Shown here piece after piece: positions 1 through 55,423 of a DNA stretch of 55,423 bases. The translations under genes and the position numbers were made by a program. Position 1 is the stretch's first letter; each line of letters starts with the position of its first letter. The stretch comes from Crocinitomicaceae bacterium (GTDB taxonomy: Bacteria > Bacteroidota > Bacteroidia > Flavobacteriales_D > Crocinitomicaceae), in NCBI GenBank assembly GCA_029254025.1, contig JAQWYK010000023.1, positions 1 through 55,423 on the forward strand, read 5' to 3'. Under the pieces are notes generated by a model that ran no database searches, was not told the origin of the DNA, and saw nothing but the letters and a program-made list of their open reading frames with translations.

Positions 1-480
1 TATGTCGCCAATACGCATGAGAAGTACGAACGCTATTGGGTGCGAAGATATTATGACGTACCCATGTCTGGAACGATGACGTTAACAACGATCATGGCAG
101 ATGCCAAACGAAAAAGAGACTATTACCGTGCCTTAGGTTTCGAATTGGGTTATGGAGCGGGACGTTTGGTGTATCCGAACTGGGTTTGGGTGAATCGAAA
201 GTATTACAATAAGGGGAGTTCAAATTTGAAACGTGCCAAGCCTATGATTCAAAAAGGGAATTGGGATATTGCCGAGAAGCAATTGGAACGTGACATTGAT
301 CACCGAAGTGAAAAAATACGAAGTAGGGTATTGTATAATTTAGCCCTCGTTAAAGAAGGGCAAGGTAACCTGGGGCAGGCTATTGATTACGCAGAACAAG
401 CAGCGTTAGCAGGAGATAAAATGGCGAATGAATATTTGCGCATACTCAAGCGAAGAAGGGATCAATTGGCGGAATTCTAA
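1..480 (+). CDS. DUF6340-like protein, 3' part
   Basis: The reading frame is open from base 1, so the true start lies outside the window and 159 residues of the C-terminal part are visible. A segment with an R-x-x-Y-P-x-W pattern and an R-x-Y-Y motif is followed by a helical, TPR-like stretch (about the last 75 residues, with an LYNLALVKEGQGNLGQAIDYA-type helix pair). This layout fits the Bacteroidota DUF6340 family, usually envelope-associated proteins of unknown function whose C-terminus resembles a tetratricopeptide pair. The family call comes from pattern memory, not a search. The stop codon abuts the stop of the convergent atl-like gene with no intervening base. Confidence 0.6.
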   Translation, partial: YVANTHEKYERYWVRRYYDVPMSGTMTLTTIMADAKRKRDYYRALGFELGYGAGRLVYPNWVWVNRKYYNKGSSNLKRAKPMIQKGNWDIAEKQLERDIDHRSEKIRSRVLYNLALVKEGQGNLGQAIDYAEQAALAGDKMANEYLRILKRRRDQLAEF

Positions 481-834
481 CTAGGACAAATCGTTCAAAA
501 GATTTTCTGTGACATCCCAGAAGTGTGAGGAAAAGTGTTGAATTTGGTCATCAACAATAATAATTCCTTCCGCTTCAAGTAGTTCTTGCATTTTTGTTGG
601 CGTAGCAAAGTGCATTTTACCTGTCAACATTCCGTTGCGATTGACCACGCGGTGTGCAGGAACATCGTGTTTTCCATGTGCAGCATTCATTGCCCAGCCC
701 ACCATTCGACTTGATTTTGGAGTTCCTAATGCTATTGCAATGCTCCCGTAGTTGGTTACTCTACCTTTTGGAATCAAGCGTACAATTTCGTATACCCGTT
801 CAAAAAAATCTGCGTGCTGATCACTTATTTTCAT
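481..834 (-). CDS. Alkyltransferase-like (ATL) protein, MGMT family without the active cysteine
   Basis: A 117-residue protein of the O6-alkylguanine-DNA alkyltransferase fold. The helix-turn-helix part (IPKGRVTNYGSIA) and the arginine-finger segment (SSRMVGWAMNAAHG) are both present. The alkyl acceptor motif PCHR is replaced by PAHR, so it cannot be a suicide methyltransferase. ATL proteins bind O6-alkylguanine and hand it to nucleotide excision repair, and that is the likely role here. The ATG at 834 overlaps the trmB stop as ATGA, so I prefer it to the TTG at 855. Translation is probably coupled to trmB. The length is normal for ATL proteins. Confidence 0.85.
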   Translation of the reverse strand: MKISDQHADFFERVYEIVRLIPKGRVTNYGSIAIALGTPKSSRMVGWAMNAAHGKHDVPAHRVVNRNGMLTGKMHFATPTKMQELLEAEGIIIVDDQIQHFSSHFWDVTENLLNDLS

Positions 835-1511
835 GCGTCGATGGAAAATTGACAATATTTTATAGTAAATCCTTTCGCCGTAAAAAGTTCTTCGTAGTGT
901 GTTTTGATATGTAAAATGTCCCGAATATTCTCAGGAAGGCGTTTTATTTCATTGTATAAATCCCAAGTAAGATAGTGACAGGTGTATCCATGCGTTTGAA
1001 TTTCCTCTTCTGTGGATTCAAACAATAAGTCGCTGTCTGTTTTTAAATGAATGATTCCATGAGGTTTCAAAATTTTTCGATAGCGGTCAATAAAATATTT
1101 TGAACTGAGTCGTTTGTTCGGTTTGTTTGGTTGTGGATCTGAAAAAGTTAACCAAATTTCATCCACTTCGCCTGGAGCAAACAAAGAATCAATGAAGTCT
1201 ACTTTTGTTCTCAAAAAAGCCACATTGTCCAAGCCTAGCTCGAGTGCTTCATTCGCTCCAACCCACATTCGCGATCCTTTAATGTCCACCCCGATAAAGT
1301 TCCGATTCGGATATTTTTTCGCGAGTCCTACAGAATATTCTCCCTTCCCACAACCGAGTTCCACGGTTATTGGATGGTCATTTTTGAAGACGGTGGAATT
1401 CCATTTCCCTTTAAAATCGACGCCTCCGGATTTTATTTCATCCAATGTAGGTTCGAGTACATTGGGCATTTCTTTCATTTCTGCGAAACGTCGAAGTTTA
1501 TTCTTAGCCAT
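831..1511 (-). CDS. trmB: tRNA (guanine-N7-)-methyltransferase
   Basis: A 226-residue class I SAM-dependent methyltransferase that makes m7G46 in the variable loop of tRNA. The SAM-binding glycine loop VELGCGKGEY and the following acidic position (FIGVDIKGSRMW) are clear. The TrmB signature LTFSDPQPNKPNKR, which forms the tRNA-binding/catalytic region, and the C-terminal T-x-Y-E motif (KTHYEELF) are present. Length is typical. It is the first gene of a two-gene unit with the ATL gene and has a good TTG-N19-TATTTTTG promoter 19 bases upstream of its ATG. Confidence 0.95.
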   Translation of the reverse strand: MAKNKLRRFAEMKEMPNVLEPTLDEIKSGGVDFKGKWNSTVFKNDHPITVELGCGKGEYSVGLAKKYPNRNFIGVDIKGSRMWVGANEALELGLDNVAFLRTKVDFIDSLFAPGEVDEIWLTFSDPQPNKPNKRLSSKYFIDRYRKILKPHGIIHLKTDSDLLFESTEEEIQTHGYTCHYLTWDLYNEIKRLPENIRDILHIKTHYEELFTAKGFTIKYCQFSIDA

Positions 1512-1530
1512 TTTTTTCTAACTTGTGCTG

Positions 1531-1560
1531 CAAAAATAGAAATCTTCCTGTGTTAGCCAA
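1531..1560 (-). promoter_or_regulatory. Sigma-A type promoter of trmB
   Basis: On the minus strand TTG (1560-1558) is followed after 19 bases by TATTTTTG (1538-1531), matching the Bacteroidota consensus TTTG-N19-21-TAnnTTTG. The ATG of trmB begins 19 bases further on. The site lies close to or inside the 5' end of the divergent glycosyltransferase gene. Confidence 0.65.
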
Positions 1561-2557
1561 TGTTTTAAATGCTGTAACCCATCAACGCGTGCTGTTGAGT
1601 CCGTTGAATTGGGGACTTGGACATGTGACACGGACAATACCTGTTATTCGTCAACTTCTGAAACAGGGAAATGAAGTGTTTATTTGCTGCGACGAGCCAC
1701 AAGAACGGTTTTATCGAAATTACTTTCCGAATTTATGGTACATACCGCATTCGGGATATCCTTTTGAGTTTGGTGGTAAAGGGAGGTGGTTATTCGATAT
1801 TTCTAAGCAACTTGCAGCGCTGAATGCATTTCGAAAACAGGAACTTCGCACTTTGAATCAGTATGTCAATGAATTCAACCCCGACCTTATTATTTCTGAT
1901 CAGCGTTTCGGCTTTCGGCACACCTCTGTAAGAAGTTGCATCATTTCCCATCAACTCAACTTACCACTTCCTTTATGGGCAAAACTGGGGAACTTCTTCA
2001 ATCAACAGCAATTAAATCAATTTGACGAAATATGGCTTCCTGACTTAGAAGGAAGCATATTAAGCGGGGAATTGAGTCAAATGCCCTCAGAAAAAGTAAA
2101 ATACATTGGTTGGCTGTCCCGATTCAAATACCCTGGGGTGACAAATGAGTTTAAGGAATTTAGCCATTTGGGTGTTGTTTCTGGTCCAGATCCCTATGCA
2201 AAGCAACTCTACGACACCATGATTAGCGAGTTTAGTAAATTAGAAAGTAGAACTGTAATTATTGCTCCTTCAAGACATATTACGGGGTCTGCACTGCAGT
2301 TTGGAAATTGCTCCATACATCCTAATCCATCTCCTGAGTCTATGGAACAACTCTTTTCTTCAAGTGAAACAGTTGTTAGTAGATCGGGTTATTCCACCTT
2401 AATGGACCTCACCGTTATGCAAAATAATGCGCTTTTAATCCCTACTCCCGGACAACTAGAGCAACTATATTTGGCAAAAAAGCATGTGCAGCATGAAAAA
2501 TGGAAATTTACTACGCAGTTGAACAAGAAGAACTTGGAGGGATTTAAAAGTTTATAG
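1550..2557 (+). CDS. Glycosyltransferase-like protein (MurG/GT28-like fold)
   Basis: A GT-B-like protein of about 335 residues. The N-terminal strand and loop LLSPLNWGLGHVTRT is the typical Gly-rich nucleotide-sugar loop of a Bacteroidota family often annotated as glycosyltransferase or GT28 C-terminal domain. The C-terminal half has the matching SGYSTLMDLTVMQNNALLIPTPGQLEQ segment, where MurG-type enzymes hold the UDP-sugar. The substrate is unknown. The start is uncertain: TTG 1523, GTG 1550 and GTG 1589 are all in frame. I chose 1550 because a TAACTTG box (1519-1525) would place transcription start between 1523 and 1550. No partner gene reveals the pathway. Confidence 0.75.
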   Translation: MLANVLNAVTHQRVLLSPLNWGLGHVTRTIPVIRQLLKQGNEVFICCDEPQERFYRNYFPNLWYIPHSGYPFEFGGKGRWLFDISKQLAALNAFRKQELRTLNQYVNEFNPDLIISDQRFGFRHTSVRSCIISHQLNLPLPLWAKLGNFFNQQQLNQFDEIWLPDLEGSILSGELSQMPSEKVKYIGWLSRFKYPGVTNEFKEFSHLGVVSGPDPYAKQLYDTMISEFSKLESRTVIIAPSRHITGSALQFGNCSIHPNPSPESMEQLFSSSETVVSRSGYSTLMDLTVMQNNALLIPTPGQLEQLYLAKKHVQHEKWKFTTQLNKKNLEGFKSL

Positions 2558-2579
2558 TAGGGAAAGTCAATTTTTCAAT

Positions 2580-2587
2580 TATTTTTG
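2580..2587 (+). promoter_or_regulatory. Candidate -7 box for mscL
   Basis: TATTTTTG matches the Bacteroidota TAnnTTTG element and ends 24 bases before the mscL ATG. I see no clear TTTG partner at 19-21 bases upstream, so this is a half-supported promoter. Confidence 0.4.
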
Positions 2588-2611
2588 AGTTCAAATACTA
2601 AGTGAAAATAA

Positions 2612-3025
2612 ATGGGATTTATTAAGGAGTTTAAAGATTTCGCAGTAAAAGGAAATTTGGTCGATTTAGCTGTAGCATTTGTTATGGGTGCCGCTTTTGT
2701 AAAAGTTACAACGGCTTTTATTCAAGGTATTGTGATGCCGCTTGTTGGTTTGATCCAAGGAAAGGATATGTCGGAATGGCGCTTCATTATCAAAGGAGCC
2801 CAACTCGATGAGACTGGTGCAGAGACTGTAGCAGAAGTATCGATTAAATATGGCGATTTTATTGGTGTTACACTTGAGTTTATGATTATTGCTTTCTTCA
2901 TGTTTTTAATAGTGAAGGGAATCACACGTTTGAAGAAAAAGAAGGAGGAAGCACCGGCTGCACCTCCGGAAACGACGAAAGAGGAGGTGTTATTAACTGA
3001 AATTCGGGACCTACTTAAAAAGTAG
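2612..3025 (+). CDS. mscL: Large-conductance mechanosensitive channel
   Basis: A 137-residue homopentameric inner-membrane channel that opens under membrane tension to release solutes during hypo-osmotic shock. The hallmark N-terminal segment KEFKDFAVKGNLVDLAVAFV leads into TM1 with the small-residue gate GAAFVKVTTAFI. A periplasmic loop and TM2 (IGVTLEFMIIAFFMFLIVKG) follow, then the basic cluster LKKKKEE. A helical cytoplasmic tail with PAAPPE linker ends in EIRDLLKK, as in E. coli MscL. Length and topology are typical. It stands alone between the glycosyltransferase and ctaA. Confidence 0.97.
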   Translation: MGFIKEFKDFAVKGNLVDLAVAFVMGAAFVKVTTAFIQGIVMPLVGLIQGKDMSEWRFIIKGAQLDETGAETVAEVSIKYGDFIGVTLEFMIIAFFMFLIVKGITRLKKKKEEAPAAPPETTKEEVLLTEIRDLLKK

Positions 3026-3146
3026 ATTTATAACAATTGATACAAGAGGAATGTTCTTTACGGCATCCCTTTTTTAGTTTTTCACCCCGAAAGTGTCAAA
3101 CGAATAAAAAACCCTACAAATACCTGCTAAAATCAATTTGCACATG

Positions 3147-3154
3147 TAACTTTG
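3147..3154 (+). promoter_or_regulatory. -7 box of ctaA, 4 bases before the start codon
   Basis: TAACTTTG is an exact TAnnTTTG match. Only four bases separate it from the ATG at 3159, so transcription would start at or very near the start codon and leave almost no 5' leader. Confidence 0.55.
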
Positions 3155-3158
3155 TGTC

Positions 3159-4178
3159 ATGGTTTTCAACAAATGGTTCGTACGGATTAATTGGATTACT
3201 CTAGTCTTTATCTACCTCGTGGTTATTGCGGGAAGTTTTGTGCGCATAACAGGAAGTGGAATGGGGTGCCCCGATTGGCCAAAATGTTTCGGAGAATGGA
3301 TTCCTCCTACAGAAGCGAGTTCTTTGCCAGCCGATTATAAAGAAATATACGTTGAGAAGCGCGCCAAAAAAGTAGAAAAGTTTTGTACGATGCTGGATGG
3401 AATTGGTCTATCTGAAACAGCAGAACGTATTCGCTCCGACGAATCCGTATTGTATGAAGAAGACTTTAATGCGCGGAAAACGTGGACCGAATACATTAAC
3501 CGTTTATTTGGTTTTTTAGCTGGAAATGGAATTCTCTTGATATTTCTATGGATCATATTGAAATATCGAAGAAAAAAGTTGGTGTTGGTGGCCTCTATTA
3601 ATTTGTTCATCTTGCTTTTTCAAGCATGGTTTGGTTCTATTGTAGTAGCGACGAACTTGGTACCTTGGACCATTACGATTCACATGCTCTTGGCATTAGT
3701 GATTATCGGTCTCCAACTTTATTTGATAAGGTTGGTGAGTCCTTCGCAGCAGTGCAATATTACCGTTTCCAAAGGTTTTTTCTGGCTCGTCATCCTCATT
3801 TTAGCCATTACCTTTTACCAAATGTTTTTAGGTACACAAGTGCGGGAAGAAATTGATGTTTTACGAAAAACGGGAGTTGAACGAGGAGAATGGAGTCAGC
3901 ACTTTGATTTAGCATTTTATGTGCACCGAAGTTTTTCTTGGCTAGTACTTATTTTAATTACAGGTATGTTTTGGGTGAAACGAAATGTGCGGAATTTACG
4001 TATCATCCATTGGATATTTATTTTTTTAGTGATCGAATTAACTTCAGGAGTGCTATTAGCACATTTTAATATGCCCGGATTAGTGCAAACTGCACATCTG
4101 CTTTTTGCATGCGTTATTTTCGGACTGCTTACTATGGCCGCATTTCGCATGAAATCACAAGTATCTCTGAAGCGGTAA
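3159..4178 (+). CDS. ctaA: Heme A synthase (COX15/CtaA)
   Basis: A 339-residue, roughly eight-TM inner-membrane enzyme that oxidises the C8 methyl of heme O to a formyl group, giving heme A for cytochrome oxidases. The start GSFVRITGSGMGCPDWPKC is diagnostic, with the cysteine pair C37/C43. Histidines in later helices (TIHMLLA, YVHRSFSW, QTAHLLFA) fit the heme-ligand positions. The first helix reads EYINRLFG, so Asn114 sits where many family members have His; as far as I recall this is common in Bacteroidota CtaA. No cytochrome oxidase subunit gene is adjacent. Confidence 0.93.
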   Translation: MVFNKWFVRINWITLVFIYLVVIAGSFVRITGSGMGCPDWPKCFGEWIPPTEASSLPADYKEIYVEKRAKKVEKFCTMLDGIGLSETAERIRSDESVLYEEDFNARKTWTEYINRLFGFLAGNGILLIFLWIILKYRRKKLVLVASINLFILLFQAWFGSIVVATNLVPWTITIHMLLALVIIGLQLYLIRLVSPSQQCNITVSKGFFWLVILILAITFYQMFLGTQVREEIDVLRKTGVERGEWSQHFDLAFYVHRSFSWLVLILITGMFWVKRNVRNLRIIHWIFIFLVIELTSGVLLAHFNMPGLVQTAHLLFACVIFGLLTMAAFRMKSQVSLKR

Positions 4179-4208
4179 TAGGTTACGTTCACAAACGGAA
4201 TTGAAACA

Positions 4209-5609
4209 ATGAAAACAAAGTACATCGATTTAATAGATCAAACATTTGATTTTCCACAAAAGGAATTTTTTCTAGAAGATGATCATTTAATGTTTCATGG
4301 AATCGATTTGATGAAGTTAGTAGAGAAGTACGGAACCCCTTTGAAGTTCAATTATCTTCCTCAAATCTCTAATAATATTGAACGATGCAAGGGATGGTTT
4401 CGCGATGCGATGAATGCGATTGGTTATACTGGGACCTATAATTATTCGTACTGTACGAAAAGTTCACATTTCGCCTTTGTGATGGATGAGGTACTTAAAA
4501 ATAACGTGAACTTGGAAACGTCCTCCTCTTATGACTTAGACATTATTGAGCATTTATTAAACGAGGGCAAGATCTCAGCAGAGCAAACGATTATTTGTAA
4601 CGGATTTAAACAAGATCGATACATTGAGAAAATTGCTGAATTGTTGGCGCGTAAAACGGTAAAGGTGATTCCTGTAGTGGACAATTTAACGGAGCTGGAA
4701 CGATTGACATCATTGACGAAATCTGATATTAATATAGGAGTTCGAATTGCTTCTGAAGAAGATCCAAAGTTTGAGTTTTATACGTCTCGTTTAGGTGTGC
4801 GATACCGCGATATCGTTCCGTTTTATAAAGATCAAATCAAAGGAAATAAGCAAGTAAAGCTAAAAATGCTTCACTTTTTCATTAATACTGGAATACAAGA
4901 CAATGCTTATTATTGGAATGAGTTAACAAAGTCGTTGCGTGCATATGGTCAATTAAAGCAGATTTGTCCAGAATTGGATTCGTTGAACATAGGAGGTGGT
5001 TTCCCGATAAAGAAATCCTTAGCATTTGACTATGACTACGAATACATGGTTCAAGAAATTATGATTCAGGTCAAGAATGTTTGTAAGGAGTTTGGAATTC
5101 CAGAGCCGAACATTTACACCGAATTTGGTTCCTTTACCGTTGGTGAAAGTGGAGGAGCCATCTTTAAAGTCTTAGATCAAAAACAACAGAATGACCGTGA
5201 AAAGTGGAACATGATTGACAGTTCGTTCATGACAAACCTACCAGACACCTGGGCAATTAATCAGCGGTTTATTATGTTACCCCTCAATCGTTGGTCAGAT
5301 GTGTACGAGCGAGTACTTTTAGGTGGCTTAACCTGTGATAGCGACGATTATTACAATTCAGAGCAACATTCGAATGCAATCTATCTTCCTAAGTTTGATC
5401 CAGAAAAACCTTTATTTTTGGGGTTTTTTAATACAGGAGCATACCAAGAGAATATTGGTGGATTTGGAGGATTAAAGCACTGCTTGATTCCGGAGCCGCA
5501 GCACATTTTAATAAAAAGAAACGAAGAAGGAAAAATGGTATCTGATGTCTTTTCCCAAGAACAGTCTTCGGAGCAATATTTGAAACTGTTGGGGTATAAA
5601 AAGCCGTAA
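4209..5609 (+). CDS. speA: Biosynthetic-type arginine decarboxylase, Bacteroidota short form
   Basis: A 466-residue fold-type III PLP enzyme (alanine-racemase barrel plus C-terminal beta domain). Arginine would be converted to agmatine, the first step to putrescine and spermidine. The PLP lysine is K84 in NYSYCTKSSH, the glycine-rich phosphate loop is LNIGGGFP, and the cross-dimer cysteine motif is GGLTCDSDD near residue 380. It is much shorter than E. coli SpeA (about 650 residues) but has the usual size for the Bacteroidota arginine decarboxylase. No agmatinase or agmatine deiminase gene lies next to it. Substrate specificity for arginine is inferred from family resemblance. Confidence 0.82.
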   Translation: MKTKYIDLIDQTFDFPQKEFFLEDDHLMFHGIDLMKLVEKYGTPLKFNYLPQISNNIERCKGWFRDAMNAIGYTGTYNYSYCTKSSHFAFVMDEVLKNNVNLETSSSYDLDIIEHLLNEGKISAEQTIICNGFKQDRYIEKIAELLARKTVKVIPVVDNLTELERLTSLTKSDINIGVRIASEEDPKFEFYTSRLGVRYRDIVPFYKDQIKGNKQVKLKMLHFFINTGIQDNAYYWNELTKSLRAYGQLKQICPELDSLNIGGGFPIKKSLAFDYDYEYMVQEIMIQVKNVCKEFGIPEPNIYTEFGSFTVGESGGAIFKVLDQKQQNDREKWNMIDSSFMTNLPDTWAINQRFIMLPLNRWSDVYERVLLGGLTCDSDDYYNSEQHSNAIYLPKFDPEKPLFLGFFNTGAYQENIGGFGGLKHCLIPEPQHILIKRNEEGKMVSDVFSQEQSSEQYLKLLGYKKP

Positions 5610-5696
5610 ATCAGCCAGAGGAAGTCGCCTTTATTTTTTTGAACAAAATATTCGATGAGTTTTGAGTAATTTCAACGTAAATGTCGGTATTCTTGT

Positions 5697-5704
5697 TATT
5701 TTTG
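5697..5704 (+). promoter_or_regulatory. Candidate -7 box upstream of the 125-residue unknown
   Basis: TATTTTTG matches TAnnTTTG and ends 37 bases before the ATG at 5742. It suggests that gene is transcribed apart from speA. No convincing -33 TTTG was seen. Confidence 0.4.
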
Positions 5705-5741
5705 CAATCGATTTTGAGAAGGCTTAGCCTTTAAATTTCTG

Positions 5742-6119
5742 ATGAAGAATAGAGTAACTACCATATACCTATATGACCTAAATCCATTCTCTAAAAGTAT
5801 TGAGGCATGGGCTAGTAATAAGACGTTGACCATTGAACGGATAGAAGGTAAGTCACAAGATATTGATGATTTCGTAGATGGCGTTGTTGTTTTCCATGAA
5901 AATCACAATGTTTCGAGAGAGATTGAAGAATTACAGGCGTTTCTAGACAACAGTAATCGTCCAGGGCACCGAATCGACATTAACGGAACATTGGCTGCAA
6001 CAAAATCAAATTTTGAAATGTGGTTGGAACGCAATAAACCCACTAAACTATTATTTGTTGGAAGTGATGAATTACCGAAAAATGATAATCTACTGCGGTT
6101 TCTATCTAATTTAATGTAG
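5742..6119 (+). CDS. Hypothetical protein, 125 residues
   Basis: I do not recognise this protein. It looks soluble, without signal peptide or membrane span. Alternating strand and helix segments (TTIYLYDLN, DGVVVFHENH, KLLFVGSDELP) suggest a small alpha/beta sandwich, loosely like a receiver or TIR-type fold, but no phosphoacceptor or catalytic motif is evident. It has its own candidate promoter. Its stop codon lies one base from the stop of the convergent Cys-rich gene at 6121. It could be lineage-specific. Confidence 0.65.
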   Translation: MKNRVTTIYLYDLNPFSKSIEAWASNKTLTIERIEGKSQDIDDFVDGVVVFHENHNVSREIEELQAFLDNSNRPGHRIDINGTLAATKSNFEMWLERNKPTKLLFVGSDELPKNDNLLRFLSNLM

Positions 6120-6120
6120 G

Positions 6121-6357
6121 CTAAAAGCAATCATTTGTTTTGTCGAGCACCTGTTGTAGTTTCCGAGGTTGATTCTTATATTTGGATTGAATTCTATCCA
6201 TTAATTCAATACATTCAAAACGGCCTTCAAGATTTCCTTTGTTCTTATTGAGACAGGAGCAATATTCTTCCATCAGTGCATCCATTTCTGGATCTTTACA
6301 CCGTGAGAACAGAAGAATAACACCGGCCAATAGAACTGTAATCCAGAGTAACCTCAA
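6121..6357 (-). CDS. Small Cys-rich secreted or lipoprotein-like protein, coupled to sufE
   Basis: A 78-residue protein with an N-terminal hydrophobic stretch (LLWITVLLAGVILLF) followed by SRC, which could be a poor lipobox or a membrane anchor boundary. The remainder is charged and helical, with cysteines as C-S-C near residues 33-35, then one at about 48 and one near the C-terminus. Its ATG overlaps the sufE stop by four bases (ATGA), so it is translated with sufE at the end of the suf operon. The function is unknown. The cysteine pattern with the position is suggestive of metal or thiol chemistry, but that is inference. Confidence 0.6.
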   Translation of the reverse strand: MRLLWITVLLAGVILLFSRCKDPEMDALMEEYCSCLNKNKGNLEGRFECIELMDRIQSKYKNQPRKLQQVLDKTNDCF

Positions 6358-6776
6358 AGTGTAGATTGTTTAATAGCCGCCAATTTCATTTGCTGAATCA
6401 TACTGACTAAACCATTCGAACGAGTAGGGGAAAGGTGCTCCTGAAGACCTATTTCTTTAATAAAACCTAACTCTGCTTTCGCCACTTTCTCAGGTGTTTG
6501 GTGACTTAACACACGTATCAGAAGACCGATGATTCCTTTTGTAATTATCGCATCAGAATCAGCGGTAAAGATCATTTTACCGTCTTTTTTTTCCGCATCG
6601 ACCCAAACCCTACTTTGACAACCTTTGATTAGTTTGTCGTCCGATTTTTTGGAAGGATCAATTAAAGGCAAGTCTTTACCTATTTCAATGATGTATTCGT
6701 ATTTGTCCATCCAATCGTCATAAATGGAAAATTCATCAATAATTTCGCGTTCTATTTCTTGAATTGATTTCATCAT
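6354..6776 (-). CDS. sufE: SufE, sulfur acceptor for SufS
   Basis: A 140-residue protein that takes the persulfide sulfur from SufS and passes it to the SufBCD scaffold. The acceptor cysteine is C53 in KGCQSRVW, the family signature. The N-terminal EIIDEFSIYDDWMDKYEYIIEIG helix and the GLIRVLSHQTPEKV segment, where SufS contacts are made, are normal. It begins four bases after the sufS stop and overlaps the following small Cys-rich gene by four bases. MM at the N-terminus leaves the start ambiguous by one residue. Confidence 0.95.
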   Translation of the reverse strand: MMKSIQEIEREIIDEFSIYDDWMDKYEYIIEIGKDLPLIDPSKKSDDKLIKGCQSRVWVDAEKKDGKMIFTADSDAIITKGIIGLLIRVLSHQTPEKVAKAELGFIKEIGLQEHLSPTRSNGLVSMIQQMKLAAIKQSTL

Positions 6777-6780
6777 TTTA

Positions 6781-8007
6781 TTATTTCAGCATTCGTACAG
6801 CACGTTGCAAAGCATATATGAAAATATCCACCTCTTCTTTTGTATTGTAAAATGCGAAGGAAGCACGAATGGTTCCTGGAATTTTGAAAAAGTCCATGAT
6901 GGGTTGCGTGCAATGGTGTCCGGTGCGGACAGCAATACCCATTTTATCAAGGAGTGTTCCAACATCATACGGATGAGTACCTTCAATCAAAAATGAGATT
7001 ACGCTTACTTTGTAGTCTGCTTCTCCGTAAAATTGAATACCATCGATACGCTGTAATTGTCCAGTGGCGTAGTCAAGCAGTTCCTTTTCATGCTGTTGCA
7101 AGGCCTCCATATCGAGCGAATTTAAGTATTCAAATGCAGTTCCTAAAGCAATCCCTCCAGCAATGTGTGGCGTTCCTGCTTCAAATTTATGTGGAAGGGA
7201 ATTATACGTTGTTTTCTCTAACGTCACTTCCTTTATCATATCCCCTCCTCCTTGATAGGGAGGCATTGAGTTGAGTGTTACTTCTTTTCCGTATAGCACT
7301 CCAACACCTGTAGGGCCAAATAATTTATGCCCAGAAAATGTATAGAAATCACAGTCCAAATCTTGCACATTTATAGGCATGTGCTGAATACTTTGTGCGC
7401 CGTCTATCAACACCTTGGCCCCAACATTATGTGCCAAACTTATGATGGAATTTACATCGTTCACTGTTCCTAATGCGTTCGATACATGAGTAACTGCTAC
7501 TAGTTTTGTTTTCGAAGACAGCAATTCTTTATAGGTTTCTAAATCTAATTCTCCCTTTGGTGACATCGGGATAAATTTCAGTTTGCACTCTTTACGTTCA
7601 CACAACATCTGCCAAGGAACGATATTGGAATGGTGCTCCATGGCAGAAATAATGATTTCATCGCCTTTTTGAAGGAGCTCTCCAAAGGAAAAAGCGACTA
7701 AATTGATGCTGTCAGTCGTTCCCTTAGTAAAAATTATCTCATGAGCGTGCTGCGCACCGAGATAGTGTTGAATAGAAATTCGTGCTTCTTCATAGGCTGT
7801 TGTTGCCTCTTGACTCAACGTGTGTACGCCTCGATGGATATTCGCATTTTCAAGGGTGTAATATTCATTAATACGATCAATAACAACTTGAGGCTTTTGT
7901 GAGGTAGCGCCATTGTCAAAATAAATCAGTGCCTTACCATTCACTGTCCTCGCTAATGTTGGGAATTGAGATCGGATTTGTTCAATATTAAATGCTACTT
8001 TTTCCAT
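6781..8007 (-). CDS. sufS: Cysteine desulfurase SufS
   Basis: A 408-residue group II cysteine desulfurase (class V aminotransferase fold) that mobilises sulfur from cysteine for Fe-S assembly. PLP lysine K228 lies in TFSGHKLFGPTG, the PLP histidine in AMEHHSN, and the active-site cysteine is C366 in RTGHHCTQ. I place the start at the ATG at 8007. The ATG at 8022 would fall within and upstream of a TACCTTTG promoter box that ends four bases before 8007, and starting at 8007 gives MEKVAFNIEQIR, the usual N-terminus. It lies downstream of a frameshifted gene in the suf operon and probably has its own promoter. Confidence 0.96.
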   Translation of the reverse strand: MEKVAFNIEQIRSQFPTLARTVNGKALIYFDNGATSQKPQVVIDRINEYYTLENANIHRGVHTLSQEATTAYEEARISIQHYLGAQHAHEIIFTKGTTDSINLVAFSFGELLQKGDEIIISAMEHHSNIVPWQMLCERKECKLKFIPMSPKGELDLETYKELLSSKTKLVAVTHVSNALGTVNDVNSIISLAHNVGAKVLIDGAQSIQHMPINVQDLDCDFYTFSGHKLFGPTGVGVLYGKEVTLNSMPPYQGGGDMIKEVTLEKTTYNSLPHKFEAGTPHIAGGIALGTAFEYLNSLDMEALQQHEKELLDYATGQLQRIDGIQFYGEADYKVSVISFLIEGTHPYDVGTLLDKMGIAVRTGHHCTQPIMDFFKIPGTIRASFAFYNTKEEVDIFIYALQRAVRMLK

Positions 8008-8011
8008 ATGA

Positions 8012-8019
8012 CAAAGGTA
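8012..8019 (-). promoter_or_regulatory. Internal -7 box driving sufS-sufE
   Basis: On the minus strand TACCTTTG matches TAnnTTTG exactly and ends four bases before the sufS ATG. It would give an almost leaderless sufS mRNA and a route to express sufSE independently of sufABCD. Confidence 0.5.
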
Positions 8020-8056
8020 CAAATGATCATGTGAAATGTTTAGGAAAAAATGGAAA

Positions 8057-8436
8057 TTAAACGTCTAAAGACACTATCCAAGCGATGGCTTCTTCCTCAT
8101 CTCGGAATAATTTCGCTTTATGAGGCAAACGTTTGACATAGAATTTCGCCAAGATTCGGTAATGCAGAGATGTAATAATTAGCGCTTCAGCGTAACGCAG
8201 TTGTGCGGAAGTGATGAACGTCCCGCTTCTTTATCTGGAGAGACAAACGCTTCACGGGTATCCACTAGCACTTTGTAAGGTTGCTTATTGGATAAAAAAC
8301 ATGCTGCCTCGAATTGATTCTTAGCTTCAGTTAAGTCAAAGTCTGCTTCTGTTTTCAGTAATTTCAAACGAATGAATCCGCGTTCGTCTTTACTTAACTC
8401 TGCAATATTCGTACGTATTATCTTTCCGTGCTCCAA
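8057..8436 (-). pseudogene. Frameshifted DUF7793/STAS-like protein gene in the suf operon
   Basis: The first frame from TTG 8436 encodes a segment like the small Bacteroidota STAS-like/DUF7793 proteins (TEAKNQFEAACFLSNKQPYKVLVDTRE) and then runs into an unrelated tail ending at 8179. In another frame, from about 8222 to a TAA at 8057-8059, the missing half appears: ITSAQLRYAEALIITSLHYR, then LAKFYVKRLPHKAKLF and DEEEAIAWI, exactly what the family has next. Losing one C from GCGCGG to give GCGGG near 8225 explains the shift. The repaired protein would be about 126 residues, the family size. It could be a true pseudogene, a programmed shift or a sequencing error. The start codon is also weak. 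Confidence 0.75.
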
Positions 8437-8558
8437 GTAGTATTGGAATAAAATAGTAATAAGTGACTCGAATATACAGAATTTATAGAATTAGAACTGC
8501 TTTTTCCCGTAAATAACCGGTAAAATAATACATAATCAACTATTTACAAGTGGAATAG

Positions 8559-9815
8559 TTAGAATTCCCAACCAAACTTTCGCAAGAATAATTTGTCAAT
8601 GTGCGCACGCGTTGAATCATGGGTGACTTTGTCGAGTACCTCTCCAACAAACGCTGCTACCAATAACTTTTGAGCTGATTTTTTGTTTATCCCACGTGCT
8701 TGGAGATAAAATAAAGCATCTTCGTCTAACTGTCCAGTTGTGGATCCATGGGAACAACGCACATCATCAGCATAGATTTCTAGTTCTGGTTTTGAATTCA
8801 CAGTAGCCTTCTCAGAAAGTAAAATGTTTCCATTGGATTGATAGGCCTCAATTTTCTGCGCGTCTTGACGTACAATTACCTTCCCGTTGAACACACCAGT
8901 CGAAGAATCGTCCATCACACCTTTGTAGGTTTCACTTGAAGTGCAATGTTCAAACAGGTGATCAATGAATGTATGGTTGTCCAAATGTTGCTTATCACGC
9001 CCCAAATATACTCCGTTGATTTCTGTATGACAGTTAGTGCCTTCCACAAGAATATTTACTCCATTTCTTACCAATAAGCCTCCGGTAGTGATGGTGTTCA
9101 TCAAAAATCGTGAAGAAGGATCTTGCACAAAATTTTCTTTGGTGATGTTAAACACAGTTTGTTCTTCTGTTTGCAATTTATCGATGGTCAGCCCAGCATT
9201 TTCGCCAATGAGCCCTTCCAGCACCGCGTTGTTGAAACAGTCTGCTGCACGCGTTGAATTGTAAGAAGTAATCACGTAAAGTTCTGCCCCTTCTTCTAAT
9301 TCAATAAAGTGACGCGTATTGGCAATAACACTTGTTCCAGTGATTACATGAATTATATGAATAGGGTAGTTGGCTTTTTTATTTTTGCCTAATCGAATCG
9401 AAACCCCACCGGTTGAATAGGCTTTATTGATTAATGAAAAAACGTTTTCTTCGGTATCTTCGAGTAATTCCGCATAAGCCGTCTCGTCCAGCGTTTCAAC
9501 TCCTTCAATGCTCAAGCCATCGTCTTCCAAAATAGTGGAAGCACTTGCGTCATAATACCCGTTTACAAAAACAAGTTCATGACATGTTAAGTTCTCTATT
9601 TTGTATGCCTCAACTGCTAAGTTAGTGGGCTGTTGTGAGAACGTTTTATTTGTAATTCGGGCAGTACGCGTGTATTTCCAATCTTCCACACGCGTTGTTG
9701 GAAAATCCATTCCATTCAGCGCTTGTCGCGCCTCCTTTCGAAGGGAAGATAAATTATCGGGCTGACTCCAATTTTCAGTAAATTGAATTACTTTATTTTC
9801 TTGTATTGTTTCCAT
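8559..9815 (-). CDS. sufD: Fe-S cluster assembly scaffold subunit SufD
   Basis: A 418-residue right-handed beta-helix protein that pairs with SufB in the SufBC2D scaffold. The C-terminal signature is clear: YADDVRCSHGSTTGQLDEDALFY, containing the conserved histidine implicated in cluster formation, followed by ARGINKKSAQKLLVAAF. The N-terminal part has the usual LRKEARQALNGMDFPTTRVEDWKYT helix. It starts six bases after the sufC stop. Size and order (B-C-D) are standard for SUF operons. Confidence 0.96.
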   Translation of the reverse strand: METIQENKVIQFTENWSQPDNLSSLRKEARQALNGMDFPTTRVEDWKYTRTARITNKTFSQQPTNLAVEAYKIENLTCHELVFVNGYYDASASTILEDDGLSIEGVETLDETAYAELLEDTEENVFSLINKAYSTGGVSIRLGKNKKANYPIHIIHVITGTSVIANTRHFIELEEGAELYVITSYNSTRAADCFNNAVLEGLIGENAGLTIDKLQTEEQTVFNITKENFVQDPSSRFLMNTITTGGLLVRNGVNILVEGTNCHTEINGVYLGRDKQHLDNHTFIDHLFEHCTSSETYKGVMDDSSTGVFNGKVIVRQDAQKIEAYQSNGNILLSEKATVNSKPELEIYADDVRCSHGSTTGQLDEDALFYLQARGINKKSAQKLLVAAFVGEVLDKVTHDSTRAHIDKLFLRKFGWEF

Positions 9816-9821
9816 GCTTGA

Positions 9822-10568
9822 TTATACTTTTTCGTGAATCCAGTCGTACCCTTTTTCTTCTAATTCTAGGGCTAATTCTTTCGTACCTGTTTTTACGATT
9901 TTTCCGTCGGCCAAAACATGTACAAAGTCTGGAACGATATAATCCAATAGGCGCTGGTAGTGGGTAATAACAATTACGGCATTGTTAGCATTTTTCAATT
10001 TATTTACTCCATTAGCGACTATTCGCAAGGCATCAATATCTAATCCTGAATCAGTTTCATCGAGAATGGCCAACTTTGGTTCCAACATCGCCATTTGAAA
10101 GATCTCATTTCTTTTCTTCTCACCTCCTGAGAATCCTTCGTTGACTGCGCGACTAGCTAGCTTTGCATCTAATTCCACTAAGGCAGATTTTTCACGAACG
10201 CGCGCCATGAAATCTTTTGCAGAAATTGGTTCTTCCTTACGGTATTCACGAATTTCGTTCAGTGCTATACGTAAAAAGTTTACATTAGAAACCCCCGGAA
10301 TTTCTACTGGGTATTGAAATGCAAGGAACAATCCTTCTTTGGCGCGATCTTCCGTTTCTAACTCTAGCAAATCGATTCCGTCAAAGTCCACAGATCCTTC
10401 TGTTACTTCATAACCGTCTTTCCCTGCAAGGACAGATGCTAAAGTTGATTTTCCAGCGCCGTTAGGTCCCATTATGGCGTGCACTTCTCCTGCTTTTACT
10501 TCAAGATTTAGTCCTTTTAATATATCGTGGTCTTCTACTTTTGCGTGTAGATTTTTAATTGATAACAT
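9822..10568 (-). CDS. sufC: SufC, ABC-type ATPase of the Fe-S scaffold
   Basis: A 248-residue cytosolic ABC ATPase that drives rearrangement of SufB-SufD during cluster assembly. The Walker [10 protein letters not shown] spans about residues 34-42. The SufC-specific signature is [14 protein letters not shown], Walker B is [12 protein letters not shown], and the switch histidine is in VITHYQRLL. The absence of membrane partners and its place between sufB and sufD exclude a transport role. It is separated from sufB by 15 bases. Confidence 0.98.
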
Positions 10569-10583
10569 ATTTCTAATTTAAGT

Positions 10584-12029
10584 TTATCCTACTGAGTTTT
10601 CTAATGATATTTCTAGTAATTTCTGAGCCTCCACCGCGAATTCCATCGGTAATTGATTCAACACTTCTTTACAATATCCATTGACTATTAATCCAATGGC
10701 TTTTTCTTCACTAATCCCCCGTTGCAAGCAATAGAATATTTGGTCTTCACCAATCTTGGAAGTGGTTGCTTCATGCTCTATTTTAGCTGTACTGTTTTTA
10801 CACTCGATGTACGGAAACGTATGTGCTCCGGAGCGGTCGGACATCAAAAGTGAGTCACATTGCGAAAAGTTACGCGCATTATCTGCGTTCGCCGAAATTT
10901 GTACAAGTCCTCTGTATGAATTATGCGAATGACCCGCAGAAATCCCTTTGGAAATAATCGTAGATTTTGTGTTTTTCCCTAAGTGAATCATTTTAGTGCC
11001 TGTATCCGCTTGCTGGTAGTTATTGGTAACAGCAACCGAATAAAACTCTCCAATTGAGTTATCTCCTTTCAGAATGCACGAAGGGTATTTCCAAGTTACC
11101 GCAGAACCAGTTTCAACTTGCGTCCAAGAAATTTTTGAATTGCGCTCACACAGACCTCTCTTGGTCACGAAATTAAATACTCCACCTTTACCATTTTTAT
11201 CACCGGGATACCAGTTTTGAACAGTAGAATACTTGATTTCAGCATCGTCCAAAGCGATTAACTCAACAACTGCTGCGTGTAACTGATTTTCGTCGCGCAT
11301 AGGAGCAGTACACCCTTCTAAATAGGAAACGTAAGAACCTTTATCTGCAACGACTAATGTTCTTTCAAACTGACCGGTTCCTCCTTCGTTGATTCGGAAG
11401 TACGTAGACAATTCCATGGGGCATCGAACGCCTTTTGGGATATAACAAAACGAACCATCCGTAAATACTGCACTGTTTAACGCAGCGTAAAAATTATCTG
11501 TAGCTGGAACAACTGTTCCCATATATTTTTTAACCAACTCAGGATGTTCTTGAACAGCCTCAGAAAAAGAACAGAAAATAATTCCTAATTCGTTCAACTT
11601 TGCTTTGAAAGAGGTAGCTACAGAAACGGAGTCCATGACAAAATCTACTGCAGTACCGGTTAAACGTTGTTGCTCTTCCATTGAAATCCCGAGTTTTTTC
11701 ATCGTTTCTTTCATTTCAGGATCAACATCATCCCAGCTTTCGTACTTTTTAGTTTGTTTTGGAGCAGAATAGTAACAAATCTCTTGAAATTTGGGCTTCT
11801 CATAATGCACATGAGCCCATTCAGGCTCGGTCATTTGCTTCCATTGCTCAAAGGCTTTCAAGCGGTATTCCAACAACCATTGCGGCTCCTCTTTTTTGGC
11901 TGAAATAAATCGGATGATATCCTCATTTATTCCATTTGGTGCTTTGTCCGACTCAAAGTTGGAGGTAAACCCAAATTTATATTCCTGATTTTCCAGTTCT
12001 TTTGCTAATTCTTCTTCTGTGTAACCCAT
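10584..12029 (-). CDS. sufB: Fe-S cluster assembly scaffold subunit SufB
   Basis: A 481-residue beta-helix scaffold on which the nascent Fe-S cluster is built with SufC and SufD. Diagnostic stretches are [34 protein letters not shown] and [13 protein letters not shown]-like [17 protein letters not shown]. The C-terminal CEATTSKI-type segment reads [17 protein letters not shown]. The length is typical. The gene follows sufA by 51 bases and is the longest in the operon. Confidence 0.98.
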
Positions 12030-12080
12030 ACTTTTAATTTCGTTTGGTTCGCTGGTGTAACAATGATAAAAAAGACTTGT

Positions 12081-12404
12081 TTAGACAGAGAAACTTTCTC
12101 CACAACCACACGTTCGATCGGCATTCGGATTCACAAAAACAAATCCCTTTCCGTTTAACCCTCCTGAGAAGTCTAATGTTGTTCCTATTAAATAAAGAAA
12201 ACTTTTTTTGTCGACAACAACTTTCACCCCGTTATTTTCAAAGGCCTTATCGCCCTCGCGCTCTTCGTTGTCGAATTCTAATTGATACATCAATCCAGAA
12301 CATCCGCCGCCTTGAACACCTACGCGGATAAAGTACCCGGCCTTCCCATCATCTTCCATGAGACGGATGGCTTGCTTTTTTGCTGATTCTGTTACTGTTA
12401 TCAT
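12081..12404 (-). CDS. sufA: A-type Fe-S carrier (SufA/IscA/ErpA family)
   Basis: A 107-residue HesB-like protein that carries assembled clusters to targets. The three ligand cysteines are present: C35 in QGGGCSG and C99/C101 in RTCGCGESFSV. The N-terminus ITVTESAKKQAIRLM and the phrase YLIGTTLDFSGGLNGKGFVFVNPNA are classic. As first gene of the suf operon it has a good promoter about 60 bases upstream. No SufR- or IscR-type regulator gene is in the window. Confidence 0.95.
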   Translation of the reverse strand: MITVTESAKKQAIRLMEDDGKAGYFIRVGVQGGGCSGLMYQLEFDNEEREGDKAFENNGVKVVVDKKSFLYLIGTTLDFSGGLNGKGFVFVNPNADRTCGCGESFSV

Positions 12405-12461
12405 GTTCTTCTTCGCTTATTGTTATTTAGATTTATTATAAATAATAATCAAAATCTTTGG

Positions 12462-12492
12462 CAAAAATACCATATTTATGGTAGTTGAGCAA
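12462..12492 (-). promoter_or_regulatory. Promoter of the suf operon
   Basis: On the minus strand TTG (12492-12490), a 20-base spacer and TATTTTTG (12469-12462) match the Bacteroidota sigma-A consensus well. This gives a leader of roughly 50 bases before sufA. The divergent sufT box sits about 120 bases away, so the two directions share one regulatory interval. Confidence 0.6.
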
Positions 12493-12610
12493 TAAAAAAT
12501 TAGATTATTTTGTTTCAGTTTTTTTTGATTTATGGTTCTCGGGTCGACATATCTGAACTATATTATTTAGAATTAAACCAAATAAGACTTCATTTGTTCT
12601 AAACATTGGT

Positions 12611-12618
12611 TAACTTTG
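12611..12618 (+). promoter_or_regulatory. -7 box of sufT
   Basis: TAACTTTG is an exact TAnnTTTG match, ending 24 bases before the ATG at 12643. It overlaps the in-frame TTG at 12616, which argues that the TTG is not the start codon. Confidence 0.5.
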
Positions 12619-12642
12619 CAACCGCTTTTAGTGAATGAAATT

Positions 12643-12954
12643 ATGGCAAACGAGGCTTTAGAGAATACAATTATCGATGTACTCAAAACGATATATGATC
12701 CGGAGATTCCAGTGGATGTATACGAATTGGGATTAATCTACGAAGTAAAGATTGATGGAGAAGGAAACGTCGAAATTGAAATGACACTGACATCCCCGAA
12801 TTGTCCGGTGGCGGAGTCCATGCCGAAAGAGGTTGAGGACAAGGTTGGTGCTGTCGATGGCGTTACTTCTTCGAAGGTAAATATCGTTTTTGATCCACCT
12901 TGGGATAAGGATATGATGAGTGAAGAGGCGAAATTGGAGCTGGGATTTCTTTAG
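12643..12954 (+). CDS. sufT: SufT/DUF59 Fe-S assembly factor
   Basis: A 103-residue MIP18/DUF59 (SufT-type) protein involved in maturing Fe-S proteins, probably at cluster transfer. The signature DPEIPVDVYELGLIY near the N-terminus and LTSPNCPVAESMP, with the conserved cysteine, are intact. The C-terminus has VFDPPWDKDMMSEEAKLELG, the usual DUF59 ending. I use the ATG at 12643 rather than the longer TTG start because a promoter box covers the latter. It is divergent from sufABCD, a common association in Bacteroidota. Confidence 0.93.
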   Translation: MANEALENTIIDVLKTIYDPEIPVDVYELGLIYEVKIDGEGNVEIEMTLTSPNCPVAESMPKEVEDKVGAVDGVTSSKVNIVFDPPWDKDMMSEEAKLELGFL

Positions 12955-13088
12955 ACATTAGCCTTTGAGACGTTAGAACCACTTCGCTGTTAGACCTGCA
13001 GCGTTTGATACTTTAGTAATGTCAAATTCATGTGTAAATCCCGTCTAACGTCTTATGTCTAAAAGTCTAACGTCTAATATCCAATGTC
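12951..13088. repeat. Facing arrays of TTAGAC-type repeats between convergent sufT and rdgB
   Basis: On the plus strand the left part carries TTAGACA, TTAGCC, GAGACGTTAGAAC and GTTAGACC (12951-12996). The right part carries the reverse complement, with CGTCTAACGTC, TGTCTAAAAG, GTCTAACGTC and CCAATGTCT (13042-13088). The two sets point at each other and could fold into an imperfect hairpin. The repeat runs into the last codons of rdgB and includes the sufT stop. It may be a shared terminator or a dispersed intergenic element. I cannot test its genome-wide copy number. Confidence 0.55.
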
Positions 13089-13658
13089 TCCTTTCAAATA
13101 AGAAACAAGTTGCTCAATCGCACGAGCTCGGTGACTCCGTTGATTTTTCTCTTCCAACGACATTTCCGCAAACGTTTTTCCTTGCTTTTCAGGTTCAAAA
13201 ATAGGATCGTAGCCAAATCCTTGACTTCCTGTTTGATATTTTCTGATTTCTCCTTCTACAATTCCTTCAAATGTGGTCAATTGTCCATCGATAATCAGCG
13301 CGACGACAGTTTTAAACCGTGCGGATCTATCCTTATGATATTTTAATTTCTCCAGTAACAAATTCATGTTATTGGCTGAATTTTTCTCTGGTCCAGCGTA
13401 ACGTGCGCTTAAAACCCCAGGTTCACCATTGAGTGCATTGACTTCTAGTCCTGTGTCGTCTGAAAAGCAGTTTACGCCATATTTCTTAGCTACATATTCT
13501 GCTTTTTGAATGGCATTCCCCTCTATTGTGGGTTGTGTTTCAGGAATGTCTTCTGTACAATTGATGTCCAATAAACTCTTGACTTGAATGTGAGTCGGGA
13601 ATAATTTTTGAATTTCCTTGACCTTGTTTTCGTTTTGTGTTGCAAAGATAAGTTCCAT
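13074..13658 (-). CDS. rdgB: XTP/dITP diphosphatase (HAM1/RdgB family)
   Basis: A 194-residue nucleotide-pool sanitiser that hydrolyses dITP, dXTP and ITP to monophosphates. The N-terminal IFATQNENKVKEI, the catalytic segment SDDTGLEVNALNGEPGVLSARYAG and the C-terminal GFGYDPIFEPEKQGKTFAEM plus SHRARAI are all family signatures. Its C-terminal codons lie inside the TTAGAC repeat region. It starts three bases after the stop of the upstream glycosyltransferase gene, so the two are probably co-transcribed. Confidence 0.96.
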   Translation of the reverse strand: MELIFATQNENKVKEIQKLFPTHIQVKSLLDINCTEDIPETQPTIEGNAIQKAEYVAKKYGVNCFSDDTGLEVNALNGEPGVLSARYAGPEKNSANNMNLLLEKLKYHKDRSARFKTVVALIIDGQLTTFEGIVEGEIRKYQTGSQGFGYDPIFEPEKQGKTFAEMSLEEKNQRSHRARAIEQLVSYLKGDIGY

Positions 13659-13661
13659 GGG

Positions 13662-14729
13662 TTATTGAAATAGGTTTAAATAATGTTGTTTTTGTGAGTG
13701 GACGGAATAGCGTTTTTCAATTGTTGCTTGGCCTTCCATCCCTAATTTATGGCGAAGCGATCGATCAGTAAGCAGTTTTTCGAGGGCCTCGGTCCATTCA
13801 GACAAACTCGATGGTGTAAAGCCATTTTCACCATTGGCAATAATTTCTGAGTTAACGCCTACTGGAGAAATAACACTTGGAATACCGAGCGACATATATT
13901 GAAGTGCTTTGAATCCGCATTTTCCCTTTGACCATTGATCTTCTTTCAACGGCATTACACCAATTGAAAACTGCAGCAATTCTTCTATTTCAGTTACTTT
14001 GGTCCACTTTACAAATTGTAGCGATTTCAAGCTGAAAACTGGTGCTTCATTCGATATAACCGTAAATGTGAAGTCAAACTTTTTTTCAAGTTGTTGAAGA
14101 ACGGGCACCAGTTCATCTAAGTAGTGCAAGGTAGTATGCGAGCCTGTCCAACCAATAACTAGCTTTTCCTTTTCGTAATGGATGGTTTGATTATGGTAAT
14201 GCTCGGTATCTATTGTCGTAGGAAGAACCTGAACATTCGCATTGTATTGTTTTGCAAAGTCTGCCAAATAAGCATTTCCAGCGGTAATTTTATGCGCCCA
14301 TTTCATGCAGTACTTCACTTTCCAATATGCCTTTAAGCTATGAAATTTAGCATTGCTTTCGCTGTAATTAGGAAGCCAAATTGCATCATCGAAGTCGTAT
14401 ATGTATTTTTTACGCAACACCTTCGCTATGATCCATTCAAAAATTGGAGGTCCCATTTGGGCTGCTTCCCGATGAATAAATACATAATCTGCTTTGTGTA
14501 ATTGAAGCAATAATACCCAGCGCCTTAGGAAACTGCCTAACATCCCAATAATTTTTTTTACTACTTTCCCTTCAGAGTAGATGGTATTCCAAGTTTTTTC
14601 ATTGATGAAAGGATGGAAGTGTAGTGTAAACCCTTCTGACTCTAAAAAATCCAGGTATTGTTCAAAACGAAATCGTTGAGAAGGAGCCTCCGCTCGAGGA
14701 TATGGGGCGATGATGTAAATCGTTTTCAC
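13662..14729 (-). CDS. Glycosyltransferase, GT4-like
   Basis: A GT-B glycosyltransferase of about 355 residues. The N-terminal KTIYIIAPYPRAEAPSQRFR loop, the acceptor-domain segment YIYDFDDAIWLPN and the C-terminal KCGFKALQYMSLGIPSVISP donor-site block (family E-x7-E equivalent) are clear. Typical roles are transfer of a hexose to a lipid-linked or surface glycan; the sugar is not predictable. I prefer GTG 14729 to TTG 14747. The box TAACTTCG (14742-14735, one mismatch to TAnnTTTG) ends five bases before it, and the resulting N-terminus matches the family. Confidence 0.85.
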   Translation of the reverse strand: MKTIYIIAPYPRAEAPSQRFRFEQYLDFLESEGFTLHFHPFINEKTWNTIYSEGKVVKKIIGMLGSFLRRWVLLLQLHKADYVFIHREAAQMGPPIFEWIIAKVLRKKYIYDFDDAIWLPNYSESNAKFHSLKAYWKVKYCMKWAHKITAGNAYLADFAKQYNANVQVLPTTIDTEHYHNQTIHYEKEKLVIGWTGSHTTLHYLDELVPVLQQLEKKFDFTFTVISNEAPVFSLKSLQFVKWTKVTEIEELLQFSIGVMPLKEDQWSKGKCGFKALQYMSLGIPSVISPVGVNSEIIANGENGFTPSSLSEWTEALEKLLTDRSLRHKLGMEGQATIEKRYSVHSQKQHYLNLFQ

Positions 14730-14770
14730 GAAGACGAAGTTAGACAATCTTACATAAAACAGGACAATAA

Positions 14771-14798
14771 GAAAGGGCGAATTACTATTCGCCCTTTC
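14771..14798 (-). terminator. Rho-independent-like hairpin after the MBL/rhodanese remnant
   Basis: GAAAGGGCGAAT, a TACT loop and ATTCGCCCTTTC form a perfect 12-bp stem. It lies 24 bases after the stop of the minus-strand pseudogene and before the glycosyltransferase. The T content after the stem on the minus strand is modest. Confidence 0.65.
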
Positions 14799-14822
14799 AT
14801 TACATCCGTTATTTGGTATTAT

Positions 14823-15718
14823 TTACAGCAACGTAGTTGGACAAACGTAATCTGTTACTGCAACGTCGGTATTTTTTATCGCATCAAATCCTCCAACAAC
14901 ATCCACGAAGTTGTCCCATCCGCGTTGTTTTAATATTGAAGAAGCAATCATACTTCGATATCCACCTGCACAGTGAAGGATGAACGGCTCGTCTTTTGGG
15001 AATTCCGCCAAATAATCATTGATCGTTCCAAGCGGCGTATTGTTAGCTCCTTCCACATGTTGAGACGCAAACTCACTTGCTTTGCGCACATCAAATACTT
15101 TTGCACCATTTTTCAAGTGATTTGAGAATTCTTCAGCAGAAATGCGATCTACATGGTCAACTTCTTTACCTTCCGACTTCCAAGCGTCAAATCCTTCATC
15201 TAGGTAGCCAATGGCGCAGTAATACCCTACACGGGACAAGCGAATAATACTCTCTTTTTCTGCTACATTTTCTGTGACTAAAAGATTTTCTTGCTTGATA
15301 TCAGGAATGAGTTCTTCTATCCACATGGCTAAGTTGTTGTCCAATCGAATGTTAATACTACTCTGAATGAATCCTTTTGCAAAACTTTCTGGTGAGCGAG
15401 TATCCAGAATCAATGGTCGAAACTCATTCGATAGGAGCTCAAACGCGGCTCCTGATAATGGCTTCAAACCTAGGTTTAGCTGTTGGACCAGATACAATTG
15501 TTGCATCCGTTTTCTTGGCTAAATCCAAGTGCCCGGAAACAAAATCTGCGTGAAAATGCGTTTCAAATACATATTTCATTTTAGCTCCATCTTTCTCTGC
15601 TCGATCGATGTACGGTTGTACTTCTCTTAATGGGTTCAAATACTGCTACCTCTTCGTTTTTGTCGATTTAGTTCGTTGCACGAGCGATACATCCGGTATA
15701 AATTTGTTCTACTTTCAT
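14823..15718 (-). pseudogene. Decayed MBL-fold hydrolase/rhodanese fusion gene
   Basis: The intact Bacteroidota homologue, as I remember it, is a protein of about 470 residues: a metallo-beta-lactamase domain (persulfide-dioxygenase-like) followed by two rhodanese domains. Here ATG 15718 starts correctly (MKVEQIYTGCIARA), then hits TAA. The true sequence resumes and, after one extra T, continues in another frame (NPLREVQPYIDRAEKDGA, then the metal motif HFHADF). After FEAII about 200 codons are missing and the frame changes again. The distal part still reads as two rhodaneses, ending LHCAGGYRS with the active-site cysteine. That part is open from an in-frame ATG at 15506 to 14823 and might still be translated. 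Confidence 0.85.
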
Positions 15719-15798
15719 ATCGTTGATTTTTATTGATATCTACGATACAAAGTACCTGATTTCGCAAGAAGGAGAATCTGACATTTGTTACAGAAAGG

Positions 15799-15816
15799 AA
15801 CTGACTTTTGTCAGTT
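15799..15816. promoter_or_regulatory. Crp/Fnr-like palindrome upstream of the MBL/rhodanese remnant
   Basis: AACTGAC, a TTTT centre and GTCAGTT form a perfect inverted repeat with the TGAC-N4-GTCA core typical of Crp/Fnr-superfamily operators. A degraded copy, GACATTTGTTACAG, lies just to the left. The site centres about 90 bases upstream of ATG 15718. The regulator is unknown. Confidence 0.4.
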
Positions 15817-15884
15817 TTGAATCGATAATTTCGATTATGATACTTTTATTGTAGGGACGCAATCTCTTTTATCCTGCAACCTGT

Positions 15885-16445
15885 TTAAACCATCACAAAT
15901 TGATAATCCTCCAGCAGCATTTTCAACCTCGGGTCAGGGCCAAGGAATTGTCTCCCGAAATTATCCAGTTCCTCCTTTGTTTCTGCAGAGAGTTCATCTT
16001 GCATGCGTTCAAGCATTTTTTGCCCAATTACAAAAGGGGTTTGGTAGGGGAGGATTTTGGCACCTTTGAAATGTCCAACGATATGGTATTCATCATTGGG
16101 TTGAATTTCTTCATCAGAGAATATGCAGCGATCTGTCCAATCACTTTTCCAATCAGAGAGCCAGCGAGCTTGTCTTTTTTCAAAAAAATCTTTGCTCCCC
16201 ATGAGTCGTTCGATTGTTTTTCTCGATTCCGAACTCATTTTTTGCGCTTGTTTTTCGGCGCAAGAAATACAGATTGCGAGTTCAAAAAGCGTAACATCTT
16301 CCCCGTCGGGAAGGCGCTTGTAGGCTTTCTCAATTACGTACGTAGTGGAATCATCTAATGTTGCACTACATACCTTACATGCGTTAAACGGATGTGCATC
16401 ACTGTCAGAGTGAAAGTCTTCAGGTATGGAAGTATCTTGATTCAT
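15885..16445 (-). CDS. Hypothetical protein with two CxxC pairs
   Basis: A 186-residue soluble protein I cannot assign. Two CxxC pairs (C23/C26 and C59/C62) probably form one zinc knuckle or ribbon. A further cysteine, C107, is in the WTDRCIFSDEEIQPNDEYHIVGHF segment, which resembles a second small metal-binding or HNH-like layout but lacks a clear second pair. The remaining C-terminal half is helical. It follows manC by five bases and is the last gene of a sprT-like-manC unit. The role is unknown. Confidence 0.65.
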   Translation of the reverse strand: MNQDTSIPEDFHSDSDAHPFNACKVCSATLDDSTTYVIEKAYKRLPDGEDVTLFELAICISCAEKQAQKMSSESRKTIERLMGSKDFFEKRQARWLSDWKSDWTDRCIFSDEEIQPNDEYHIVGHFKGAKILPYQTPFVIGQKMLERMQDELSAETKEELDNFGRQFLGPDPRLKMLLEDYQFVMV

Positions 16446-16450
16446 TGTGC

Positions 16451-17533
16451 CTAGAATTCACCAGGAATTCGTTTTGAAATCGTTTCTAAATATTTCTTTA
16501 AATTCTGTTCATCGTTTTTATCGAGAATAAGAAGCTTGTTATCCGCTTCTACCACAATTTTGTTGTCCATTCCCTGTATGACGGCGACTCTATCTTCTGG
16601 TAATTTAACTAAGCAATCGTGCGAATCGATCATAAAAATCTTTTCGGATGACGCAGCGTTACCATTGTAGTCTTTTTCTAAATGGCCATACAAACTTCCC
16701 CATGTACCTAAGTCAGACCAATCAAAATCTGCCAATACAACGTCCACGTTCTTTGCATTTTCCATAATTCCGAAGTCGATAGAAATGTCTTCGCACGCCA
16801 TGAACGCTTGATCGGTGTAGATCTTTTCGCCGGGGGTGCTGTAGACGTGAAAATCGTTACAGAACAAATCGTAGAGATCAGGTTTGAATTTTTGAACCGC
16901 CGCAAGAATTGTTTTCGCGCGCCACACAAAAATTCCTGAATTCCAGTAATAATCACCGCTTTTTAAAAAGATTTCTGCTAATTCCCTGTTGGGTTTTTCT
17001 GTGAATTGTTTGACCTTCTTGATTTGACCTCCTAAGATATCACCATCCTGATGAAACTGAATATATCCGTAGCCAGAATCAGGACGCGTCGGTTTTATTC
17101 CAAGTGTAATAAGGCGGTCATTATCCTGTGCGCGTTGGATGGCAATATTAACAATGTGTTCAAAGCGCTCTTCCTTCAGTATGAGGTGATCGGAAGGCGC
17201 AACCACGAGGTTAGCTTCTTTATTAATCGCATAAATTTTAGCGGCGGCATACGTGATACACGGAGCTGTGTTCTTCCGTATGGGCTCTGTCAGAATTCGA
17301 TCAGCTGAAAGTTGTGGGAGTTGTTGCTTTACGAGACCTACATATCTTTCATTCGTGACGACGTATATTTGATCCTCAGGCGCAATCCGCTCAAGTCGCT
17401 CAAAAGTAAGTTGAATCAATGTTTTCCCGATTCCAAGCACATCGAGGAATTGCTTAGGTCGTGACGGTATTGACATCGGCCAAAAGCGACTCCCAACTCC
17501 ACCTGCCATTATGATTGCAAAGTTATTTTTCAT
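16451..17533 (-). CDS. manC: Mannose-1-phosphate guanylyltransferase
   Basis: A 360-residue nucleotidyltransferase that makes GDP-mannose from mannose-1-phosphate and GTP for surface glycans. The nucleotide loop IMAGGVGSRFWPMSIPSRPKQFL, the LTEPIRKNTAPCITYAA block, the VVAPSDH motif and EKPN (K-binding) are all diagnostic. It lacks the C-terminal isomerase domain of two-domain ManC/AlgA proteins, as expected for this short form. Its ATG overlaps the stop of the SprT-like gene by four bases, implying translational coupling. Confidence 0.94.
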   Translation of the reverse strand: MKNNFAIIMAGGVGSRFWPMSIPSRPKQFLDVLGIGKTLIQLTFERLERIAPEDQIYVVTNERYVGLVKQQLPQLSADRILTEPIRKNTAPCITYAAAKIYAINKEANLVVAPSDHLILKEERFEHIVNIAIQRAQDNDRLITLGIKPTRPDSGYGYIQFHQDGDILGGQIKKVKQFTEKPNRELAEIFLKSGDYYWNSGIFVWRAKTILAAVQKFKPDLYDLFCNDFHVYSTPGEKIYTDQAFMACEDISIDFGIMENAKNVDVVLADFDWSDLGTWGSLYGHLEKDYNGNAASSEKIFMIDSHDCLVKLPEDRVAVIQGMDNKIVVEADNKLLILDKNDEQNLKKYLETISKRIPGEF

Positions 17534-18159
17534 TCTTCTTGTTTTATAGGCTCCACTTCTGCTAGTCCGTTGATTAAATACATCTTTCCTGTGGAGACGT
17601 CTTTACAAAGATAGCGACTCCGACGTTTAAAACCTCGTTGAAAGCGCTTATCTTGGAGGATAAAGTGTTGCTCAATAGCAATTTCTTCCACTAAAACGGT
17701 GCTTTCTGCATTTTTGTTATATTGTTTGAGCGTTCGATAAAGATGAGCATCTGTGCAACTGGAAGCCTTTAGATTGTAAATACTTTTGGAAAGGGCTTTT
17801 TTGATATCTTCTGGAATTGTAGAGCTATCGAGTAATGGAATGAGCAAGGATCTAAACTCTGCTTTCCACTCCAAACCGTGTGCTTTCACTTTATTTCCAA
17901 ACTTTAGATAGGTATTCATGTGCGCGAATTCATGAAGGGTAGTAATCAAAAACGCATACGGGTTCAAATCGTGATTGATTGTAATTACATGCGATGTTCG
18001 TTGACCATACGGAGGTCGATAATCACCGAGTTTCGTTTTTCTGCTCCTGGTAACTTTGAATTGAACTTTCTCGGAAAACAATAAATTCACCAAATACGGT
18101 ACAAATTCGTGGGGAATATATTTCCGAAACCCCTCTTCAATTTGTGCTCGTTTGTTCAT
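17530..18159 (-). CDS. SprT-like zinc metalloprotein
   Basis: A 209-residue protein with the SprT/Spartan-type zinc-protease core. The HEFAH motif (H76, E77, H80) and a likely third ligand, H94 in KAHGLEWK, are seen. In eukaryotes Spartan degrades DNA-protein crosslinks; the bacterial role is poorly defined. It is the first gene of the unit with manC and the CxxC protein. A TAACTTTG box ends five bases before its ATG, so the mRNA is likely near-leaderless. There is no C-terminal zinc ribbon like that of E. coli SprT that I can see. Confidence 0.85.
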   Translation of the reverse strand: MNKRAQIEEGFRKYIPHEFVPYLVNLLFSEKVQFKVTRSRKTKLGDYRPPYGQRTSHVITINHDLNPYAFLITTLHEFAHMNTYLKFGNKVKAHGLEWKAEFRSLLIPLLDSSTIPEDIKKALSKSIYNLKASSCTDAHLYRTLKQYNKNAESTVLVEEIAIEQHFILQDKRFQRGFKRRSRYLCKDVSTGKMYLINGLAEVEPIKQEE

Positions 18160-18164
18160 GATTT

Positions 18165-18172
18165 CAAAGTTA
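18165..18172 (-). promoter_or_regulatory. -7 box of the sprT-like/manC unit
   Basis: On the minus strand TAACTTTG matches TAnnTTTG exactly and ends five bases before the ATG at 18159. A near-match TAATTTAG (18235-18242) serves the divergent mlaE-like gene. Confidence 0.5.
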
Positions 18173-18250
18173 ATATTCTTGCCGTTTTCTTGCTATTTTT
18201 ACTGAATAATTACCTGCAATTCAGAATAAGCTATTAATTTAGCGGAAGCT

Positions 18251-18991
18251 ATGAGTTACATCAATTCAATTGGAAAGTATTTTGGAATGTTGCGGTATGT
18301 TTTTTCTCGTCCCGAACGTTTGAAAGTATATCACACGCGTACCTTCAATGAGATTGAAATCATTGGATTGAATTCGATAGGAATTGTTGCTATTTTATCG
18401 GTGTTTATTGGAGCGGTTATATCGATGCAGACTGCAGCCAACATGACGAGTCCACTTTTACCTAAATATACTATTGGTTACATTACACGTTCAAGTACGA
18501 TACTCGAATTTTCCCCAACAATAATCTCACTCATTTTGGCGGGAAAGGTAGGTTCCAACATTGCTTCGGAAATTGGAACCATGAAGGTGACCGAACAAAT
18601 TGATGCGTTGGAAATCATGGGAGTAAACTCATTGAGTTTCTTAATTCTACCGAAAACAATTGCAGCGATGTTCTTCTTTCCATTTCTAATTATTTTCTCA
18701 ATGGGATTAAGCTTGGTAGGAGGGTACGTTGCTGTAACTGCCACTGGATTATCCTCTCATGAAGAGTATGTATTTGGAATCAGGTCCTTTTTCTTAGTCA
18801 GTGATATTACTTATGCTTTATTTAAAACAGTTTGCTTTGCATTTATTATTGTGACTGTTTCTTCTTTCTTTGGTTATTATACGAAAGGGGGAGCCTTGGA
18901 TGTTGGAAAATCTTCCACGCAAGCCGTAGTATGGAGTAGTATTTGTATTCTACTGACCAACTTTATTTTAACTCAATTGATTCTCTTGTAA
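18251..18991 (+). CDS. mlaE: MlaE-family lipid ABC transporter permease
   Basis: A 246-residue integral membrane protein of the MlaE/YrbE family, permease of an inner-membrane complex that moves phospholipids between inner and outer membranes. An amphipathic start is followed by about five TM helices. The family motif SSILEFSPTIISLILAGKVG reads here TRSSTILEFSPTIISLILAG. The segment GSNIASEIGTMKVTEQIDALEIMG is the conserved MlaE cytosolic loop. Its stop is directly followed by the ATG of the ATPase gene. No MCE-domain (mlaD) gene is adjacent, so that partner is elsewhere. Confidence 0.93.
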   Translation: MSYINSIGKYFGMLRYVFSRPERLKVYHTRTFNEIEIIGLNSIGIVAILSVFIGAVISMQTAANMTSPLLPKYTIGYITRSSTILEFSPTIISLILAGKVGSNIASEIGTMKVTEQIDALEIMGVNSLSFLILPKTIAAMFFFPFLIIFSMGLSLVGGYVAVTATGLSSHEEYVFGIRSFFLVSDITYALFKTVCFAFIIVTVSSFFGYYTKGGALDVGKSSTQAVVWSSICILLTNFILTQLILL

Positions 18992-19759
18992 ATGATTGAA
19001 GTAAAAAATGTGAATAAGTCATTTGGGGACAATCACGTATTGAAGGATTTCAATGCTGCGTTTGAGCCAGGAAGGGTGAACTTAATTATTGGTCAGTCCG
19101 GTTCTGGAAAATCAGTGCTTACAAAATGTATTGTTGGGTTAATGGAAATTGATGGCGGTCAAATACTCTTTGATGGCAATGATTTTTCCAAGATGAACAG
19201 ATTGGAGCGAAAAGAGATTCGCAAAGAGATCGGAATGTTGTTTCAAGGTTCCGCGTTGTTTGATTCCTTAACTGTCGAAGAAAACATTATGTTTCCATTG
19301 ACCATGTTCACGAAAATGTCTAACAAGGAAATGCTCGATCGGGCTAATTTTTGTTTGGACCGTGTAAATCTAGAAGGGAGAAATAAATTATACCCAGCTG
19401 AATGTAGTGGTGGTATGCAGAAACGTATTGCGATTGCTCGTGCCATCGCTATGAATCCAAAATATTTGTTTTGCGATGAGCCAAACTCTGGATTAGACCC
19501 AAGTACATCGATTGTAATTGATAACTTGATTAAAGAAATCACCTACGAATATAACATGACCACTATTGTGATTACGCATGACATGAATAGTGTGATTGAG
19601 ATTGGAGATAGCATCGTTTTCGTATATGGAGGTCGCAGCTGGTGGTACGGCAATAAGGAAGATATCATTAAAACGGATAATCCGGAAATCAATGATTTTG
19701 TATATGCTTCACAGTTTATGAAAAACTTGAAGAATAAGCTCAAACAAGAGGGAATGTAA
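18992..19759 (+). CDS. mlaF: MlaF-type ABC ATP-binding protein
   Basis: A 255-residue ABC ATPase partner of the MlaE-like permease. Walker A is GQSGSGKSV, signature CSGGMQKRIAIARAIA, Walker B KYLFCDEPNSGLDP, and the switch histidine is in VITHDMNSV. The MlaF-like features IGMLFQGSALFDSLTVEENIMFPL and the LEGR segment fit retrograde or anterograde phospholipid transporters rather than nutrient importers. It follows the permease gene with zero spacing and precedes arsC by one base. Confidence 0.93.
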   Translation: MIEVKNVNKSFGDNHVLKDFNAAFEPGRVNLIIGQSGSGKSVLTKCIVGLMEIDGGQILFDGNDFSKMNRLERKEIRKEIGMLFQGSALFDSLTVEENIMFPLTMFTKMSNKEMLDRANFCLDRVNLEGRNKLYPAECSGGMQKRIAIARAIAMNPKYLFCDEPNSGLDPSTSIVIDNLIKEITYEYNMTTIVITHDMNSVIEIGDSIVFVYGGRSWWYGNKEDIIKTDNPEINDFVYASQFMKNLKNKLKQEGM

Positions 19760-19760
19760 A

Positions 19761-20102
19761 ATGAAAATTTATCACAATCCACGGTGTTCAAAAAGTAGAC
19801 AAGCACTTGAAATTTTACGAGATCACGAGGTAGAACCCGAAGTTATAGAATATTTAAGGGAGGTTCCAACGAAAAGTGAATTAGAAGAAATTATCCAGCT
19901 TTTAGGCGTTTCGCCAGAAGCGATCATTCGGAAAGGAGAACCAGATTATAAGGATAATTTTAAAGGTAAAAATCTTTCTGATCAAGACTGGATTCAAGCC
20001 ATGCTGGATTATCCGAAATTAATTGAGCGTCCAATTATTATTGAAGGAAATAAGGCGGTTGTAGGCCGCCCACCAGAGAAGGTATTGACATTACTTAAAT
20101 AG
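19761..20102 (+). CDS. arsC: ArsC-family thioredoxin-like reductase (arsenate reductase, glutaredoxin type)
   Basis: A 113-residue protein with thioredoxin fold. The catalytic cysteine is C9 in HNPRCSKSRQ, and the downstream substrate-binding arginine is in LIERPIII plus VVGRPPEKV. The length and motifs match the YfgD/ArsC branch, whose members do not always reduce arsenate; no ars operon genes are nearby. It ends the transcript of the MlaEF-like genes and is followed by a strong hairpin terminator. The true substrate is open. Confidence 0.88.
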   Translation: MKIYHNPRCSKSRQALEILRDHEVEPEVIEYLREVPTKSELEEIIQLLGVSPEAIIRKGEPDYKDNFKGKNLSDQDWIQAMLDYPKLIERPIIIEGNKAVVGRPPEKVLTLLK

Positions 20103-20122
20103 GCAGAAGAGATGGAGTCAAT

Positions 20123-20155
20123 AAAAAAGGAGGTGAATTTTTCACCTCCTTTTTT
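20123..20155. terminator. Bidirectional rho-independent terminator, arsC / acyl-CoA dehydrogenase
   Basis: AAAAAAGGAGGTGAA, a TTT loop and its exact complement TTCACCTCCTTTTTT make a perfect 15-bp stem with A-tract/T-tract flanks on both strands. It sits between convergent arsC and the acyl-CoA dehydrogenase gene. Confidence 0.93.
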
Positions 20156-20172
20156 GTTATGCTTTTTAGCAA

Positions 20173-21369
20173 TTATTTTTCTGGCATTTCTCTAGTGAAA
20201 GAAGGTATCCCAGTAACATCCATACCAGTGATTAACAAGTGAATGTCATGCGTTCCTTCATAAGTCACTACTGATTCAAGGTTGGCCATGTGGCGCATCA
20301 TAGAGTATTCAGAAGTGATTCCCATTCCACCATGAATCTGTCGTGCTTCGCGCGCAATGTTCAATGCGATTTCCACATTGTTACGCTTTGCCATGGATAT
20401 TTGAGCGGATGTTGCTCGGCCATCATTTCTCAATTGACCTAAACGGAAAGTAAGCAATTGTGCTTTTGTAATTTCAGTAATCATTTCAGCCAATTTTTTC
20501 TGGATCAATTGAAACGCACCAATCGGAACATTGAACTGAGTTCTTTCTTTTGAGTAGCGTAATGCCTGGTCATAACAATCCATAGCAGCACCTAAAGCAC
20601 CCCAAGCTATTCCGTAGCGTGCTGAATCTAAACAAGAAAGAGGAGCACCTAAACCACTTCTTCCTGGAAGCAAGTTTTCCTTAGGAACTTTTACATTTTC
20701 AAAAATCAATTCTCCAGTTGCTGATGCACGAAGTGATAATTTCCCATGCATTTCAGGCGTTGAAAAACCTTCCATACCACGCTCCACGATTAAACCGTGA
20801 ATTCTTCCGTTTTCATCTTTTGCCCATACAACAGCGACTGCCGCAAATGGAGCATTAGAAATCCACATTTTAGAACCATTCAAAAGGTAATGGTCGCCCA
20901 TGTCTTTGAAGTTTGTAAGCATGCCGCCGGGGTTTGACCCGTGGTCGGGTTCTGTCAGACCAAAGCAACCAACAATCTCACCTGAAGCCAATTTTGGCAG
21001 AAACTTTTGTTTTTGTTCTTCACTTCCGTATTTCCAAATTGGATACATCACCAACGAACTTTGAACAGATGCTGTAGAGCGCAGACCTGAGTCACACCGT
21101 TCTAATTCTTGCATGATTAATCCGTATGAGATTTGATCGAGTCCAGCTCCGCCGTATTCTTCAGGGATATAGGGTCCAAACGCACCGATCTCTCCCAGAC
21201 CACCTAAAATGTGCATTGGAAAAGTAGCTTTCTCATAATGTTCGTCAATGATGGGAGAAACTTCTTTCTTTACCCAGGCTCGCGCAGTGTCACGAATGAG
21301 TTTGTGCTCATCTGTTAACAAGTCATCTAATAGGTAGTAATCAGGGTGTGTATACAAATCGGATTTCAT
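20173..21369 (-). CDS. Acyl-CoA dehydrogenase, glutaryl-CoA dehydrogenase-like
   Basis: A 398-residue FAD enzyme of the acyl-CoA dehydrogenase family. The segment ERCDSGLRSTASVQSSLVM with Arg97, equivalent to the glutarate-binding arginine of GCDH, the SNPGGMLTNF block and the catalytic glutamate E371 in TYEGTHDIH all point to the glutaryl-CoA dehydrogenase group (lysine and tryptophan degradation). In Bacteroidota this subgroup is sometimes annotated only as acyl-CoA dehydrogenase, so the substrate is probable rather than certain. It is monocistronic, with a terminator behind and its own TATTTTTG box ahead. Confidence 0.9.
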   Translation of the reverse strand: MKSDLYTHPDYYLLDDLLTDEHKLIRDTARAWVKKEVSPIIDEHYEKATFPMHILGGLGEIGAFGPYIPEEYGGAGLDQISYGLIMQELERCDSGLRSTASVQSSLVMYPIWKYGSEEQKQKFLPKLASGEIVGCFGLTEPDHGSNPGGMLTNFKDMGDHYLLNGSKMWISNAPFAAVAVVWAKDENGRIHGLIVERGMEGFSTPEMHGKLSLRASATGELIFENVKVPKENLLPGRSGLGAPLSCLDSARYGIAWGALGAAMDCYDQALRYSKERTQFNVPIGAFQLIQKKLAEMITEITKAQLLTFRLGQLRNDGRATSAQISMAKRNNVEIALNIAREARQIHGGMGITSEYSMMRHMANLESVVTYEGTHDIHLLITGMDVTGIPSFTREMPEK

Positions 21370-21391
21370 ATCTAACTTTTTAAAAACTGCA

Positions 21392-21399
21392 CAAAAATA
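21392..21399 (-). promoter_or_regulatory. -7 box of the acyl-CoA dehydrogenase gene
   Basis: On the minus strand TATTTTTG ends 22 bases before the ATG at 21369. No clear -33 TTTG was found at the standard spacing. Confidence 0.45.
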
Positions 21400-21451
21400 G
21401 GTAAATAATTCACTTTTTTAACGAATATCAGCTTCAAGTTCAGACATATTG

Positions 21452-21459
21452 TATTTTTG
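21452..21459 (+). promoter_or_regulatory. -7 box of the DUF4271-hemD unit
   Basis: TATTTTTG matches TAnnTTTG exactly and ends nine bases before the ATG at 21469, implying a very short leader. Confidence 0.5.
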
Positions 21460-21468
21460 TAACCAACA

Positions 21469-22152
21469 ATGCATGCACTGAATTTATTTCTTTTACAAAC
21501 AGCGACGCAAGAAGGTAGTTATTTGCTCGATCCTAGAGTGATGTGGTATCCCTCTTGGGTGATTTATGCCGTTGTATTAACCGTCGCTTTGGTAGGTGTT
21601 GTGCGTGTGGTAAATGAAGACTTGATTTGGGGAGTGTTTACTTGTCTTTTTGTGCGCCCTTCCTCTTCTACTAACTTTAGGGAGACCATGGGGATTATGG
21701 GTAAAACGTATTGGTTATTGGTACTCAATTATACCATTATCTCCAGTATATTCGCTCTTCTGGTGATTCAGCGGTTAGCACTTGAATGGCACCCTTTGTA
21801 TATCCTGGCACCAATGATTATTTTTCTTCATCCAATAGTAGCACTCATGATAACGAGTTTTTTCACTGGTGAGTCGCGTCGAATGCGTGAAAACATTCAA
21901 GTTATTAGTATGAGTTATCAATTGATGGGTTTGGTTTTGATACCATTTACCATTATATTGTTATTAAATCCAGCATTTTTTTATCAGATTGCGTACGTTG
22001 GAGCTATTATTTTTTGGGTGTTTTATGTAGTTCGACTCTATCGTGGAGGGAGTTATGCGATTCAGAATAATATTCCGTGGTATTATATAATTTTATATCT
22101 TTGCAGCCTAGAAATTATACCGTTAGCAGTTTTTTATAAACTTATAACGTAA
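21469..22152 (+). CDS. DUF4271 membrane protein
   Basis: A 227-residue protein with five or six hydrophobic helices, including VIYAVVLTVALVGVVRVV, LLVLNYTIISSIFALLV and IIILYLCSLEIIPLAVFYKL-like C-terminal segments. Family DUF4271 is typical of Bacteroidota and is regularly found immediately before hemD, as here. The family has no established function; the linkage hints at a role in heme synthesis or its membrane coupling, but that is inference. Confidence 0.85.
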   Translation: MHALNLFLLQTATQEGSYLLDPRVMWYPSWVIYAVVLTVALVGVVRVVNEDLIWGVFTCLFVRPSSSTNFRETMGIMGKTYWLLVLNYTIISSIFALLVIQRLALEWHPLYILAPMIIFLHPIVALMITSFFTGESRRMRENIQVISMSYQLMGLVLIPFTIILLLNPAFFYQIAYVGAIIFWVFYVVRLYRGGSYAIQNNIPWYYIILYLCSLEIIPLAVFYKLIT

Positions 22153-22189
22153 TTTGATAGAGCTAATTGTTGAACAAAATACTGCGATT

Positions 22190-22936
22190 TTGAGCGTTAA
22201 GACGATACTAGTTTCTCAACCTAAACCTGACAATGATAAAAATCCTTATCAGGCTTTAGCGGAAAAACATAATTTGAAAATTGATTTTCGTCCTTTTATT
22301 CATGTAGAAGGGGTGGATAAGTCTGAATTTCGCACGCAACGGGTCGATTTAGCGCAGCATACGGCTGTTATTATGACTTCAAAAACGGCAGTGGATCATT
22401 ATTTTCGCATTGCAGAAGAATGTCGTTTCGAGGTTCCAACAACGATGAAGTTCTTTTGTATTTCTGAGGCAGTGGCCTATTATCTTCAGAAGTATGTTGC
22501 CTATCGTAAGCGTAAAATATTTCATGGAAAGCAAACCATCCAAGATTTGATGGAAGCGATGAAAAAACATAAAAAGGAGAAATATTTACTTCCTTGTTCA
22601 GACATTCTTCGCGATATTATTCCTGAAACCCTTGATAAATTTGGTATTGATTATACTAAAGTAGTGCTCTACAAAACAGTAGCTTCTGATTTGTCAGATT
22701 TGGAAGATGTGTACTACGATATGCTTGTATTCTTTTCTCCATCCGGAATCGAATCGTTATTGAAGAATTTTCCTGATTTTAAGCAAAACGATACATTGAT
22801 AGCTGCTTTTGGGCCAACGACGGCGAAGGCAGTGGTAGATAATAATCTTCGATTGGACGTTCACGCTCCTCAACCTCAAGCTCCTTCAATGACCATGGCT
22901 ATTGAAAACTATGTGAAGGACGCAAAGAAGAAGTAA
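22190..22936 (+). CDS. hemD: Uroporphyrinogen-III synthase
   Basis: A protein of about 248 residues that closes and inverts hydroxymethylbilane to uroporphyrinogen III. The N-terminal strand SVKTILVSQPKPDNDKNPY, the FRPFIHVEGV segment and the ring-binding SKTAVDHYFRIAEE region match Bacteroidota HemD. The second domain carries FFSPSGIESLLKNFP and AAFGPTTAKAV, the conserved synthase motifs. The open frame extends back to TTG 22154, but TTG 22190 gives MSVKTILVSQ, the usual family start. It is paired with DUF4271 upstream. Confidence 0.9.
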   Translation: MSVKTILVSQPKPDNDKNPYQALAEKHNLKIDFRPFIHVEGVDKSEFRTQRVDLAQHTAVIMTSKTAVDHYFRIAEECRFEVPTTMKFFCISEAVAYYLQKYVAYRKRKIFHGKQTIQDLMEAMKKHKKEKYLLPCSDILRDIIPETLDKFGIDYTKVVLYKTVASDLSDLEDVYYDMLVFFSPSGIESLLKNFPDFKQNDTLIAAFGPTTAKAVVDNNLRLDVHAPQPQAPSMTMAIENYVKDAKKK

Positions 22937-23032
22937 CGCTGGTCACTTTACTGTCTCAAAAATTGTTACTGTACTCCTTTAATTCGGTTGCCGTGTTAAT
23001 TTTTTTTATTTTTACACTGTATAATTTAGACC

Positions 23033-25558
23033 ATGCAGAAAAATAAGGATACTTCAAATCCCTCCAAGAGACTTAATAAAAAAACGAGCAATGTACTTAT
23101 CCTAGTTGTATGGATAGTTGGCTTGTTGCCTTTATTTGGTATCCTTTATCTGCGCTATGTAAAAACTGAGGGGGGGAATTTGCCTTCTGTGGCTATGCTC
23201 GAGAATCAAGAAGAGATGTTGGCGACTACCGTTTTTGCAGGAGATGGAGTGACGGAACTCGGGAAATACTGGAAAGTGAATCGCACGAGTGTTCACTACA
23301 ATGAAATTTCTGCTAATGTGACTGCAGCACTCGTTTCTACGGAAGATGAACGCTATGAAGAGCATTCTGGAATTGATGCGAAAGCTGTGGGGCGTGCATT
23401 GGTAAATATGGGGAGAGCCGGCGGGGCCTCCACGATTTCACAACAGTTGGCGAAACTAATGTTTACCTTGAAAGAGCGTGATGATAAAAGAAATGCGCAG
23501 TTGGAGGGTAAGGAAGAAACCCAAGAGGAGCGTACAATGCGAGGAATGGGGAAATACGAAAAACGATTTTACGAAAAAGTAAAGGAAAACATTATCGCCC
23601 TTCGATTAGAAAACCGCTACACCAAAAAAGAAATTATAACCATGTATTTGAATCAATTTGATTTCTTATACAATGCGGTAGGAATCGCTTCAGCAGCAAA
23701 AGTCTATTACAATAAAGAACCAAAGGACCTCTTGGCGGAAGAGGCTGCCATGTTGGTGGGGATGTGTAAAAATCCTGGTTTGTATAACCCTTACGGATAT
23801 AAAGTAAAGAATTATCGCAGGAAAATCGCTCTAGAAAAAGGAGTGACAGTAGATGCGGTGTCCGATGATGAGGTAAAAGAACGGAAAGAGAAGGATTCAT
23901 TGCGTGCAGTTGAACGAAGAAATACAGTACTATATAAATGGTATGAGAATTCTGAGAAAAACAACCCAGCCCTAACGGCAAAGATAACGAAGGAAGAATA
24001 CGATAGTTTAAAACAAATTCCTCTTTATACGAACTATCAAACAGTAGATCATAAGGAGGGACTTGCGCCCTACTTCAGAGAGTCACTAAGAAATGAAGTT
24101 CGTGCTTTGTTGTCTGAAAAAAATGAAGAAGGAACCCTTAAATACGCTAAGCCAGACGGCAGTGCCTATGATATTTATGAAGATGGTTTAAAGATATACA
24201 CTACCATTGATCCGCGAATGCAAGAATATGCCGAACAGGCGGTTATAAAGCACTTGGGGGAGACCTTACAAGGACATTTTTCCAAGAACAATTCACGTAC
24301 GAAGCGTTATCCTTTTGATAACCGGATTTCTGAAGAAACCGTGAATCAGCTATTGAATTCAGCACTCAAACGATCTGAACGGTATCGTCGCGGTATTCAG
24401 GCTGGTCGATCTGATGAAGACGTACGGAAAGAATTTAATGAACCCATTGAAATGAAAGTATTTTCCTGGACTGGAGAAATTGACACTGTCATGACTCCAA
24501 TGGATTCTATCCGTTATTACAAAAACTTTTTGCGTACTGGGTTAATTTCGATTGAGCCCCAAACTGGATTTATTAAGGCATGGGTCGGTGGTGCGGATAT
24601 TCATCATTTTGGATACGATCACGTGAAGCAGGGAAAACGGCAAGTAGGATCAACGATTAAACCGTTTATTTATTCTGCTGGAATGCGATTTGGAGTCCTG
24701 ACATCTTGTGAAACAACACCTAATATCGAGTATTGTGTGGATGTACAAACAGGACCGAAGCCAACGGATATGACCTCTTGGTGTCCTCAAAATGCTGGAG
24801 TAGATATGAACGGACAACCGATTTCTTTTCGGAAGGGGTTAGCACAATCGATGAATAATATTACTGTAGCCGTGATGGCGCGCATGGGTGGTACCGCTGG
24901 TCCTGCTGCTGTTGCTAAGTTGATGCGTGATTTGAATATTGAAATTCGCGATCAGGATGTAGTACCAGCAATGTGTTTAGGGGTTATGGATTTGTCCTTG
25001 TGGGAAATGGTTGGTGCGCAATGTGCTTTTGTGAACAAAGGGATTTATAACAAGCCGACTGCACTAATGCGTATAGAAGATCGAAATGGAAATTTAATCT
25101 ATGAAGCAATACCGCAGTCCAAAGAGGTGATGTCTGAGGAATTGGCCTACGCTACAGTGGACATCATGAAAGATGTGATTAATGGAGGTACTGGTGGTAG
25201 CTTACGCGCAGCTTGGAGGCCTTGGGGAGGGATTACTTACCCAATGGCAGGAAAAACAGGCACGACACAAAATAATGCTGACGGTTGGTTTATGGGATTA
25301 ACACCTGATTTAGTAACTGGCGTATGGGTGGGTGCTGAGGATATGGCGGTGCGTTTTCGTTCAATGGAATGGGGGCAAGGAGCCCGCATGGCACTGCCAA
25401 TTTATGGATATTTGATGCAGAAGGTATATGCTGATCCTACTATAAAAATATCTAAAGAAGATTTTGAAATGCCAATTGGGTATGAAAACTCACCCTATAA
25501 TTGCAGAAACAACGGTCAAAATAATTCAAACACATCAGTCCCGGATTTAGGGTTTTAA
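23033..25558 (+). CDS. mrcA: Penicillin-binding protein 1A-like, bifunctional peptidoglycan synthase
   Basis: An 841-residue class A PBP with a single N-terminal TM helix. The GT51 glycosyltransferase catalytic motif is E104-D105 in STEDERYEEHSG, followed by GGASTISQQLAKL. The transpeptidase has the acyl serine S540 in GSTIKPF, S606-M-N in the SxN motif and K741-T-G in AGKTGTTQ. A central insertion, residues about 320-490, is typical of Bacteroidota PBPs. A TAATTTAG box, one mismatch from TAnnTTTG, ends three bases before the ATG. It is followed closely by scoA, which has no functional relation I know of. Confidence 0.96.
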   Translation: MQKNKDTSNPSKRLNKKTSNVLILVVWIVGLLPLFGILYLRYVKTEGGNLPSVAMLENQEEMLATTVFAGDGVTELGKYWKVNRTSVHYNEISANVTAALVSTEDERYEEHSGIDAKAVGRALVNMGRAGGASTISQQLAKLMFTLKERDDKRNAQLEGKEETQEERTMRGMGKYEKRFYEKVKENIIALRLENRYTKKEIITMYLNQFDFLYNAVGIASAAKVYYNKEPKDLLAEEAAMLVGMCKNPGLYNPYGYKVKNYRRKIALEKGVTVDAVSDDEVKERKEKDSLRAVERRNTVLYKWYENSEKNNPALTAKITKEEYDSLKQIPLYTNYQTVDHKEGLAPYFRESLRNEVRALLSEKNEEGTLKYAKPDGSAYDIYEDGLKIYTTIDPRMQEYAEQAVIKHLGETLQGHFSKNNSRTKRYPFDNRISEETVNQLLNSALKRSERYRRGIQAGRSDEDVRKEFNEPIEMKVFSWTGEIDTVMTPMDSIRYYKNFLRTGLISIEPQTGFIKAWVGGADIHHFGYDHVKQGKRQVGSTIKPFIYSAGMRFGVLTSCETTPNIEYCVDVQTGPKPTDMTSWCPQNAGVDMNGQPISFRKGLAQSMNNITVAVMARMGGTAGPAAVAKLMRDLNIEIRDQDVVPAMCLGVMDLSLWEMVGAQCAFVNKGIYNKPTALMRIEDRNGNLIYEAIPQSKEVMSEELAYATVDIMKDVINGGTGGSLRAAWRPWGGITYPMAGKTGTTQNNADGWFMGLTPDLVTGVWVGAEDMAVRFRSMEWGQGARMALPIYGYLMQKVYADPTIKISKEDFEMPIGYENSPYNCRNNGQNNSNTSVPDLGF

Positions 25559-25570
25559 AAGAAATAGTAT

Positions 25571-26266
25571 ATGAACAAAGTAGTTGCTAACGCAGAAGAA
25601 TCGTGTAAAGGTATTGAAGACGGAATGACACTTATGTTAGGTGGTTTTGGGTTGTGTGGAATACCTGAGAATTCAATTGCTCAATTGGTCAAATTGGGCG
25701 TGAAGGATTTGACATGCATTTCAAACAATGCGGGTGTTGATGATTTTGGGTTGGGACTTTTGTTACAGAAAAAGCAAATCCGGAAAATGGTGAGTTCCTA
25801 TGTGGGTGAGAATGATGAATTTGAACGACAAATGTTATCTGGTGAGTTGGAAGTGGACTTGATTCCACAAGGATCTCTTGCTGAACGTTGTCGCGCTGGG
25901 GGGGCTGGTATCCCGGCCTTTTTTACACCCGCTGGTTTTGGAACAGAGGTCGCAGAAGGAAAAGAAATACGAGAGTTTAATGGTAAGCCGCACATCTTGG
26001 AGATGGCGTTAACAGCTGATTTTGCCATTGTAAAAGCATGGAAAGGAGACACTGAAGGGAATTTAATCTATAATGCGACTGCGAGAAATTTCAACCCAAT
26101 GATGGCGATGGCGGGTAAAATTACAATCGCTGAGGTTGAAGAATTGGTCCCCGCTGGAAGCTTGGACCCCAATGAAATTCATACGCCAGGAATTTTTGTT
26201 CAACGCATATTTAAGGGAGACCACTTTGAGAAACGCATCGAGCAAAGAACGGTAAGACAAAAGTAG
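25571..26266 (+). CDS. scoA: 3-oxoacid CoA-transferase subunit A
   Basis: A 231-residue family I CoA-transferase alpha subunit, normally part of an A2B2 succinyl-CoA:3-ketoacid (acetoacetate) transferase. The N-terminal [23 protein letters not shown], the [17 protein letters not shown] block and the GTEVAEGKE segment are diagnostic. The catalytic glutamate lies in subunit B, so this gene alone cannot make an active enzyme. Usually scoB is the next gene, but here porU2 follows on the other strand. It is 12 bases downstream of the PBP gene. Confidence 0.93.
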
Positions 26267-26333
26267 AAAGTCAAAAAAGTAGTGTTTTACAACATGTTTT
26301 AGTCATTCTTTGACTTGTTTGTGACCCTTTTGA

Positions 26334-29300
26334 TCACCTCATTAAATACATTTTACCCCAACTCTTCTTAAAGTGAATGTCGGCTCCAGAGGAGCGATGC
26401 TCAATATCCTCACCATCTATTTGAGCTTGTACGCGGTAAAGATATACACCATTGGCCAATTGATCACCAAACTCATCACGACCGTCCCATGCATATTGAG
26501 AGATATTTCTTCCGATGCGAATAGGTCCTAATTCATCTTCAGTAATTTCCCGCACAATTCGACCTGTAACGGTCATGATTTGAATCTTAATTTCATCTGG
26601 AACCTTACTTCCTGTTAGCGTAAATACAAAGCGCGTGCTCGTCGAAAATGGATTTGGATAATTCATCATATGGGTGATGCTAGAGGACAGCAGTACTTCG
26701 AATTTCACACGGTAATCTAGGTCACCAGATAAGTTTCCTGATTTATCAGAACCTTGAACCAACAATTCATATTCTCCCTCAACTTCAAATGAAGCGGGAA
26801 AAATGATTTTAAATTTTAGATTGTCACCATTTGCAGGTTCCCAGTACATCAGTTGCTGACCATTTTCGCTAATGAATGGGATTCTTCGTTGCACACCATC
26901 TGGATGGCGAAGATAGATTCCAAACAAACTGGTATCAGCATCTTGACTCATAATTAGGAATGAGTTATCGTCTTTTAGGGTAATTACAATTTCCGAATTT
27001 GGGTTAACGATATCCCCATTCAGAATGTGCATACCATCGAATGTAACATCCAAGAGAGGGTTTAAATCATCTGGTCCTACAGTGAATTGGCGTTGCAGAA
27101 GGTTATTGAAATGTGCTAATTCAGGCTGGTCTTTCAGCGGAAAAGCTGTGTACGGGTTTACTTCCATCCAAAATGAGTTCAAACCAGCAAGTCCGACAGT
27201 ACTAAATGTGATTGTATCACGAAGCACTTCCCCAACTTTCAACGAGTCCTGACGGCTATATGGTATAGGATGAATCGCTTGGTTTTCATCTACTACCCAA
27301 TAATGCACGAGTAGGGAGTCCATGTCCAAATGACTTATGTTTTTCACATCGACTGCAAAAGTGATTTCCTCCCCCTCATTAATTATGGCGGCATTAGAAG
27401 ACATCCACGAATATTGCGTGCTTCCATCTATTGCAGCTTCGGGCAGGGTAGCATATAGTACATGCCATCGGTCTACCTGTGCAGGAGTTAAGCCGGAAGT
27501 ATCTTGATATAGCGCCCTCAACTGTAGATAGGGATATTGTTGGGCAGGAACAATGTTGTTCAGGTTAAGTATGGAATCATTCGCGGTGAACAAGGTATCA
27601 ATTTCTAGCTGAACTGTTTTGCTTGCGTCAAGCGCTCTGATTATCAAACGAGTTTCATCATAATTTGGGTTTTCCAAACCATCTTGCTTCCAAAACAACG
27701 TCTCCCATTCTGCAGCTGGACCTATAATTGTTGAAGTTTCCAAGCCAATATTGTTTAATCCTATTATTGGAATAGATGCAGTAATAAACTCTCCAGATGT
27801 CGTAGCATGCACTTCTGTGGTATAATCAAAATTGCCTTTTTGTGTAAAAAAGATGAAAGCTCTATCATTTGATGAAGGAGTCATACCTGTTGCCCCGAGA
27901 TTATTCATGGTTGTAAAAAAGGATGGCAAATAGTTTTGCCAATTCCCATATTGAGCTCTTGCTGCGGTATACATTAATATGTAGTGTCCTTCAGGAATTT
28001 CATTTTCAATCATGTTTTGTAGTGCTAACATTTGTGAGGTGCTATTCTGCCGAAAAATAAAATAATATTCCACTCTGTTGCGGCATGCGGGACCATTGTT
28101 GACATTACCAAATTGATGGTTAGGATTTTGTCCATTGTTGAAAGTCCCCCATGGCTCCATGGTTAATGGGTCAATTACGGCAACATGTATGGAAGGAGTT
28201 GTAAAGCACCATCCATATTCCATTTCCTGAGCATCTAGGGTCCATAAAGTTTGATTTATCGTGCTTTGATTGGAAGCATTGTCATATACATCACAGCCAA
28301 CAATTTTTTCAATCTCTAAAAATTCTCGTTTTCTGTTGTTTCTGTTGTATTCTAGACCAGTAAATCCGCCATTTTTGAATTGAAAAAAATGATCTTGTCC
28401 CCATCCTTCTTTTCCTGGAATATATTGAAAGGAATGCTCTGTCCATTGGGGGGCAGTACTATCTACTGCGACCCTCCAAAAATAGGAAACACTATCTTCA
28501 AGCGTTAAGGGACTAATGCCATTGGTGGCTGTTGAGATCCAATCGTTCGGGGAGACTTCTTTCACACCCCCGAGGCCACTTACTAAGGCATATTTTCTGA
28601 AAGGACTGTTGAATAAGTCTGTGGTATCTATTTCAAAGCGATAGGTATTGAAATCCGCTATTGGATTAATGGTTGAAGCCTTCAAAACTACGCTGTCATT
28701 TGGAATAACGGCATAATCGTAGGGAAGTACAGGCATAATTCCATCAACGTTAATAAAGAGTGTAGTGTTGATTTCATTGTTCCCAAATTCATCATAGTTT
28801 TCGTCAATAAAAGAAGGCAAATCAACAGTTACGTTAAAAAGGTTTTGGCCTACACCGATTGAAGGTTGCATAGGCATCATTATGCGAATGGTATCGCGAT
28901 AATGTAGTTCAGAAATGAATTGTGTATAAACTGAGTCAATTTGGGAATTAGGGAAGTTTCTCCGAACTACAAGCTCAAAAGGAGTGGTAATACTTTGTCC
29001 TAAATTTGTGAGAACAATATTTATTTCGATACTATCTGTAGATAGGGAAAACTGAGATGGCTGGAAAAATACATCTTGAATTGTTAAGTCAATTTCAGGT
29101 AAATTATGCCAATTCAGTTTTAATAACGGATCGCCATGCAAAGTCATTTGGGCACAAGTTGTTTCCATTAAGAATGAATTATTTACTAATTGAATGTTTT
29201 CAATTGCTTTACTTACATGGCTTCCAAAAGAATTCCCATAATTGAATTCACTAATTTGCTCATACAGATTAGATGTGTAGGTATTTAAATAACTGGCAAA

Positions 29301-31469
29301 GCCAAGTTTTGTTGACGAAATAAAACTAATTGCCCCTAAATTATTAAGTATCACAAATTTTTCTGAAATTGAATTATAGTTAGGCATAAATATATCTCCA
29401 GTGTAGCAAGAATTACCAATTACCATTGGATATTTCCCGGTATTATTCCAATTCTGAGGGTCATCCACATTTTGATCAAAACCTCCACCTGCAGTTCCAT
29501 GTCCAAAAAACGTCATAAGAGACACTCCATTTTCTATTCGTTCGCTCACGTCTGTACTTAAAACAGGATTAAAGGGATTAGAATTATCTTTAAAATATGA
29601 TGAGACATTTCCTCCAAAATTTTGGTTTTCAATGGTGTTCTTCATTGAATTTAAATAAGATTTAAACAAGTTTTGTTCACTGCTGGTAGTTCCTCCGCCA
29701 AAATGTAAGATTTGCTTTTGCCATTCCTTATTGCCTTTATCGTATACATCATTTTGATCTTGATTGTTTTCGTAAGATTGAACCTTATCGAGATAAGCAA
29801 TAACATCTGCATTATTTTTTGCGGAAATTCTTCCTATAGGTATGAATGGTTTCCAGGATATCCCATCAAATTTACTGGTGAAACAAATATCACTTGATGG
29901 ATACCCAAAGCTAGGTATCAAACTCATGTTGTAGGAGAAAGTATTTTTACGGGAGCCTTGTCCAAGCAAAGAGTTAATTTCATTGGCTTCACGAACACCC
30001 TTTCCAAGAAGGAGCAATCCAATTGGTTTAGCTGTACTCAAATCATAAGTCATTTTTGCCATTCTTCGAAGTCCAAGTGCGTGTTTTGGTACACCCCCGC
30101 CAAATTGAAGATATAATTCATCAACATTAACTAAAATTGCATTATGCCCCCCTCCTCCTGGACTAGATCGATAAGATTTGTATTGAGTAGCACTTGAAAG
30201 GAGAGTTGGGGGATAGAAAATTAGATAGGACTCTTCAAAGTTAAACGAATTAAAGGGAGTGAAATAACCGTTACCATTAATAGGAGAAAGTTGTGTGATT
30301 TCTCTAACTTCGGTTTCTGAAGCAATAATTACACGTTGTTTTATTCCGTTACCAGAATTTGGTATCAGCACTTGCCATGTGCTACCATTTTGAACCATTG
30401 GTAAAGATCGAGCTATTAGTCCTCCAAAAACGAAGCACCTTGGATTTGTAAGGTTAGCATTTGATAAATCATAACGGTTTTTAGCTTGACTGGCATGATC
30501 ATCAAAGGTAAAATCTGCATATGTTTGATTATTCAGATTTGTGGCTCTAGGGTATGTGAGTGATACGTAATTTAAAGATTGATAATCTGTAGTAGCTCCT
30601 TGATCTCCAATAATTTTAAAAAAAGCATTCGTACTTCCGGCACTTAAATTAGTTACTGTGATTTCTTCATTAATAATGGTTTGTCTATATCCAATAAATA
30701 TTTCGTCGTAGATAAGAACATTTCCACTTCCAATTTCCCATCGGAGGTGGTGATTACCAACGCCGGTATAGTTTGCATCACTATTCGAAAGACTTTTGGC
30801 ATGAAATTTTACTGGAGGAGCATCTGTTCCATTGTAAGGGTAGGGTGTTGAGATGGGCACGGTAAGACTTGAGCCTGATGCTCCATTAATATTTCCTCCG
30901 CCCCACCCTTCTCCTGGTTCAAAGTAGGAACTGTAAGAATTCACGCTATTGAATCCGCCATAATAGTTGGAATTGTAATTGCGTTCACTTTTTTGATAAA
31001 AAAAAGTTTTTGGTGTATAGTTTGCAAAGTTTATATCCGTTTCTTGATTGAACCTTTTGTTCGGTCCTGTTCCCCAAGAAAGAAAGTAAAAGATCGTATC
31101 GTTGTAGAGACTGTATAATGGATTTCCTATAGTATTAGGGTCATCGTACAATAAGGAATCTAGCCAGCCGTCATTTCGTTCAGCAAAAAATTCGATATAG
31201 TCACCAACATCGAAGCTGTTGTCCCCACCATCCACAATACGCAGGGGTAATTCTCGCTCTCGACCAAACACTTGAAAATCACTTGGGTTGATAGTAGCCA
31301 CAGGTATTCCAGCAGCACTCATGGATGCAAATGAAATTTGATGTACACCAGTAGCCGTTACTGGGAACTTATAATATTGTTGATTGTAGTCTATCCATTC
31401 ATTTCCATAGGTTTGTCCACTGCTTTGGAGTGCACCTAGTAAAGTCAATGTAAAAACAATATATTTCAT
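26334..31469 (-). CDS. porU2: Type IX secretion system sortase, PorU2 type (C25 peptidase)
   Basis: A 1711-residue protein with signal peptide MKYIVFTLTLLGALQSSGQ. A C25 gingipain-like domain occupies about residues 445-785, with catalytic His657 (TFFGHGTAGG) and Cys688 (VIGNSCYTGD) intact. CARDB/Ig-like domains follow and the protein ends with a FlgD-like fold (NYPNPFSTSTRF to ANGVYLYRVQ). PorU cuts the C-terminal signal from T9SS cargo and attaches the cargo to the cell surface. Canonical PorU is near 1150-1300 residues; this longer version fits the group called PorU2. The ATG at 31469 is one base past the porV2 stop, so I prefer it to the 31502 start. Confidence 0.88.
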   Translation of the reverse strand: MKYIVFTLTLLGALQSSGQTYGNEWIDYNQQYYKFPVTATGVHQISFASMSAAGIPVATINPSDFQVFGRERELPLRIVDGGDNSFDVGDYIEFFAERNDGWLDSLLYDDPNTIGNPLYSLYNDTIFYFLSWGTGPNKRFNQETDINFANYTPKTFFYQKSERNYNSNYYGGFNSVNSYSSYFEPGEGWGGGNINGASGSSLTVPISTPYPYNGTDAPPVKFHAKSLSNSDANYTGVGNHHLRWEIGSGNVLIYDEIFIGYRQTIINEEITVTNLSAGSTNAFFKIIGDQGATTDYQSLNYVSLTYPRATNLNNQTYADFTFDDHASQAKNRYDLSNANLTNPRCFVFGGLIARSLPMVQNGSTWQVLIPNSGNGIKQRVIIASETEVREITQLSPINGNGYFTPFNSFNFEESYLIFYPPTLLSSATQYKSYRSSPGGGGHNAILVNVDELYLQFGGGVPKHALGLRRMAKMTYDLSTAKPIGLLLLGKGVREANEINSLLGQGSRKNTFSYNMSLIPSFGYPSSDICFTSKFDGISWKPFIPIGRISAKNNADVIAYLDKVQSYENNQDQNDVYDKGNKEWQKQILHFGGGTTSSEQNLFKSYLNSMKNTIENQNFGGNVSSYFKDNSNPFNPVLSTDVSERIENGVSLMTFFGHGTAGGGFDQNVDDPQNWNNTGKYPMVIGNSCYTGDIFMPNYNSISEKFVILNNLGAISFISSTKLGFASYLNTYTSNLYEQISEFNYGNSFGSHVSKAIENIQLVNNSFLMETTCAQMTLHGDPLLKLNWHNLPEIDLTIQDVFFQPSQFSLSTDSIEINIVLTNLGQSITTPFELVVRRNFPNSQIDSVYTQFISELHYRDTIRIMMPMQPSIGVGQNLFNVTVDLPSFIDENYDEFGNNEINTTLFINVDGIMPVLPYDYAVIPNDSVVLKASTINPIADFNTYRFEIDTTDLFNSPFRKYALVSGLGGVKEVSPNDWISTATNGISPLTLEDSVSYFWRVAVDSTAPQWTEHSFQYIPGKEGWGQDHFFQFKNGGFTGLEYNRNNRKREFLEIEKIVGCDVYDNASNQSTINQTLWTLDAQEMEYGWCFTTPSIHVAVIDPLTMEPWGTFNNGQNPNHQFGNVNNGPACRNRVEYYFIFRQNSTSQMLALQNMIENEIPEGHYILMYTAARAQYGNWQNYLPSFFTTMNNLGATGMTPSSNDRAFIFFTQKGNFDYTTEVHATTSGEFITASIPIIGLNNIGLETSTIIGPAAEWETLFWKQDGLENPNYDETRLIIRALDASKTVQLEIDTLFTANDSILNLNNIVPAQQYPYLQLRALYQDTSGLTPAQVDRWHVLYATLPEAAIDGSTQYSWMSSNAAIINEGEEITFAVDVKNISHLDMDSLLVHYWVVDENQAIHPIPYSRQDSLKVGEVLRDTITFSTVGLAGLNSFWMEVNPYTAFPLKDQPELAHFNNLLQRQFTVGPDDLNPLLDVTFDGMHILNGDIVNPNSEIVITLKDDNSFLIMSQDADTSLFGIYLRHPDGVQRRIPFISENGQQLMYWEPANGDNLKFKIIFPASFEVEGEYELLVQGSDKSGNLSGDLDYRVKFEVLLSSSITHMMNYPNPFSTSTRFVFTLTGSKVPDEIKIQIMTVTGRIVREITEDELGPIRIGRNISQYAWDGRDEFGDQLANGVYLYRVQAQIDGEDIEHRSSGADIHFKKSWGKMYLMR

Positions 31470-31470
31470 T

Positions 31471-32574
31471 TTATTCTTTCTTAAATGCTTCTTCAAACCC
31501 AAATTTCAGAGAGATTACATGAGAGAATAGCGCTTCTGACTGATTTCCAATGTTTGTAAATGCATAATCCAAGGTAACTCCTTTGAGTGTAACCCCAAGG
31601 CCAATATTCGGCTGAAAAACCAAATACTGTGTATCATCGAAGTTTTTCAAATATTGGAAATTGTTAATCCCGGTGCGTAAAGCGACAATGTTTTTATAAC
31701 CAATCTCAACACCCATCATTGGGTCTATACTTACTACACCAGATTTTATCATTGTATTTCGTCTTCCATCAGTCGTAATGGCAGCATTAATTTCGGGTGA
31801 AACTGTTATGCCCTTTTCTCCGATATTGAAGTCACGCCGTGCCGCAAGAATCATACGAGGAAGGGTAAGTTCCAAACCGTTTTCAGGAATTTCATTGCTT
31901 GTCTCTAGGAAAACTTCTTGCATCGAAGCATCGAGGTTAAATATCCAAGCGTTAAAAGTGGAAGTGACGTCTCTAGCCATGGCGGCAAATGTCCACTTGT
32001 TCTTTAATTGGTACACAAATCCTGCATCAATTCCAAATCCCCAGCTCCGTGCAAAATCTCCAGCTCTTCTGTGTACAATCTTCGCCGTTCCACCTAAACT
32101 CATTCCTTCTATTGGCAATTTGCGAGCATAGGAGAAAAGAAATGCGTAGTCAGCTGCGGTGAAAAGCGTAATCCGATCGTAATCAATTCGTCCTTCATTA
32201 TCAATGAGCTGAGTCGTATTTGGAATATCGTCCACCCCAAACCGTATAGCGGCAAAACCTACTGTACTTTGATCGTCTATGCTGTGCGCGATTCCCAAGT
32301 AATCATACTTCGCAATTCCGGCAAAATACTCAGAATGCATAAGACCTATATCAAGGTCGTTCGTTACATGTGTGAGACCAGCAGGATTCCAATAAGCCGC
32401 CGTGACGTCATTTACACCTGCAACTAAAGAGTTTCCCATGCCTAAGGCACGCGCGCCCACCCCAATTTGAAGGAATTCGTTTGAGTATTTTGGCGCATTC
32501 GTTCCTTCTTCTTGTCCAAGGATGAGCCAAGGTAAAAGAAAGATACATCCCAATAGGAAAACTTGATTATTCAT
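31471..32574 (-). CDS. porV2: PorV2-type outer-membrane barrel, T9SS sorting partner
   Basis: A 367-residue protein of the PorV/PorQ barrel family. A signal peptide (LLGCIFLLPWLILG) leads into the family N-terminus EFLQIGVGARALGMGNSLVAG and NDVTAAYWNPAGLTHV. The rest alternates short strands typical of a 14-stranded outer-membrane beta-barrel. PorV shuttles T9SS substrates from the translocon to the PorU sortase. The porU2 gene begins one base after this gene stops, which supports a coupled pair. A TAATTTTG promoter box lies 16 bases before its ATG. Confidence 0.88.
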   Translation of the reverse strand: MNNQVFLLGCIFLLPWLILGQEEGTNAPKYSNEFLQIGVGARALGMGNSLVAGVNDVTAAYWNPAGLTHVTNDLDIGLMHSEYFAGIAKYDYLGIAHSIDDQSTVGFAAIRFGVDDIPNTTQLIDNEGRIDYDRITLFTAADYAFLFSYARKLPIEGMSLGGTAKIVHRRAGDFARSWGFGIDAGFVYQLKNKWTFAAMARDVTSTFNAWIFNLDASMQEVFLETSNEIPENGLELTLPRMILAARRDFNIGEKGITVSPEINAAITTDGRRNTMIKSGVVSIDPMMGVEIGYKNIVALRTGINNFQYLKNFDDTQYLVFQPNIGLGVTLKGVTLDYAFTNIGNQSEALFSHVISLKFGFEEAFKKE

Positions 32575-32590
32575 AGGTTACGCTTAGTTA

Positions 32591-32598
32591 CAAAATTA
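32591..32598 (-). promoter_or_regulatory. -7 box of porV2-porU2
   Basis: On the minus strand TAATTTTG matches TAnnTTTG exactly and ends 16 bases before the porV2 ATG. No -33 TTTG is visible at 19-21 bases. Confidence 0.45.
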
Positions 32599-32795
32599 CA
32601 TAAATATTGTGATTATTTTCAGTTTGCCTAGTTTTTTTATATGAACGTTTGAACCGTCCAAACGTTGACTGGGGAATACAAATCTCTATTGAATATGTTC
32701 CTAAGGAGACAATTTACGGAGGTAAGAAAGCACTCGATAATGGCTCAATGGTTTTATTCTTTTTCGAGATTGGAAAAAAACATTTATTTTGCACC

Positions 32796-33653
32796 ATGTT
32801 TTCTATTCCAAATATTCTAACAGCATCGAACCTGTTATCAGGGTTATTCAGCATTGTTTTTTCATTGTCTGGACGGCTGGACTGGGCTGTTTTAGCCATT
32901 TTTATTGGCGCCGTATGTGACTTTTTTGACGGGTTTGCAGCACGTCTGCTTAATAAACAAGGTGAATTTGGCAAGCAATTGGATTCTTTGGCTGATATTG
33001 TAACTTTTGGAGTGGCTCCCTCAATTATGGTGTTTGTTTTACTGATTATATCAAGTGCTTGGGATTTGATTCAAACAGGAGGTGGGGCTTTGAATAATTT
33101 ATGGTTAGACGGTACCATGGGTTATAGTGTGAGCCTGTGGGTGGGGGTATACTTAAATGACCTTGTCGGGAACGAGCATCCAGATTACCCGATGATGTTC
33201 TCTGGGTGGAACTTAATTTATCCACTTTTTGCTTTCTTCATTGCATTTATGAGCCTATTTCGTTTAGCTAAATTTAATTTAGATGAACGTCAGTCTACTG
33301 GATTCATTGGTATACCAACACCCGCCAATACGTTGTTTTTTGCTGCTTTTGCGCTTATGCTATGGGATGGCTTTGGAGCTGAGGATTGGAGGACCGCACT
33401 CAGCATGACGTTAATAAAGGATCAAGTATTACTGTTTTTCGTGGTGTTATTCTCCTTGCTTTTGGTTGCCGAGTTACCACTTTTTTCTTTAAAATTCACT
33501 TCATTTAGCTGGAAAGAGAATCAATTGCGAATTATATTTCTTGGTATTTCAGCTATTTTGATATCCACACTGTTCGTTTGGGCACTTCCTTTGATTATTC
33601 TGCTTTATATTGGAATGTCTTTAGGTAAGTATTCAATGAGATCCTCTAGCTAG
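32796..33653 (+). CDS. pssA: CDP-diacylglycerol-serine O-phosphatidyltransferase
   Basis: A 285-residue multi-pass membrane enzyme that makes phosphatidylserine, precursor of phosphatidylethanolamine. The CDP-alcohol phosphatidyltransferase motif D-G-x2-A-R-x8-G-x3-D-x3-D is complete (FFDGFAARLL, then GEFGKQLDSLAD). The open frame extends 49 codons upstream, but the ATG at 32796 gives MFSIPNILTASNLLSG, the normal start, and a near-consensus box TTATTTTG ends four bases before it. The stop codon overlaps that of the convergent lipoprotein gene in a CTAG. No psd gene is nearby. Confidence 0.94.
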   Translation: MFSIPNILTASNLLSGLFSIVFSLSGRLDWAVLAIFIGAVCDFFDGFAARLLNKQGEFGKQLDSLADIVTFGVAPSIMVFVLLIISSAWDLIQTGGGALNNLWLDGTMGYSVSLWVGVYLNDLVGNEHPDYPMMFSGWNLIYPLFAFFIAFMSLFRLAKFNLDERQSTGFIGIPTPANTLFFAAFALMLWDGFGAEDWRTALSMTLIKDQVLLFFVVLFSLLLVAELPLFSLKFTSFSWKENQLRIIFLGISAILISTLFVWALPLIILLYIGMSLGKYSMRSSS

Positions 33654-34093
33654 TCTTCCGTGGGTATCATTTTTATTTCAATAACCCATTCAAGCACAGG
33701 GTGTGGGTACTGAGAAACGGTGTAACTTTTACCGTCTTTAGTAGACATTCCCCAAATGTAATAGTCCTCATAACGGGAGGTAGAAATTGCTTTTTGACTA
33801 AAATATGAGAAGAATGGTGCAATAGATTCCTTCTTTTCGCTTACAATTAAAATACTGTTCTGCTCAAACTCATTACCTCTATTGTAAACCGCACAAGTGC
33901 TCTCCTGTTGGGTGAATAATGGAACTAGGGAATCAATTTTTTCAAACAGGTTCGAAGGCCATTCTTCGAATAATGCTAATAATTCTTCTGTTGGATTCAG
34001 CGCAGTATTGGTTTGAGTTGGAGTTTGGTTATTTGAGCAATTGACTAACATTAAACTAAGAGAAAACAATATCACTTTCTTCCACAAGTGCAT
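33650..34093 (-). CDS. Hypothetical lipoprotein, 147 residues
   Basis: The N-terminus MHLWKKVILFSLSLMLVNC is a clear lipoprotein signal with Cys19 in the lipobox LVNC. A Thr/Asn-rich linker follows, then a single small domain without recognisable motifs, with aromatic-rich EDYYIWGMSTKDGKSYTV. It is probably anchored in the outer membrane, facing the periplasm or surface. Its first codons overlap the end of the upstream exonuclease gene by about 38 bases, so the two are co-expressed. Function unknown. Confidence 0.7.
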   Translation of the reverse strand: MHLWKKVILFSLSLMLVNCSNNQTPTQTNTALNPTEELLALFEEWPSNLFEKIDSLVPLFTQQESTCAVYNRGNEFEQNSILIVSEKKESIAPFFSYFSQKAISTSRYEDYYIWGMSTKDGKSYTVSQYPHPVLEWVIEIKMIPTED

Positions 34094-34775
34094 CACCACG
34101 CATTTTTAAAAATAATTGGATCAAAGCTACTACATCTTTTTCACAATAGACCTTGATCCGCTCCAAATCGTTATCTTCATAATATACGCGGGCTACATCT
34201 GCCCCTGAGATATCGTCCTTAGGAGTGGGGATATTGAAAATATGGCACAGCAAAGCGAGTGATGTAAAGTGTTTGTAATCACCAAACTTCCAAAGTTCTA
34301 ACGTATCTAAATGATTCACTTCCCATGGTTTTTTACCTGCAATGTCTAAAGGAGGTGGAAGCGGAATTCCTAAAACCAACATTCGTCTTGCGATATATGG
34401 AAAATCAAATTCTTTAGCGTTATGGCCACAGAGTAGGTGATAGGGAGAACTGTAATGCTCAGATAGTAAAGCACTAAACTGGCGTAGCAATGTTTCTTCG
34501 TCGTCGTGGTAGAATGATTTCATGCGAATGGATTTCCCTGTTCTTGTCTCTCGAACAAATCCGCATGAGATACATACGATTTTCCCAAATTCAGCGTAGA
34601 TTCCAGCTCGTTCGTTATATAGGTCACTAACTGATTTATCTTCTTTTTGGAGAAATCGAGTTTTCAAGTTGAATAATTCTGCCGATTTTTCATCGACATC
34701 ATCAAATCGATATACTAGTGGTACAGTTTCGATATCTAGAAATAGCACTTTTTCTAATTGAACTTTTTGAAGCAT
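34056..34775 (-). CDS. DEDDy-type 3'-5' exonuclease (PolB-like exonuclease domain)
   Basis: A 239-residue protein matching the family of predicted 3'-5' exonucleases related to the proofreading domain of DNA polymerase B. Exo I is FLDIETVP (D14, E16), Exo II GHNAKEFDFPYIARR (D124), and Exo III YCEKD (Y210, D214), so all four metal-binding residues and the tyrosine are present. It lacks a polymerase domain and is probably a stand-alone nuclease in repair or RNA/DNA processing. The lipoprotein gene overlaps its 3' end, an odd partner. Confidence 0.9.
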   Translation of the reverse strand: MLQKVQLEKVLFLDIETVPLVYRFDDVDEKSAELFNLKTRFLQKEDKSVSDLYNERAGIYAEFGKIVCISCGFVRETRTGKSIRMKSFYHDDEETLLRQFSALLSEHYSSPYHLLCGHNAKEFDFPYIARRMLVLGIPLPPPLDIAGKKPWEVNHLDTLELWKFGDYKHFTSLALLCHIFNIPTPKDDISGADVARVYYEDNDLERIKVYCEKDVVALIQLFLKMRGDALVEESDIVFS

Positions 34776-34874
34776 TTTAGGTGTTTTTTATTCCTAAGTT
34801 AATTTAAAAGATGAATTAGTTAAAGGTTTTTTATCAAAATTCTCTAATTTCAAGAGAAATTAACCAACACTATT

Positions 34875-35231
34875 ATGACAAATCAAGAAATGGGTAAGTT
34901 TGGTGAAGACTATGCTGCCTCCTACTTACGTAAAAATGGGTATCAAATTCTCGATCGGAACTATAGATTTAAAAAGTACGAAGTAGATATTATTTGTAAG
35001 CATGATGATTACTTGGTATTTGTAGAAGTAAAGGCGAGAAATACCAGTGAGATTGGTCCTCCATGGAAAGCCGTAACCCGAGTAAAACAACGTCAAATCA
35101 TACAATGTGCGCATCAATACATAATATCAAAGGATATTGATGCGGAGGTCCAATTTGATATTATTTCTATCGTTCATAATAATTCAGGCACTTTCTTAGA
35201 GCATTTGGATAGAGCATTTTACGCAATGTAA
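34875..35231 (+). CDS. yraN: YraN/UPF0102-family predicted endonuclease
   Basis: A 118-residue restriction-endonuclease-like fold protein. The family pattern G-E-D-Y-A-A-x-Y-L at the start, ILDRNYRFKKYEVDIIC with the acidic metal position, and LVFVEVKAR with the E-x-K dyad are all here. The physiological role is uncertain; in many bacteria the gene lies near ribosomal or recombination genes. Here it is next to a pseudouridine synthase gene, 69 bases downstream. It is divergent from the exonuclease. Confidence 0.9.
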   Translation: MTNQEMGKFGEDYAASYLRKNGYQILDRNYRFKKYEVDIICKHDDYLVFVEVKARNTSEIGPPWKAVTRVKQRQIIQCAHQYIISKDIDAEVQFDIISIVHNNSGTFLEHLDRAFYAM

Positions 35232-35273
35232 TACGTTCTTTATCATCAATGATGAATTGCAGGTTCAATTCAC

Positions 35274-35281
35274 TATCTTTG
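35274..35281 (+). promoter_or_regulatory. -7 box of the rluB-type gene
   Basis: TATCTTTG matches TAnnTTTG exactly and ends 19 bases before the ATG at 35301. An in-phase-shifted ATG at 35294 is out of frame and not used. Confidence 0.45.
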
Positions 35282-35300
35282 TGCGCTAAACAAATGAATA

Positions 35301-36170
35301 ATGTCAAGTAGCAGAGGAAGTCAGAGAGTAGGAAAATCAAAACCGACGAATAGAGGAGGGGGAAAGCCAAAACGTGCAAAAACAACCACTCGAACAGGTA
35401 GGGCGATAGAGCCTTCAGCGAGTAAACGAAAGCCAAGTGGGCCGCCGATGCCAAAATTTTCGGAAGACGTTCGGTTGAATAAATATTTGTCGAATGCAGG
35501 TATTTGTTCAAGAAGGGAAGCAGATGTGCTTATTGAAACAGGCGTTGTTACCGTTAACGGAGAGATTATTACGGAATTAGGTTATAAGGTGAAGCCTAAT
35601 GATGTTGTTAAATATGATGGAGAGCGTATTAATACTGAAAAGAAACAATATGTCGTTCTGAATAAACCTAAGGACTTTGTTACTCGTGGCGATGATCCGT
35701 TGGCTCGAAAAAATGTAATGGGATTGGTAATGAGAGCATGCAAGGAGCGCATTTTTCCACTCGATAAGATGGACAGAGAAGCGACTGGTTTATTGCTTTT
35801 TACAAACGATAGTGACTTAACCAAAAAGCTAAACTATTCCAAGCAGAATTTGACACGTATTTATCACATAACAGTTGACAAGCCTTTTCAAGCTGAGCAT
35901 TTGGAGAAAATGATGACCGGGGTTCACATGGACGATGAAATGATGAGGGTCACCAATGCAAGTTATGTAGATGGAAAAACAAGCAGAGAAATTGGTGTAG
36001 AAGTTAAAACTATGCGCACCAAGAATGTAGAACGTATGATTGAGCGTCTTGGATATTCAATTGTCAAAATTGATCGCGTACAATACGGACCATTAACGAA
36101 AAAGGACTTGCCGAGAGGACACTACCGTCACCTCACAGAGCAAGAAGTCGCGTTTTTGAAAATGATTTAG
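35301..36170 (+). CDS. rluB: RsuA/RluB/RluF-family pseudouridine synthase
   Basis: A 289-residue rRNA pseudouridine synthase. An unusual basic, Ser/Arg/Lys-rich tail (residues 1-55) precedes an S4 RNA-binding domain (57-105, RLNKYLSNAGICSRREADVLI). The catalytic aspartate is D158 in KMDREATGLLLFTND. The C-terminal part ends GPLTKKDLPRGHYRHLTEQE. The E. coli homologues modify 23S rRNA (RluB at 2605, RluF at 2604); which site applies here cannot be told. It is followed after two bases by a lipoprotein gene. Confidence 0.88.
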   Translation: MSSSRGSQRVGKSKPTNRGGGKPKRAKTTTRTGRAIEPSASKRKPSGPPMPKFSEDVRLNKYLSNAGICSRREADVLIETGVVTVNGEIITELGYKVKPNDVVKYDGERINTEKKQYVVLNKPKDFVTRGDDPLARKNVMGLVMRACKERIFPLDKMDREATGLLLFTNDSDLTKKLNYSKQNLTRIYHITVDKPFQAEHLEKMMTGVHMDDEMMRVTNASYVDGKTSREIGVEVKTMRTKNVERMIERLGYSIVKIDRVQYGPLTKKDLPRGHYRHLTEQEVAFLKMI

Positions 36171-36172
36171 TT

Positions 36173-36889
36173 ATGAAGAAACTGATTCCACTATTTTCTG
36201 TTGGGTTACTTTTTTTATTCACCAATTGTCAAGAAGCTGAAGATACAATTCAAGAAGCTGGGTTTACGTCCTATTTTTTTCCTACAGACAGTTTGGTGCC
36301 CTATATTTACGTATTCAGCGATGAGAAAAGACCGCTAGATGAACGGTTCTTTCGAATGTATCGTTTAGAAAACGACAGAGATACTTCCTTCGTAGTTGAG
36401 CGCTTCAATAGCTCTTTTAAAATAACAGAAGGGTTCACTTTTAAATTGAATGATTCCCTAACAGTAATAGATCATATGATTGTTGATCGCGACGGGTTGA
36501 AGCGACAGTCAAACGTGACGTCGAATTATTCTTTTCCGATGTACGCACATATGGTAGCCCACTTTATCGCTGATTTTCCGGGAGTCACTGACTCAACGGT
36601 CATTGTTCAAGATTCTAAAAAACATATTTTTAATCCGGATACCACTTACGTGCTATTTGGAAATGAGCTTCCCGCAATTCTTGTGAAAGATACAATTCGA
36701 TGGTACGAATTGAGCTCAAGCTCAAGTGAAGTGCGTGAACAAATGGTTGTTACAGATAACATTTATGTTAAGGGATATGGGTTGGTTGAATGGGGTTCTG
36801 AAGATAAGTCTGTCGTATTCACTTTGCGGGTTGTTTTGAGTGATGCCTGGTGGTCGGAACACGCTCAAGCACCACAAGTTAGGTTCTAG
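36173..36889 (+). CDS. Hypothetical lipoprotein, 238 residues
   Basis: A lipoprotein signal, MKKLIPLFSVGLLFLFTNC with Cys19 in FTNC, starts the protein. The mature part is rich in beta-strand-like segments and aromatic residues (TSYFFPTDSLVPYIYVFSDE, FPMYAHMVAHFIADFPG) without a motif I know. It is tightly coupled to the rluB-type gene (two bases). It is probably a periplasmic or surface protein particular to Flavobacteriales. Function unknown. Confidence 0.7.
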   Translation: MKKLIPLFSVGLLFLFTNCQEAEDTIQEAGFTSYFFPTDSLVPYIYVFSDEKRPLDERFFRMYRLENDRDTSFVVERFNSSFKITEGFTFKLNDSLTVIDHMIVDRDGLKRQSNVTSNYSFPMYAHMVAHFIADFPGVTDSTVIVQDSKKHIFNPDTTYVLFGNELPAILVKDTIRWYELSSSSSEVREQMVVTDNIYVKGYGLVEWGSEDKSVVFTLRVVLSDAWWSEHAQAPQVRF

Positions 36890-36940
36890 TCAATTTTAAG
36901 GCATAATATTTGCTAAATCTGCAGAACAATTGAAAAGAAG

Positions 36941-37327
36941 ATGAATTACTTACTTTATTTACTGGTTTCGGTTTCACTGAGTTTTGCGACTATAAATGTC
37001 ATTCCATTTTCGGAAATAGAAACAGCTTTTCAAACAGGTGATTCCGGAAAGATAATGGAGCTCTCAAAGTCGAAATTGATAATTAATCTTGATGGTAGAG
37101 AAGGTGTTTATAGCCAGCCTCAGGGAAACCAAGTTTTAAAGACCTTTTTTAAGGTAAATCCACCGAAAACTTTTTCTTTTTCATTCAAGGGAACAGAAAA
37201 AAAAATGGGCTCCTATGCGTTAGGACTGTACACTTCTTCAAATGCATCTGTCTTTAAAGTAAGTTTGAAATTCTTAAAGGAGGGAGATGTGTATAAGATT
37301 GAATCATTGGCAATACAAAAACAATAG
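36941..37327 (+). CDS. DUF4783 protein
   Basis: A 128-residue secreted protein with signal peptide MNYLLYLLVSVSLSFATIN and an NTF2/SnoaL-like small domain. Family landmarks are the ALQTGD-like AFQTGDSGKIMELS segment, the QGNQVLKTFFKVNPPKTFSFSFKG block and the GSYALGLYTSS strand. DUF4783 is restricted to Bacteroidota and often lies near rRNA or DNA-modifying enzymes; here it precedes rlmH by 16 bases. No biochemical role is known. Confidence 0.87.
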   Translation: MNYLLYLLVSVSLSFATINVIPFSEIETAFQTGDSGKIMELSKSKLIINLDGREGVYSQPQGNQVLKTFFKVNPPKTFSFSFKGTEKKMGSYALGLYTSSNASVFKVSLKFLKEGDVYKIESLAIQKQ

Positions 37328-37343
37328 TTAATTATCCGAATAG

Positions 37344-37817
37344 GTGAAAATTAAATTAATTTGTGTTGGCAAGACGGGTAAGAAGTTTCTGGAGGAGGGA
37401 GAACAGGAATATGTCAAACGACTTGGGTACTACCTAACTTTTGAAAGAATTGAACTTCCGGATGTAAAACAATCTAAAACACTTACTGAAGACCAAATTA
37501 AGTCTCGCGAAGGCGAAATGATTCAAGCAAAAATCCAACCTGGAGAAAAAGTCTTTTTATTGGATGAAAATGGAAAGGAATTTAATTCCGAACAGTTTGC
37601 CGAGTTTTTACAAAAACAATTTAATCAAGGAGGGCAAGCAATTGTGTTTGTGATTGGAGGGCCTTATGGCTTTACTGATGCGCTTTATAAAATAGCTAAA
37701 GGAAAAATCTCTTTGAGCAAAATGACGTTTTCACATCAAATGGTACGCATGTTTTTTGTAGAGCAACTATATCGATCAATGACAATTCTGAGAGGTGAGC
37801 CCTATCACCATCGTTAA
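37344..37817 (+). CDS. rlmH: 23S rRNA (pseudouridine1915-N3)-methyltransferase RlmH
   Basis: A 157-residue SPOUT-class methyltransferase that methylates pseudouridine 1915 in the helix 69 loop of 23S rRNA. The knot/SAM-binding motif FVIGGPYGF and the C-terminal SLSKMTFSHQMVRMFFVEQLYRS block are signatures, with EPYHH at the end. The start is GTG at 37344 (VKIKLICVGKT). Its stop is two bases from the stop of the convergent nifU-like gene. Confidence 0.97.
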   Translation: MKIKLICVGKTGKKFLEEGEQEYVKRLGYYLTFERIELPDVKQSKTLTEDQIKSREGEMIQAKIQPGEKVFLLDENGKEFNSEQFAEFLQKQFNQGGQAIVFVIGGPYGFTDALYKIAKGKISLSKMTFSHQMVRMFFVEQLYRSMTILRGEPYHHR

Positions 37818-37819
37818 AA

Positions 37820-38071
37820 CTATACCATTTCAACAGCTTCAACACGCACCACTTCAGGCGCTACCTTTTTAACGGCTTCTTCAAGACCCGCTTTGAGCGT
37901 CATTACGCTCATTGAGCAATCACGACAGGCCCCAAGTAGTTGCACCCGAACGACACCCTCTTCAGTTATTTCAACGAGCTCCATATCGCCACCATCTGCC
38001 TCAAGAAAAGGTCTTAACTGTTCTAAGGCCTCATTCACTTTTTCTGTTACACGTTCAATATCTAGTGCCAT
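37820..38071 (-). CDS. NifU-like C-terminal domain protein (Fe-S scaffold/carrier)
   Basis: An 83-residue Nfu-type protein that holds a [4Fe-4S] cluster between two subunits. The CxxC motif is C49/C52 in GACRDCSMS, and the LRPFLEADGGDMELV segment is typical. It starts one base after the mrp stop, so it is co-translated with the P-loop carrier. Together they form a second Fe-S unit besides the suf operon, probably for transfer to apoproteins. Confidence 0.93.
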   Translation of the reverse strand: MALDIERVTEKVNEALEQLRPFLEADGGDMELVEITEEGVVRVQLLGACRDCSMSVMTLKAGLEEAVKKVAPEVVRVEAVEMV

Positions 38072-38072
38072 T

Positions 38073-39137
38073 TTATTTTTTCTTTTGGTCTACTTCTAAG
38101 ACAAATTTACGAACTAATTCATCAAATGCTGCAGAAATCGGTGTGTTTTCCTGATAAACAGCTGGGCGACCAATGTCTCCTGATTCTCGTACGCTTTGGA
38201 CGAGCGGGATGTGTCCCAAAAAGGTTTCTCCCATTCCCTCCGCAAGGTTTTTCACACCATCTCTCCCGAATATGTAATACTTATTTTCAGGAAGTTCCAA
38301 CGGTGTAAACCAAGCCATATTTTCAACTAGACCAAGCACAGGTACTTTAATGTTATCAAGTTTAAACATATTTACTCCTTTACGTGCATCGGCTAATGCA
38401 ACTTCCTGAGGGGTTGATACAATAACTGCTCCATCCAGGGGCACAGTTTGCACCAATGAAAGGTGAATATCTCCAGTTCCTGGAGGTAAATCAATAAGTA
38501 GGTAGTCTAGTTTCCCCCAATGAGTGTCTGTGAACATTTGAGTAAGTGCCTTTGAAGCCATAGGGCCTCTCCAAACTATTGCATTGTCGGCTTCTGTAAA
38601 AAACCCGATAGACATAATTCCTATACCATAACTCAAAACCGGAGTCATTTTTCGTTCTCCGTCTACCTCAATGGTTTGCGGTCGTTCTCCTACTATATCA
38701 AACATTGTGGGCATCGAAGGACCATAGATGTCAGCGTCAACGATTCCAACTTTGTAACCAGCTTTAGCTAATCCCCCAGCTAAGTTTGCCGTAACAGTAG
38801 ATTTTCCTACTCCTCCTTTTCCAGATGCAATAGCGACAATGTGCTTTACTTCCGGAAGGATTTTTCTTCGGGCGGATTTAGCCTCGACTGGTAATCCGAT
38901 TACTGTAGTGTTCACCTCAATATGATCACCAAGAACTCTTTTCAAGGCAAAGTTTACCGCTTCTTGCATTCTTTTTCGAGCGTGGAGGGCTGGATTAACT
39001 ACGTTTACGGTAAGTGAAATAACGTTGCCTTCAATGGCTAGATTTTCTAAAAGATTTTGAGAAATAATATCCTTTTTTAAATCAGGCTCAATCACATTTC
39101 CGAGCGCCTCTAAAACTTTGTCGCGTGTAACTTCCAT
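38073..39137 (-). CDS. mrp: Mrp/NBP35-family P-loop Fe-S carrier (ApbC)
   Basis: A protein of about 354 residues. An N-terminal DUF59/MIP18-like domain (about 1-80) is followed by a ParA-type ATPase with deviant Walker A ASGKGGVGKSTVTANLA. The switch block reads LIDLPPGTGDIHLSL. It carries and delivers [4Fe-4S] clusters. Many homologues have a C-terminal CxxC; I see no such pair here. The ATG at 39137 is preferred to TTG 39152 because a TACCTTTG promoter box (39162-39155) implies transcription starts downstream of 39152. Confidence 0.93.
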   Translation of the reverse strand: MEVTRDKVLEALGNVIEPDLKKDIISQNLLENLAIEGNVISLTVNVVNPALHARKRMQEAVNFALKRVLGDHIEVNTTVIGLPVEAKSARRKILPEVKHIVAIASGKGGVGKSTVTANLAGGLAKAGYKVGIVDADIYGPSMPTMFDIVGERPQTIEVDGERKMTPVLSYGIGIMSIGFFTEADNAIVWRGPMASKALTQMFTDTHWGKLDYLLIDLPPGTGDIHLSLVQTVPLDGAVIVSTPQEVALADARKGVNMFKLDNIKVPVLGLVENMAWFTPLELPENKYYIFGRDGVKNLAEGMGETFLGHIPLVQSVRESGDIGRPAVYQENTPISAAFDELVRKFVLEVDQKKK

Positions 39138-39154
39138 TTGTATAATTTGCAATA

Positions 39155-39162
39155 CAAAGGTA
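39155..39162 (-). promoter_or_regulatory. -7 box of mrp-nifU
   Basis: On the minus strand TACCTTTG, identical to the sufS box, ends 17 bases before the ATG at 39137. It decides the start codon of mrp. Confidence 0.45.
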
Positions 39163-39294
39163 CATATTTGTTCCTCATTTTATGGCGCATTTTTAAGTAA
39201 TCATAGAGTTTAGTAGGGAATAGACATTTTTCAACATTATCAAGGGAGTAATTGACTTGTTTTTTATATTATTGTGTTCAAATCAACTACATAC

Positions 39295-39927
39295 ATGCGA
39301 AAAATTATTCTGTTTGAATTGTCGATTATTTGCCTCTTAAACGCTGGATGCTCGGATAATTCCGAGGCATCGACGCCGTCAACTTCTTCAACAATGACAA
39401 TTTCTGACTCCACTATGGTAATGTCAGAAGTGAATGCCCAAGAATTAGCATTGATCCATCTGAGTTGCCTATCGCGTCTGGATTTGGATTGTAACGATTC
39501 CATTAATGAAGGAGGGGGAGTGCTGTTTGCTCCGTATACTTCTTTTGATAATAAATCTGCTCAGAGGCTTTCTTTTCAAGAAATTTTGAATTTACATGTT
39601 CGAGATACTTTATTGATTTGGGGAGAGTTTGACGGGTCAGGTGAGCCGATTGCAATGACCGCTCAACGCTACTTTCAGCGTTTTGTAAATGATGTAGATT
39701 ATTTAGATTCATTGGTAGAGATAAATAGTGGTGTTTTGCCTCTTAGAGGCAACAGTAGTTCAAAGTTGGAGGAATTATTTCCAGAAGGTGAATTCGTGGA
39801 ATTTTACAGTCCTCCTAGGAATCCTGAATTGATGGGTTTGGACTGGCGTTCGTTGATTTTTGTTTTTGAACAAATCGAAAATCAACTACGTTTAGTTGCC
39901 TTAGTGCATAATGAATGGACAATCTAA
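39295..39927 (+). CDS. Hypothetical lipoprotein, 210 residues
   Basis: The ATG at 39295 gives MRKIILFELSIICLLNAGC, a lipoprotein signal with Cys19 in the lipobox LNAGC; the GTG at 39274 would add seven residues ahead of it. A Ser/Thr-rich linker follows (SEASTPSTSSTMTISDS), then a domain with four potential disulfide cysteines or fewer (two clear: SCLSRLDLDC). The SFQEILNLHVRDTLLIWG and FEQIENQLRLVALVHNEW segments fit a conserved small Bacteroidota domain I cannot name. It ends three bases before the Nramp-like gene. Confidence 0.7.
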   Translation: MRKIILFELSIICLLNAGCSDNSEASTPSTSSTMTISDSTMVMSEVNAQELALIHLSCLSRLDLDCNDSINEGGGVLFAPYTSFDNKSAQRLSFQEILNLHVRDTLLIWGEFDGSGEPIAMTAQRYFQRFVNDVDYLDSLVEINSGVLPLRGNSSSKLEELFPEGEFVEFYSPPRNPELMGLDWRSLIFVFEQIENQLRLVALVHNEWTI

Positions 39928-39930
39928 GCG

Positions 39931-41172
39931 ATGGCAAATCGACGCCCATTGAATAAAGTTTTAGGACCAGGAATTCTATTTGCGGCAACTGCAATTGGCG
40001 TTTCTCATTTGGTTCAAAGTACGACTGCTGGCGCGTTGTATGGTTTTTCAATGCTTGCATTTATTATTGCTGCAAATGTTTTCAAGTTTCCCTTTTTTGA
40101 ATTTGGTGCACGTTATGCTTCAGCTACCGGCAAAACATTGATTCATGGATACAAGGAAATGCATGTTTTCTGGTTATACGCTTACATGGTAGTAACCGTC
40201 ATCTCCACTTTTTTTGTAACAGGAACAGTCGGCATTGTGACAATCGGATTTATGGAGAATTTATTTCACCTAAATGTGTTATTAAATTTTCCATATGCTA
40301 CACACCTAGCTCTTTTTGGTAGTTGTTTGTTATTATTGGGGGTAGGTGGATTTAGCGGGCTTGAAAAACTAATCAAATTACTGGGTTTTGTTCTGGTTAT
40401 CGGGACCTGTGTTGCTTTTTCTGCGGCACTATTTCAGGGTCCTCAATCGAATGAATCACTTTTACCTGACTTAGGGGAGAACGGCTGGCTGTATCTTATT
40501 CCATTAATGGGGTGGATGCCAACCGCAGTTGATTTGTCTGCCTGGAGTAGTATTTGGACTGTCGAAAAGATTAAACAATCAGGTTACCACCCCACAGTAA
40601 AAGAATCTGTACGAGAGTTTAGTATTGGTTATTGGATATCAGCCTTCTTAGCGATTCTCTTTGTTACTATGGGGGCTATGATGGTGTATGGAAGTGGAAG
40701 AGAGGTTCCGACAAGTGGGGTTGAATTTTCTGGATTTGTAATTGAACTTTATACGACATCTATTGGTAGATGGTCTTTTTATTTCATTTCTGCCGCAGCA
40801 TTCTCTATTATGTTTTCCACATTCATTACTGTGTTGGACGGTTATACCCGCGCACTGAGGACGTCTTTTTCTCTGGCCATAGGAAAACAAGAAAGCCAGG
40901 GGAAAGGCATCGGAATTATTTTTGTAATCGCTGCTGGAAGTTTGGGTTTGATTTTACTTTTTCAACAGTTGGGTGACTTTCGCTTGATGGTGAATACAGC
41001 TACTACAATTTCATTTTTGATTGCACCACTTGTTGCTATACTTAACTTTAGGTTGGTGATGGCCGATAAAGTTGGTCGGGAGAATGCACCGAATGGCTTT
41101 ATGAAATTCCTAAGTTATTGTGGAATTGCTTTTTTAATTGCCTTCTCTTTTTGGTTCATCACTACGCTTTAA
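39931..41172 (+). CDS. Nramp-superfamily transporter, divergent in the metal-binding motifs
   Basis: A 413-residue membrane protein with about eleven helices and the GPG-x-L start of Nramp proteins. In canonical Nramp TM1 the metal is held by DPGN; here the place reads AIGVSHLVQSTTAGALYG, with no Asp or Asn. In TM6 the M-P-H motif becomes GWMPTAVDLS. So the proton-coupled Mn2+/Fe2+ site of MntH is missing. A different ion or substrate is likely. It is co-transcribed with the lipoprotein three bases upstream. I keep the superfamily name and leave the substrate open. Confidence 0.8.
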   Translation: MANRRPLNKVLGPGILFAATAIGVSHLVQSTTAGALYGFSMLAFIIAANVFKFPFFEFGARYASATGKTLIHGYKEMHVFWLYAYMVVTVISTFFVTGTVGIVTIGFMENLFHLNVLLNFPYATHLALFGSCLLLLGVGGFSGLEKLIKLLGFVLVIGTCVAFSAALFQGPQSNESLLPDLGENGWLYLIPLMGWMPTAVDLSAWSSIWTVEKIKQSGYHPTVKESVREFSIGYWISAFLAILFVTMGAMMVYGSGREVPTSGVEFSGFVIELYTTSIGRWSFYFISAAAFSIMFSTFITVLDGYTRALRTSFSLAIGKQESQGKGIGIIFVIAAGSLGLILLFQQLGDFRLMVNTATTISFLIAPLVAILNFRLVMADKVGRENAPNGFMKFLSYCGIAFLIAFSFWFITTL

Positions 41173-41304
41173 AAATGGGTTGATAATTTTTCATTTTTGT
41201 GCCTCCAATCGTTATTTTTTCACTAAATTTATACAACAAGAAATAGGTTAGTCTATATAAATCAGGCGTTTGTCTTGGTTGATCTTGTGTATGCCGAGAA
41301 GCTT

Positions 41305-41334
41305 TTTGTTCTTCTTATGGATTAGTTAACTTCG
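41305..41334 (+). promoter_or_regulatory. Candidate promoter of recQ
   Basis: TTTG (41305-41308), an 18-base spacer and TAACTTCG (41327-41334, one mismatch) resemble the Bacteroidota consensus. It leaves about 41 bases before the recQ ATG at 41376. Confidence 0.4.
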
Positions 41335-41375
41335 TATTCCTTATTGAAATAGAGGGATGGAAACAATTTTTAGAT

Positions 41376-43568
41376 ATGGCAGTAAGTGAATTAACGGATT
41401 TAAATCAGGCGCTAAGAAAATATTTTGGGTATGATCATTTTCGGGGAGACCAGGAGGAGATTATCAATAATATTTTGGAAGGAAAGAATACGTTTGTAAT
41501 CATGCCAACCGGTGGAGGTAAGTCCATGTGTTATCAATTGCCAGCATTATTATCTGAGGGTACAGCTATTGTTGTTTCACCATTAATTGCGTTGATGAAA
41601 AATCAGGTCGATGCTATTCGCAATGTGAGTGAAGATGATGCTGTCGCCCATGTACTCAATAGTTCTTTGTCGAAAGGAGACATTAATAGGGTGAAGGAAG
41701 ATATTGTTTCCGGTAAAACGAAGCTCCTATATGTTGCACCTGAATCCTTGACAAAGCAAGCTAATATCGATTTCTTTACATCTGTACCAATTTCATTTTT
41801 TGCCATAGACGAAGCGCACTGTATTTCCGAATGGGGACATGATTTCCGTCCGGAATATAGAAGATTAAGGGAGATCTTTGAGGCGATATCCAGTGTTCCG
41901 ATTATAGCTTTGACGGCCACTGCAACTCCTAAAGTGCAGCAAGATATACAAAAGAACTTAAATATGGGTGATGCACGTTTGTTCAAAGCTTCTTTTAATC
42001 GTGATAACTTGTATTACGAAGTACTTCCGAAAAGAGAGATTGAAAAAGATATTATTAAATACATTCGAACCCAAGCGGGCAAGTCAGGAATTATTTATTG
42101 TCTAAGTCGCAAGAAAGTAGAGCAACTCGCGGAGTTATTGCGGGTTAACGGGATTAATGCTTTGGCTTATCATGCTGGTATGGATGCGGCTACTCGTGCT
42201 CGGCATCAGGATATGTTTTTAATGGAGGAAGTGGATGTTATTGTAGCCACAATTGCCTTTGGAATGGGAATCGACAAGCCCGATGTACGGTATGTGATTC
42301 ACCATGATATTCCCAAATCACTCGAGAGTTACTATCAAGAAACAGGTCGTGCTGGAAGGGACGGTGGAGAAGGTGAGTGCATTGCATTCTATTCATATAA
42401 GGACATTGAAAAACTAGAGAAATTTCTTCAGGGAAAACCAGTTGCAGAACAAGAAATTGGGCGACAACTCTTGTTTGAGATTGTTTCGTATGCAGAAACT
42501 TCCATTTGTAGAAGAAAGTATTTGTTGCACTATTTTGGAGAGGAATACGACGATTCGAAGTGTTCGGAAATGTGTGACAACTGCAAGCATCCAAAAGAGA
42601 AGATGGAAGGCAAAGAATTTGTGGTTAAGCTTCTGAAAGCGGTATTGGAGTTAAAAGAAATGCAACGCGCCAAACATATGTGTTCGTTCATGGTGGGGGA
42701 AGAAACTGCAGAGATTATTTCTTACAAACACAATGAGTTGTCTGTGTTCGCCTCCGGAAAAGAGAAAGACAAAGTGTTCTGGAATGCGGTCATACGCCAG
42801 TGCTTGGTGTCTGGTTTAATTTCTAAAGACATTGAAACGTATGGTATTTTGAAAATGACGGAGAAGGGTGAGGATTTTATCGGAAATCCTACCTCGTTTA
42901 TCCTCGTAAAAGAACATGATTATTCTGAAGGAGGGGATGAAGATATCATGTTAGCGCAGTCTGGAAATAAAGATGCTTTTGATGAGGTGTTGTATCAGGC
43001 ATTATTGGATTTAAGGAAGCAATTGTCTCGTGAAAAGAACATTCCACCATTCGTTATTTTCCAAGAGCCATCATTGAAAGATATGTGTTTTCAATATCCT
43101 ATCACGAAGGAAGAAATGACCAACATTCAAGGAGTAGGTCAAGGAAAAGCTCAGCGTTATGGAGCACCATTTCTGGCATTAATTAGCAATTATGTAGACG
43201 AAAACGAAATCGAACGGCCACAAGATATGGTGGTTAAATCCTTAGTAAATAAATCAGGACTTAAGGTTCAGTTGATAATGAATATCGATAAGAAATTACC
43301 ACTTGAGGATATTGGTAGAGCGCAGGGTAAATCGTTTGAAGAAATCATCGAGGAGATCGAAATGATTGTACAGTCTGGAACGCGTGTGAACATCGATTAT
43401 TATATTAACGACATTTTAGATGACGATAATCAAGAAGAAATTTACGACTATTTTTCAGAAGCAGAGACGGATTCAATTGAGGATGCCTATAAAGAGTTTG
43501 ACGGCGACTATAGTGAGGAAGAATTGCGATTAATGCGTATTAAGTTTATGTCTGAAATGGCCAACTAA
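41376..43568 (+). CDS. recQ: ATP-dependent DNA helicase RecQ
   Basis: A 730-residue 3'-5' DNA helicase acting in recombination and fork repair. Walker A PTGGGKSMC covers residues 44-52 and DEAH is at 145-148 (IDEAHCISEWGHDFRPEY). Later motifs YYQETGRAGRDG and TIAFGMGIDKPDVRYVIHHD are present. The four-cysteine zinc module reads CRRKYLLHYFG and CSEMCDNC. An HRDC domain follows at about 535-610. A C-terminal extension of about 110 residues, acidic at the end, is characteristic of Bacteroidota RecQ. Confidence 0.96.
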   Translation: MAVSELTDLNQALRKYFGYDHFRGDQEEIINNILEGKNTFVIMPTGGGKSMCYQLPALLSEGTAIVVSPLIALMKNQVDAIRNVSEDDAVAHVLNSSLSKGDINRVKEDIVSGKTKLLYVAPESLTKQANIDFFTSVPISFFAIDEAHCISEWGHDFRPEYRRLREIFEAISSVPIIALTATATPKVQQDIQKNLNMGDARLFKASFNRDNLYYEVLPKREIEKDIIKYIRTQAGKSGIIYCLSRKKVEQLAELLRVNGINALAYHAGMDAATRARHQDMFLMEEVDVIVATIAFGMGIDKPDVRYVIHHDIPKSLESYYQETGRAGRDGGEGECIAFYSYKDIEKLEKFLQGKPVAEQEIGRQLLFEIVSYAETSICRRKYLLHYFGEEYDDSKCSEMCDNCKHPKEKMEGKEFVVKLLKAVLELKEMQRAKHMCSFMVGEETAEIISYKHNELSVFASGKEKDKVFWNAVIRQCLVSGLISKDIETYGILKMTEKGEDFIGNPTSFILVKEHDYSEGGDEDIMLAQSGNKDAFDEVLYQALLDLRKQLSREKNIPPFVIFQEPSLKDMCFQYPITKEEMTNIQGVGQGKAQRYGAPFLALISNYVDENEIERPQDMVVKSLVNKSGLKVQLIMNIDKKLPLEDIGRAQGKSFEEIIEEIEMIVQSGTRVNIDYYINDILDDDNQEEIYDYFSEAETDSIEDAYKEFDGDYSEEELRLMRIKFMSEMAN

Positions 43569-43850
43569 TCAGGTTTTTATCCGTCGGTATGAATTGATGG
43601 TCTGTGGAGAGAAAACGATAATTAATGAAGTGTGTCAACAGTTTATAGGGATGTTCAAGTCTATTGTGATAAAGAACTTAAGTATCACAGGATTTAAAAA
43701 CTAATGCTTATTGCACGTTTGTTGCTCCTCCTCAACATATCTATATTTTTCCGATGCCTTAGTGCTGATTCATCTTTTTTCTGTTAGAAAATCATCTGTC
43801 TCATCAACAATTACTACTTTAGCGCTTTGTAAAATTAAACTTGTAAAAAT
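43569..43850. other. Intergenic region recQ-metK, 282 bp
   Basis: This is the longest gene-free stretch in the window. I looked for a SAM riboswitch upstream of metK and found no four-way-junction fold that I could support. TAAACTTG, one mismatch from the -7 consensus, lies a few bases before the metK ATG. The rest shows neither codon bias nor a strong hairpin. Confidence 0.5.
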
Positions 43851-45104
43851 ATGTCTTACTTGTTCACATCAGAGTCTGTTTCTGAGGGTCACCCAGATAA
43901 GGTTGCGGATCAGATATCAGATGCACTTATTGATCATTTTTTAGCTTTTGACCCGAACTCAAAGGTTGCCTGTGAAACACTTGTGACTACTGGTCTTGTT
44001 GTCTTAGCGGGAGAGGTGAAATCGAAAACTTACTTAGACGTTCAACAAATTGCACGTAATGTGATTGATCGTATTGGGTATACAAAAAGCGAATACCAAT
44101 TTGACGGAAAATCATGTGGAGTTATTTCCGCGATCCATGAACAGTCGGAGGACATTAACCGTGGTGTAGACCGTGGCGCTCCGGAAGAACAAGGAGCTGG
44201 TGACCAAGGGATGATGTTCGGGTATGCAACCAACGAGACAGAGGATTATATGCCGTTAGCGTTAGACTTGTCACATCGAATTTTACGTGAGCTAGCTGCT
44301 TTACGCAGAGAGAATAATGAAATCAAGTATCTTCGTCCTGACTCCAAGTCTCAAGTAACAATTGAGTACGATGATAACAATCAACCAATGCGTATTGATG
44401 CGATTGTTGTTTCTACACAACACGATGACTTCGACGTGGATGAGGAGAAAATGCTTGCACGTATTAAAAATGATATTATTAATATTTGTGTTCCACGTGT
44501 TAAAGCTCAATTAAAGCCGGAACTCCAAATATTGTTTACTGATGATATCACGTATCATATTAATCCAACTGGTAAGTTCGTGATTGGCGGTCCTCATGGA
44601 GATACAGGATTAACTGGTCGTAAGATCATCGTGGATACCTATGGAGGAAAAGGTGCGCACGGAGGTGGAGCTTTTTCTGGAAAAGACCCTTCAAAAGTGG
44701 ATCGCTCTGCGGCTTATGCAACACGTCATATTGCTAAGAATATGGTAGCCGCAGGTGTATGTGATGAGATTTTAGTGCAGGTTTCTTATGCGATTGGTGT
44801 TGTTGAACCGATGGGTATATATGTTAATACTTATGGGACTTCTAAAGTTAACATGACAGACGGTGAAATCGCTCAAAAAGTAAGTGCGATTTTCGATATG
44901 CGTCCTGCTGCAATTGAAACACGTTTGAAGTTGAGAGAACCTATCTATAGTGAGACAGCTGCTTATGGCCACATGGGTCGTAAATCAGAAATCAAAGAGA
45001 TTACGTTTAAGAATTCAGGTCAAGAAGTAACCCGAAAAGTAGAGACATTTACTTGGGAAAAGCTTGATTTCGTAGATAAAGTAAAAAGCACTTTCGGTTT
45101 ATAA
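43851..45104 (+). CDS. metK: S-adenosylmethionine synthetase
   Basis: A 417-residue enzyme that makes SAM from ATP and methionine. All three hallmark blocks are seen: [20 protein letters not shown] with the ATP-binding histidine, [12 protein letters not shown], and the P-loop-like [16 protein letters not shown]. It contains a slightly longer central part than E. coli MetK (384 residues), as usual in Bacteroidota. It stands alone between recQ and a strong bidirectional terminator. No methionine-cycle genes are nearby. Confidence 0.98.
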
Positions 45105-45123
45105 TCGAAACTCAATACTTATA

Positions 45124-45165
45124 AAACAAAAACGTCCGACTACATTTAGTCGGACGTTTTTGTTT
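45124..45165. terminator. Bidirectional rho-independent terminator, metK / T9SS adhesin
   Basis: AAACAAAAACGTCCGACTA, loop CATT and the exact complement TAGTCGGACGTTTTTGTTT form a perfect 19-bp stem with T-rich ends on both strands. It serves the convergent metK and adhesin genes. Confidence 0.95.
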
Positions 45166-45180
45166 AAGCAGAAACTAGTT

Positions 45181-48100
45181 TTAGTTCTTCACGAATTTCA
45201 ATATGTTGTTTCCAGTCTTTCCGGGAATCTGAATAAAATACATTCCTTTTTCAAGGTTATTAACATTTAGCGTAGTCAATCCATTTTTCAGTGCGAATTG
45301 ACGGATTCTTTTCCCTTGGGAATCCATTATCTCACCGATTACTCCATGTGAGACGGATGAGTTTAGAAGGATATTCAGTTCATCCGAGGTAGGATTAGGA
45401 TAAATCTCAACAAGCTCTAAGGTGTATTGCTCTACTCCAACATTTCCATCTCCATTGGGATTAAATTCTCCACGCGCTTTATTTGATCGACTTGAATTAT
45501 AGTCTTGGGCTTTTTCAGAAGTGCATAAGTCTGCGGGCTCAATTTCAATCAAGTAATCTAATCCAGGTTCATTAATAATACTTAAATCTGTATAGCTGAA
45601 TAGGTTCGCAGGTATCGTTGTAAGTTCAATCCAACCTGTTGCATCTGTTACCCTCCATAGTTTCAATTGTGTATATTGAAATCCTTCGTAACTATCCCAA
45701 TTTAAATTGACATCGTCCCCAATTCCAGCACTAATTGTTAAATGAATTGTTTTATGAACAGGGCTAAAATCACTTTCATAACCGCAAGAGTCTACAGCTG
45801 TCATTTTGTACCGCCAGGATCTGACCATCGGTGATGCCACTGTATCAGTCCATTCTGACTCCTCATCAAACAATTGAGAATGCACCAATTGATATACATT
45901 TGCCTCCGATGTTTCCCTGTAAATATTGTATGAAGCAATTCCAATTAATTGAGCTCTTTCCCAAACTAATTTATTCGTTGTGGTAATGGTATCAACTGTT
46001 ATGAGGCAAATTGGTTGTGTTTCAGGAAGAACTGGTTCTACATTAACCCATAGCATTCCTGCACATCCCAAAGTATCCATAACGTAAACAGTGTATTCAT
46101 TAGTCGTAAGACCTGAAATGTCCTCAGTTGACTCCCCATTACTCCAAGATATAGTTTGAACACCGTTATTCGAAATAATATCAATATCAATAGCTCCGTC
46201 ATTATCACATGATGCATTTACCACATCAATCAGTTCAATTTCAGGACTACCTTCATCTGATACAACGATACTAACAGCAGTAATACAGCCGGATTGATCC
46301 GTCATTACACAAGTATATTCACCAGCTAGTAAGTTAGATTGCATTCCCGTTGAAGAACTCAATAGATTATTTTGACTATCATACCATTCCCAATCATATG
46401 AGCCCGTACCTCCTTGAGCAATAACTGAAGCACTTCCGTCAGCATTACCACAAGAGCTATTCATAGTACTAGTGGTCCATGTCATTTCATCAGGCCCACT
46501 AACATTGAATGAAGCGATAGATTCACATCCATTGTTGTCAATGACTGTTACTTCATATGGACCTGCCATCAGATTCACTAAATCTTCCGAAGTTGCTCCA
46601 TTACTCCAATTAATTGAAGCGATCCCAGCAGAATTTGTAATCGAGATATCTATTGAGCCATCATTACCCCCAAAGCAACTTACAGGCGAAGAATTACCTG
46701 ATATAGAAATACTATTACTTGAAATGGTTGCAGGAGCAGTTGCTGTACACCCGTATTCATTATTAACATTTACAAAATAAAGGCCTGGACTTAAATTCGG
46801 AATAGAACTAGAAACGACAGCAGAATCCATAAACCCAACACTCCAATATGCATCGTGTAATCCATTTGAACCAGGAGAAGAAAAAGAAGCTGTAGCACTT
46901 CCATCTTCTTGACCACAATTGGCATTCGTGATACTCATATTGATGGTAGGAGCTGGGTTCACTGTTAAGTCAAAATTAGTACTTGCAGAACATCCGTATG
47001 CAGCGAAATACCTGGTATAGGTAATGGTGTAAACGTTATTGGGTGCAACTTGATTGGGATAGAATTTGTTGTTAAAAACGCCTATTCCAGAAAAGTCACC
47101 TCCAATAGGTGTAACAAAATTCATTAAAGTAATGGGGTTTTGATTTTGACAAACTTCACCGAATGGCGTAGAAATTATCGGCTCAATTACATCTAAATTC
47201 AGTGTAGCTGTTGAATCACAGCCATAGATACTCGTTAAAATTTGGGTGTAACTTCCAGTTGAATCCAGTAATTGACCGTTCCAATTTAAAGTATCCCCAT
47301 TACATATAGTCGCGTTTTCTGTCGTAAACCAATTCATACGGACATTTATCCCAACGGTATCGTATCCTTGACAACCATTAACATTCGTCCCTATCACTGA
47401 AATTTCATATAAACCTGCAGGAGGAAAAAATTCTTGGCCATTGATAACGTTATTTGACCAATCATAGGTTGCTCCTGCACCGGCGCCTGTCGCCGTTAAA
47501 GTGACCCCATCACCTTCACATACAGAAATATCTGCCGGCACATTGAGAACTGGATTTGGGTTCAAGGTGACTAATAAAGAGTCACTATTTGAACAACCAT
47601 TATTATCTGTCCCAATCACAGTGTAATATCCACTAGTTTCAATAAGCACTTCTTCTCCTTGTACTATTGGACTGTCCCAATTGTAAAAACCACCGATAGC
47701 TCCTGTTGCATTTAGGGTAATGGAATCTCCTTCACAAAAGGTGGTATCATTTCCAGCATCAATTGTAGGTAGACTCAATACTGTGACTAAGACCTGAACA
47801 TTATCATTACATCCTTGGTCATCCGAAACGAAAGCAGTATAAATTTCGTTTTCCAAAGGGAAAAATTCTATACCATTCAAACAATTATCCCAAGAAATAT
47901 CCAAATTGCCTGTACCTCCATTGGCAGTGGCCGTTAAAGTAACACCTTGACCAGCACAAACAGTTACATCCGGTCCACCATCGACAACAGGCGCAGGATA
48001 AACAGTAACATTAACATCATCAGTGCTCGTACAACCATTACTTCCAGTTCCGGTTACTTGGTAAATTGTATTTCCAACACTAGGTGTAAATGTTTGTCCA

Positions 48101-49887
48101 TCTATCACACCATTATCCCAATTATAAGTCGTTGCATCTCCTGAAGCTGTTAGGGTAATAGGAGTAAATTCACATACGTTATAATCAGGTCCCCCATTTG
48201 TAGTAGGGAGAGCTAAAACATCCACAAAAACCATGTCTGAATTTGAGCAACCATTTCCATCAGTACCAATAACGGTATATGTTGTTGAACTAACTGGTAA
48301 AAAACCAACACCATTTGACACTCCATTATCCCAAGTATAACTATATGTTCCAGTTCCTCCTGTACCACTTCCACTTAATGTTACTCCTGAACCTGAACAA
48401 ATGGATAGATCTGAACCAGCACTAATAGTAGGGGCTTCATGAATCGTTACATCGAAAGAATGAGAAACGGTTTCTATTCCATCCGTAACAGAGATGCTTA
48501 GGGTTGTTGTACCTATATTTCCTGGTTGTCCGGTTATCTCAAATCCATTAATACCAGTAACTGGATTGTATCCTATTGAGGTAATTGTGACAGAGTCAGG
48601 ATTAACAACATTTGTGTTAGAAGAAGAAATACCATTGAAAACCAAAGAGTCACCATCCGCATCGGAAAATATTAAGGAATCAAGTAACATATTTGAAACA
48701 TTGTTCGAACAAAAAACTGCTGGTGTACCTTCTTGTATGAATACAGGAGCAGTATTAAATGCCTTAACTGTATAATTACCATTCCCATCTCCAAAACTTA
48801 CAAATGGTTTTTTAGTTAGTGGATGCATCATCATATCTAACTCAGATATTGTACCAGTTGCAACGGGACCTCCAATTTGATTCCAACTAGTACCATCCCA
48901 CGATCTCACAAAACTTCCTACAGGGTTATAATCATCACTGTGAAATACATAATTGGTTGAATTATTTCCAGTATTGGCAATTTTAATTACATTTCCCGCA
49001 TGATTATAAGGCCCATAAGGAGTTTGTATAACACTATTCGGATTGGATTGGATTCGTCCGATGAGCTCATTTCCATTTTTCACAAAATTATGAATTACGG
49101 CAGCGTTAGCACCTTTGTTGCTAGAAACATCAAAAAAGGGAGCACCATTAATTTCAATTGCAGTAGGGTTTTCTAAAACATCTAAAGCCTCGACGTAGCT
49201 TGCGGTGCTTCCCCATGGTTTACTGAAAACACGTAATGAATTACCAGCGCCTCCGTTGAAATTAGAAACAATGTAAATCGTATTGGTATTACTAACAGTT
49301 TTAATACCATAGGATGAGCCATAAATAATAGCAGTATTATTTGGAAAAATGCTACTTGAATTCTCAGCTAATGGCTCCCAATCACCATTTCCTGAATTGT
49401 ATTCAACCGAACCAATAGCTCCATCTGAAAATTCATAAGCTAGAGCCAGTTTTAATGGATTAAGTCCTCCACAGCTAACTTTAATCGTTCCTTCGACCGT
49501 ATTATTGTAAGTGCCGCCAAAGGGAGTTAAATCAGTCAAGTTGTTCGTAGGAACATCGTATAAATAAACACCATAATCTGCGTTTGTTGATTTACAGCCA
49601 ATGATAATCGTTTGGTCAAAAACATCGACACTTAAATTGAATATGCCTGAGAGAAACCCATAGGTATTGAAATCCCAACTATTTGATTGTATATCAAAAA
49701 GAGCTATAATGAGTTCATCTTGTTCATTGGTACTTATGAGAACTGGACGACCATCAGATAAATTTTTTAAAATCGGAGATGCTGTAGAAGCAAAAATGGT
49801 TGATAAATCGCCAACTTGTTTCCATGACGCTTGAGAGAAACTAAAACAGCAACAAAAACAAAAAAAGAAAATTAAATATTGTTTCAT
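45181..49887 (-). CDS. T9SS-exported surface protein with Ig/PKD-like and SprB-like repeats
   Basis: A 1568-residue protein. Its signal peptide is MKQYLIFFFCFCCCFSFSQ with an odd run of cysteines. About residues 20-390 look like a propeller or repeated-strand region. A cadherin-like block (SDADGDSLVFNG) follows, then five Ig/PKD-like repeats with the pattern SICSG...Y-x-W-DNG...GTDGNGC, each with a Cys near both ends. Four SprB-type repeats (SCFGGNDGSIDIS, INWSNGATSEDL, GPYEVTVIDNNGC) come next, then a fibronectin III-like part. It ends with a type A sorting domain (VEIYPNPTSDELNI to KFVKN). It is probably a surface adhesin, possibly linked to gliding or attachment, and may be a substrate of the PorU2/V2 pair. 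Confidence 0.9.
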   Translation of the reverse strand: MKQYLIFFFCFCCCFSFSQASWKQVGDLSTIFASTASPILKNLSDGRPVLISTNEQDELIIALFDIQSNSWDFNTYGFLSGIFNLSVDVFDQTIIIGCKSTNADYGVYLYDVPTNNLTDLTPFGGTYNNTVEGTIKVSCGGLNPLKLALAYEFSDGAIGSVEYNSGNGDWEPLAENSSSIFPNNTAIIYGSSYGIKTVSNTNTIYIVSNFNGGAGNSLRVFSKPWGSTASYVEALDVLENPTAIEINGAPFFDVSSNKGANAAVIHNFVKNGNELIGRIQSNPNSVIQTPYGPYNHAGNVIKIANTGNNSTNYVFHSDDYNPVGSFVRSWDGTSWNQIGGPVATGTISELDMMMHPLTKKPFVSFGDGNGNYTVKAFNTAPVFIQEGTPAVFCSNNVSNMLLDSLIFSDADGDSLVFNGISSSNTNVVNPDSVTITSIGYNPVTGINGFEITGQPGNIGTTTLSISVTDGIETVSHSFDVTIHEAPTISAGSDLSICSGSGVTLSGSGTGGTGTYSYTWDNGVSNGVGFLPVSSTTYTVIGTDGNGCSNSDMVFVDVLALPTTNGGPDYNVCEFTPITLTASGDATTYNWDNGVIDGQTFTPSVGNTIYQVTGTGSNGCTSTDDVNVTVYPAPVVDGGPDVTVCAGQGVTLTATANGGTGNLDISWDNCLNGIEFFPLENEIYTAFVSDDQGCNDNVQVLVTVLSLPTIDAGNDTTFCEGDSITLNATGAIGGFYNWDSPIVQGEEVLIETSGYYTVIGTDNNGCSNSDSLLVTLNPNPVLNVPADISVCEGDGVTLTATGAGAGATYDWSNNVINGQEFFPPAGLYEISVIGTNVNGCQGYDTVGINVRMNWFTTENATICNGDTLNWNGQLLDSTGSYTQILTSIYGCDSTATLNLDVIEPIISTPFGEVCQNQNPITLMNFVTPIGGDFSGIGVFNNKFYPNQVAPNNVYTITYTRYFAAYGCSASTNFDLTVNPAPTINMSITNANCGQEDGSATASFSSPGSNGLHDAYWSVGFMDSAVVSSSIPNLSPGLYFVNVNNEYGCTATAPATISSNSISISGNSSPVSCFGGNDGSIDISITNSAGIASINWSNGATSEDLVNLMAGPYEVTVIDNNGCESIASFNVSGPDEMTWTTSTMNSSCGNADGSASVIAQGGTGSYDWEWYDSQNNLLSSSTGMQSNLLAGEYTCVMTDQSGCITAVSIVVSDEGSPEIELIDVVNASCDNDGAIDIDIISNNGVQTISWSNGESTEDISGLTTNEYTVYVMDTLGCAGMLWVNVEPVLPETQPICLITVDTITTTNKLVWERAQLIGIASYNIYRETSEANVYQLVHSQLFDEESEWTDTVASPMVRSWRYKMTAVDSCGYESDFSPVHKTIHLTISAGIGDDVNLNWDSYEGFQYTQLKLWRVTDATGWIELTTIPANLFSYTDLSIINEPGLDYLIEIEPADLCTSEKAQDYNSSRSNKARGEFNPNGDGNVGVEQYTLELVEIYPNPTSDELNILLNSSVSHGVIGEIMDSQGKRIRQFALKNGLTTLNVNNLEKGMYFIQIPGKTGNNILKFVKN

Positions 49888-49971
49888 TTGAATGGTGTTT
49901 TGTGCGCCTCGCAAGATATTAATTTACTCGTTTATAAACAAATAATAATCGTTTATATTTCAATAACTTAA

Positions 49972-52488
49972 TTAAAAATTGAACTTCATATTCCGTCTAT
50001 CGAGCAGAGCAAAACTAATCTTGTAGGTTGCCCTGGGGTCAATTTGGTTTCCATCTGACAGAATTCCATATACTCCAATGCGCAAACGTCTTCGCGAAAA
50101 CTTAAATATTCGTTCGAAACCAGCGAAGGCTTCATAATGTTGCCAATTATGCTCAGGGACGTTTAAGTACCCACCACCAATAACCGTAGTAATACGGGTT
50201 TTCTTCATAAATGGGATTTTATTAATTAGTGCTCCGTTGAAATGATGAATCACATGGGTCTCGAAATACCAGTCAAGGGTTGGTAATGATGTATCAAGGT
50301 CTTGAAACGAAAATAATGGATTTGAAAACCAGATGGGATCCGATCGGCGATGGAATTTATAATCAATTTCTCGAAGATTTTTTGAATTTAAGAACTTGCC
50401 AGAGGTTGTATGATAGGTTGTAGTTCCAAATGTCCCAATTTTGAAATCTTGTCTAATACCCAGGCGTAGATAGTCATGATTAATTTTACTATTTAGTAAA
50501 GTAGGAATTCCTTTTTCATAATAGGCATAAAACGTTGGCCATTTTGAGCCTAGAATAACCTTTCTGTAGGGCTCACGCATGTATTTTTGGAAGGGAACAT
50601 AACTCAGCGTAATATCTCCCATTAGAGCATTGTATGGGTCAAACTCTGTTGGTTCATTATTTCCAATCGCATCATCTAACCATGTAATGAATTCGATATT
50701 ATCAGAGATAGGTCGGCGAGCGGTCAGGGATAAATTACTTTGAAGGTACAATCCATTCACAATTTCAAAATCATGGAACAAACCGATTTCGGTCGATTCA
50801 AAATAGTTTTCTCGCAGTAAAACTTGGGTGAACGCATCGAACGTTCGTATCAGATCAAAATTATGTTCGAAGTCGGCACCAATGGTTCCAAAATTAAATG
50901 GATTATATTTATAGCGTACTTGAGTTCGTCCCTTGATGTCACCATTTTTTATTCCTACGTCAATGCGCGAATATGAGTCAAAGGTACGCTCATCCTCCCA
51001 TTTTTTAAAATAGTCAAAACTTGGACCAACCCTAGGGCCTGCAATATAAATGGGTTGAATCATAGCCGCTAAGGAGCTGATTGTCCATTGCGTTTTTTTC
51101 TCACGATTTCTATGGTCTACACCAAACCAGCTTACCTTCCAAAATGTCACTTTGTTGAAAACGCTATCAACAGAATCAAGATATTCCGTTTTTGTAAATA
51201 AATTTTCAATACTGTCTCTTTTTTTGATGTAGGCGATTTCCTGCTCAGTTAAGGGGGTCATTCTACTTTGTGACCAATAGTTCGTGTCTCGTTCGTAGGC
51301 TTCCTTTGTTGTAATAGCGACTTCATTGCCGAAATATTTTGGGGGAAAATTGGGTTGGAAATTATATCCCATGTAATTCACAACAGTCTTACAGGTTGAA
51401 CTTTGTTCTTTGTACTTCACTCCGTAATTCATCTCCTGATTTTTTAGAAGGCAAAGTGTATCTGATGAGGTGTCGAATTCTTGAGTAACTTGGAAATAGT
51501 CATAAATGTACAAGTTACCTTTAACCAATGTAAGGTCTAATTTTTGAACTAGCCAGGTACTATCCTCCACCCAGATAAATCCCTCTAAAGTTGAAGTCGC
51601 AGAGGATCGGGGGATAATCTTTATCTTATGAACTTTTAATTTTCCTTCCTCTTCGATTTGCTCGACTAGTCTATATTTATAGGACAATATTCCAGCAGTA
51701 CTGATTGGGGACTGAATCGGAGATTCATTCAAATCGTCAAGGTAAAGTAAGTTTTGAAAAAAATTGATATTACTTTTTGTAGTCGTTAAGTAATAGAGGT
51801 TACGGTCATTCCCTCTTTTAGAATATCCGTTTCTCAATTCTTTCACATATTTTGGCGGGGAATAATTGCGCGTTAGCTCAATTTCTACTAAGTTGAAGTT
51901 GGCAACTTGCTCTAATTTTTGTTTACGAGCCTTCTCTTCTTCATCGAAAGGATCTTCCTCCTCTTCTTTCTTATTTTTCTCCTCTTTTTTGTCAATTTTT
52001 TCAACGGATTTGATGTAAACGTTGACCTGATGTTCATATTGGTTAAAGTCGAGCTTATCTTTTATTTCTACTACATTCTTGATGATATCTCTACCGGGGT
52101 TGGTTTTCTTGGTAGAATAACTAAACTCATCTAATTCGTTGATGTCCAACGGGAATAATTGAAGGTTTTTTTCGTTATCTCCTTGTCGAACAACCAAAAA
52201 AAGTTCTCTAGCTTCATAAGCTATTGCTTGAAATACCATCTGGTATTCTCCTTCTTGAAGCCGCATGAGATAGTTCCCTTCGACATCTGCTTTTACACGT
52301 AAATCAGGCATGTCTTTTACGTAAACCTCGGCAAAAGGAATCCCTAAGTTTGTTTCGTCAACAATTTTACCACGTAAGATTTCTTGTGAATCGGCATAAA
52401 AAGGAAACAAAATTAAAACAAAGAGCACTCCCAGAAACCATTGGCTTTGAAAGGCATTAAGTGGCCGATATGTTTTCGGAATTATCAT
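49972..52488 (-). CDS. DUF5686 outer-membrane protein with CarboxypepD-reg domain
   Basis: An 838-residue protein. After a signal anchor (WFLGVLFVLILFPFYADSQ) comes a carboxypeptidase-regulatory-like beta-sandwich (GKIVDETNLGIPFAEVYVKD) of the type seen in SusC/TonB-dependent proteins. A Lys/Glu-rich low-complexity stretch lies at about residues 165-195. The long C-terminal half alternates aromatic-rich strands and ends in KMKFNF, consistent with an outer-membrane barrel. DUF5686 proteins have no agreed function. The ATG at 52488 is preferred to TTG 52500 because a promoter box covers the latter. Confidence 0.88.
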   Translation of the reverse strand: MIIPKTYRPLNAFQSQWFLGVLFVLILFPFYADSQEILRGKIVDETNLGIPFAEVYVKDMPDLRVKADVEGNYLMRLQEGEYQMVFQAIAYEARELFLVVRQGDNEKNLQLFPLDINELDEFSYSTKKTNPGRDIIKNVVEIKDKLDFNQYEHQVNVYIKSVEKIDKKEEKNKKEEEEDPFDEEEKARKQKLEQVANFNLVEIELTRNYSPPKYVKELRNGYSKRGNDRNLYYLTTTKSNINFFQNLLYLDDLNESPIQSPISTAGILSYKYRLVEQIEEEGKLKVHKIKIIPRSSATSTLEGFIWVEDSTWLVQKLDLTLVKGNLYIYDYFQVTQEFDTSSDTLCLLKNQEMNYGVKYKEQSSTCKTVVNYMGYNFQPNFPPKYFGNEVAITTKEAYERDTNYWSQSRMTPLTEQEIAYIKKRDSIENLFTKTEYLDSVDSVFNKVTFWKVSWFGVDHRNREKKTQWTISSLAAMIQPIYIAGPRVGPSFDYFKKWEDERTFDSYSRIDVGIKNGDIKGRTQVRYKYNPFNFGTIGADFEHNFDLIRTFDAFTQVLLRENYFESTEIGLFHDFEIVNGLYLQSNLSLTARRPISDNIEFITWLDDAIGNNEPTEFDPYNALMGDITLSYVPFQKYMREPYRKVILGSKWPTFYAYYEKGIPTLLNSKINHDYLRLGIRQDFKIGTFGTTTYHTTSGKFLNSKNLREIDYKFHRRSDPIWFSNPLFSFQDLDTSLPTLDWYFETHVIHHFNGALINKIPFMKKTRITTVIGGGYLNVPEHNWQHYEAFAGFERIFKFSRRRLRIGVYGILSDGNQIDPRATYKISFALLDRRNMKFNF

Positions 52489-52497
52489 TGAAGCACA

Positions 52498-52530
52498 CAA
52501 AATTACGATTTACTATTCGTAAACACCAAA
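52498..52530 (-). promoter_or_regulatory. Promoter of the DUF5686 gene
   Basis: On the minus strand TTTG (52530-52527), a 21-base spacer and TAATTTTG (52505-52498) match the full Bacteroidota consensus. The box ends nine bases before the ATG at 52488, so the leader is very short. Confidence 0.7.
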
Positions 52531-52675
52531 GAACTGAATTTTAATCAGATTGCCGGCAACCATTCAACATATTATATGGACTGCAATAAATTTCATTGGT
52601 GCTCTCATTTCAGAATTCAAATAAACGGCCTTGGTTAGTTTAATCACATTCCTGGCTCAGAAATTCGCATGATTA

Positions 52676-52879
52676 TTATATTGATTCTTCTATAATAAAT
52701 AGTGAGTCAGATAGTTTAATCTCTTGAATTTCGAGGGGTGAGGAATCGGTCCTACTCATTTTACTTTGTTGGTGAAGCATAAGAAAAAGCAATGCGCCAG
52801 TAATCAATCCGTATAGCACAATACGAATAATGAGGCGGTAACTCTTTTTGTAATTCCTGTGTTTTTGAAAATCGAACAT
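52676..52879 (-). CDS. Hypothetical single-span membrane protein, 67 residues
   Basis: A small protein with one TM helix (LIIRIVLYGLITGALLFLMLH) preceded by a basic segment (KHRNYKKSYR), predicting an inside N-terminus. A polar tail of about 30 residues carries several acidic residues. The open frame extends to 52966, but the ATG at 52879 removes an overlap with the divergent gene. CATATTTG, one mismatch from the -7 consensus, ends 13 bases before it. An ATG at 52942 is also possible. Function unknown. Confidence 0.5.
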   Translation of the reverse strand: MFDFQKHRNYKKSYRLIIRIVLYGLITGALLFLMLHQQSKMSRTDSSPLEIQEIKLSDSLFIIEESI

Positions 52880-52956
52880 GCTTTCTAAATTGCAAATATG
52901 AAACTTTTCAGCGAACGTTTCGTAAATATGCACCGGATTCATAAAAACTACTGCAT

Positions 52957-53319
52957 ATGAAAACAACTACTTGTATTCAGTGTGGATCAACCTTCCAAGG
53001 CCGATCGAATAAAAAATTCTGTTCACTTACATGTAAAAACACGCATCACAATGAGGCGTATCGTGAACAAAACAAAGTACTTACCCAACTTGATAAGATA
53101 CTGCATAAAAACCGTGCTGTCCTATTAGACATGTACAATGTTTATCGAAGTTCTCCAATTAAATTAGAGACACTTCAGGCGCGAGGTTTTCATCCGAACT
53201 ATCATACACATTTCTTTAATTCTCCAGTAGGCGATAAATACACTATGATCTATGATGTGGGTTACAAAGTGCATTATGATAATCAAGTTCAGATTGTACA
53301 ATTGGACAATGTCGCTTAG
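52957..53319 (+). CDS. Hypothetical zinc-ribbon protein, 120 residues
   Basis: The N-terminus has a clear four-cysteine knuckle, TCIQCGSTFQGRSNKKFCS followed by LTCKN, at residues 6-26, resembling the FCS or DUF2116-type zinc ribbons. A helical connector and a beta-rich C-terminal part (GDKYTMIYDVGYKVHYDNQVQIVQLD) follow. I do not know a specific role; such proteins can bind nucleic acid or metal. It is divergent from the small membrane protein and stands before galE with a 189-bp gap. Confidence 0.75.
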   Translation: MKTTTCIQCGSTFQGRSNKKFCSLTCKNTHHNEAYREQNKVLTQLDKILHKNRAVLLDMYNVYRSSPIKLETLQARGFHPNYHTHFFNSPVGDKYTMIYDVGYKVHYDNQVQIVQLDNVA

Positions 53320-53493
53320 TGTAGATTCATCTTTTGATAAAATTCGACAAGGCCCTTTTGAACGGGTGGAAATAATTTGCTCACAGCTATTTTTCAGGTT
53401 TTGGAATGTTTCTGACAAAATTCGAGGGTTTTATATCTTGAATTAGATGCTAGAAAAAACTGCCGTATAAGTCTTTAATTCCAAGGCTTTCCT

Positions 53494-53501
53494 TATTTTT
53501 G
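53494..53501 (+). promoter_or_regulatory. -7 box of galE
   Basis: TATTTTTG matches TAnnTTTG exactly and ends seven bases before the galE ATG at 53509, implying a near-leaderless mRNA. Confidence 0.5.
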
Positions 53502-53508
53502 AAAGCAA

Positions 53509-54534
53509 ATGAAGGAGGAAAAGAATATTTTAGTGACCGGTGGAGCTGGTTATATCGGGTCTCATACGGTTGTTGCCCTAATTGAAAATAATTACACTCC
53601 TATCATTGTTGATGACTTTCGCAACGCTCAGCGATCTGTGATTCCTCGATTGGAGCAACTGACGGGAACGAAACTTAGCGTATATGATTTCGCGATTCAT
53701 AACCAGCAGGAAGTGACGGCTTTATTTCAAAAGTATGAATTTAGGGGAGTAATTCATTTTGCTGCTGACAAAGCAGTTGGGGAGTCTGTAGTAAATCCAT
53801 TAAAATATTTTAAAAACAATTTAGGTGGCCTCATTGCGTTGCTCGATGTCATGACGCAGTTTGGCAAACAAAACTTGGTATTTTCTTCGAGTTGTACAGT
53901 TTATGGAACGCCCAATGATGTTCCCGTAACCGAGGAGACACCTACAAAGAAGCCTGAGTCTCCTTATGGATATACTAAATTGATCAATGAACAAATGATA
54001 CATCAGGTTCAGGAAGCACATCCAGATTTAAATGTAGCCCTATTGAGGTATTTTAATCCGATTGGTGCACATGAGTCTGGGCTAATCGGTGAAACTCCTC
54101 AAGGTATCCCTAATAATTTATTGCCGTACATTACTCAAACTGCAGTGGGTAAGAGGGAGTTTTTGACGGTTTTTGGAGATGATTATGCAACTCCTGATGG
54201 TTCTTGCGTGAGAGATTATATACATGTCATGGATTTAGCAGATGCTCACGTCGCTGCTCTGAATTACTTGACATCAAAACATTTAGGGGAAGATGTCTTC
54301 AATTTAGGAACAGGTAATGGGACAAGTGTGTTGGAGATGATTCGATTTTTCGATGAGGTATCAGGATTGTCTTTGCCATTTAAAATTGGAGATCGTCGAC
54401 CTGGAGATGTTCCTGAAATTTATGCGAATACTCAAAAGGCGTTTTCAGTATTGGGTTGGAAGGCAAAGCGCTCTGTCAAAGAGGCCATTCGTAATGCCTG
54501 GAATTATGAACAACTAACGCGTGAAAAGCAATGA
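53509..54534 (+). CDS. galE: UDP-glucose 4-epimerase
   Basis: A 341-residue short-chain dehydrogenase-type epimerase that interconverts UDP-glucose and UDP-galactose, possibly the N-acetyl forms. The NAD loop VTGGAGYIGSH, the catalytic pair Y153/K157 in PYGYTK and the serine in FSSSCTVYG are intact. The ISFAADKAVGES-type segment HFAADKAVGES and the C-terminal YANTQKAFSVLGW are standard. It supplies surface-glycan sugars. Its stop overlaps the start of the next gene by four bases. Confidence 0.96.
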   Translation: MKEEKNILVTGGAGYIGSHTVVALIENNYTPIIVDDFRNAQRSVIPRLEQLTGTKLSVYDFAIHNQQEVTALFQKYEFRGVIHFAADKAVGESVVNPLKYFKNNLGGLIALLDVMTQFGKQNLVFSSSCTVYGTPNDVPVTEETPTKKPESPYGYTKLINEQMIHQVQEAHPDLNVALLRYFNPIGAHESGLIGETPQGIPNNLLPYITQTAVGKREFLTVFGDDYATPDGSCVRDYIHVMDLADAHVAALNYLTSKHLGEDVFNLGTGNGTSVLEMIRFFDEVSGLSLPFKIGDRRPGDVPEIYANTQKAFSVLGWKAKRSVKEAIRNAWNYEQLTREKQ

Positions 54535-55283
54535 GAGGAGTAATTTTAATAGTGTTATTACTGACGTGTTTTGGTTCGCTGAATGCAATCGCTCAATGGT
54601 CTGTGGAAAATGAAAAATTAGCCTCTCGATTCCGTCCAGGAATAGGTTGGTTTTACAATGGTGGACGCCCTTATGAGGAAGAAAAATTGAGAAAGTACAA
54701 CCGATTGATGGTTGATGTTGTTTACAACGATTGGCATGGTGATCGTGACTATTTCGAAAGTCCTTGGCAGTCCATAGGATTTAACGTGTCTTTGATGTTT
54801 GATAAGGTGCTGACTAAATCGAATACCGTGAGCTTCGGTTGGGGACTCGCGTTTAGTCATGCGAACAATCATTCCCCCGTTCGTTTTAATCGAGATACGC
54901 AAGATGAATTTACGTTTATTGATGAACTTCCGGAAGGAGAAGAGCCATTGCGCAATAAATTCAGTGCAAACTACATTGAAATTCCACTAGAACTTCGCTT
55001 CAAAACAAAAGGGTACAAGCATTTTAAATTTATGCTAGGAGGAAAAATTGGCTATCAATTAAATGCCTATGATAAAATTATCAATAAGGTAAATGGAATT
55101 ACTTACAGCACAAAGAATTTTAATTTCCCAGATCGAAACCCCCTTCGATATGGTGTAACTGTCCGAATTGGAATTCGGAACTGGTCACTTTTTGGTGCGT
55201 ATTATTTCTCAGAATTGTTTACAAACGGGCAAAGCGTGAGTTTGACACCGTATTCTGTGGGGTTGACAATTTCATTGTTTTAG
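54531..55283 (+). CDS. PorT-like outer-membrane beta-barrel protein
   Basis: A 250-residue protein with signal peptide MRGVILIVLLLTCFGSLNAIAQ. Strand-like segments with alternating hydrophobic residues and aromatic girdles continue to the C-terminal SLTPYSVGLTISLF, the usual barrel ending. It resembles the outer-membrane beta-barrel (PorT/OMP_b-brl_2) proteins abundant in Bacteroidota. Coupling to galE by a four-base overlap suggests shared expression rather than a shared pathway. Confidence 0.78.
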   Translation: MRGVILIVLLLTCFGSLNAIAQWSVENEKLASRFRPGIGWFYNGGRPYEEEKLRKYNRLMVDVVYNDWHGDRDYFESPWQSIGFNVSLMFDKVLTKSNTVSFGWGLAFSHANNHSPVRFNRDTQDEFTFIDELPEGEEPLRNKFSANYIEIPLELRFKTKGYKHFKFMLGGKIGYQLNAYDKIINKVNGITYSTKNFNFPDRNPLRYGVTVRIGIRNWSLFGAYYFSELFTNGQSVSLTPYSVGLTISLF

Positions 55284-55306
55284 ACAGGGTTTTAAAAGTT
55301 CGAGGT

Positions 55307-55423
55307 TTAAGAAAACGTTCCCACTTTCAAAATTCCTTTTTCGATCAACACTTTCCCAATTTGAACAGCATTCGTAGCGGCACCTTTTCTTAGGTTGTCT
55401 GCTACAATCCACATATTTAAGGT
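55307..55423 (-). CDS. asd: Aspartate-semialdehyde dehydrogenase, C-terminal end (partial)
   Basis: The last 38 codons of a minus-strand gene that runs out of the window. They encode TLNMWIVADNLRKGAATNAV, then QIGKVLIEKGILKVGTFS and stop. The V-A-D-N-L-R-K-G-A-A-x-N-A-V-Q-I block is the C-terminal signature of aspartate-semialdehyde dehydrogenase, which makes the branch-point intermediate of lysine, threonine, methionine and diaminopimelate synthesis. This reading frame is below the size threshold of simple ORF lists. Confidence 0.93.
   Translation of the reverse strand, partial: TLNMWIVADNLRKGAATNAVQIGKVLIEKGILKVGTFS

Follow-up and report, generated by a model that had tools for sequence, protein, structure and literature searches.

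The window, the whole stretch of 55,423 nucleotides that was analysed, carries on its minus strand (15718-14823) the remnant of an MBL-fold persulfide-dioxygenase-type / rhodanese / rhodanese gene. It belongs to a genome of 2.70 Mb with an estimated completeness of 99.91% and contamination of 0.24%, in which the locus lies on contig C45. The remnant matches, end to end, an intact 470-codon gene (C328; 5026-6438 of locus L059) of G001, the sole congener listed among 240 genomes of the family Crocinitomicaceae. In the alignment, the start codon (15718-15716) and the stop codon (14825-14823) of the remnant both coincide with the ends of the G001 gene. Gene order is the same in the two genomes; 4.8 kb of one flank are 92.7% identical, and the 3′ part of the gene together with the other flank (1.7 kb) shows 85% identity. 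G001 C328 is an intact orthologue at the same place in a relative, one of the marks by which a pseudogene is recognized. The features of the locus are as follows.

15801-15814, no strand assigned: palindrome CTGACTTTTGTCAG, operator-like (motif search, alignment).
14823-15718, minus strand: remnant of the 470-codon MBL-fold persulfide-dioxygenase-type / rhodanese / rhodanese gene (alignment to the syntenic intact G001 gene).
15668-15670, minus strand: in-frame stop at codon 17 (alignment).
15636, minus strand: one extra base, with a frameshift at about codon 27 (alignment).
15442-15645, minus strand: open MBL fragment of 68 codons, with HFHADFVSGH at 15558-15529 (frame translation, Pfam).
14823-15506, minus strand: open frame of 227 aa from a chance ATG, with both rhodanese domains inside (frame translation, Pfam).
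15013-15472, minus strand: tract of high divergence, matching codons ~82-407 in the intact gene (identity windows, synonymous-difference scan).
15446-15463, minus strand: junction of an internal deletion, 517-518 bp being absent relative to G001 (alignment).
15153-15446, minus strand: rhodanese 1, loop without Cys, 8 of 30 highly conserved sites changed (alignment, conserved-site count).
14826-15152, minus strand: rhodanese 2, active-site loop CAGGYRS at 14972-14952, none of 27 highly conserved sites changed (Pfam, alignment).
14771-14798, minus strand: terminator-like hairpin (folding at -19.2 kcal/mol, z -7.1).

An earlier, sequence-only reading of this DNA had described a gene caught in decay and called for alignment to intact homologues. 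Such an alignment, to G001 and further relatives, confirms the lesions: the window copy bears three of them and the sister species is whole at the same place. The nonsense codon is borne out at codon 17, a Tyr codon in all four relatives aligned and a stop in the window copy, as is the one-base insertion. The internal loss, put at about 200 codons, is out of frame as proposed and shorter than proposed, amounting to 518 alignment columns (13 + 505) or, taken from arm to arm, 517-518 bp (about 173 codons). At the deletion junction, CCATTATC matches both arms and may represent microhomology between ancestral arms that have since been lost. Because of the stop, the extra base and the deletion, the pieces of the remnant are spread over three reading frames.

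Pfam finds Lactamase_B plus two rhodanese stretches in the G001 orthologue and in two paralogues of the window genome, and all three carry the complete MBL motif set HxHADxxxxH, HTPGHT, GDTLF and HGAG. The window copy retains only the first, HFHADFVSGH, which is the HxHxD metal motif recognized in the sequence-only reading, and Pfam recognizes part of Lactamase_B in the 68-codon frame; the other three motifs fall in the missing ~173 codons. Since its MBL domain ends after the first metal motif, no enzyme made from the window copy can have a dioxygenase site. Both rhodanese domains are still open, as had been claimed, with two stretches (PF00581) matched in a 231-codon open frame. The active-site cysteine noted in this distal frame is present in the CAGGYRS loop of rhodanese 2, and the loop of rhodanese 1 lacks a cysteine in all five aligned sequences. 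The frame had been credited with 228 residues and an in-frame ATG; it yields 227 aa from that ATG. Some 14 residues at the start of this product come from MBL-coding DNA translated in the wrong frame, so the ATG is accidental and not the ancestral start. Of the attributes of a CstB-like gene, the window copy has two C-terminal rhodaneses, the second with a Cys loop, and it lacks one continuous reading frame (three frames, stop, deletion).

The intact paralogue that the sequence-only reading had advised looking for is found twice, as complete MBL plus double-rhodanese genes on C41 (470 aa) and C46 (468 aa). Comparison with their 1:1 partners in G001 gives dN/dS of 0.021/0.504 and 0.052/0.844 (about 0.04-0.06), values that indicate strong purifying selection on both. 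A third gene of the MBL/rhodanese/rhodanese type is uncommon in the family: matches to the rhodanese part at E <= 1e-25 occur in 216 of 240 family genomes, three per genome in ten of them and one or two in the rest, and the window genome and G001 are both among the ten. Because two complete paralogues remain, loss of the third copy is not loss of the function; persulfide-dioxygenase activity would be supplied by C41 and C46, whose genes are intact. Niche change through loss of sulfide detoxification, which the sequence-only reading had drawn from the locus, is not supported in view of these two intact, constrained paralogues, and the loss of a redundant third copy tells little about niche.

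Divergence from G001 changes abruptly along the remnant. In 120-bp windows, identity is ~92% over 15629-15450, 70-78% between 15509 and 15030, and back to 93-97% over 15029-14729. The segment 15446-15012 has a pS of 0.715 and a pN of 0.129, against 0.118 and 0.007 in the C part (15011-14826), a pS of 0.32-0.33 in the MBL part, and 0.15-0.48 in five neighbouring genes (the glycosyltransferase was left out). Over the same segment, pS between G001 and the three nearest other genera is 0.66-0.79. A two-edge scan of synonymous differences places the tract at codons 82-407, with 0.486 inside and 0.126 outside (z 6.09), equalled in none of 2000 permutations. No comparable tract appears in five other pairs, including window versus G003, where 385-713 of 1000 permutations reach the pair's own value. 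The right edge is sharp; the left one falls just ahead of the deletion junction, by a few codons, and is inseparable from it. The remnant is a mosaic, in which a tract at inter-genus synonymous distance from G001 is flanked on both sides by DNA that has diverged like the neighbouring genes. Elsewhere in the remnant, 9 of 47 aligned bases over 15681-15634 differ from G001 (7 non-synonymous changes, 1 stop and 1 synonymous change, plus the inserted base), and all 67 bases over 15567-15501 are identical; these stretches are perhaps further small exchanged patches.

Neutral decay is expected to treat the synonymous sites of neighbouring blocks alike, so the step in synonymous divergence needs recombination or chimeric assembly. 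Plain vertical decay in the absence of recombination would account for the lesions and the surplus of non-synonymous changes, but a pS jump from 0.12-0.33 to 0.72 inside one gene is not expected from it, and with the permutation result this makes it highly improbable. Chimerism of assembly or strains, whereby alleles of different strains were merged and the mosaic and lesions are partly artefact, fits the sharp edges and the dense changes at 15681-15634, and the G001 record is titled a MAG. Yet the five neighbouring genes compared are equal in length in the two genomes, with zero indels, and the gaps outside the remnant are confined to intergenic DNA or the remnant's leader, which argues against a generally error-ridden assembly. 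The estimated completeness and contamination of the window genome also speak against a chimera, and rhodanese 1, with eight conserved sites altered (a number that no orthologue-like representative examined reaches), requires an altered allele somewhere anyway. An artefact of this kind is thus improbable, though less so than vertical decay.

Decay of the remnant is real but patchy. Changes on the window branch were polarised with the outgroups G003, G016 and G035 and counted by parsimony, and the counts omit unpolarisable changes (23 synonymous and 3 non-synonymous in rhodanese 1, 8 and 7 in the first part of rhodanese 2, fewer elsewhere). Codons 1-29 acquired seven non-synonymous changes, one stop and one synonymous change, and codons 30-75 two synonymous changes and no non-synonymous ones. 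Rhodanese 1 has 22 non-synonymous and 16 synonymous changes on the window branch versus 3 and 13 on the G001 branch; the first part of rhodanese 2 has 2 and 6 versus 5 and 4, and the last 62 codons have 0 and 2 on the window branch. Codons 76-89, with four non-synonymous and two synonymous changes that are in part junction bases, were rejected as a decayed block, three of the five non-synonymous differences between the window and G001 lying in the two codons that adjoin the deletion junction and possibly being right-arm DNA. Residue differences to the three outgroups follow the same pattern: 8-9 in codons 1-29 (0-3 in intact relatives), 29-30 of 98 in rhodanese 1 (9-16 in intact relatives), and no excess in codons 30-75, rhodanese 2 or the C part.

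Sites were counted as conserved when 90% or more of the remaining 122 representatives agree there. The window copy departs from the shared residue at 8 of 30 such sites in rhodanese 1, at none of the 9 in the first part of rhodanese 2 and at none of the 18 in the C part; G001, G003, G016 and G035 depart from it at none. Over the middle segment, 69 orthologue-like representatives (window excluded) comprise 48 with no changed site, 16 with one and 5 with two. Changed conserved sites alone are no proof of decay, since C46, an intact paralogue, has seven over this segment, as does its counterpart in G001. Residues unique to one representative were discarded as a measure of decay; the window copy has 11 in the middle segment, but L054, L152 and L022, whose frames are intact, have 11, 10 and 9. 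Uniform neutral decay was rejected because of the synonymous jump and the patchy residue changes; to explain the undecayed state of codons 30-75 and rhodanese 2, decay needs patchy recombination or selection besides.

Codon-based maximum-likelihood fits in which the window branch had its own omega are unreliable here. In the tract, the window omega is 0.025 against a background of 0.029 and omega = 1 is rejected (p 6e-5), with branch lengths near the upper bound. In the last 62 codons, omega = 1 is not rejected (p 0.51), and in the MBL part the window omega lies at the upper bound of an unconverged fit (p 0.04 versus background). For the whole of rhodanese 2, where the model mixes blocks of unlike age, it is 0.49 (p 0.77 versus 1 and 0.006 versus background), a result that points away from constraint. 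The sequence-only reading had proposed that a low dN/dS in the rhodanese part would mean present use. The low value is there, but the tract's ancestry is older and different: since its divergence is at inter-genus level, the ratio records the tract's past and not its present use. The locus is a clear case in which dN/dS across a pseudogene would falsely suggest use, part of it having probably recombined in from a diverged lineage.

The distal frame might nonetheless still be expressed from the old promoter as a rhodanese-only protein, of 227 aa or from an internal start, with rhodanese 2 under selection and the rest decaying. Rhodanese 2 differs from the three outgroups at 12-14 of 47 and 9-12 of 62 residues, against 10-16 and 6-13 in intact pairs, and has none of the excess seen in rhodanese 1. 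The ratio of non-synonymous changes on the window branch to those on the G001 branch is 22:3 for rhodanese 1, against 2:5 for the first part of rhodanese 2 (Fisher p 0.005, for block boundaries drawn after the data were seen), and the putative operator and terminator are still in place around the remnant. Selection on rhodanese 2 would, however, account for rhodanese 2 alone, while patchy exchange would also account for codons 30-75, 46 MBL codons that are of no use to a rhodanese-only protein and are equally undecayed. The C part, with its low pS, may owe its state to recent exchange; the omega of rhodanese 2, from the fit that mixes blocks of unlike age, is indistinguishable from 1 and above background; and the ATG of the 227-aa frame is accidental. 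The 231-codon frame would be stop-free by chance with a probability of 0.45-0.20 after 20-40 neutral substitutions, which makes its openness weak evidence of use, and the window genome has 13 rhodanese-domain matches. Continued use is unlikely on this balance. Slightly more doubtful is a birth by recombinational amputation, in which recombination cut off the dioxygenase and left a selected stand-alone rhodanese under the old Crp/Fnr-type promoter. If the rhodanese part were kept, a new single-function enzyme would be arising from a fusion by deletion.

The remnant is most probably a recombinant pseudogene of a redundant third CstB-like persulfide dioxygenase/rhodanese fusion gene. An intact third copy once stood here, as in G001, and lost its function in the window lineage through the stop, the frameshift and the internal deletion seen in the alignment. 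The tract at about codons 82-407 most likely arose by horizontal homologous exchange with the allele of a diverged relative. The same event may have left the deletion, one side being joined through homology and the other through microhomology, as in the homology-facilitated illegitimate recombination described in PMC3240628; the deletion may also be separate. With one congener to compare, either the window's or G001's tract could be the replaced one. Trees built from either the tract or the C part group the two; in those of the tract they are sisters and the window branch is long. No donor is found among the 240 family genomes, in which the tract is matched best by G001 (75%). The genome's own paralogues are ruled out as donors, their protein identity to the remnant being 49% and 44%. 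ComEC- and DprA-family genes are present in the window genome and lend weak support to transformation-type exchange; such genes occur also in genomes not known for competence, and the control matches in both searches include E. coli.

The control elements pointed out in the sequence-only reading hold up. The upstream palindrome is real and common to G001 and some other orthologues. CTGACTTTTGTCAG is the sole exact CTGACN4GTCAG in the window genome, and the G001 assembly, which is 84% complete, has the motif at the same place only. Of 140 homologous genes, many of them mutually related (142 were collected, two being short of upstream sequence), 28 have TGACN4GTCA in the 300 bp upstream and none has it downstream or in an internal 300-bp stretch; shuffles average 0.35. 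Several members carry the longer form TGTGACN4GTCACA upstream of Bacteroidota persulfide dioxygenase/rhodanese genes, a TGTGA-N6-TCACA form that would suit a Crp/Fnr-type operator. The palindrome is probably an operator, perhaps of the Crp/Fnr type. Homologues of one Crp/Fnr-like regulator fragment of G023, used as query, account for 35 frames in the loci examined, and motif and regulator are not associated (both in 5 loci, motif alone in 23, regulator alone in 25, neither in 60). The sequence of the downstream hairpin is also found in G001.

Other broken copies exist. Among the matches listed for 59 genomes, all lie in frames of at least 464 aa except the present remnant (G000:C45), G023:C17 and G028:C25; among those listed for 240 genomes, further frames below 400 aa are found in G072 and G107 (contig ends) and G123. 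The G023 copy (L149, 4837-5654) is independent and has an out-of-frame internal loss of ~199 codons (119-317); it adjoins a regulator of Crp/Fnr-like type, also broken, which occupies two overlapping frames (4134-4406 and 4312-4767). In G123 (C143; L166, 1439-2191), detection is limited to residues 220-470, where a TAG interrupts rhodanese 2; an MBL part is missing although the contig runs ~2.3 kb further upstream. Loss of the MBL part thus recurs in other genomes. Among the matches listed in the 59- and 240-genome searches, no kept rhodanese-only gene was seen. The G028 homologue (L066, 5284-6736) is in two frames around residues 198-221, by frameshift or sequencing error, in a genome that is 82% complete. 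One record titled as a Bifidobacterium breve MAG (L111, CALPUN020000039.1) carries this gene type at 61% identity; it is perhaps mislabelled or contaminated, the gene type being otherwise seen here in Bacteroidota.

Mosaics produced by natural transformation, as described in PMC13344027, have exchanged segments that are short and discontinuous, some under 100 bp; that is a laboratory system, whereas exchange at the present locus is read from one sister genome. A narrow full-text literature search found no paper on the decay of a persulfide dioxygenase/rhodanese gene. The broad kind of locus is already known; what makes this one instructive is its mosaic structure together with the unequal decay of rhodanese 1 and rhodanese 2. 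The domain order of the intact gene is that of the persulfide dioxygenase-sulfurtransferase CstB. The G001 orthologue aligns across nearly its whole length with the chains 3tp9 (E 1.1e-71) and 3r2u (E 7.8e-57), with which it shares the order MBL domain, rhodanese, Cys-loop rhodanese. In contrast to these chains and to CstB, which is described in PMC9774590 and PMC12856154, the window copy is out of frame and lacks the MBL domain from about residue 90 onward. Persulfide-oxidising activity of the members seen here would follow from family membership. The persulfide dioxygenase ETHE1 and the PDO-rhodanese fusion PRF (4chl, 5ve3) are related through their MBL part, the sole part that matches, and the remaining rhodanese 2 matches the models of the single-domain rhodaneses GlpE/PspE below the NCBIfam cut-offs.
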